Positions 1 to 32,636 of a stretch of 32,636 bases of DNA are shown piece after piece. How positions within the stretch are numbered: the stretch's first letter is position 1; each line of letters opens with the position of its first letter. The notes beneath the pieces were generated by a model, which saw only the letters and a program-made list of their open reading frames with translations, did not search any database and had not been told where the DNA came from. The DNA comes from an uncultured bacterium (GTDB taxonomy: Bacteria > Hydrothermota > Hydrothermia > UBA1063 > CAJXJZ01), in the NCBI GenBank assembly GCA_913055745.1, contig CAJXJZ010000016.1:1-32636 (forward strand), read 5' to 3'. A program made the position numbers and the translations under genes.

Positions 1-1
1 T

Positions 2-508
2 AAAGAGCCAATAATAAAAACATATTGGGGAGATGCAAGGAATCTTGATAAGATTAATGACAATAGTGTTGAACTCGTGGCAACACATCCTCCATATGCA
101 AATATAATTTCATATACTAAAAATAAGAGACAAACGGATGATCTTTCACAAATCCCATTTACAGAATATTTAAATGGAATGCATAAAGTAGCAGAAGAAT
201 CCTATAGAGTATTAAAACCTGGTAAGATTTGTGCGATTTTAATAGGAGACACTCGAAAGCATAAACATTATGTACCCATTGCGTTCAGGGTTATGCAAAC
301 ATTTTTAGATGTAGGTTTTGTATTGAAGGAAGATATAATTAAATTGCAATGGAACATGAAAACCACACGGGAAAAATGGCGTGCTAAAGAATATGAATTT
401 TATCTAATAGGCCATGAACACATTTTTGTTTTTAAAAAGCCCGAAAGTGAAAAAGAGTATAAAAAATATAAATTTAGTGTAAAATGGTGGAGCGATGGTC
501 AGATTTAG
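2..508 (+). CDS. DNA methyltransferase, N4-cytosine/N6-adenine type (3' part; start lies outside the window)
   Basis: The reading frame is open from base 2, so the true start lies before the window; the GTG at 77 falls inside the conserved core and is not the start. Upstream of it the frame reads WGDAR and then DNSVELVATHPPY, the methyltransferase catalytic motif IV (here THPPY rather than DPPY or SPPY). It is followed by VLKPGKICAILIGDTRK and a C-terminal HEHIFVFKKP segment. No FxGxG SAM-binding motif occurs after motif IV, so it should lie in the missing N-terminal part. The last 14 bases overlap the restriction endonuclease gene, so the two are probably co-translated and this enzyme should protect the sites that the nuclease cuts. 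Target base and sequence are not readable from what is here. Confidence 0.85.
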   Translation, partial: KEPIIKTYWGDARNLDKINDNSVELVATHPPYANIISYTKNKRQTDDLSQIPFTEYLNGMHKVAEESYRVLKPGKICAILIGDTRKHKHYVPIAFRVMQTFLDVGFVLKEDIIKLQWNMKTTREKWRAKEYEFYLIGHEHIFVFKKPESEKEYKKYKFSVKWWSDGQI

Positions 509-1379
509 AGAACTTGGTTTCAGTAATTTTGATGAATATATAAAACATTTCTTTAAAACCTTATTACCGACAAATAAAACTTACGAGTACTTTGTAGATT
601 GGGATAAGGTCAGAAATGCCACAAACAAGTATCTATATGAACTCTCCTTGCTAAACTCTCTAACAAAAGTGACCGCATCTGAGCGCGAAATACATTTACG
701 TTCATTGTTATATAAATATCCACAAGTTGTAGAGGTAATCCCCCTCCTCATAGCCGAAAGAGTAAAAAACGGGAAGATTGATATTTTTGATTTAGAATTA
801 GAGCAATTCATTATCTTTGAGTTCAATCGCTCAAAAGTTAATAAAAATACTGTCCCAAAGATCTTGAAATTCTGTAATAAAACAGGGATCTTAGACTTAT
901 TTGAACAGGTTCAGGATATACATGACTATCTCCTTGGCGTTGAAGTTGGTATAGATACAAACGCCAGAAAAAATAGAAGTGGTGATATTTTTGAAAAGAT
1001 GTGTCAAAATAAGATTAAAAACTTAATAGGAGAAAATTACAAAACTGTGAATAACGATCCCAATTTTTCTCTATATCCTATAATCACAAATGGTAGAAGT
1101 AAAGGGAAAACTCATGACATTGTAATTTATAAAGACAATACTCCATTTTTTATCGTTGAGTGCAATTTTTATAATGTAACGGGTAGTAAGCCAGTCTCAA
1201 TAGCAGAAAGTTACATTGAGATGCACATAGTAGCACAAGAAAATGGAGTGGGGTTTTTATGGGTAACTGATGGCCCTGCATGGCACAAGATGAAGGACCC
1301 TATTTTAAGAAGTATGAAAGAAATAGATTGGATTTTAAACTTTCAAATGTTGAACTTTATAAGGAAAATCTTAAGGTAA
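495..1379 (+). CDS. Type II restriction endonuclease, DpnII/MboI family
   Basis: This 294-residue protein matches the DpnII family in its signature blocks: GVEVGIDTNARKNRSGDIFE in the middle (about residues 147-166), then a DIVIY strand, IVECNFYNVTGSKP and a C-terminal WVTDGPAWHKMKD. The last blocks correspond to the family's catalytic D...E-x-N-F-Y...GSK region and the TDG-x-W motif. DpnII relatives cut unmethylated GATC; the same specificity here is inferred. The ATG lies inside the end of the methyltransferase gene (overlap 495-508), a normal arrangement for a coupled restriction-modification pair. GATC occurs several times in these two genes, so any host must methylate it or the specificity differs. 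The protein looks full length, with no visible frameshift. Confidence 0.88.
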   Translation: MVRFRELGFSNFDEYIKHFFKTLLPTNKTYEYFVDWDKVRNATNKYLYELSLLNSLTKVTASEREIHLRSLLYKYPQVVEVIPLLIAERVKNGKIDIFDLELEQFIIFEFNRSKVNKNTVPKILKFCNKTGILDLFEQVQDIHDYLLGVEVGIDTNARKNRSGDIFEKMCQNKIKNLIGENYKTVNNDPNFSLYPIITNGRSKGKTHDIVIYKDNTPFFIVECNFYNVTGSKPVSIAESYIEMHIVAQENGVGFLWVTDGPAWHKMKDPILRSMKEIDWILNFQMLNFIRKILR

Positions 1380-1515
1380 TACACGCTTTTACCTAAAAAT
1401 TCTAAACTCCACCTTAAAAATAAAAATTTTAATAATCACACAAAAAATCATTTCTACAGTCTCTTCATATTAAAGAGAACATCACAGTCAATGGGTAATC
1501 CATGATAGCAACTGT

Positions 1516-1544
1516 TTGACATTCTATGCCCTTCGTTCTATAAT
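1516..1544 (+). promoter_or_regulatory. Perfect consensus sigma-70 promoter for the TM2/SHOCT gene
   Basis: TTGACA (1516-1521), a 17-base spacer, then TATAAT (1539-1544). Both hexamers match the housekeeping consensus exactly and the spacing is optimal. Transcription should start near 1551, about 49 bases before the ATG at 1600, which has its own AAGGAGG site at 1587-1593. Confidence 0.85.
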
Positions 1545-1599
1545 ATAGATAACTTATTAACTATTACATACAAACAAATTTAAAAAAAGGAGGATTATT

Positions 1600-2157
1600 A
1601 TGGAAAGAAACTGGACAAGAAAAGAGCCAATAATTGCAGCTATTTTAAGTTTTCTTATACCCGGCCTTGGACAAATATATAACGAAGATGTAAATAGAGG
1701 TGTAACAATAATGGTAGTTCAAGTTATTCTGGTAGTGTTAGGTGTTGTAATGTTAATTGCTTCTCCAGTAGCAGGAGCGGTACTATTGTTAGGTCCGCTC
1801 CTCTTATGGATTTGGAATATTTCTGACGCAGTTAATGGTGCTAAGGAAATAAATAGAAAAATTGAAGAAGAAGAAGAAAGAAAAAGGTTAATTGAAGAAA
1901 AGCGTAAATTAGAAACTATTGAGTTAAACGAATTTATTGAATCTTTAAGAAAAGATTATGCATTATTTAAAAATGGTATTCTCTCTGAAGAAGAGTTTAT
2001 TAAAAGAAAAGAAACAACCATATCACAATTAAGAATAAAAAAAATTGACAGAGGATCTGAGGATTTTTTGTACGCTATTATTCCATTAAAAAAAGAGCAA
2101 ATTCTTACTGATCAAGACCTTAAAGTTATAAAAGAAATGCTACAATTTAAAGATTAA
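1600..2157 (+). CDS. TM2-domain membrane protein with C-terminal SHOCT-like segment
   Basis: The 185-residue protein starts at an ATG six bases after a strong AAGGAGG. Residues 8-35 carry the TM2 pattern: a hydrophobic helix ending PGLGQIYNED, then RG. A second hydrophobic region covers about 35-72. A charged coiled-coil stretch rich in E, K and R follows (about 84-108). Residues about 118-144 (DYALFKNGILSEEEFIKRK) resemble the SHOCT oligomerisation motif, in which L..G.lsEEEF is typical. TM2 and SHOCT pairs are widespread in bacteria without an assigned enzymatic activity, and none is claimed here. The gene is monocistronic, with its own consensus promoter, between the restriction-modification pair and a convergent operon. 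Confidence 0.75.
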   Translation: MERNWTRKEPIIAAILSFLIPGLGQIYNEDVNRGVTIMVVQVILVVLGVVMLIASPVAGAVLLLGPLLLWIWNISDAVNGAKEINRKIEEEEERKRLIEEKRKLETIELNEFIESLRKDYALFKNGILSEEEFIKRKETTISQLRIKKIDRGSEDFLYAIIPLKKEQILTDQDLKVIKEMLQFKD

Positions 2158-2405
2158 AAATATATAAGCATTTTCAAAGAAGTGTAAATTACAAAATAGT
2201 AAGAGGTTAAAAAATTTGGCTTCTATCGTTTTTAACATGCTTTTTACCATGATTATAATGTTGGCAAACTCAACTTCTTATTCTATGAGATGATATTAAA
2301 ACCATACACAAATAAAATAGGTGGTTTTGCAAATCTAATGTAGCGTATTTAACTACTCTATGGATTGAAAATCTATTTTTGCGAAAATATTTTTAAACTA
2401 AATAA

Positions 2406-3002
2406 TTATACCCACTTATTACCCTTTACTAACCTATGCATCTTTGCTAAGTTTTTGCCGAGGCGAAGGGCATATTCAACGGCTTCTTTGTCCTGGAGTG
2501 GATCAAGAAAATTCACAGAATAGGTAAATGCATAAGGCGGGAATAGAAAGCCCATATCATTTAGTGTTCCCATAAGTTGTAAAATCGTCATCATCGCCCC
2601 ATCTTCCTGCGCGGTTACGACAAAACCACCTATTTTGCCATCAAGCATTTTCCCAACATTCTCAAGGGATGTGAGCCTCTCTATAAGGTTCTTCATCCTT
2701 CCTGACATGGAATACCAGTAAACAGGTGAAAGGAAAACTATTATATCCCTCTTCAGCATCTTATCCATTACTATTTTGAAGTCATCATTCAATTTGCCTT
2801 CAAGACAACGCTTTGGATTACATAAACTTCCATCCTCACTTACGCACCCTTCACAGAAGTTTATATTAAGGTCTACAAGGTGAATATACTCAACCTCATA
2901 ACCCTCACTCTCAAGACCTTCTCTAACCTTCGTTGAAAGTCTATAGGTTATGCCCCTATCTCTTCTTGCTGAACCGTTTATAAAAAGTGCCTTCTTTTCC
3001 AT
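2406..3002 (-). CDS. Flavodoxin-fold NAD(P)H-dependent FMN reductase / iron-sulfur flavoprotein
   Basis: From the ATG at 3002 the protein has 198 residues. It opens with the strand-loop ALFINGSARRDR (FMN phosphate loop) and has SPVYWYSMSG at about 92-101 (second flavin loop) followed by K and R. Between them are four cysteines, C50-x2-C53-x7-C61-x4-C66, in the place where iron-sulfur flavoproteins bind a cluster. Simpler reductases of this fold also carry some cysteines here, so the cluster is probable, not certain. An in-frame TTG at 3038 would add 12 residues, but they lie before the first core strand. Neither start has a ribosome site; see the promoter entry. It is last in the minus-strand run behind the DNA glycosylase. 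Confidence 0.8.
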   Translation of the reverse strand: MEKKALFINGSARRDRGITYRLSTKVREGLESEGYEVEYIHLVDLNINFCEGCVSEDGSLCNPKRCLEGKLNDDFKIVMDKMLKRDIIVFLSPVYWYSMSGRMKNLIERLTSLENVGKMLDGKIGGFVVTAQEDGAMMTILQLMGTLNDMGFLFPPYAFTYSVNFLDPLQDKEAVEYALRLGKNLAKMHRLVKGNKWV

Positions 3003-3009
3003 ATTATAT

Positions 3010-3038
3010 ATTGTAAGTGATACAAGGCGTTCAGCCAA
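3010..3038 (-). promoter_or_regulatory. Candidate internal promoter for the flavoprotein, giving a leaderless start
   Basis: On the minus strand, TTGGCT (3038-3033), 17 bases, then TACAAT (3015-3010). Seven bases separate the -10 box from the ATG at 3002, so transcription would begin at or next to the start codon. No Shine-Dalgarno sequence is visible, which fits a leaderless message. The -35 match is only moderate. Confidence 0.4.
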
Positions 3039-3066
3039 ACGCTTTTACAAAGTAAATAAATGGACT

Positions 3067-3705
3067 TTAGTCTGTCATAAATAATATCTTAAGAGGACAT
3101 GTACCACATTGGGGATTTCTGCTTCTGCAGTGTTCTTTGCCTAATTTGACTAAAAGGGCATGGTATTCTTTGTATAAAGATACATCTTTTGGTAGGTTTT
3201 GTTCAAATAAAGACTGAATAGTCTCATAATCCGCTTTTTCTTTTATGATATTGTGTCTTCTTAGCACTCTCCTTGTATATGCATCAACTACAAATACAGG
3301 CCTATCCATTGCATATAAAAGGATTGAGTCTGCGGTCTCTTTTCCTATGCCCTTTATCTGTAGAAGTTCATTGCGTATCTTCTTGGTATCATCATTGATT
3401 TTTTTAAGACACCCACCCTTTTTATAAAGGTATTTTAGAAAACTCCGTAGTCTTTCCGCCTTTTGATTATAAAAACCTGCCGGCCTTATAAGTTCCTTGA
3501 GTTTGTCATCTGAAACTGAAAGAAGTTTTTTGCCATCAAGTAAGCCTTCTCTTTTTAGGTTGTTTATCGCTTTCTCAACATTACGCCATGCTGTATTTTG
3601 TGTTAAAATGGCACCAATTGCAACCTCAAGTACAGTATCATGGGGCCACCAGTTCTGTTCTCCATAAGTCTCATAGAGTGTGTCATAAATCTTACGAATG
3701 AGCAT
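3067..3705 (-). CDS. HhH-GPD DNA glycosylase, endonuclease III superfamily, MagIII-like
   Basis: The 212-residue protein has the endonuclease III fold signature: AILTQNTAW at about 32-40, the helix-hairpin-helix LQIKGIGKETAD at 115-126 and the catalytic aspartate in VVDAYTRR (D141). The position of the endonuclease III lyase lysine (GVGRKTA in E. coli Nth) is occupied by E123, so a beta-lyase step is unlikely. A monofunctional glycosylase like the 3-methyladenine enzyme MagIII fits better. The C-terminal cluster site has C193-x6-C200-x2-C203, but the fourth position is F209 instead of cysteine. The gene starts in a TAATG overlap with the radical SAM gene and is therefore translationally coupled to it. 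The substrate is inferred. Confidence 0.82.
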   Translation of the reverse strand: MLIRKIYDTLYETYGEQNWWPHDTVLEVAIGAILTQNTAWRNVEKAINNLKREGLLDGKKLLSVSDDKLKELIRPAGFYNQKAERLRSFLKYLYKKGGCLKKINDDTKKIRNELLQIKGIGKETADSILLYAMDRPVFVVDAYTRRVLRRHNIIKEKADYETIQSLFEQNLPKDVSLYKEYHALLVKLGKEHCRSRNPQCGTCPLKILFMTD

Positions 3706-4715
3706 TATTCAAATACCCCATCAATCTTTGTTTTGCAATAAGGACATCTACCATCAACGAGTTTGTTCTCTACCACCTCAAATCCCTCTCGTTTTATGAC
3801 TGTTTTTCCACAAACTGGGCATCTGGTCTCCTCTCCCATTCCATAAACATTTCCTATATAAATGTACTTAAGACCGTTTTTCTTACCAATTTCCTCTGCC
3901 TTTTTCAGCGTATCTATAGATGTTGGAGGTATGTCTCTCATTTGGTAGGCAGGATAGAATCTTGATATGTGCCATGGTGTCCCCGGACCAAGTTCGCCTG
4001 CAATGAATTTTGTTATATTTTCTATGTCTTCCTCTTTTGTATTGAAGTTATCAATTAAAAGGGTCGTGAGTTCTATCCAAATGCCTAATTTTTTATAGAG
4101 TTTTATGGATTTTAATACCTCATCCCTTCTCGCTCCCACTATCTTAGCATAGAATTTTTTATCCCACCCCTTCAGGTCAATATTTGCAGCATCAAGAAAT
4201 GGTGCAATCTCCCTAAGTGGAGCCTCCTCAATATATCCATTGGTAACAAAAACATTCTTTATGTTGAACTCCACAGCCCTCTCTGCCACCGCGAGGGCAT
4301 ATTCGTAAAATATTGTAGGCTCTGTATAGGTGTAAGCAATTATGGGCGTTCTGTACTTCAAGGCAGTCTGCACAACCTTATCTGGAGGAAACTCGTCCCC
4401 AATTATTTTTCCAAATAAGGATGGCATGTGGGCAATATCCCAGTTCTGACAGAACTTGCATTTAAAATTACACCCTACTGTGGCAATAGAAAGGGCAAGA
4501 GAGCCTGGAAGGAAATGATAAAGAGGCTTTTTCTCAATTGGGTCTATATGAATTGCAACAACCTTTCCATAGTTTAATGTATATAACCTACCTCCAACAT
4601 TCTTTCGAACGCCACAAATACCTGTCTTCCCTTCAGATATTATGCACCTGTGCCTACACAGGGTACACCGTACCTTCTCTTTTTCACCTTCTTCCCAGAA
4701 TAAAGCCTCTTTCAC
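3705..4715 (-). CDS. amrS: AmmeMemoRadiSam system radical SAM enzyme
   Basis: The 336-residue protein has a radical SAM CxxxCxxC at C82, C86 and C89 (GCNFKCKFCQNW). It also has an N-terminal cysteine cluster (C17, C20, C24, C34, ending GICGVRKN) and a C-terminal CPVC...CPYC zinc-ribbon-like tail. This layout, with KKPLYHFLPGS before the motif and TYTEPTIFYEYA after it, is that of the enzyme encoded with AMMECR1 and Memo proteins. Neither partner is in this window, and the family's reaction is unknown to me. The GTG start overlaps the upstream stress-protein stop (GTGA), and the stop overlaps the glycosylase start (TAATG), so it is mid-operon. Confidence 0.9.
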   Translation of the reverse strand: MKEALFWEEGEKEKVRCTLCRHRCIISEGKTGICGVRKNVGGRLYTLNYGKVVAIHIDPIEKKPLYHFLPGSLALSIATVGCNFKCKFCQNWDIAHMPSLFGKIIGDEFPPDKVVQTALKYRTPIIAYTYTEPTIFYEYALAVAERAVEFNIKNVFVTNGYIEEAPLREIAPFLDAANIDLKGWDKKFYAKIVGARRDEVLKSIKLYKKLGIWIELTTLLIDNFNTKEEDIENITKFIAGELGPGTPWHISRFYPAYQMRDIPPTSIDTLKKAEEIGKKNGLKYIYIGNVYGMGEETRCPVCGKTVIKREGFEVVENKLVDGRCPYCKTKIDGVFE

Positions 4716-5572
4716 TTTACAATAAGTGTTGGTATCTTTGATATATGAACAAATTTTTCTGAGGTGCTTCCCAGAACTGTCCTTTCAAAGCCACTTTTCC
4801 TCTTATGCCCCATAACTACAAGATCAATCTCTTTTGATCTTGCAAATGCATTTATCTCATCTGCCGCGCCTGTTCCAACTAACACTGCACGCTTCGCATT
4901 CTCAACCTTTATCTTCTCCTCTAAGGTTTTAAGTGTCTTATCCTTTATTCCTTCAAAATCTATGACATCGCTACTACCTAAGTACTCAATCTCTAAAAAT
5001 GGCATCATCTCAATAACATATACGATATAGAGTTCTACATCGCTTTTTTGAGAAAAGAACTTGATCTTATCCAGGACTTTATCGCTTACTTCTCTTATAT
5101 CCACAGGGAAGAGGACCCTTTTCTGTTTAATATCTTTTTTACCTTTTATTACAAGCACATCCGATAACGCTTTTCTTATCACCTTCATTGGAGATACGGA
5201 TACACCGTAATTCTTCTCACTTAAACCAAGCACAACAAGGTCATAGTCAGCACTCTTCTTTATTATCTCTACATAAGGTTTGCCATCTTTAATCTCTGCC
5301 TCAATATTTATACCCTCTTTTGAAAACTCTGATACTAACTTAGAGAGTTTCTCTTCTGCTTTTTGCCTTATCTCTATCAGTTTTGCTTCTACCAGAGAAG
5401 AATCTGCAAAAAAGGTCATATCTTCAAAAAAAGAAAGATATGCGGGTAAGTCATCAGGAATAGCATGAAAAAGAGTGATTTTCCCACCTTCTTTTAAAAA
5501 ATTCGTTGCGCTTTGTATGGATTTAATGGATTCATCTGTAAAATCCACTGGAATAAGTATATTGTTATACAT
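4712..5572 (-). CDS. Universal stress protein with two UspA domains
   Basis: Two UspA repeats fill the 286 residues. The first runs from MYNNILIPVDFTDESIKS to about 145; the second starts near 150 (KRVLFPVDIREVSDK) and ends PTLIVK. The second repeat keeps the nucleotide-binding loop G-x5-G-x6-GS (VMGHKRKSGF...LGSTSE). The first has a diverged loop, so only the C-terminal half is likely to bind ATP. The ATG lies within the end of the symporter gene (8-base overlap) and its stop overlaps the next start, so it is co-expressed with the transporter. Transporter-linked Usp proteins often act as cytoplasmic regulators of the partner; that role here is inference. Confidence 0.9.
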   Translation of the reverse strand: MYNNILIPVDFTDESIKSIQSATNFLKEGGKITLFHAIPDDLPAYLSFFEDMTFFADSSLVEAKLIEIRQKAEEKLSKLVSEFSKEGINIEAEIKDGKPYVEIIKKSADYDLVVLGLSEKNYGVSVSPMKVIRKALSDVLVIKGKKDIKQKRVLFPVDIREVSDKVLDKIKFFSQKSDVELYIVYVIEMMPFLEIEYLGSSDVIDFEGIKDKTLKTLEEKIKVENAKRAVLVGTGAADEINAFARSKEIDLVVMGHKRKSGFERTVLGSTSEKFVHISKIPTLIVK

Positions 5573-6995
5573 GTTCTTTTCCTCCTGTTACAATGCTAAA
5601 CAATATGCCCAGTAAAAAACTCAAGAAAAATGCTGGAACAAGCACATATATGATGCGCTCTGAAAGGCCAAGCATACTCCATACAACGGTAAAAACTGAC
5701 CCTGTAATCAGAGAAGCAAGAGCGCCCCATCTATTAAAGTCTTTGTAGTACAATGCAAGGAGAATAATAGGTCCAAAGGATGCTCCCATTGCACTCCATG
5801 CAAAATTAAGCACATAGGAGTATATTTGTCTTATATTGGACAGTGCAAAAATCATGGCAAGTAAAGTTAGACCTGCAATTATCAGCCTGGTTATACTAAC
5901 AAGTTCTCTTGTGTCCAATGTCTTTTTGGTTATCTTTTTGTAAAAATCATGTATCAGGGCTGTTGCAGCATACATGAGCTGTGAATCAGCAGTAGACATA
6001 ATGGCAGCAGTAATTGCAGCAAGAACTATTCCCGCAATAACTGGATGTAAAAAACTCTTTGTAAAGGCTGGCAAAACATGCTCTGCATCTTTCAAATTAG
6101 GAAGTAATACCCTGCCTGCTATACCGAGTGTACAAGACCCAAAGAATACAACAATGCCCCAAATAATGGAAATAATGGCTGCTCTTTTTACCTCTTTTTC
6201 ATCTCTCGCTGTGATATACCTCATTACCACATGCGGCATCCCTGGATATCCCAATGCAATACCAAGATTCATTATTATAAAACCCCAGATTATTGCGCCT
6301 TGTGCATTGCGTGTAAAAGAAGAAAGCCCAATCTTTGAAAGTTCATGAATAATATGTGATGGACCACCTGCTTTGATCACAGCGAAGATGGGTAATGTAA
6401 GCATAACAAGAGCCATTAAAAGGCCCTGGAGGAGGTCTGTCCAGGATACAGAGGCATATCCTCCCATAACAACATACAAACCTATTATTATTCCACCTAT
6501 AATAACACCCATTTTATAGGATGACATACCCATACCAGAGATGGTCTTGCCAGAGCCTGTAAACTGCGCAACAACATAAGAAGTCATAAAAATAACAATA
6601 ATAATAGCAGAGATAATCCTTAAAATATGCGAGCGGTCGTTTGTGCTATCCTCAATGAAATCTTCAAGGTTTAAAGAGCCAAGTTCCATGCTCTTTCTAT
6701 TTAGGGGCACCATTATTAACAGGGCGTTTATTAAATATCCTATTATGCAACCTACAGCAGCCCAATAAGCGGATATACCTTTTGCATAACCTATACCAGA
6801 TAGCCCAAGCATAACCCATGCACTCTCTGCTGAGGCTGATGAAGAAATGGCTGTAACCCAGGCACCAAAACTCTTCCCGCCTGCGACAAAATCTTCATAA
6901 CTATGGGAAAACTTCTTTTCAGCAAAATAACCTATGACTAAAAGTATAATAAGATAAAGGACAAATGTTATGACAAGGCTTAATTCACCTCCCAT
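5565..6995 (-). CDS. Sodium:solute symporter family (PutP-like) transporter
   Basis: The 476-residue integral membrane protein has roughly 13 hydrophobic helices and the SSS-family blocks: an early FVAGGKSFGAWVTAISSSAS, then GGYASVSWTDLLQG in the middle and AAIMSTADSQLMYAA. These correspond to the sodium-binding and unwound-helix regions of PutP and vSGLT. The substrate (proline, another amino acid, an organic acid or a sugar) cannot be told from sequence alone. The ATG at 6995 follows AAGGAGAAAGGG. It is the first gene of a minus-strand operon and has its own promoter. The downstream stress-protein gene overlaps it by 8 bases. Confidence 0.88.
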   Translation of the reverse strand: MGGELSLVITFVLYLIILLVIGYFAEKKFSHSYEDFVAGGKSFGAWVTAISSSASAESAWVMLGLSGIGYAKGISAYWAAVGCIIGYLINALLIMVPLNRKSMELGSLNLEDFIEDSTNDRSHILRIISAIIIVIFMTSYVVAQFTGSGKTISGMGMSSYKMGVIIGGIIIGLYVVMGGYASVSWTDLLQGLLMALVMLTLPIFAVIKAGGPSHIIHELSKIGLSSFTRNAQGAIIWGFIIMNLGIALGYPGMPHVVMRYITARDEKEVKRAAIISIIWGIVVFFGSCTLGIAGRVLLPNLKDAEHVLPAFTKSFLHPVIAGIVLAAITAAIMSTADSQLMYAATALIHDFYKKITKKTLDTRELVSITRLIIAGLTLLAMIFALSNIRQIYSYVLNFAWSAMGASFGPIILLALYYKDFNRWGALASLITGSVFTVVWSMLGLSERIIYVLVPAFFLSFLLGILFSIVTGGKEHV

Positions 6996-7018
6996 CCCTT
7001 TCTCCTTTTTGTGCTGGT

Positions 7019-7047
7019 ATTATAACGGCTTTATCTGGTATATACAA
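7019..7047 (-). promoter_or_regulatory. Promoter of the symporter operon
   Basis: On the minus strand, TTGTAT (7047-7042), a 17-base spacer, then a perfect TATAAT (7024-7019). The predicted start is near 7012, 17 bases before the symporter ATG, leaving room for the AAGGAG ribosome site. It lies in the gap after the small holin-like gene, so the operon can be expressed independently of it. Confidence 0.65.
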
Positions 7048-7058
7048 AAAAATATACA

Positions 7059-7403
7059 TCAGAGAACCATATTCAAAATAGCACTTACAATGGATATAAT
7101 AATGGAAGCTAAAACTGCCATCCAGAAAGAGGAGATATAAAATCCACTTACCAAAAGTGCAGTAAGATACAAAACAAAACCGTTTATAATGAGTGCAAAG
7201 AGCCCAAGGGTAAGAAGCGTTATTGGTAATGTTAGAATAATAAGTATAGGTTTTATTATAGCATTCAAAAGACCAAGAATAAAACCCGCAAGGAGTATGG
7301 CAACTGGGCCATTTACATCAACACCTGGCAAAATTCCTGCTGTAATACCCACAGATACAGCATTAAGCAATACCTTTGTTAAAAAACTACTCCCTTTGTT
7401 CAC
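7059..7403 (-). CDS. YvlD/phage-holin-4 family small membrane protein
   Basis: The 114-residue protein is almost entirely hydrophobic, with four helices. It shows the family pattern of a G..PGV-containing loop after helix 1, then GFILGLLNAIIKPILIILTLP and an N in helix 3 (ALIINGFVLY). PF04020 members are chromosomal membrane proteins named for weak similarity to holins; no phage genes occur nearby, so a lysis role is unlikely. The start is GTG at 7403 with no Shine-Dalgarno sequence. TATTAT lies six bases upstream of it on the minus strand, so the message may be leaderless. Its stop is 63 bases upstream of the symporter start. Confidence 0.78.
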   Translation of the reverse strand: MNKGSSFLTKVLLNAVSVGITAGILPGVDVNGPVAILLAGFILGLLNAIIKPILIILTLPITLLTLGLFALIINGFVLYLTALLVSGFYISSFWMAVLASIIISIVSAILNMVL

Positions 7404-7506
7404 GCTAATATAATAAAGTTAACGCTCCAAACAATGAAGTGGTGGATTTTTATCTATGAGGCTCTTACTTTAAAATTTTAAAAGACACAGAAAAAGGAGG
7501 TTTCTA

Positions 7507-9192
7507 TTGAAAGAAAAAAAAGGATATATGGCGTTTGTATTGCATTCACACCTTCCGTATGTTCTTGGGCATGGCACATGGCCACACGGTGCAGAATGGC
7601 TCTATGAGGCAGCAAGTGAAACCTACATCCCACTTTATAAACACATAAGGAAACTCAAGGATGAGGGCATAGATGCTAAGATAACCATTGGCTTAACACC
7701 TGTACTATCAGAGCAACTTATAGATGAACGGTTTAAAAAAGGATTTGTTGAATATTTAAATCAGAAAATAGCATCTGCAAGGGATGACAAAAAATACTTT
7801 GAAAGGAAAAAAGAAGATAAACTTTCTAAAACAGCAGATATGTGGATATCATTCTACAGTGATATAAAAGAAACCTTTTTCCACATAAATCACGACATAC
7901 CAGGTGCTTTTAGAAAACTTCAAGAAGAAGGAGCAGTGGAGATAATAACATCAGGAGCAACACACGGTTATGCCCCTCTTTTATCCCACGACGCATCCAT
8001 TAAAGGACAGGTAAGAGAGGGTAAAAAAAGTTATAAGAAGATTTACGGAAAAGAGCCTTCTGGCATTTGGCCACCTGAACTCGCCTATAGACCGAGGTAT
8101 ACATGGAAAAGGCCACATGATAGGAAAGAGTATTTAAGAAAAGGAGTTGAAGAAATCTACTTTGAAGAAGGGATAAAGTATTTCCTCGTTGATGCCCATC
8201 TTTTGAAAGGCGGAAAACCAATAGGTACTTATCTTTCCCTATTTGAGGGTTTAAAGGTATTATGGGAGCGGTTTAAAGAGCAGTACAAAGAACTTGAAGG
8301 AAAAGAACTATCTGTTTACAAGCCATACTATGCTATATCCGAAGGGACTAAAAAACCTGTTGCATTCTTTACAAGGGACCCAAATACAGCGCTACAGGTA
8401 TGGTCAAAGGACTGGGGATACCCGGGTGACCCTGCATACTTGGAGTTTCATAAAAAGCACTTTCCAGGTGGACATAGGTACTGGAGGATTACTAATGCTG
8501 ATGGTGACCTTGCCACAAAAGCACCCTATGACCCAGAAGGCGTTATCACACCACTTTCAAACCAGTCAGACCACTTTGTGGGCCTTATAGAAAAAACCAT
8601 TATGGAAAGCAATATACACAATCCTATAATCGTTTCTCCTTATGATGCAGAACTCTATGGTCACTGGTGGTTTGAGGGCCCAAGATGGCTTTATCTTGTA
8701 CTTAAGAAACTATCTAAAAGCAATATTGCACAAAGCATTACACTATCTGAATACTATGAAAAGTACCCCCCTGAAATCACTGTCAATCTCCCTGAAGGCT
8801 CCTGGGGAGAAGGGGGTTTCCACTGGGTATGGCTCAATGAATGGACAGAGTGGACATGGAAGATAATTTATGAACTTGAGGATAGATTTTTCGCAGTGCT
8901 CTATAAAAAGGATAGGACAGAACTTATAGATAGGCTATTTAAACAGGCAGCAAGGGAACTCTTGCTCCTTGAAGCCTCAGATTGGCAGTTTCTTATAACC
9001 ACATGGAGCGCTCGGGACTATGCAGAAAAGCGCGTTATGGAACATGCAGATTATTTAAATAGAATCCTTGATATTATTGAAAACATTAATGGCAATGAAC
9101 TAAGCAAAGAGGATGAAGATTTTGTGAAAGTACTTGAAGACAAAGATAGATTATTCTCTGATATAAATCCTTATGAATGGAAGGAGGAATAA
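7507..9192 (+). CDS. GH57 family 1,4-alpha-glucan (glycogen) branching enzyme
   Basis: The 561-residue cytoplasmic enzyme opens with FVLHSHLPYVLGHG (GH57 conserved region 1). It carries the nucleophile glutamate in GIWPPELAY (E191) and the acid/base aspartate in SPYDAELYGHWW (D380). These motifs match the Thermus-type branching enzymes of this family, which transfer alpha-1,4 chains to alpha-1,6 branch points. A TTG at 7507, six bases after AAGGAGG, is the best start because the protein's first conserved block follows directly. It ends one base before glgA, which makes joint glycogen synthesis very likely. Plain amylase activity is the main alternative. The C-terminal third is helical, as in the family. 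Confidence 0.88.
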   Translation: MKEKKGYMAFVLHSHLPYVLGHGTWPHGAEWLYEAASETYIPLYKHIRKLKDEGIDAKITIGLTPVLSEQLIDERFKKGFVEYLNQKIASARDDKKYFERKKEDKLSKTADMWISFYSDIKETFFHINHDIPGAFRKLQEEGAVEIITSGATHGYAPLLSHDASIKGQVREGKKSYKKIYGKEPSGIWPPELAYRPRYTWKRPHDRKEYLRKGVEEIYFEEGIKYFLVDAHLLKGGKPIGTYLSLFEGLKVLWERFKEQYKELEGKELSVYKPYYAISEGTKKPVAFFTRDPNTALQVWSKDWGYPGDPAYLEFHKKHFPGGHRYWRITNADGDLATKAPYDPEGVITPLSNQSDHFVGLIEKTIMESNIHNPIIVSPYDAELYGHWWFEGPRWLYLVLKKLSKSNIAQSITLSEYYEKYPPEITVNLPEGSWGEGGFHWVWLNEWTEWTWKIIYELEDRFFAVLYKKDRTELIDRLFKQAARELLLLEASDWQFLITTWSARDYAEKRVMEHADYLNRILDIIENINGNELSKEDEDFVKVLEDKDRLFSDINPYEWKEE

Positions 9193-9193
9193 A

Positions 9194-10633
9194 ATGAAAG
9201 TATTGTTGGTAAGTTCTGAGGTATTCCCGTATGCAAAAACAGGCGGACTTGCAGATGTCGCAGGTGCGCTCCCAAAATATCTTAAGAACTTCGGTGCCCA
9301 GACCTACGCTGTTTTGCCCTATTACACAAAGTTTGTAGAGGGAAAGCACAATATAAAAGACACAAACATCATCCTAAAAGTAGATGTTGATGGAGAAAAG
9401 GAAGTTAAGGTATATGAAGATGAATCCTACGGTTACAAAGCCTTTCTCCTAAGATACGACCCTTATTTTGACAGGGAACATTTATATGGAACAAAAGACG
9501 GAGATTATGAAGACAATCACTTAAGGTTTGGACTTTTTAGTAAAGGTGTACTTAAACTCGCAGAGAAACTTGGCGATATCGATCTTATCCATTTAAATGA
9601 CTGGCAAACAGGCCTTATACCTCTTTATCTAAAGCATTCTGAAGAATTTTCTTCCCTAAGAGGCATAAAAACACTTCTTACCATCCACAATATTGCCTAT
9701 CAGGGCCTTTTCCCTGCCTCTTTTATGGAAGTACTTTCCATCCCCTCACACCTTTTCAATATAGAAGGTATCGAATTTTATGGGAAAATAAGTTTTTTAA
9801 AAAGTGGAATCGTATATTCTGACGCCATAAATACTGTAAGCCCCACATATGCCGAGGAAATCCAAACAAAGGAATATGGATATGGGCTTGAGGGCATACT
9901 TAAAAAACGCAAAAACTCGCTCTTTGGCATAATTAATGGTATTGACTGGGATGTATGGGACCCTGAAAAAGACCCATTTATTTACAAAAACTATTCTAAA
10001 AAGAACGCTATTTCAGGTAAAAAGGAGAATAAAAGAAAACTGTTTAAAGATACAGGACTTAAGGGTACATGTAAGCCTCTTTTCGGTATTGTCTCAAGAC
10101 TTGCTAAGCAAAAAGGATTTGATATATTTTTAGAGGTTCAGGATGAATTGTTCCAAAGAGATTTAAAAATGGTAGTTCTTGGTTCTGGCGATAAGGTTTA
10201 CAATGAATTGTTTTTAAACCTTACAAAGAAGTATCCAGACAAAATATATGCCCGTATAGGCGTATACGACGAGGCATTCGCAAGGAAAATTTATGCGGCA
10301 AGTGACTTTTTCCTCATGCCATCGGTTTATGAGCCATGCGGCCTTGGGCAGATGATTTCCATGCGATTTGGAACAATCCCTGTGGTAAGAACCACTGGTG
10401 GATTAAAAGACACAGTGAAAGACATAAATGAAGAGGGAGGATACGGTATAAGATTTGACAACTTGAACAAAGAGGAGTTTTTAGGCGCCATTGACAGAGC
10501 AATCAATTTATACAAGGATAAAAAACTCAAAAATGCCACAGTGAAAAAGATTATGTCCTTAGACTTTTCATGGAACAACTCAGCCAAGGAATACAGCAAA
10601 TTGTATCAAAAGATCATAAACAATGGGATTTGA
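9194..10633 (+). CDS. glgA: Glycogen synthase (ADP-glucose type, GT5)
   Basis: From the ATG at 9194, preceded by AAGGAGG, the protein has 479 residues and opens MKVLLVSSEVFPYAKTGGLA. K15-T-G-G is the glycosyl-donor-binding motif of bacterial and plant starch/glycogen synthases. Further family blocks are HNIAYQG, GIINGIDWDVWDP, GIVSRLAKQKGFD and the C-terminal EPCGLGQM with GG at RTTGGLKDTV. It elongates alpha-1,4-glucan from a nucleotide glucose. Only one base separates it from the branching enzyme, and its last 11 bases overlap the amidohydrolase gene. An in-frame upstream ATG at 9173 lies inside the branching-enzyme gene and is not needed. No glgC is in the window. Confidence 0.95.
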   Translation: MKVLLVSSEVFPYAKTGGLADVAGALPKYLKNFGAQTYAVLPYYTKFVEGKHNIKDTNIILKVDVDGEKEVKVYEDESYGYKAFLLRYDPYFDREHLYGTKDGDYEDNHLRFGLFSKGVLKLAEKLGDIDLIHLNDWQTGLIPLYLKHSEEFSSLRGIKTLLTIHNIAYQGLFPASFMEVLSIPSHLFNIEGIEFYGKISFLKSGIVYSDAINTVSPTYAEEIQTKEYGYGLEGILKKRKNSLFGIINGIDWDVWDPEKDPFIYKNYSKKNAISGKKENKRKLFKDTGLKGTCKPLFGIVSRLAKQKGFDIFLEVQDELFQRDLKMVVLGSGDKVYNELFLNLTKKYPDKIYARIGVYDEAFARKIYAASDFFLMPSVYEPCGLGQMISMRFGTIPVVRTTGGLKDTVKDINEEGGYGIRFDNLNKEEFLGAIDRAINLYKDKKLKNATVKKIMSLDFSWNNSAKEYSKLYQKIINNGI

Positions 10634-11978
10634 CATCGTTATAAAGGATGTACTTGTTGTAAATCATAATGGCGTAAAAAGGGCTGATATTGGTATAAAA
10701 AAAGAGAAGATAGAAAAAATTGGCCAAATTAGTACAGGCGCAAATATAGAACTTCCTGGGGAAGGCAAAATAGCCTTCCCCGGTATAATTGACCCACATA
10801 CGCACATGGGGATTCCCATGATGGATACATTTTCTGTTGATAACTTTAAAACAGGTAGTTATGCCGCAGCACATGCAGGAGTAACGACCATAATAGACTT
10901 TACAGTCCAAAACCCTGGGGATACGCTTTTATCATCCTTTGAGAGAAGATTACACGAGGCAAGGGTATCCCATGTTGATTTTGCCATTCATGTTAATATC
11001 ACGAATTTTTACGACAACTTTCTCTCCGACATGGAAAAGTTGGCAGAACGTGGAGCAAAGAGTTTTAAGGTGTTTTTTGCCTACTCATTTAGGATACCTG
11101 ATGAACTATTTTTAAAAGTTCAAGAAAGGGCAAAGGATATATCTGCCTTAATATTGCTACATGCAGAAAACGGTGCAATAATAGACTATCTTATAAAGAA
11201 AAACATTGAAAGGGGTAATGTTTCTGCACCTTATCACGGTTTTTCAAGACCCGTATTTACAGAGGAGGATGCAACAGAGAGGGCTATTTTAATCACAGAG
11301 TTTGTAAACTCCTCACTTTACATTGTTCATATGACGAGTAAAAGGGCACTTAAGAGGGTAGAAGAGGCTAAAAAGCGTGGTGTTCGTGTATTTGCTGAGA
11401 CATGCCCACAATACCTCTATTTTACAGATGAGGTGTACAAAAAAACCGATGGCCACTATTTTATTGCAAGCCCACCACTAAGAAAAAAGGAAGATATAGA
11501 TTATCTATGGGAGAAGATAAAGGATGGGACAGTGGATACCATTGGAACAGACCACGCACCATTTACCAAGGAACAAAAAGATCGCCATGGTGGTATATTC
11601 TATAAAACGCCCAATGGTCTCTCTGTTATAGAGTTTTCAATGCCATCAATCTTTACAAAGGTCGTTGATAAAAAACTTCCCCTTACAACCATTCCAAGGC
11701 TAATGTCCTATAACCCTTCCCAAATTTTTGGTTTAAAGGGAAAGGGTGAAATAAAAGAGGGCAATGATGCGGACATTGTAATAATAGACCCATCATATAA
11801 AAAGAAGGTCTTGCCTCCATATAAGTCTGTAAGTGATATATCACCATTTGAAGGACTCTCTCTTAGAGGCATACCCATGTATGTCCTGCTTCGCGGGCAT
11901 TTTCTTATTAAGGATTATCTTTTTGTAGGTCATGATGTAAAGGGACAATACTTAGAACAAAAAATAACGTTTGATTGA
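10623..11978 (+). CDS. Dihydropyrimidinase / hydantoinase-type cyclic amidohydrolase
   Basis: This 451-residue amidohydrolase has the full binuclear metal set of the dihydropyrimidinase family: H59 and H61 (DPHTHM), the carboxylated-lysine position K149 (SFKVFFAY), H180 (LLHAEN), H236 (VHMTS) and D310 (IGTDHAPF). It should open a cyclic imide such as dihydrouracil or a hydantoin; allantoinase is a less likely alternative because the blocks around K149 and D310 are hydantoinase-like. It overlaps glgA by 11 bases, so it is translated with glycogen genes despite an unrelated reaction. Its stop codon abuts the stop of the convergent mnmE with no bases between. Confidence 0.87.
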   Translation: MGFDIVIKDVLVVNHNGVKRADIGIKKEKIEKIGQISTGANIELPGEGKIAFPGIIDPHTHMGIPMMDTFSVDNFKTGSYAAAHAGVTTIIDFTVQNPGDTLLSSFERRLHEARVSHVDFAIHVNITNFYDNFLSDMEKLAERGAKSFKVFFAYSFRIPDELFLKVQERAKDISALILLHAENGAIIDYLIKKNIERGNVSAPYHGFSRPVFTEEDATERAILITEFVNSSLYIVHMTSKRALKRVEEAKKRGVRVFAETCPQYLYFTDEVYKKTDGHYFIASPPLRKKEDIDYLWEKIKDGTVDTIGTDHAPFTKEQKDRHGGIFYKTPNGLSVIEFSMPSIFTKVVDKKLPLTTIPRLMSYNPSQIFGLKGKGEIKEGNDADIVIIDPSYKKKVLPPYKSVSDISPFEGLSLRGIPMYVLLRGHFLIKDYLFVGHDVKGQYLEQKITFD

Positions 11979-13313
11979 TTATTTACCTATACAAAAATCC
12001 TTAAATATCTCGTCTAACACCTTTTCTGGCATATCTATATAACCAAATATATCCCTATACCTTTTTTCTGCTTCATAAAGATGATAACTTATGAGCTCCA
12101 GTTCGTCTATATTCCTTTCAAAAAGTGTTTTTGCCTCTTTTATCTCAGACAATACGCCTTCAATAAGCCCCATCTCTCTGCTCTTCAATATTATTGAATC
12201 CTTAGCATAAAAATGCGATTTTACTTGTTTTTCCAGTTCTTTGATAAGTGTATCCATTCCATCTCCAAACTTTGCAGAAACCATAATATAGTCCCCTGGA
12301 ACCTTTTTTCTATCTTTCTCATTTAAAAGGTCTATTTTATTAGCAACCTTTATAAACGGTATTCTAAAGTCTAAATCTTTTGTTTTACCTTGAATAAGAT
12401 TTGTGGCATCTTCAACAAAAATAGCAAAATCTGCCTCTTTTAAGGCCTTCTTAGACCTTTCAATACCAATCTTTTCAACTGGATCTTGGGCTTCTCTTAT
12501 ACCTGCTGTATCAATGAAACGAACAGGCAGGCCAGATATTTCAACCTCTTCATGGACTGTATCCCTTGTAGTGCCAGCATAGGGCGTGACTATGGACCTC
12601 TCCTTCCCTAAGATATAGTTAAATAGTGTGGACTTTCCAACATTGACACTTCCAACAATCGCCACTTGAACACCCAGGCTTAAATACCTGCCTTTTTTTG
12701 CCCTTTTTATTATTTCATTGAGTTTTTCTTCAAGTTCTACAAATAGTGATAGAACTTTTTCTCTATCTAATGGTCCCACATCCTCCTCAAACTCAATTCT
12801 TGCTTCAATTTCCATGAGGATACTTTTGATAATTTCTAAAATGGGATCGAGTTCTCTCTTGAGATTGCCTTTTAATGCAAAAAGCGACCTTTTGAATTGC
12901 TCTTCTGTTCTTGCATTTATTATTTCATTTACTGATTCTGCCTCCAAAAGGTCCATTTTACCAGATAAAAAAGCCCTTTTTGTAAACTCGCCAGGCGATG
13001 CCTGTCTTATACCATAAAAATAAAGGGTTTTAAGAACTAAATCAGGAATAATATAACCACCATGGGTATAAAATTCTGCCATATCCTCGCCTGTGTAAGA
13101 GTTGGGGGACTTAAAAAAAACGCATAAACCCCTATCTATGAGATGCCCTTCTCTATCAAAGAGACTAACTAAATGAGCATATCTTGGCTTAGGGGGTGTA
13201 TGCTTATGGGTTAATTTTCTATAGACATCAATTACATCCGGGCCAGAGACCCTAATAATAGCGATTGCACCTCTACCTACGGGAGTAGATAAAGCACAAA
13301 TTGTATCCCTCAA
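11979..13313 (-). CDS. mnmE: tRNA uridine-5-carboxymethylaminomethyl modification GTPase MnmE (TrmE)
   Basis: The 444-residue protein has the MnmE order. An N-terminal formyl-THF-binding domain (STPVGRGAIAIIRVSG, SYTGEDMAEF) is followed by a helical region and an inserted G domain: G1 GSVNVGKS (221-228), TTRDTV (from 248), DTAG (268-271) and NKID (325-328). It ends in the diagnostic C-x-G-K (C441-IGK). With MnmG, which is not in the window, it modifies the wobble uridine of several tRNAs. Translation appears to start at TTG (13313), eight bases after jag, because the family's opening residues begin there. It is the last gene of the tRNA-Val/rpmH operon. Confidence 0.95.
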   Translation of the reverse strand: MRDTICALSTPVGRGAIAIIRVSGPDVIDVYRKLTHKHTPPKPRYAHLVSLFDREGHLIDRGLCVFFKSPNSYTGEDMAEFYTHGGYIIPDLVLKTLYFYGIRQASPGEFTKRAFLSGKMDLLEAESVNEIINARTEEQFKRSLFALKGNLKRELDPILEIIKSILMEIEARIEFEEDVGPLDREKVLSLFVELEEKLNEIIKRAKKGRYLSLGVQVAIVGSVNVGKSTLFNYILGKERSIVTPYAGTTRDTVHEEVEISGLPVRFIDTAGIREAQDPVEKIGIERSKKALKEADFAIFVEDATNLIQGKTKDLDFRIPFIKVANKIDLLNEKDRKKVPGDYIMVSAKFGDGMDTLIKELEKQVKSHFYAKDSIILKSREMGLIEGVLSEIKEAKTLFERNIDELELISYHLYEAEKRYRDIFGYIDMPEKVLDEIFKDFCIGK

Positions 13314-13321
13314 AATCCTTT

Positions 13322-13933
13322 TTAGCCTTTTGGTGCGATAACATAAATGATATTCGGCTCTTTCCCAACTTGCCTCAAAACAACACCCCTTTCTTTTTTC
13401 AACGCATCTCGGACTATTCTAAGTTCATAATCTGAAAGTGGATCAAGACTCATCTCTTTCCCTGTTTCCCTCACTCTCCTTGCAATAGCACGGGCCTTAT
13501 TCATCAAAAAACGCCTTCTCCTTTCCCTGTAACCATTTATATCAACAGTAAGATGGAGGTCCGGTTTTTTTCTTCTCAAAAGAATACTAAGAAGGTAATC
13601 CAATTCCTTGAGCGTCTCACCATTTTTACCTATGAGTACAGAGTCATATTTTTTGGTTATGATGTTAACATAGTACCTCTTTTGTCTTGGTATCATATAT
13701 ATCTCTGGTTTTACGCCCAATCTTGCAAAAAATTCATTGATAAGGCCTTCAATTAAATTAACCTCTTCAAGTTTCAAAAAGACCCTTATCATGGCTGGGC
13801 GCCCACCCCGTCCATCAGACATTACAATATATTTTATAGGCCTACCCACCATGTTCAGGGCCTCCTCTGCTTTTTTTACCGCTTCTTCCACTGTTTTGCC
13901 TTCTGCATCGTAGAATCTGCGCATTTCTTCCAT
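13322..13933 (-). CDS. jag: RNA-binding protein Jag/KhpB (Jag-N, KH, R3H)
   Basis: The 203 residues show the three Jag parts. Residues 4-50 are the Jag-N region (RFYDAEGKTVEEAVKKAEEA). A KH domain with the GKNGETL loop lies at about 103-109. An R3H domain follows at about 135-200, in which R and H/R-rich segments precede LSDYELRIVRDAL (R3H usually has SxxxxR..H; here the terminal histidine is not obvious). The family binds RNA and is linked to cell-envelope synthesis in Gram-positives. The start overlaps the yidC stop in a TAATG, the usual yidC-jag neighbour pair, so expression is coupled to the insertase. Confidence 0.92.
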   Translation of the reverse strand: MEEMRRFYDAEGKTVEEAVKKAEEALNMVGRPIKYIVMSDGRGGRPAMIRVFLKLEEVNLIEGLINEFFARLGVKPEIYMIPRQKRYYVNIITKKYDSVLIGKNGETLKELDYLLSILLRRKKPDLHLTVDINGYRERRRRFLMNKARAIARRVRETGKEMSLDPLSDYELRIVRDALKKERGVVLRQVGKEPNIIYVIAPKG

Positions 13934-15471
13934 TATGACACCTCCAGTCTCTTTATTAAAAGCGTTTCAAAAACACTAAACAGATTATATGCAAACCAAT
14001 AGAGTACAATACCCGATGGTAGAGGAATAAAAATAATTACCAAGAATATTGGCATAAAGTAAGTAAACAACTTTGTTTGATTATCCTGCACCCCCTGCTG
14101 CTGGAGTTTAGATTGTATGATACTCGTAATACCCATCAAGATTGGCAATATATAGTAAGGGTCCTTTACAGAGAGGTCCTTTATCCAGAAAATAAAGCCT
14201 GAGTTCCTTAAGTCAATGGTCATCCTGAGAACCCTATAGAGCGCCCAGAATATAGGAAGTTGTATCAAAAGGGTTAGACACCCAGAGAATGGATTTACAT
14301 TGTGTTTTTTATAAAGTTCCATCATCTCCTTTTGAAGTCTTTGAGGATCATTCTTGTAAATCTTTTGGAGCTTATCAATTTCTGGCTTTAATCTTTGCAT
14401 CTTTCTCATTGAGGCAAGGCCTTTGTAAGTGAGAGGGAAGAAAACAATTTTCATAAGGAGTGCAAAAACCACTATTGCCCATCCCCAATTAGGAATGAAA
14501 TTATGTAAGAATTTTAAGATATAAAGCATTGCCATAGAAAATGGCGCAATCAAAGCGCCTCCAAATTCATAATTTGCAAAAAGGCCATATCCTATCTTCT
14601 TTAAAAGGAAATACTCAATAGGCCCATCGTAGGCAAGCAAATCTATCTTTCCATCCTTAGATTCTATCCTGAAATATGGTCTGTGTGATCTAATACCAAA
14701 TCTAACTGTGCCTTTTTCATTTCTATTGTTGATAACCACAAACATAAAGTATTTATTCTTAAGACCAATAAATTTTACATCGTCTAATGGCAACTTTTTA
14801 TCCTGTGGATTTTTAAGAAGTGATGATATTTTATACTTTTTATAGCCTTTTTTAGTCTTTACAACGAACGAGTATGTCCTTTTTTCCTCTTTTATATTTG
14901 AGGGATTAAGGAAAAGACCACCATCAAACTCCACAAATAGAGGTAATGTGTCCATTCTTCGCAAGGAAAAGTCAACAAGATAACTGTCCTCTTTAAATGT
15001 AAAGGTTTTTATTTCAAGAGAATCTGTGCTGTAAAGGATTACTTTACTTCCAAGATTCAAACTAAGTGCAGAATCCTTAAATAAATAGGATTTATAACCT
15101 GTAAAGAAGTATCTAGCAAAGGTCGTATCTAAAAGATGGGTTTTATAACGCTTAAGGTATAAATCATAGAATGTGCCTGATTTTGCTATATTGACCTCTA
15201 TATTTTTCCCATTGAGTTTCAAAAGTTGTGCATTCCATAAGGTATCCAACATGCCCATTTTACTGTTCCTATCAGAGAGGGTGGGTGCCATATTCTTCAT
15301 ATCTTTTAAAGTATTTTTGTTTGTAGAATCAACCTTAGTATTATGTGCCACTTTCGTAGGTTTATTATTCTTCATATTCTTACCAACATACATCTGCCAG
15401 AAAATCAAAAATACAAAAACGATAAAAAAACTTATAAATAGATTTTTTGTAAAGTTCTTATTTTCTTCCAT
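13933..15471 (-). CDS. yidC: Membrane protein insertase YidC
   Basis: The 512-residue protein has one N-terminal membrane helix (residues 11-29), a large periplasmic beta-rich domain to about 290, and the conserved YidC/Oxa1 core in the last 210 residues. The core includes MKIVFFPLTYKGLASMRKMQ, the cytoplasmic hairpin with MELYKKHNVNPFSGCL, LIQLPIFWALYRVL and DPYYILPILMG. The periplasmic domain makes this the Gram-negative architecture and supports a two-membrane cell. It inserts or folds inner-membrane proteins with or without SecYEG. A GTGAGGTG ribosome site lies in the end of yidD, only three bases of spacer follow its stop, and jag overlaps its end. Confidence 0.95.
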   Translation of the reverse strand: MEENKNFTKNLFISFFIVFVFLIFWQMYVGKNMKNNKPTKVAHNTKVDSTNKNTLKDMKNMAPTLSDRNSKMGMLDTLWNAQLLKLNGKNIEVNIAKSGTFYDLYLKRYKTHLLDTTFARYFFTGYKSYLFKDSALSLNLGSKVILYSTDSLEIKTFTFKEDSYLVDFSLRRMDTLPLFVEFDGGLFLNPSNIKEEKRTYSFVVKTKKGYKKYKISSLLKNPQDKKLPLDDVKFIGLKNKYFMFVVINNRNEKGTVRFGIRSHRPYFRIESKDGKIDLLAYDGPIEYFLLKKIGYGLFANYEFGGALIAPFSMAMLYILKFLHNFIPNWGWAIVVFALLMKIVFFPLTYKGLASMRKMQRLKPEIDKLQKIYKNDPQRLQKEMMELYKKHNVNPFSGCLTLLIQLPIFWALYRVLRMTIDLRNSGFIFWIKDLSVKDPYYILPILMGITSIIQSKLQQQGVQDNQTKLFTYFMPIFLVIIFIPLPSGIVLYWFAYNLFSVFETLLIKRLEVS

Positions 15472-15474
15472 TTT

Positions 15475-15738
15475 TCACCTCACAGGGTCATAACCACCCT
15501 TAGAGAAAGGATTACACCTTATAATTCTCCAAGCGGCTTTCAATCCGCCTTTTAAAGGCCCATACTTTAAAATGGCCTCTTTTGAATACTCTGAGCAGGT
15601 TGGATAATACCTGCATGTATGGGGCAGGTAAGGAGATATTGCCTTCTTGTAAAAATCTATACCACTTATAATCCCCTTTGTTATGATTTTTTCATAACTT
15701 CTATTAGTCTTAAAAAGTCCTTTTCCAGTTTTTTCCAT
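15475..15738 (-). CDS. yidD: Membrane protein insertion efficiency factor YidD
   Basis: The 87-residue protein contains the invariant YidD core: [28 protein letters not shown] and [12 protein letters not shown], with all three conserved cysteines. The ATG at 15738 has GGAGG four bases upstream and lies inside rnpA, giving a 58-base overlap and a slightly longer N-terminus than the usual 70-80 residues. YidD assists YidC-dependent insertion at the inner leaflet of the membrane. Its position between rnpA and yidC is the standard one. Confidence 0.95.
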
Positions 15739-16010
15739 TCTACCTCCGCTGCAGCACTCCGCCCAACCATAAAAATATAAAAGTCAGGCAAAATGTCCCA
15801 ATTTAATCTAAAAAGTTCCCTTAAACGCCTTTTTATTCTATTTCTTACGGGCTTGGATTTAACCTTCCCATAAGCCCCTACTCCCACTTTCTTTTCACCA
15901 GTATTTAAATATCTAAGAGATATATATCTACCTTTAATTTTTCCCCCTCTTTTAAAAAGTTCTTTAATCTCATAAGCACTCAATGTCTTTATCTTCAAGC
16001 AGACAAACAC
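15681..16010 (-). CDS. rnpA: Ribonuclease P protein component
   Basis: The 109 residues include the RNase P protein signature [11 protein letters not shown] (R56-N-R58, then basic helix), the tRNA- and P-RNA-binding face. The start used is GTG at 16010, inside the 3' end of rpmH (16-base overlap); the usual core begins about eight residues later. The protein helps the RNA subunit remove 5' leaders from precursor tRNAs. Because the operon begins with a tRNA gene, the encoded enzyme would process its own transcript. The yidD gene starts inside its last 58 bases. Confidence 0.93.
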
Positions 16011-16129
16011 TTACGTCCCTTTTCTCTCCTTCTTTTAATAACCCTTCTTCCAGCTTTTGTACTCATTCTCGCACGAAATCCATGTCTTCTCTTCCTTTTA
16101 ATTCTTGAAGGCTGGTAGGTTCTTTTCAT
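15995..16129 (-). CDS. rpmH: 50S ribosomal protein L34
   Basis: The 44-residue protein begins [20 protein letters not shown], the classic L34 sequence, and is almost all basic. The ATG at 16129 is preceded by AAAGGAGGA, so the longer open frame from 16210, which runs into the tRNA gene, is not real. The stop overlaps the rnpA start by 16 bases. It follows tRNA-Val by 39 bases and is probably on the same transcript. Confidence 0.97.
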
Positions 16130-16168
16130 AATATTTTCCTCCTTTAGGTTTTCAGAATATAAATAAAA

Positions 16169-16242
<74 letters not shown>

Positions 16243-16250
16243 GTGGTTAT

Positions 16251-16279
16251 ATTCTAAAGCATATTTGATGTTTTAGCAA
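16251..16279 (-). promoter_or_regulatory. Promoter of the tRNA-Val/rpmH operon
   Basis: On the minus strand, TTGCTA (16279-16274), 17 bases, TAGAAT (16256-16251). The predicted start falls within the 8 bases before the tRNA, so only a very short 5' leader would need RNase P cleavage. No terminator separates the tRNA from rpmH. Confidence 0.6.
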
Positions 16280-16435
16280 ATAAACAGCACGCATTTTAGA
16301 ATAACAGTAACATGAAATAGGCCTATCTAACGCAAATATGGTAAATGGATAAAAACTTATGTCTCATTGACTGTTTATAGAGCACAGATAAATATCTTGA
16401 AAAAACGAGCGATATACTTTTAAATAATAGTATTC

Positions 16436-17065
16436 ATGTCAAGAATAACTTTTTATTTCGTACGGCACGGGGAATCTGAGGGGAATAAAGAAGGATTATT
16501 CAGGGGTAGACGGGACTTTCCTCTAACGGAGTTAGGAAAGGTACAAGCAGAAAAAGTAGGAGAAGCCCTAAAAAACATAGATTTTACCCTTATTGCATCA
16601 AGCCCACTAAAAAGGGCTTATGATACAGCAAAATATATCGCACGTAGCAGAAAAGTAGAAGTTATGGAAGAATTTAATAACATATATCTCGCAGAATGGG
16701 AGGGAAAGAAAAAGTCATTTATAAAAGAAAACTATCCCAACGAGTGGTCATTATGGATAACAGAACCAGAAAAATTAAATCTCAAGGGTGCAGAAACCAT
16801 TGATTCGGTACAAAAGAGGGCCTTATCAGGCATAGAAAAGATAATAAAACAATATAAAAATGGTACAGTATGCATTGTCTCTCATAGGGCTGTGCTAAAA
16901 CCTTTACTTTCAGGGCTCTTAGGGGTACAAAAACCATACTTTTGGAAATTGCATTTTGATACAGCCTCTTATTCTATTGTCGAATATGAAGAAAAAAGAG
17001 GATTTACATTGATAAAACTCAATGTAACGCATCACTTACCACGATTTGAGATGGAGCGTTTTTAA
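16436..17065 (+). CDS. Histidine phosphatase family protein (phosphoglycerate mutase-like)
   Basis: The 209-residue protein opens with the phosphohistidine motif FVRHGESEGN (catalytic H11). It has the second arginine in SSPLKRAYDTA and the second catalytic histidine in VSHRAVLKPLL. The family includes GpmB-like phosphatases, cobalamin-pathway CobC and phosphoserine phosphatases; the sequence alone does not select one. The ATG lies four bases or so after a predicted transcription start and has no ribosome site. The stop overlaps the next start (TAATG), so it is coupled to the diguanylate cyclase gene. Confidence 0.88.
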   Translation: MSRITFYFVRHGESEGNKEGLFRGRRDFPLTELGKVQAEKVGEALKNIDFTLIASSPLKRAYDTAKYIARSRKVEVMEEFNNIYLAEWEGKKKSFIKENYPNEWSLWITEPEKLNLKGAETIDSVQKRALSGIEKIIKQYKNGTVCIVSHRAVLKPLLSGLLGVQKPYFWKLHFDTASYSIVEYEEKRGFTLIKLNVTHHLPRFEMERF

Positions 17066-20000
17066 TGCTATTTAAGAGGGACGAGGCCTTTATTGATGAT
17101 CTTACAGGCATTTATAATAGGAGGTTTTTAAAAGAATACCTCGCCATTGAAATAAAAAAATACTCAAGATACTACACACCTTTCACCTTACTATTTCTTG
17201 ACCTTGACAACTTTAAGCATATCAATGACTCAAAAGGACACATAGAAGGGGACAAAGCATTAAAAGAATTCGTCCGTCTCATTAAAGAGTACCTTAGGAA
17301 ATCGGATATATTGGTTAGATATGGTGGGGACGAATTTATAGTGATTTTACCTCATACAAATAGAAATGCGGGACTGATTGTAGCCAAAAGGATAGTGGAA
17401 CGAATAAAAAAACACGAGTATTTTTCTACCTTAGGTACAGGGGTGAGTATAGGGGTTGCACAATATCCAGAGGATGGTAAGAATATTGACGAACTCCTTG
17501 CTTCGGCTGATGAGGGTCTTTATCTTGCAAAAAGGCATGGTAAGGGACGTGTTTTCTTTTCGCGGGGTATAGGAACCAAGCCCCAAATACCATCTCTTAG
17601 ATTTATAAACAGACACGATGAAACAGAAAAACTCAAAAATGCACTCCGTGAAAACACTTATAATCTTTATTTAGTCCACGGAGATATTGGTATAGGGAAA
17701 ACTAGATTTATAAAGGAATTACTTTCACACTATAAAGACAATATACTCTTTACAAAGGCGTTTAATTGGGGGCACAATTTCCCTTACTATGTAGTAAGAG
17801 ATTTGTTAAAGAAGTTATACAATACTCAAAGGAGTGAATTTTTAAATTTATATAAAGAACTACCTGAGGTTTCTAAAAGGCATATCTCCAATCTTGTACC
17901 TGGATTGAATGCAAAAGGTGAGGGGCATACAGAAAAAGAGGAAAAGGAGGTATTCCTACATTCCATATATGGATTTTTAAAAGGGTTTGTGAAAGATAAC
18001 CCCTTATTCCTCATTGATGATATCCAATGGATTGACAATGAAAGTGCTAATTTCTTCATCTATGCAGTAAAAAATAACCCATCTATAAAGATTATTGCTA
18101 CACATAGAATAGGAGACAAATCTTCTGGTTACACACTAATTGATGAAAGTCTCAAAGAAAAAACCTTCAATATAACCATAGGACCCCTGAGCAAGGAATA
18201 TACAGAAGAATTAATAAAAGAGATTTTAAGAGGTAATGTAGGCCCAGAGATAACAGAATTTATTTATAAACGCAGCGGGGGAAACCCTTATTATATAGAA
18301 GAAATTGTAAGATCACTTTTCGAAGAGAACCTGCTTTATTTAGAAAATGGTTCCAAATGGAAACTGCAAGATACAGCCTATGATATGCATGTTGCTCCAA
18401 AAAGTGCAGAAAGCATAATAAAATCTAAGTTAAGGGCACTTAATGCCCAGCACCGTAGAATACTTGAACTTTTTGCTGTTTATGGTGATGTTATCTCCAT
18501 AGATAAACTCTCACATCTTGTATCTATTGGAGAAGGTGAGTTATACAACAAACTTGATCGTATAGTGGAGGCGGGCCTGCTTGAAGAGGAATCTTATAAA
18601 ACATACATGTTTCCCGCAGGCATAATAAGGGATGTCATACTTAAAGAGATATCAACAGGGAAAAGGGTATACTATCATAGAAAGGTTTTGGAATACTTTG
18701 AGGAATTCGTCCCAAAATCGGAAAGAGAGGAAAAAAGTGCACTTTTAGCATACCACTATAAAATGATTGGAGATAAGGAAAATGCGGCAAAATTTTACAA
18801 CATTTCAGCGGAAAACGCTAAAAAGGTCTTTGCTTTTCATTCTGTATTATATTACCTTAAAGAAAGTTATTCACTTGTACCAGATGAAGAAACACTATTT
18901 AAAATAGCCAATGCATACTATGACATCGGTGAATTTAATGAATCACTTTCCATATTAAAAGAATTGGTAGAAAAACACCCGAACAACTTTAGATACCTTT
19001 TAAAACTTGCCGATGTACACGAAATTTTAGACAATATTGAGGAATCAGAGAAGATTATCCAATACATATTAAATAACTGTAATGAAGATGAAATACAGGA
19101 CCAAGCAAGAATGCAACTTGCATGGATAAAGAGCAGGCAAAGAAAGCATAAAGAAGCAATAGACCTCTACCACAAAGTCATAGAAAATGCAAAAAAAAGG
19201 CATGATGAAAAACTGGTGGCAAAATGTTATCAGGAATTAGGTGTTTGCTATAGGAGGATGTGGGAACTGGAAGAATCTGAAAGATATTACCTTAAGGCTC
19301 TTGAATCCTCTTATGCAAAATCTAATAGAATATTTTACCTCGTGATCAAATTTTCTCTCGCATCTGTGATATTCAATAAAGGGTATCCTGAAAATGCCAT
19401 ACAGATACTCAAAGAATTAAAAGATGAATTTAAGAAGATGGGAGCTGTCTATTATTACTCCCTTTCCCTTGTGAACCTCGGTGCATGTTATTATGCTATA
19501 GGGGAATTAGATGAAGCAAAAAAGGTTTTGGAGGTAGCACTTGATTATATAAAAGGCCTGGATAATAGATATCTCCTCTCTTATGTATATGCCAATCTTG
19601 CTGACATAAGATGTGAAGTTGACGACTTCAAAGGTGCAGCCGAATATCTTGAACAAGTAGTTGATTTAAATGATAAAAGCATTGAGAATCTGTACAATAT
19701 GTTATACCTTGCATCTTTATATGCCAAAATGGGCAAACTCAAGAAAACTTCACAAATTTTGAATACTTATACTAAACTTAAAAAAGATGTACATGACGAA
19801 GAATTAGAACTACACGAATTAAGAAGGAAAATAGAAATAGGTCTCATATCCAATGAAGATATTAAAGACCTTATCCCAAAAACAGAAGCGTCATTAAATA
19901 ATATCAAAAATACTACTGAGAGAGTGTACCTTGCTCTCTATATCGCCCTCTGGTATGCAAAGAAAAAAGAAATAGACAAGGCAATAGAATATGTTAATAT

Positions 20001-20196
20001 GGCTCAAAAAATGTTGCCACAAGCAAAGAACTTTAATATCATTGAATTTCACGAAATTTTATTGGACATATATATTTATCTTGGGAACAAAAATATGGCT
20101 TTTAGGGAGTTTAACCTTCTAAAGGCAGAACTCCTTGAAAAAAAGAATTTTAAAAAACTTGAAAAACTTGAAAGAAAGATCTCAGAGATAAAATAA
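17065..20196 (+). CDS. GGDEF diguanylate cyclase fused to a STAND-type ATPase and TPR array
   Basis: The protein has 1043 residues. Residues 1-167 are a GGDEF domain (DDLTGIYNRR, YGGDEF at 86-91) with an intact inhibitory RxxD (R78-D81), five residues before it, so c-di-GMP synthesis with product inhibition is likely. An AAA_16/STAND-like ATPase follows: Walker A GDIGIGKT (206-213) and Walker B LFLIDD (314-319), with a GNPYYIEEI block typical of the ATPase-to-winged-helix junction. From about 560 to the end are many TPR-like helical pairs. There is no membrane helix or receiver domain. It starts in a TAATG overlap with the phosphatase. The usual STAND cyclase fusion carries an adenylate cyclase; here a GGDEF takes that place. 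The ligand is unknown. Confidence 0.88.
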   Translation: MLFKRDEAFIDDLTGIYNRRFLKEYLAIEIKKYSRYYTPFTLLFLDLDNFKHINDSKGHIEGDKALKEFVRLIKEYLRKSDILVRYGGDEFIVILPHTNRNAGLIVAKRIVERIKKHEYFSTLGTGVSIGVAQYPEDGKNIDELLASADEGLYLAKRHGKGRVFFSRGIGTKPQIPSLRFINRHDETEKLKNALRENTYNLYLVHGDIGIGKTRFIKELLSHYKDNILFTKAFNWGHNFPYYVVRDLLKKLYNTQRSEFLNLYKELPEVSKRHISNLVPGLNAKGEGHTEKEEKEVFLHSIYGFLKGFVKDNPLFLIDDIQWIDNESANFFIYAVKNNPSIKIIATHRIGDKSSGYTLIDESLKEKTFNITIGPLSKEYTEELIKEILRGNVGPEITEFIYKRSGGNPYYIEEIVRSLFEENLLYLENGSKWKLQDTAYDMHVAPKSAESIIKSKLRALNAQHRRILELFAVYGDVISIDKLSHLVSIGEGELYNKLDRIVEAGLLEEESYKTYMFPAGIIRDVILKEISTGKRVYYHRKVLEYFEEFVPKSEREEKSALLAYHYKMIGDKENAAKFYNISAENAKKVFAFHSVLYYLKESYSLVPDEETLFKIANAYYDIGEFNESLSILKELVEKHPNNFRYLLKLADVHEILDNIEESEKIIQYILNNCNEDEIQDQARMQLAWIKSRQRKHKEAIDLYHKVIENAKKRHDEKLVAKCYQELGVCYRRMWELEESERYYLKALESSYAKSNRIFYLVIKFSLASVIFNKGYPENAIQILKELKDEFKKMGAVYYYSLSLVNLGACYYAIGELDEAKKVLEVALDYIKGLDNRYLLSYVYANLADIRCEVDDFKGAAEYLEQVVDLNDKSIENLYNMLYLASLYAKMGKLKKTSQILNTYTKLKKDVHDEELELHELRRKIEIGLISNEDIKDLIPKTEASLNNIKNTTERVYLALYIALWYAKKKEIDKAIEYVNMAQKMLPQAKNFNIIEFHEILLDIYIYLGNKNMAFREFNLLKAELLEKKNFKKLEKLERKISEIK

Positions 20197-20206
20197 GGAG
20201 GTGAAA

Positions 20207-21295
20207 ATGCCATTTAAAATATTTGTGGTGAACCCAGGAGGAGGCAGTACAAAACTCGCCTATTTTGAAGATGAAACGCGCCTTCTTTATGAAGAGATTG
20301 AGCATAATCCTTTAACCTTAAAGGAATTACATACCATGGAAGAACAGATTGAATACAGAATGAAGCAGATAGATGAATTTGTAAAAAAGAGCGATATAGA
20401 TCTTTCCAAAATGGATGCATTCGTCGGAAGGGGGGGCGCATTCTTCCCACTAAAAAGTGGTGTCTATTTTGCAGATGATGATGTCCTGCAGGATGTAAAA
20501 AACGGCAAAGTCCAGGCAGACCATCCATCCAATTTTGGAGCAGTCATTGTAAATTACCTTGGTAAAAAGTATAAAAAGCCTTCATTCTTTGTTGACCCTG
20601 TATCCGTTGATGAGTTTGATGATATATCAAGGCTTTCAGGCCTTAAACAACTTGAAAGAAAGAGCCTTGCCCATACGCTAAACACAAAATATGTTGCAAA
20701 AAAGGTCGCAGAAAAACATGGAAAAAAATACGAAGAACTTAACCTCATTGTTGCACATCTTGGAACTGGTATATCCATATCACCACATAGAAAAGGGAAG
20801 ATGTTTGATGTAAACAACGCCAATGATGGTGGCCCCTTTTCCCCTCAAAGAACAGGCTCTCTTCCTGTTACAGGCCTTATCAAACTCTGTTATTCTGGTA
20901 TGCATACAGAGAAGGAGATGCTAAGAAAAGTAACTAAGGAGGGTGGGCTTATGAGCTATCTTGATACGCAAGACCTACGGGAAGTGGAGAAAATGGCAGA
21001 GAAAGACGATTATGCAAAAACAGTTTACAATGCAATGATCTATCAAATTGCCAAAGAAATAGGGGCAATGAGTGCAGCATTAAAGGGAAAGGTAGATTTT
21101 ATAATACTTACAGGTGGCATGTCTCGCTCTGAAAAATTAGTGAAAGGCCTTAAAACATATATAGATTGGATCGCTCCAGTTGAAGTAATTCCTGGTGAGA
21201 ACGAAATGGAAGCCCTTGCTTTTGGCGCTCTTGGAGTTTTAAAAGGCGAAGAAAAACCTAAAAGATACAAAGATTTTGTAAAATACAGGAGATAA
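20207..21295 (+). CDS. buk: Butyrate kinase
   Basis: The 362-residue ASKHA-fold kinase opens FVVNPGGGSTKLAYF (phosphate 1 motif). It has GRGGAFFPLKSGVY, the substrate-region HPSNFGA, AHLGTGISISPHRKG and GGPFSPQRTGSLP, all butyrate-kinase blocks rather than acetate-kinase ones. The ATG at 20207 lies five bases after AGGAGG; a GTG at 20201 overlaps that site and is rejected. It interconverts butyrate (or a branched-chain acid) and acyl phosphate with ATP. The usual partner, phosphate butyryltransferase, is not in the window. It sits 10 bases after the regulator and 3 bases before an aminotransferase, so amino-acid-derived acyl substrates are a reasonable inference. Confidence 0.93.
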   Translation: MPFKIFVVNPGGGSTKLAYFEDETRLLYEEIEHNPLTLKELHTMEEQIEYRMKQIDEFVKKSDIDLSKMDAFVGRGGAFFPLKSGVYFADDDVLQDVKNGKVQADHPSNFGAVIVNYLGKKYKKPSFFVDPVSVDEFDDISRLSGLKQLERKSLAHTLNTKYVAKKVAEKHGKKYEELNLIVAHLGTGISISPHRKGKMFDVNNANDGGPFSPQRTGSLPVTGLIKLCYSGMHTEKEMLRKVTKEGGLMSYLDTQDLREVEKMAEKDDYAKTVYNAMIYQIAKEIGAMSAALKGKVDFIILTGGMSRSEKLVKGLKTYIDWIAPVEVIPGENEMEALAFGALGVLKGEEKPKRYKDFVKYRR

Positions 21296-21298
21296 GAG

Positions 21299-22507
21299 AT
21301 GCAAAACCTTTATGTATCAAATAGAGGCAAAGAAGTTGAACCCTCACCAATAAGAAAGCTCGTCCCTTTTGCTGATGAAGCAAAAAGGAAAGGGATAAAG
21401 GTCTATCACATAAATATTGGACAGCCAGACATACCAACTCCTCCCTTTATCTTAGATGCAATGAGAAACTTCTCAAACCCTGTTCTTCCTTATGGTCCAT
21501 CACAAGGCATATTGGAACTCAGAGAGGCAATTGCCAATTACTTCGGGCGGTACGAGATAGATATACACCCCGATGAAATCTTTATAACATCAGGGGGGTC
21601 TGAGGCCATATTCTTTACCTTTTTAACAATTATGGATGAGGGTGATGAGGTATTAATACCAGAACCATATTACACAAACTACAACGGTTTTGCAAACATG
21701 GCAGGCGTTAATATCTCTGCCATCCCAACCAGTGCAGAGGACGGTTTCCACTTACCAGAAAAAGAGGTGATAGAGAAACTCATCACAAAGAGGACAAAGG
21801 CAATACTTATATGTAGCCCGAACAATCCAACCGGTGTTATCTATACAAAAGAAGAATACGAGATGGTAAAAGAAATCGCTGAAAAATACAATCTCTATAT
21901 TGTATCAGATGAGGTCTATAGGGAGTTTATATTCAATGGAGAGAGTCCTTACTCAGTGTTAAAATTGGATACAAATCCAGAAAGACTAATCGTTATAGAC
22001 AGCATATCTAAGAGATTCAGCGCTTGTGGAGCCCGCATAGGATTTATAGCAACAAAGAATAAAAACATATTACAGAACGTCTTAAAGTACGGTCAGGCAA
22101 GGTTATGTCCACCAACAGTAGAACAATTCGGTGCAATAGAGGGGTACAGGAGATTGGATGAATTCTTGCCCTCAATGATTAAAGAGTATAAAAATAGAAG
22201 GGATGCCGCATTCAGTGTGATAGAGAAACATGAGGACATTTTCGCCTTGAAGCCTCAAGGCGCATTCTATGCTGTGCTTAAACTACCCCTCAAAGATGCA
22301 GACCATTTTGCAAAATGGATGCTATCTGACTTTAGCCTTGACGGCAAAACAGTTATGGTTGCGCCTGCAAAACCGTTTTATAAGAGTCCGCATAAAGGCA
22401 AAGATGAGATAAGGATAGCCTATGTTCTTGAAAGCCATTTAATGAAAGAGGCGATTGAAATTTTGATTGAAGGCATAAAAGAATATAAAAACAAAGGCTT
22501 TTCATGA
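21299..22507 (+). CDS. PLP-dependent aminotransferase, class I/II
   Basis: The 402-residue fold-type I enzyme has the expected blocks: NIGQPDIPTP, YGPSQGILELREAIA, TSGGSEAI, SPNNPTG (asparagine for PLP O3), SDEVYRE (D204, Y207), SISKRFSACGARIGF (PLP lysine K238) and the C-terminal R in DEIRIAYV for the substrate carboxylate. It is nearest to aspartate-type subgroup I-gamma enzymes, but substrate specificity cannot be fixed from motifs. The gene follows buk by three bases with no terminator between them. The next gene has its own promoter. Confidence 0.9.
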   Translation: MQNLYVSNRGKEVEPSPIRKLVPFADEAKRKGIKVYHINIGQPDIPTPPFILDAMRNFSNPVLPYGPSQGILELREAIANYFGRYEIDIHPDEIFITSGGSEAIFFTFLTIMDEGDEVLIPEPYYTNYNGFANMAGVNISAIPTSAEDGFHLPEKEVIEKLITKRTKAILICSPNNPTGVIYTKEEYEMVKEIAEKYNLYIVSDEVYREFIFNGESPYSVLKLDTNPERLIVIDSISKRFSACGARIGFIATKNKNILQNVLKYGQARLCPPTVEQFGAIEGYRRLDEFLPSMIKEYKNRRDAAFSVIEKHEDIFALKPQGAFYAVLKLPLKDADHFAKWMLSDFSLDGKTVMVAPAKPFYKSPHKGKDEIRIAYVLESHLMKEAIEILIEGIKEYKNKGFS

Positions 22508-22518
22508 TAAGACAACAT

Positions 22519-22547
22519 TTGACCTGCCTTAGATTTAAGAGTAAAAT
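22519..22547 (+). promoter_or_regulatory. Promoter of the DUF6754/lspA operon
   Basis: TTGACC (22519-22524), 17 bases, TAAAAT (22542-22547). Five of six bases match the consensus in each hexamer. The predicted start near 22554 leaves an 18-base leader with AAAGGAGG before the ATG at 22572. No terminator after the aminotransferase gene was seen, so some read-through is possible. Confidence 0.7.
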
Positions 22548-22571
22548 ATTCCTTGCAAAAAAGGAGGCATA

Positions 22572-23669
22572 ATGGGTATCATTTTGCCTATTTTGATCTT
22601 TTTATATTCACCTTTTAAAGGTGTGAAGGCTTTTGATACGCCTGATGATGGCGGTGGAAGTATCACTATAAAGTGGGAACTTCTTAAGGAAGATAGCAGC
22701 GTAATGCGATATGATGTATATAGATACGAATCTTTGAAAGATACAGGCGTGCTCATAGGCTCTGTACTGAGAGGTAGCAACACTTATCAGGATATAGGAA
22801 CAAAGGATGGAAAACAATACTGGTACAGAGTTGCCGCCATATATCCGGATACAGTACTCTTTTCAAACCTTTCATCCCCTGCCGTGTCAAAAGCACAATG
22901 GTTCAATAGTAAAACGAAGGCTTCCCTCTTTATCCTTCTATTTTTTGGCATCGTACTATTCTGGTTCACAGAGGAGGCTAAAAAAGGGAAGAGAACCTAC
23001 ATAAGAAAGATTGCAGGCCTTGAAGCCGTTGAAGAGGCTGTTGGTAGGTCTACAGAACTTGGAAAACCCATCCTCTTTGTACCAGGTATTGGGCTCATAA
23101 ATGATATTACCACTATCGCTGCATTGTCTATTTTAAAAAGGGTTGCAAAGAAAGCAGCAGAATATGAATCAAGGGTTATTGTACCCAACTTTGACCCAAT
23201 AGTAATGGTCGCAGCACAGGAAACGGTGAAGGAAGGTTACACAGAATCTGGAAGGCCTGACCTTTACAATGAAAATGATGTATTCTTCCTAACGAGCGAC
23301 CAGTTTGGATATGCTGCCGGTGTAGATGGGATGATGATGAGAGAAAAGCCCGGGGCCATATTCCTTCAGGGTACATTTTATGCTGAAGCACTTATCTTAG
23401 CAGAAACAGGGCATTCTGTAGGGGCTATTCAGATATCTGGTACGACATCTGTCACACAATTGCCTTTCTTTATTGCCGCAACAGATTACACGCTCATAGG
23501 AGAAGAGATGTTTGCAGCAAGTGCTTATCTTTCAAAAGACCCACTTATGCTCGGTACCATAAAGGGTGAAGACCTTACAAAACTCATTTTTATCATAATC
23601 ATAGGCATTGGTGTTATTCTTGAGACCTTTGGTATACATATTATATCAAACTGGTTTTCTATATTTTAG
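22572..23669 (+). CDS. FN3-containing DUF6754-type membrane protein
   Basis: The 365-residue protein begins with a short hydrophobic segment (residues 3-20) that reads as a signal peptide. An FN3-like beta domain follows (about 21-108; ITIKWEL, YDVYR, YWYRVAA). A membrane helix lies at 118-132, followed by a KKGKR positive patch. The soluble domain at about 145-325 has KPILFVPGIGLINDITTIAA and GTTSVTQLPFF, and a last helix covers 338-356. The FN3 part should face the periplasm and the large domain the cytoplasm. I recognise the large domain as DUF6754-like; no function is known to me. It leads a six-gene operon with spacings of about ten bases or overlaps. Confidence 0.7.
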   Translation: MGIILPILIFLYSPFKGVKAFDTPDDGGGSITIKWELLKEDSSVMRYDVYRYESLKDTGVLIGSVLRGSNTYQDIGTKDGKQYWYRVAAIYPDTVLFSNLSSPAVSKAQWFNSKTKASLFILLFFGIVLFWFTEEAKKGKRTYIRKIAGLEAVEEAVGRSTELGKPILFVPGIGLINDITTIAALSILKRVAKKAAEYESRVIVPNFDPIVMVAAQETVKEGYTESGRPDLYNENDVFFLTSDQFGYAAGVDGMMMREKPGAIFLQGTFYAEALILAETGHSVGAIQISGTTSVTQLPFFIAATDYTLIGEEMFAASAYLSKDPLMLGTIKGEDLTKLIFIIIIGIGVILETFGIHIISNWFSIF

Positions 23670-23679
23670 GAGGTATTAA

Positions 23680-24465
23680 ATGAAGAGAGAGGTGCCACTT
23701 TTTATAACATTTATAACAGGGATTTTAATCATCATAGCGCTATTTATTCCTCACAAGCCATTCGGACAATTACAAACAACATTCAATGATTGGTTAATAA
23801 TCGTCGGTGGTTTTACAATGATACTTGGTCTTGATTCATTGCTCTTACATAACTGGGAGAAGATTAAAAGAAAAAAAGAAGGATGGTTAAGTGCTGCATT
23901 CCTCATAGCAAGTTTCTTTATTACCCTCTTTTGGGGATTTGGAGAAGGGATATTCTTTCATAGAAACCCCTTTGACGCATCTGCCACATTTCTAAGGTAT
24001 TTTTATACCTATATCTTTGTTCCATTACAATCCACCATGTTCTCCCTCCTTGCATTCTTCATAGCAAGTGCAGCATACAGGGCATTTAGGGCAAAAGATC
24101 CAAACTCTACATTACTCCTCTCCGCTGCAGCACTTGTTATGCTTGGAAGAGTGCCTGGTGGGCAGGCTGTAGCACCATGGATATTTGCCTTTGTCCTCTT
24201 ACTCCTTGCTTACTATTTCTTCAATGAGAGCAAGAAAACATCCGGCACACAACAAACAGTTTATATAATATTGGCTATAATTACACTAATTTTGATTTAT
24301 CCTGTTTTTTACATCCTTCTCCACTATTTAAACGGTATAGCTGACTGGATCATGAATATACCACAGATGGCAGCAAAGCGCGGCATTTGGATCGGCATTT
24401 CCTTAGGCGGTATAGCAATGTCTCTCAGAATAATCTTTGGTATAGAAAAGACTTATCTAAGATAG
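23680..24465 (+). CDS. Polytopic membrane protein of unknown function (DUF6754 cluster)
   Basis: The 261 residues contain about eight hydrophobic helices: about 7-24, 38-57, 70-91, 112-137, 147-160, 171-185, 198-220 and 241-257. Recurrent features are WGFGEGIFFHRNPFD after helix 3 and a GRVPGGQAVAPW loop. No transporter or enzyme motif is recognised. The ATG follows an AGGAGG, ten bases after the DUF6754-type gene. The tight spacing and the shared membrane location suggest that it is a subunit of the same complex. Not named, since I cannot place it in a characterised family. Confidence 0.65.
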   Translation: MKREVPLFITFITGILIIIALFIPHKPFGQLQTTFNDWLIIVGGFTMILGLDSLLLHNWEKIKRKKEGWLSAAFLIASFFITLFWGFGEGIFFHRNPFDASATFLRYFYTYIFVPLQSTMFSLLAFFIASAAYRAFRAKDPNSTLLLSAAALVMLGRVPGGQAVAPWIFAFVLLLLAYYFFNESKKTSGTQQTVYIILAIITLILIYPVFYILLHYLNGIADWIMNIPQMAAKRGIWIGISLGGIAMSLRIIFGIEKTYLR

Positions 24466-24474
24466 GGGGATAGA

Positions 24475-25296
24475 ATGAGAGAGTTCTTAGAAAAAGCAGG
24501 TAATATTGACAGGAGAATAATTTATCTTATCATTTTCCTGGCAGTGGCTACAACTATTTTGGTTAAAGCCAGGTTTAAGTCAAGCCCATTACCCGAGGTA
24601 CAACGCTCCTATAAGATTATAAATGACCTGCCATCTGGATCTGTTGTCATGTTTTCCATTGATTATGATGCATCCAGTATGCCAGAGCTTGACCCTATGT
24701 TAAGGGCTATGCTGAGACACTGCTTCAAAAAGAATCTTAAAGTCATAATGCTTGGCCACTGGCCATTAGGCCTTCCTCTTGGACAATTAGCCCTTGACGA
24801 TATTGCCCGTGAGTACCACAAAAAATATGGCACTGATTATGTGTTCCTTGGATACAGACCAGGATTACAGGCAGTTATGCTCAATCTTGGAAAAGAAATA
24901 AGGAGTGTATTCGCTACAGATTACAAAGGCACACCTCTTGATTCTTTACCACTCATGCGAAATGTACATAACTACAACGACATTGCCATACTTGTTGGAC
25001 TTGAGGCAGGTTCTGTTGGGGATGCATGGGTTCAATTTGCCAATGCACGGTTTAATCAGAAGATTATCCTTGGCTCCACTGCTGTCATAACACCCGATTT
25101 ATACCCATACCTTCAAGCAGGACAAATTGTTGGATTAATAGGTGGACTCAGGGGTGCATCAGACTATGAAACCCTGGTTGAGCACCCTGCAATGGCAAGT
25201 TTAGGTATGGCTTCACAAACAGTTGTTCATGTTCTTATAATTCTTCTTATACTCCTCGGTAATATAGGTTACTTTGCAACAAGGAGGAAAAAATGA
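24475..25296 (+). CDS. Membrane-anchored protein with a soluble domain resembling DUF6754
   Basis: The 273-residue protein has a membrane helix at about 15-31, a mixed alpha/beta domain at about 45-240 and a second helix at 251-267 followed by TRRKK. The domain has strands such as SVVMFSIDYD, LKVIMLGHW, DYVFLGY, DIAILVG and KIILGST. A glycine-rich turn GSTAVITPD (200-208) matches GTTSVTQLP in the DUF6754-type protein two genes upstream, and the order of elements around it is similar. Charges do not settle which side of the membrane the domain faces. No catalytic motif is recognised. It overlaps the next gene by four bases (ATGA). Confidence 0.65.
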   Translation: MREFLEKAGNIDRRIIYLIIFLAVATTILVKARFKSSPLPEVQRSYKIINDLPSGSVVMFSIDYDASSMPELDPMLRAMLRHCFKKNLKVIMLGHWPLGLPLGQLALDDIAREYHKKYGTDYVFLGYRPGLQAVMLNLGKEIRSVFATDYKGTPLDSLPLMRNVHNYNDIAILVGLEAGSVGDAWVQFANARFNQKIILGSTAVITPDLYPYLQAGQIVGLIGGLRGASDYETLVEHPAMASLGMASQTVVHVLIILLILLGNIGYFATRRKK

Positions 25297-25943
25297 GCAT
25301 CTCCTTAAATCCATGGGTTTGGATTGCAGCGTTTTTAACCCTTTCAATGATGAGTTTCCTTTACAAGGACAATATATTTTACAAGATTGGCGAGCATATA
25401 TATGTAGGAAGTTCAGCGGCATTTATGCTTATATACCTCTGGTATTTTGATGTAAAGCCCAAACTCATTGACGGATTTATAAATAATACAGGGTTTAGCA
25501 GATGGATACTTATAATACCTGCATTTTTATCCCTTTTGATGCTGATGCGTTTTGTAAGGCCTGTGGCATGGATTTCCAGGTGGGCTATAGCATTTACAGT
25601 TGGTATGGGTGCAGGTCTCGGTATTACAGGGCTTTTGCAGGGCTTTTTAGTCCCACAGATTAAGGCAACAATCTTACCTCTATATGTTTCTGGGCATTCA
25701 ACACTTATGACCATCTACCTCTCACTTAACAATATATTGCTTATATTGGGAACACTGTCTGCCATTGTATATTTCTACTTTTCAAAGGAACATACAGGAC
25801 CAGTAAAAAAGATCTCACAGATAGGCATTACATTTATCATGGTGGCTTTTGGCGCTTCCTTCGGGTACACAGTAATGGCTCGTATTTCACTCTTAATAGG
25901 AAGGGTTTACTTCCTCCTTCATAACTGGCTCGGACTTGTATGA
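25293..25943 (+). CDS. Polytopic membrane protein of unknown function (DUF6754 cluster)
   Basis: The 216 residues form about six or seven helices with a conserved-looking stretch FTVGMGAGLGITGLLQGFLVPQ rendered as a glycine-rich helix (about 100-121). This is followed by a short polar loop and then LYVSGHSTLMTIYLSLNNI. It has its own AAGGAGG inside the previous gene, an ATGA overlap at its start and a TATGA overlap with lspA at its end, so it is translated together with both. The family is not recognised. It is probably a further subunit of the membrane complex encoded by the three preceding genes. Confidence 0.62.
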   Translation: MSISLNPWVWIAAFLTLSMMSFLYKDNIFYKIGEHIYVGSSAAFMLIYLWYFDVKPKLIDGFINNTGFSRWILIIPAFLSLLMLMRFVRPVAWISRWAIAFTVGMGAGLGITGLLQGFLVPQIKATILPLYVSGHSTLMTIYLSLNNILLILGTLSAIVYFYFSKEHTGPVKKISQIGITFIMVAFGASFGYTVMARISLLIGRVYFLLHNWLGLV

Positions 25944-26467
25944 AAATAAAATTAGGATTCTATAAGAAGTTCCTTCTTTCTCTTTATGTCCTTTTAGTAT
26001 TTATAGATTGGGTTACAAAGTTCATTGTAAAAAACACCTTTTTCTATGGAGAGTCAAGGAAAGTTTTAGGAGAGTTTTTCCGCCTCACCTATGTGGAAAA
26101 CCCGTATTCCCTTTTTTCCATCTCATTGGGAAAACACTTTCCCTATGTGTGGTTCTCCATTGTAGTTATCGCCATAATATTCGTTATATTTCTCATTGAG
26201 GAAAATAAATGGCACACATTTTTATACATCCTTTTTATGGCAGGTGCTACTGGAAATATGATTGATAGAATTAAATACAAGCAGGTTGTTGATTTCTTTG
26301 ACTTTGGGATAAATAATCACACAAGATGGCCTGTATTCAACTTCGCTGACTCTTACATAACCATAGGTATGGTATTACTTGTACTCTCCATTATAATAGA
26401 TGTATTAAAACACCGAAAACAAGGAAAAGAAGAGAACTTAGAAAACAAGGAGATTAATCATGAGTAA
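25940..26467 (+). CDS. lspA: Lipoprotein signal peptidase (signal peptidase II)
   Basis: The 175-residue, four-helix inner-membrane aspartyl protease has the conserved DWVTK (D23), VENPYSLFS, GATGNMIDR and the catalytic dyad in VVDFFDF (D118) and FNFADSYI (D137). The 19-residue spacing equals that of the Pseudomonas enzyme. It cleaves prolipoproteins after lipidation of the +1 cysteine. The start overlaps the preceding membrane gene by four bases, and the stop overlaps the barrel gene by eight. The C-terminal tail (from 157) is charged and cytoplasmic. Linkage to an outer-membrane protein gene fits envelope biogenesis. Confidence 0.92.
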   Translation: MKIKLGFYKKFLLSLYVLLVFIDWVTKFIVKNTFFYGESRKVLGEFFRLTYVENPYSLFSISLGKHFPYVWFSIVVIAIIFVIFLIEENKWHTFLYILFMAGATGNMIDRIKYKQVVDFFDFGINNHTRWPVFNFADSYITIGMVLLVLSIIIDVLKHRKQGKEENLENKEINHE

Positions 26468-27479
26468 TATAGTAATCTTACTCCTATCATACACCAGATT
26501 CCTCGCCCTTGGCGGTGGTGGAGATATGGTGGTAAGAAATCCGTTTGCACTCCTTCGCATAGAAGGAGAAGGCACGAAAATAGCAATGTCCTTTTACGGA
26601 GCAAGAAACAGAGAGAGATGGGGTATACTTACCTTTGACCAGTACAACAACACGGTTGGAGATATGGGCATTTACACAAAAACCCTTATGTATTCAAATA
26701 TGCCATCCTTTATAGCCTCTTATGCCAAACATAGTTTTGCCGTATCACTTGGCTATATTCCCCTTTTGAACTTTGATTACAAATACCAATCCAACCTAAA
26801 AGATGCCAACTATCTTCCTTCCAACAACTATGATATAAATAGAACAGGTAGTTTTAACCTCTTTGGCGCAGGTGCAGAAGGCCGATATAGTATGTTTTAT
26901 GTTGGGACATATGTAGGTTATGGAAAGGGAAGAGTAGAACAGACATCAACTTACAAAGATACAACAATCAATAGTACAGAGGACCTTAAGGGATTTATAC
27001 CATATTTTTATGCAGGTGCAGGTCTGGAGAATGTGGGCGTTAACATAGGATTTAACCCTCGTGTATCCCTCTCATCTACGCCATTCCCGGTCTATCCAAT
27101 GTCCATTTATACCAATTTAACTCTGTTTAGGCCCTCTCCTCTCATGGATAAGGTAACCTTTGACTTTATCTACAGATTCTACAAAAAGGCAGGATATATG
27201 ACAGATGGATTTACTATACTTTGGGGCCTTGAACACACATCTTTTAATGACTTCTTCTTTGCATTGAAAGCAGGCATACAAAAGACATATAAAGAAGAAG
27301 ACACCTACATACCCATCTATTCAATTACTTTGGGGCAGAGTTTTTCTGGTATGAAGGTTTTTGGCGAACTTGAATATCAGAATGTTAAGTATTCAAGGTA
27401 TGACGCCGCATCACATGATGTTGCAAGCGTATCTGAAAATACATTAAGATTTAATGTTGGACTTATGATTAAGCCTTAA
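26460..27479 (+). CDS. Predicted outer-membrane beta-barrel protein
   Basis: The 339-residue protein has a short N-terminal hydrophobic segment (residues 3-17) suited to secretion. The rest is made of alternating polar and aromatic strands (SFNLFGAGAEG, YSMFYVGTYVGYG, VTFDFIYRFY, FFFALKAGIQK, TLRFNVGLMI) separated by polar turns. The final strand ends close to the C-terminus, as expected for barrel assembly, although the last residue is proline rather than phenylalanine. No cysteine lipobox is seen, so it is unlikely to be an LspA substrate itself. It is the last gene of the operon, and a strong terminator follows four bases after the stop. A cargo or pore role is not inferred. Confidence 0.7.
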   Translation: MSNIVILLLSYTRFLALGGGGDMVVRNPFALLRIEGEGTKIAMSFYGARNRERWGILTFDQYNNTVGDMGIYTKTLMYSNMPSFIASYAKHSFAVSLGYIPLLNFDYKYQSNLKDANYLPSNNYDINRTGSFNLFGAGAEGRYSMFYVGTYVGYGKGRVEQTSTYKDTTINSTEDLKGFIPYFYAGAGLENVGVNIGFNPRVSLSSTPFPVYPMSIYTNLTLFRPSPLMDKVTFDFIYRFYKKAGYMTDGFTILWGLEHTSFNDFFFALKAGIQKTYKEEDTYIPIYSITLGQSFSGMKVFGELEYQNVKYSRYDAASHDVASVSENTLRFNVGLMIKP

Positions 27480-27482
27480 ATT

Positions 27483-27513
27483 AAAAAGGGCTACCTTAAA
27501 GGTAGCCCTTTTT
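27483..27513. terminator. Bidirectional intrinsic terminator
   Basis: AAAAAGGGCTACC, loop TTAAA, GGTAGCCCTTTTT: a 13-bp perfect stem with eight GC-rich pairs and T-runs on both strands. It lies between the convergent barrel gene and sufD and should stop transcripts from both directions. Confidence 0.95.
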
Positions 27514-28716
27514 TTAATCTCTTTTGATAATTTCTATCTTTCTCGTATTAAGAAGGTATTCAAGGTACTTTAACATGGTAGTGTAAAATCTCCGAGGCAA
27601 ACTTTTAGAGAGAGATTCATCAAGATATGACTCTGCCATAACATATACTATATCCCTGTCAGAAAGACCTCTTGATGCAAGATACAAAGAAGTATTCTCC
27701 TCAATCTGACCTATGTAAGCAGAATGGCTCATCTTAACACGACTTTCCTCCGTCTCAAAGGCAGGTAGAGAAAATTGTTCGGCATCGTGGGAAAGAACAA
27801 TACCCTTTGAATCAATATGTGCCTTTGAATCATGCGCACCCTTTTGTGCCCTAATCTTTACAAATGAATTGGAAGAAGATGTGTCCATACTGACCGCTCT
27901 TGTATTAATCAGTACATTAGATTTTGCACCTTCTTGACTTACCTCTATCCATTCATAGTACTTACCATCTCCTGTACCAAAATTAAGTGTGTTTAAGGTC
28001 AAGGAACTTCTATCTCCCATCGTGACACCTACATCCCTACAAGTAATCTTACCATTCTTAAAATTAAGCAATGAAAGCGTCAAACTGGCATCCTCTTCAA
28101 GTAGAATCCTTGTATAAACCCTTGCATCAAGGTATTCTGGGAATGCATGTATAAGAGATATGTTTGCCTTTGCACCTTCTTTCACTATAATTTCAACTGT
28201 TGAGAGATAATTGGGGAAATTAACAAGCCTTGGGGCAGGTGTACCGAGTGTAATATTGCCTTCAGAATGTTCCTGAAACTCAATATAGGTATGTGGATAG
28301 GGCGCATAAGAAAACTTCAAAAGTGATGGAAGATAAAGCGAACTATCTTTCAACTTTAAATCCTTGGGAAATCTGATGTATATGCCGCCATAACTTTTCT
28401 TAATGTGCTTTTTTAATAAAAGGTCTTCCTCATTTTTAAATAAGGAGAATACACCTGCCTTTTTCAAAAAGAGTTTTTTATCTTCGGATGGGTCATTTAA
28501 ACTCTCAATCTTCAATCCCCGTTCTAATAGACGCTCCTGTATAGCAAGATACTTCTCTGGTGTATATGCGTGTTCAAGCCCAAGAATAAAATTCCACTCG
28601 TCTTCTGGAATATCAAGAAACCTCAAAAGGTTCTCTATCTCAGGTGTTATCTTGGCAGGTTGCTCCCCCGGCTCTATATCCTGTTTAAATGGCGGGAAAA
28701 AAGTCTTTTTATCCAT
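27514..28716 (-). CDS. sufD: SufD-like Fe-S cluster assembly scaffold protein
   Basis: The 400-residue protein of the SufB/SufD beta-helix family ends with the characteristic MSHSAYIGQIEENTSLYLAS block; H331 matches the functional histidine of E. coli SufD (His360 in CSHGATVG). It lacks the SufB cysteine pair, which is why I call it SufD rather than a second SufB. The N-terminal 75 residues (LDIPEDEWNFILGLEHAY) resemble the start of the neighbouring SufB, so the pair arose by duplication with that helical domain retained. The ATG follows the sufB stop directly, with GGGAGG upstream. It would pair with SufB and SufC in the cytosolic scaffold. Confidence 0.85.
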   Translation of the reverse strand: MDKKTFFPPFKQDIEPGEQPAKITPEIENLLRFLDIPEDEWNFILGLEHAYTPEKYLAIQERLLERGLKIESLNDPSEDKKLFLKKAGVFSLFKNEEDLLLKKHIKKSYGGIYIRFPKDLKLKDSSLYLPSLLKFSYAPYPHTYIEFQEHSEGNITLGTPAPRLVNFPNYLSTVEIIVKEGAKANISLIHAFPEYLDARVYTRILLEEDASLTLSLLNFKNGKITCRDVGVTMGDRSSLTLNTLNFGTGDGKYYEWIEVSQEGAKSNVLINTRAVSMDTSSSNSFVKIRAQKGAHDSKAHIDSKGIVLSHDAEQFSLPAFETEESRVKMSHSAYIGQIEENTSLYLASRGLSDRDIVYVMAESYLDESLSKSLPRRFYTTMLKYLEYLLNTRKIEIIKRD

Positions 28717-30018
28717 TTAAAAACCTCCCTTTGCAACAAGTTCAGCAATCCTTTGGACCTCTTTCAGATACTCAAACGGTATGTGCTTTGTAACAGGTTC
28801 AATATAACCTTTTATGAGCAAAGAAATTGCATCCTCTTCAGAGAGTCCCCTTGACATCATATATGTCAAACTCTCCTCTGAGACCCTTCCGACATAAGCC
28901 TCATGGGTGAGTTCAGAACTCGGAGATACACTTCTTACACCAGGATATGTTGTATGTTTTGCCCCTGGATTCAACAATAGGCCTGAGCACTCAATATGAC
29001 CTTTTGAATAACATGCATGTTCACTTGCCTCTATATGGGTATAAGAGTTGGATATACCATTATCCCTTATAACACCCTTTGTCTGTATTAGGCCATGTGT
29101 ATCCTCTGCCTCAAGATAGATCTTTATTACATCATCAAGATGTTCCTTCTCTTTAACAAATGAAATAGAATGAATACTTGCCTTTGCTCCTCTGCCTTTT
29201 AAATGAACCTCCTCATATCTCCCTGCAGATTTGCCATTGCCCAATATGGCAACTGCCACCTCAATTTCTCCACCTTCCTCTACATGAACATTGGTGTATG
29301 GTCTTGTGTTAACATAGGGGGGCCAATTTTGGAGCACTATCCCTTTTACCTTTGCACCCTTTTTAACATAAACCTCTGTTGCACCTATATGGGCAGAAAA
29401 TCTCAGAAGAGGAGGGGCAGTACATCCCTCAATAAATGTTGCCTCTGCTCCTTCATCAGCAATAATAAGTGCATGGTCTGCCTGTGCGAGCGCCCCCTCT
29501 GTTATAAGGAAATAGGTATGAAGTGGATAAGCAATTTTCGCTCCCTTCTTGATCCAGAGGAAAATGCCACCATTCCAGTAGGCAGTGTGATAGGCAGCGA
29601 TCTTATTATCTTTATAAGGCATGAGTCGGAAGGCATAATCACGAAGCCAATCAAATCTCTTTATAGCATCAAGAAGGCTTAATACCACAACACCTTGTTT
29701 TTCAAAATAATCCTTAAAAGAGGTCACCTGAGAGGATGTATCCACCTGAACAAGACCAAGTATCTTTTGCCACTCGTACTCAGGAACGCCCATTGCCAAA
29801 AGCATTTTTCTTATATTTTCGGGTATGTCATCAAGGCTTTTAATCTCAGGAATATCCACATCTGGCTTACCTAAGGGGTCGTATGATTCAAGGTCCAAAG
29901 GCTTAATCTCAGAAGGGAATGGTGCAGTTTTCAAATATTTTTCTGCCTCCATTCTAAGCGAAATCACCCATTCGGGCTCATTTCGCATCATACCCAATTT
30001 TTGGGCTATACTCTCCAT
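28717..30018 (-). CDS. sufB: SufB Fe-S cluster assembly scaffold protein
   Basis: The 433-residue protein has the SufB functional residues with E. coli spacing: C199 (FIEGCTAP, like Cys254), Q230 and W232 (QNW, 31 residues later, like Gln285/Trp287), C344 (HIECSGLLL, like Cys405) and H372-E373 (THEAYVG, 28 residues after C344, like His433/Glu434). This supports a working cluster-building scaffold that receives sulfur and iron. It lies between sufC and sufD. A GGAGAG ribosome site overlaps the end of sufC. No SufS, SufU or SufE gene is in the window, so the sulfur donor is unknown here. Confidence 0.92.
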   Translation of the reverse strand: MESIAQKLGMMRNEPEWVISLRMEAEKYLKTAPFPSEIKPLDLESYDPLGKPDVDIPEIKSLDDIPENIRKMLLAMGVPEYEWQKILGLVQVDTSSQVTSFKDYFEKQGVVVLSLLDAIKRFDWLRDYAFRLMPYKDNKIAAYHTAYWNGGIFLWIKKGAKIAYPLHTYFLITEGALAQADHALIIADEGAEATFIEGCTAPPLLRFSAHIGATEVYVKKGAKVKGIVLQNWPPYVNTRPYTNVHVEEGGEIEVAVAILGNGKSAGRYEEVHLKGRGAKASIHSISFVKEKEHLDDVIKIYLEAEDTHGLIQTKGVIRDNGISNSYTHIEASEHACYSKGHIECSGLLLNPGAKHTTYPGVRSVSPSSELTHEAYVGRVSEESLTYMMSRGLSEEDAISLLIKGYIEPVTKHIPFEYLKEVQRIAELVAKGGF

Positions 30019-30020
30019 GA

Positions 30021-30728
30021 TTACTCTCCAAATCCTTGTTCTTCAACCTTCTTTGCAAGTTCGGGTCCGCCTTCTGCCTTAATTTCACCATCTGCGATAA
30101 TATGGACATAAAATCCCTTACCAATCTCATTGAGTATTCTTGCGTAGTGTGTTATCAAAATAACCCCTGTTCCACGAGAAAGCGACTCACTGATAGCACC
30201 TCCAATAAACTTCATAGAATCCACATCAACTCCAGTGTCTGGCTCATCCAAAATAGCATATTTAGGTGATAAAAGAAGCATTTGTGCAAGTTCTGCACGT
30301 TTCTTTTCGCCACCAGAGAAGCCCGTATTCACATTACGATTTAAAAACGCCTCAGAAAGACCCATTTTATTAAATATCCTCTTTATCCAATCTATGTCAG
30401 GAGTTTTACCATTCTTTCTAAGAACCTCTAAAAGAAAGGTAAGATACCTTAAAGAACCTATTTCAACAGGATGCTGAAAAGACATAAAAACACCCAATTT
30501 TGCCCTTTCATACATGGGAAGATCCCTTATACTCTTACCATCTAAGACAATATCACCACTTTCTACTTTGTACTTCGGATGTCCCATAAGGGTCATAGCG
30601 AGGGTGGTTTTTCCAGAGCCATTTGGTCCCATAATAACATGTAGTTCTCCAGGATTTACTTCAAGGTTAATACCCTTGAGTTTCACAAGTCCTTCAATAC
30701 TAACATTTAAATCCTTTGCCTCAAACAT
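30021..30728 (-). CDS. sufC: SufC ABC-type ATPase of the Fe-S assembly scaffold
   Basis: The 235-residue ABC ATPase has Walker A GPNGSGKT (34-41), Q-loop Q85, signature FSGGEKKR (137-144), Walker B YAILDEPDTG (157-166) and the switch histidine in ITHYARIL. EPDTG with D at Walker B+4 and the absence of any membrane partner are typical for SufC rather than a transporter subunit. ATP-driven dimerisation opens the SufBD scaffold for cluster assembly. The ATG has GGAGG upstream. It is the first gene of sufCBD and has a promoter with an inverted repeat. Confidence 0.95.
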   Translation of the reverse strand: MFEAKDLNVSIEGLVKLKGINLEVNPGELHVIMGPNGSGKTTLAMTLMGHPKYKVESGDIVLDGKSIRDLPMYERAKLGVFMSFQHPVEIGSLRYLTFLLEVLRKNGKTPDIDWIKRIFNKMGLSEAFLNRNVNTGFSGGEKKRAELAQMLLLSPKYAILDEPDTGVDVDSMKFIGGAISESLSRGTGVILITHYARILNEIGKGFYVHIIADGEIKAEGGPELAKKVEEQGFGE

Positions 30729-30756
30729 TAAAATCCTCCAGTTTTGTAATGATAAT

Positions 30757-30784
30757 AATATACATCCACTCTGATGGATAGCAA
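30757..30784 (-). promoter_or_regulatory. sufCBD promoter
   Basis: On the minus strand, TTGCTA (30784-30779), 16 bases, TATATT (30762-30757). The predicted start is near 30750, with a leader of about 20 bases that includes GGAGG. The spacer is filled by an inverted repeat (separate entry). Confidence 0.6.
30764..30779. promoter_or_regulatory. Candidate operator: inverted repeat in the suf promoter spacer
   Basis: ATCCA-CTCTGA-TGGAT, two perfect 5-bp arms around six bases, occupying the spacer between the -35 and -10 boxes of the sufCBD promoter. A regulator bound here would block polymerase. It does not match IscR or SufR sites that I know; the arms are short and chance is possible. Confidence 0.35.
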
Positions 30785-30843
30785 AGGTCTTTATGAAAAG
30801 ATGTTAATATACGCGAGGAAAATCAACTTTTAGATCTTTAAGA

Positions 30844-30860
30844 AGTAGATGAGCTCTACT
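30844..30860 (-). terminator. Weak hairpin at the end of the GH16-like gene
   Basis: On the minus strand, AGTAGA-GCTCA-TCTACT forms a 6-bp stem that includes the stop codon. No clear T-run follows, so termination would be inefficient and read-through toward sufC is possible. Confidence 0.25.
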
Positions 30861-31554
30861 GCTTTTCCCATAAAAATGGCGTATACTTGACGCTCTTAAG
30901 AATTATCTCCCTCTTTCTTTCACCCTTTTTTGATCTTACATCCCACCAAAGATAAACCTCCATATACACAGGACGGGTAGGTATAAACCTCTTATCCCTT
31001 ACCACCCAATATCCAAGCGTCTTTTGGACGCTGTCTTTCACCATATCTGTTTTAAGTACAATAGAATCAGGGAAGAGGTAGATATAATGAATAGCATGTA
31101 TGCTGTCATCTGGCAATTTAAAGTCATAATGCTTTTTATAATGCTTGCCATGGGGCATAAAATGCAGATTAAAGTTTCCAGGATTGTCTTTTTTCTTTTT
31201 TCTATAATACTCTATATCAATTTCATACACCCCTTTATCCCAATCGTACAAAAAAGGAGAAAAGTTTGTATGTATAAAGTTATCAAGCCTTCCAAAGGTT
31301 TCAAACCTGTAAACACCATATAAATGCCTATCCTGGGATATTATCCCAGAGGCATAATATACAAACCCTGTATCCCGTTTCCCTTTCCATGCCTTAAGAT
31401 GTAAATACCCAAGAGAATCAACGAATATGCCCTTTTTTGTAAACTGGTTTTTACTCAATGGGTCATAATTCGTAAAAACGCCCCATTTCATCCCAGAAAA
31501 CTCAATATGCGTTAAAAACGGAGACTGTAAGAAAAGCAATAGTACAATACTCAA
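30856..31554 (-). CDS. Secreted GH16-like (concanavalin A-fold) protein
   Basis: The 232-residue protein opens with a short hydrophobic N-terminus (SIVLLLFL). It continues with a beta-rich domain that includes SGIISQDRHLYGVYRFE, the typical strand before the active site in GH16. At 111-115 it has E-I-D-I-E, the GH16 catalytic signature with nucleophile E111 and acid/base E115. Strands ending in YMEVYLWWDV follow. The start is TTG at 31554 after AGGAGG. Family members hydrolyse beta-glucans, agars or carrageenans, but short divergent ones may only bind glycans. It is transcribed toward sufC from its own promoter. Confidence 0.65.
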   Translation of the reverse strand: MSIVLLLFLQSPFLTHIEFSGMKWGVFTNYDPLSKNQFTKKGIFVDSLGYLHLKAWKGKRDTGFVYYASGIISQDRHLYGVYRFETFGRLDNFIHTNFSPFLYDWDKGVYEIDIEYYRKKKKDNPGNFNLHFMPHGKHYKKHYDFKLPDDSIHAIHYIYLFPDSIVLKTDMVKDSVQKTLGYWVVRDKRFIPTRPVYMEVYLWWDVRSKKGERKREIILKSVKYTPFLWEKQ

Positions 31555-31581
31555 CCTCTCCTACCTCCTATGCTATATTAA

Positions 31582-31611
31582 ATTATAAATAAAACGACCC
31601 TGTTTAATCAA
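31582..31611 (-). promoter_or_regulatory. Promoter of the GH16-like gene
   Basis: On the minus strand, TTGATT (31611-31606), 18 bases, then a perfect TATAAT (31587-31582). The predicted start leaves a leader of about 20 bases that includes AGGAGG before the TTG at 31554. It is divergent from the promoter at 31655. Confidence 0.6.
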
Positions 31612-31654
31612 GTCCTTCAATACAGAAAGATGACGATCGGGGTTTACTATAGGT

Positions 31655-31682
31655 TTGAAAAACAGCATGTACGATGTATAAT
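31655..31682 (+). promoter_or_regulatory. Promoter module copy 1
   Basis: TTGAAA (31655-31660), 16 bases, TATAAT (31677-31682). The surrounding roughly 41 bases are nearly identical to those at 32214-32254 (five substitutions and one inserted base), including about 12 bases beyond the -10 box. It drives the 39-residue peptide and the four-cysteine protein. Confidence 0.7.
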
Positions 31683-31721
31683 GTTCTTAAATGAAAAAAA
31701 CCTAAAGCGAGGTAAGATACT

Positions 31722-31841
31722 ATGAACGAAGAAAAAGGGAAGAATAGCATGTCAGGCTTAGTTTTTATTGGTTGCATATTCATCGGCGGAGGTATAGGGC
31801 TGGCTTTTGGTAATCTTGTAGTTGGTGGAGCAATAGGGTAA
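31722..31841 (+). CDS. Small glycine-rich membrane peptide, 39 residues
   Basis: From the ATG at 31722 the frame encodes a short polar N-terminus (MNEEKGKNSMSG). A hydrophobic stretch rich in glycine follows (IFIGGGIGLAFGNLVVGGAI), enough for one membrane span with GxxxG-like spacing that favours helix packing. It ends at the TAA at 31839-31841. A GAGG ribosome site lies nine bases upstream of the start and a promoter lies 40 bases upstream. The next gene begins 11 bases later. The family is not recognised. Being short, it could be a chance frame, but the promoter, ribosome site and composition favour a real gene. Confidence 0.5.
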   Translation: MNEEKGKNSMSGLVFIGCIFIGGGIGLAFGNLVVGGAIG

Positions 31842-31852
31842 GGAAAGACGAA

Positions 31853-32086
31853 ATGAAGAAAAATAATCACAAACAGAAATCATCATCAAACTATTGCAAG
31901 TGGTATCCTGTATGCCCAATGAGAAGATTTTATGAAGAAGGGAGATTGGATAAAAAATGGATTGAACAATATTGTAAGGGAGATTGGGCAAGTTGTGTCC
32001 GTTATCAAATGGAAGAAAGAGGCGAGTATCATCCCGATTGGATGCTTCCAGATGGAACTATAGATATACGATTGAAAGATAAGTGA
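31853..32086 (+). CDS. Small four-cysteine protein of unknown function
   Basis: The 77-residue protein has a lysine/asparagine/serine-rich start, then C15-x5-C21 (CKWYPVCPMRRFYEEG) and C41-x6-C48 (YCKGDWASCVRYQMEE), ending HPDWMLPDGTID. The four paired cysteines suggest a metal or iron-sulfur site. I recall similar short proteins in thermophiles labelled uracil-DNA glycosylase, but no glycosylase motif is present, so I do not use that name. A GGAAAG site precedes the ATG. It follows the glycine-rich peptide by 11 bases and probably shares its transcript. Confidence 0.68.
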   Translation: MKKNNHKQKSSSNYCKWYPVCPMRRFYEEGRLDKKWIEQYCKGDWASCVRYQMEERGEYHPDWMLPDGTIDIRLKDK

Positions 32087-32346
32087 AAGAATCAATATTA
32101 AAAGTATGTTGAGGAAGGAGCAGAAAAGGTAATTGAATTATAAAGAAGGGCTCTTTCACCTGCAATACCCTATTTAAAAATTTTTTAAGGCTATTTTTAA
32201 GTTGTGCTATTTGTTTGAAAAAACAACATGCGTGATGTATAATGTTATTAAATGGTAGACTTAATCAGAGAGAAAACATTTTGCTATTACAAACGCTTTT
32301 TGCTGTAAACATTAAATTGCATCTATTTAGAGAAGAAGGTCTGGCA
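32087..32346. other. Intergenic region holding promoter copy 2
   Basis: No gene is seen. It holds an 8-bp inverted repeat (GTGAAAGA at 32083-32090, TCTTTCAC at 32152-32159) with a 61-base loop. After this come an AT-rich stretch (TTTAAAAATTTTTTAA), the second promoter module at 32215 and a leader of about 95 bases. Confidence 0.5.
32215..32243 (+). promoter_or_regulatory. Promoter module copy 2
   Basis: TTGAAA (32215-32220), 17 bases, TATAAT (32238-32243), nearly identical to the module at 31655. It should drive the short leader ORF and the HEAT-repeat gene, with a transcript starting near 32250. Confidence 0.7.
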
Positions 32347-32415
32347 ATGACGAGCATATTTGACATAGAGTTTTGGGGAACATTGAAGAAAAAATTAAAG
32401 GAGGACAAACAATGA
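32347..32415 (+). CDS. Short leader ORF (22 residues) coupled to the HEAT gene
   Basis: From the ATG at 32347 to the TGA at 32413-32415 the frame encodes MTSIFDIEFWGTLKKKLKED and two more residues. AGAAGG precedes the start. Its stop overlaps the HEAT start codon (ATGA), as in translational coupling. No family is recognised; it may be a leader peptide or chance. Confidence 0.35.
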   Translation: MTSIFDIEFWGTLKKKLKEDKQ

Positions 32416-32606
32416 GTGATGAAATAGAGAGACTGATAAAAAAGTTGAGGGATAAAGATGGGAAGGTCCGATCCTCTGCAGCCGAGACCCTTGGTAAGAT
32501 AAAAGATAAAAGGGCAGTGGGACCACTCATCGCCGCTTTGAGGGATAAAGATTGGTATGTCCGACGCTTTGCAGCCGAGGCCCTTAAAAAAATCAATAAT
32601 TCTTAG
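32412..32606 (+). CDS. Two-repeat HEAT (PBS lyase-like) protein
   Basis: The 64-residue protein starts at the ATG at 32412, behind AAAGGAGG; an earlier in-frame ATG at 32373 has no ribosome site. It consists of two HEAT repeats of 31 residues: LRDKDGKVRSSAAETLGKIK and LRDKDWYVRRFAAEALKKIN, with the invariant D, VR and A-AE-L positions. Such repeats build protein-binding scaffolds and occur in phycobilin lyases; nothing here supports a lyase. The protein ends after the second repeat with TAG, so it is either a minimal form or a remnant of a longer array. Confidence 0.75.
   Translation: MSDEIERLIKKLRDKDGKVRSSAAETLGKIKDKRAVGPLIAALRDKDWYVRRFAAEALKKINNS
32445..32590 (+). repeat. 93-base tandem repeat within the HEAT gene
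   Basis: TTGAGGGATAAAGAT occurs at 32445 and again at 32538, and GTCCGA...GCAGCCGAG is also repeated in register. The two 31-codon units are much more alike in DNA than protein constraint alone needs, which points to recent duplication or gene conversion. Confidence 0.7.
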
Positions 32607-32636
32607 CGTTCATTATTAGAGGCCTTCCCTTATCTT

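Follow-up and report, generated by a model that had tools for sequence, protein, structure and literature searches.

A conserved four-gene cassette with a DUF6754 protein encodes a putative inner-membrane complex in candidate phyla

The first four genes of a transcription unit from an uncultured bacterium, here called A, B, C and D, form a unit of their own. Complete cassettes of these genes were found 136 times in at least eight candidate phyla, and their order is always A-B-C-D. On comparative grounds the four proteins almost certainly act together, because the order is fixed, the subunits are inherited as sets, they are retained where the operon has been broken up and they are absent together. 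Very likely they form one physical complex. Tentatively, we regard this complex as an inner-membrane device coupling the two sides of the membrane in the service of cell-envelope biogenesis or upkeep. The cassette is near-universal in Caldifarciminota/WOR-3, Zixibacteria and Cloacimonadota, and therefore should have a basic role there; it occurs in at least five further phyla.

The window, i.e. the whole stretch of DNA analysed, comprises 32,636 nucleotides. It belongs to a genome of 1.79 Mb on 63 contigs (G000), whose phylum name, WOR-3/Caldifarciminota, rests on named relatives. Six tightly packed open reading frames on the plus strand lie between a promoter and a terminator and constitute one transcription unit (22519-27513):

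22519-22547, plus strand: promoter TTGACC-N17-TAAAAT (pattern, and conservation in the loci L025 and L023)
22562-22567, plus strand: ribosome binding site AGGAGG of gene A, conserved in three species
22572-23669, plus strand: gene A, 365 aa, DUF6754 (PF20539; Pfam E 1e-113) and FN3 domain (AF2 model, pLDDT 92.5)
23680-24465, plus strand: gene B, 261 aa, polytopic, about 6 conserved TM helices (family hydropathy)
24475-25296, plus strand: gene C, 273 aa, alpha/beta domain between two TM helices (AF2 model, pLDDT 91)
25293-25943, plus strand: gene D, 216 aa, polytopic, about 6 TM helices (hydropathy)
25940-26467, plus strand: lspA, signal peptidase II (PF01252, E 2e-34; TIGR00077)
26460-27479, plus strand: gene F, 339 aa, possible outer-membrane barrel (alternation signal; no family match)
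27483-27513, plus strand: intrinsic terminator, 14-pair stem with a loop of 3 bases, running into a T tail (-21.5 kcal/mol, z = -4.6)

The genes are separated by gaps of 10 and 9 bases and then overlap by 4, 4 and 8 bases. By itself, the promoter pattern is no commoner than chance (21 promoter-like sites, 22.9 expected). Motif, spacing and AGGAGG are all conserved in two further species of the genus, and in L023 the promoter is kept while the DNA further upstream is unrelated, so that the promoter is probably real. A reading made earlier from the sequence only had described a promoter, six close-set genes and a perfect terminator at this place, which is borne out by the ORF coordinates, the conservation and the stability of the stem.

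Protein A is a full-length member of DUF6754 (379 bits at a gathering cut-off of 27, covering positions 2-257 of the 257 in the profile). It starts with a hydrophobic segment, followed by an FN3 domain (residues ~18-100), a TM helix (113-137), the alpha/beta domain of DUF6754 and a C-terminal TM helix (324-352). The FN3 domain was not detected by Pfam in the window's protein A alone. The family profile matches titin FN3 with an E-value of 1e-25, and Foldseek aligned the model to FN3 chains (TMt about 0.7, E 2e-5); the matches listed for the model are essentially FN3 domains. The earlier description of A as an anchored protein bearing FN3 is thereby confirmed. In the A family the FN3 side carries a net charge of -5.5 and the DUF6754 side 6.7 K/R per member. 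By the positive-inside rule, this supports a periplasmic FN3 arm, as had been supposed before, and would place the DUF6754 domain in the cytoplasm. The arm is short in our organism. In Cloacimonadota it can measure some 650 residues or more and include coiled coil; A there reaches 900-1150 residues and contains several FN3-like parts (coiled coil and repeat count judged by eye). In some Zixibacteria cassettes A comprises 283-322 residues, too short to hold an FN3 arm, so that the arm is dispensable in some versions of the cassette. A is conserved nearly evenly along its whole length, as expected for a subunit packed among partners. DUF6754 is a family without described function; Pfam is silent on B, C and D and on the fixed cassette, and neither DUF6754 nor PF20539 is named in any paper of the literature searched.

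The proteins B, C and D of the window match no family in Pfam or NCBIfam, have no significant sequence match in the PDB and show no consistent Pfam family among 20 relatives of each. Together with the assignment of A to DUF6754, this agrees with the previous statement that the first four genes belong to no characterised family. Scattered single weak Pfam matches, inconsistent with each other, were seen among the relatives of B and C. The polytopic nature of B and D, also proposed before, is supported by about six TM helices each in family hydropathy, to which B adds an extra insertion in this clade. C had been described as a soluble domain with one anchor; the anchored domain stands, and the single anchor is to be replaced by a helix at both ends. 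This domain is a six-strand alpha/beta fold in the AF2 model. The C-terminus of C carries a net charge of +2.8 in the family, by which it is probably cytoplasmic and the domain periplasmic. A Foldseek search of C against the PDB returned no match below E 1e-3; the best (1.5e-3) had TM-scores of 0.3 and were generic alpha/beta proteins. The models of A and C share the same order of elements, namely six strands alternating with helices and finally a helix that continues into the C-terminal TM helix. Sequence homology of the two domains is not significant: hhalign aligned them in the same register, but with a probability of 0.7-1.3%, and a reversed control scored almost as high. Homology of B and D found no support either.

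The four genes are neighbours in other genomes, and none was found to belong to a known family with an unrelated role, so that the conserved block of four proposed by the sequence-only reading withstood the comparison. Adjacent genes on the same strand were A followed by B in 164 cases, B by C in 151, C by D in 137 and D by A in 28, and 480 of 481 pairs conform to the order, with a single A-A pair as the exception. A scan of the GTDB species genomes gave at least 553 encoded relatives of A and at least 79 loci. Among the matches listed, and with the labels of the submitters, these loci came from WOR-3/Stahlbacteria, Latescibacterota, Zixibacteria, Eisenbacteria, Fermentibacteria/Aegiribacteria, Edwardsbacteria, Poribacteria, Cloacimonadota, TA06 and Effluviviaceae. 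DUF6754 is present in 55 of 60 relatives, in 57 of 59 Cloacimonadota-related and in all 50 Zixibacteria-related genomes; it is missing from all 14 well-known control genomes, in which Bacteroidota, Gemmatimonadota and others are represented by single controls.

Carrying genomes contain 1-6 copies of the cassette, and tandem arrays of two or three are common. Where a locus contains several cassettes, distances between A proteins correlate with those of their own B, C and D (r 0.79-0.87) more closely than with those of the neighbouring cassette (0.48-0.55). None of 1000 partner swaps reached the observed correlation for any of the four pairs, C with D included, which indicates that the subunits are inherited as sets. 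In the family f9 the cassette has broken up into three separate loci (A-B, C and D). Here A, C and D are all kept in 8 of 8 genomes, with C incomplete at a contig end in two of them; in the five genomes for which the region of A was inspected, B adjoins A. Conversely, A, C and D are absent together from three genomes (G042, G044 and G053). That four unrelated housekeeping genes merely share an old operon and have no joint function would fit the recognition of DUF6754 as a family by itself. It is highly improbable in view of the strict order in at least eight phyla, the co-inheritance of paralogues, the retention after break-up of the operon and the co-absence.

From these data a picture of the complex can be drawn, the topology of which we consider probable. 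A to D would be four subunits of one inner-membrane complex with B and D as its membrane core. The alpha/beta domains of A and C, each held between two TM helices, would lie on opposite faces, that of A in the cytoplasm and that of C in the periplasm, into which A would also extend its FN3 arm. Such a complex may have a housekeeping role, and its likeliest form would be a cross-membrane coupler for biogenesis or upkeep of the cell envelope, which would relay a signal or energy input from the cytoplasm to periplasmic partners. An outer-membrane or lipoprotein partner for the arm, and a role in envelope biogenesis or export, as supposed in the earlier reading, would be conceivable. The coupling mechanism itself is speculative and rather doubtful at present.

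Two alpha/beta domains on opposite faces, a polytopic core and a variable periplasmic arm suit a cross-membrane coupler or a transporter. If the complex carried out transport or export, B and D would make up the channel, substrate would be bound or gated on the two sides by the domains of A and C, and the FN3 arm would dock to a periplasmic partner. The one to six paralogous cassettes per genome would then resemble transporters of differing substrates. The cassette contains neither an ATPase nor a binding-protein family, and the high conservation of A throughout is unusual for substrate-diverse transporters. Furthermore, conserved polar residues would have to gather at the C-terminal ends of the strands to form a Rossmann-type ligand site. 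They are not clustered there in A (7/42 after strands versus 17/134, p 0.34) or in C (1/42 versus 8/158), so that no ligand site is evident. A transporter is unlikely.

LspA passes both curated cut-offs, as the earlier assignment of the fifth gene implied (TIGR00077 with 100.3 bits, cut-off 73.95), and contains both catalytic aspartate motifs, GNxxDR as GNMIDR and FNxAD as FNFAD. The genome has no lspA besides the copy in the window. Among 40 relatives with lspA, 20, belonging to 6 of 12 families, likewise carry their sole lspA directly 3' of D on the same strand; adjacency conserved in half of the relatives is not accidental. In the tree of C, the cassettes linked to lspA fall into one clade (100/99), which includes a few cassettes without the link; the association thus probably arose early in this class, with several later losses. 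No lspA accompanies the second cassette in the genome of the window (G000:C9, L021) or the examined cassettes of other phyla. LspA, a true member of PF01252 and TIGR00077, is thus a conserved but looser neighbour outside the core unit. Membership of lspA and the barrel in the unit was rejected, as both are absent from paralogous cassettes.

Gene F is a looser neighbour still, with a relative 3' of lspA in four families (f1, f2, f8 and f11). Of the six genes of the operon described before, lspA recurs as a neighbour but does not belong to the conserved unit, and the barrel recurs in those four families only. The barrel call itself holds weakly. Gene F has no match in Pfam or NCBIfam, and its alternation score of 16 compares with 12.2 +/- 2.2 in shuffled sequences, 37 of 500 of which reach the same value; this weakly suggests an outer-membrane barrel.

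Several other genes recur beside the cassette. Genes for ExbB-ExbD-ExbD-TonB follow the cassette in the same orientation in six WOR-3-type loci, where a DUF4388 protein is encoded in between, and in three loci of the Fermentibacteria type; in f9 they follow the C gene that stands alone. ExbB-ExbD-TonB and Tol-Pal are likewise inner-membrane complexes with periplasmic arms, but no cassette subunit matches them by sequence. An LpxH-like phosphodiesterase precedes A in WOR-3 (f3) and Zixibacteria, the name being tentative because the score is below the curated cut-off, and an M23 peptidase precedes A in Cloacimonadota. We favour an envelope role because lspA, ExbBD-TonB, the LpxH-like enzyme and M23 are neighbours in several independent lineages; the periplasmic arm, long and with coiled coil in Cloacimonadota, fits such a role too. 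It remains a guess, possible but not strongly held, because other neighbours recur too: MutL with c0, MetK-AhcY and glycine cleavage genes are equally recurrent and do not point to the envelope.

In loci labelled Zixibacteria, Fermentibacteria, Latescibacterota, Poribacteria and Effluviviaceae, genes for a MutL/GlmL-family ATPase (PF13941) and/or c0, a 375-residue protein with a weak match to a lipoyl domain, stand directly before A in the same orientation, and a MutL-c0 fusion lies beside A in one Cloacimonadota genome. The complex might accordingly be the membrane part of a larger system, in which MutL, a soluble protein with ATPase fold, would power or reset it from the cytoplasm together with c0 and its lipoyl-like barrel domains. 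c0 is present in 57 and MutL in 58 of 60 relatives, and both are missing in G042 and G053, which also miss A, C and D. These two genomes belong to the same genus, so the joint absence counts as one event. MutL is kept without the cassette in three genomes (G044, G097 and G113), two of them of Cloacimonadota, which breaks strict co-occurrence; c0 is kept in G044 as well. In G000 itself, MutL, c0 and the cassettes are on separate contigs. Overall this larger system seems improbable to much the same degree as a bolder version, in which A to D would be a so far undescribed kind of core inner-membrane machine in many candidate phyla, working with the cytoplasmic MutL-family ATPase and c0 and driving or sensing an outer-membrane process by its FN3 arm.

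By the measure of databases, the cassette is new in the sense that no known kind fits; we do not claim a new mechanism. Pfam, NCBIfam, the PDB and the literature searched yielded no known system built from these parts, and the window's A to D have no Pfam or NCBIfam match to subunits of Lol, Lpt, Mla, Tol-Pal, TonB or ABC transporters. In two papers on new protein families of uncultivated phyla (PMC9727166 and PMC10849945), the passages containing selected terms do not deal with this cassette. Three of its four proteins are without a family name. Being compact, the cassette lends itself to structural studies, and it is a candidate for a part still missing from the known envelope or membrane physiology of Gram-negative lineages that lack genetics.

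AhcY touches A in the WOR-3 families f2 and f3, MetK precedes AhcY in f2, and nine Zixibacteria loci show the order cassette-NTase-MetK-AhcY. Since GcvP or GcvH also lie near cassettes in two lineages (by eye), the complex could serve one-carbon or SAM-linked metabolism at the membrane instead of the envelope. We consider this very unlikely: the association is seen in one or two paralogue groups only, MetK and AhcY are soluble enzymes belonging to a known cycle that is already complete, and no binding motif was found in A to D. Neighbours that vary between lineages are as expected for a self-standing unit in any role. MazG was also noticed near cassettes by eye.

The lipoyl-like protein c0 is strongly conserved, 375 aa long and assigned to no Pfam family, with lipoyl-like barrel domains and, judged by eye, a KOW-like C-terminus. 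Outside the window's genome (G000) it adjoins the gene of the MutL/GlmL-family ATPase (MutL) and the four-gene cassette A-B-C-D; in G000 it lies downstream of V-type ATPase genes. MutL and c0 are joined in a single 1057-residue protein in Cloacimonadota, its gene adjoining a long A gene.

L060:6354-7481, c0 gene
G000:C6:57530-58654 (= L121:7531-8658), c0 gene
L131:1706-4879, MutL-c0 fusion gene, Cloacimonadota
L064:9364-14495 and five similar loci, DUF4388-to-TonB cluster
L087:11596-13466, genes between two cassettes
L155:7542-11506, Zixibacteria cassette with doubled A
Window 17065-20196, gene of a 1043-residue protein

Immediately 3' of the cassette, a cluster kept across loci comprises DUF4388, four unnamed genes, ExbB, two consecutive ExbD and TonB. 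Between two L087 cassettes lie an NfeD-like (by eye), an SPFH/Band 7 and a CBS-domain-like (by eye) gene. The Zixibacteria cassette carries two consecutive A genes, neither long enough for FN3, and is followed 3' by a sugar nucleotidyltransferase, then MetK and AhcY.

The 1043-residue protein shows, by eye, an N-terminal GGDEF domain, then an ATPase and TPR-like part.
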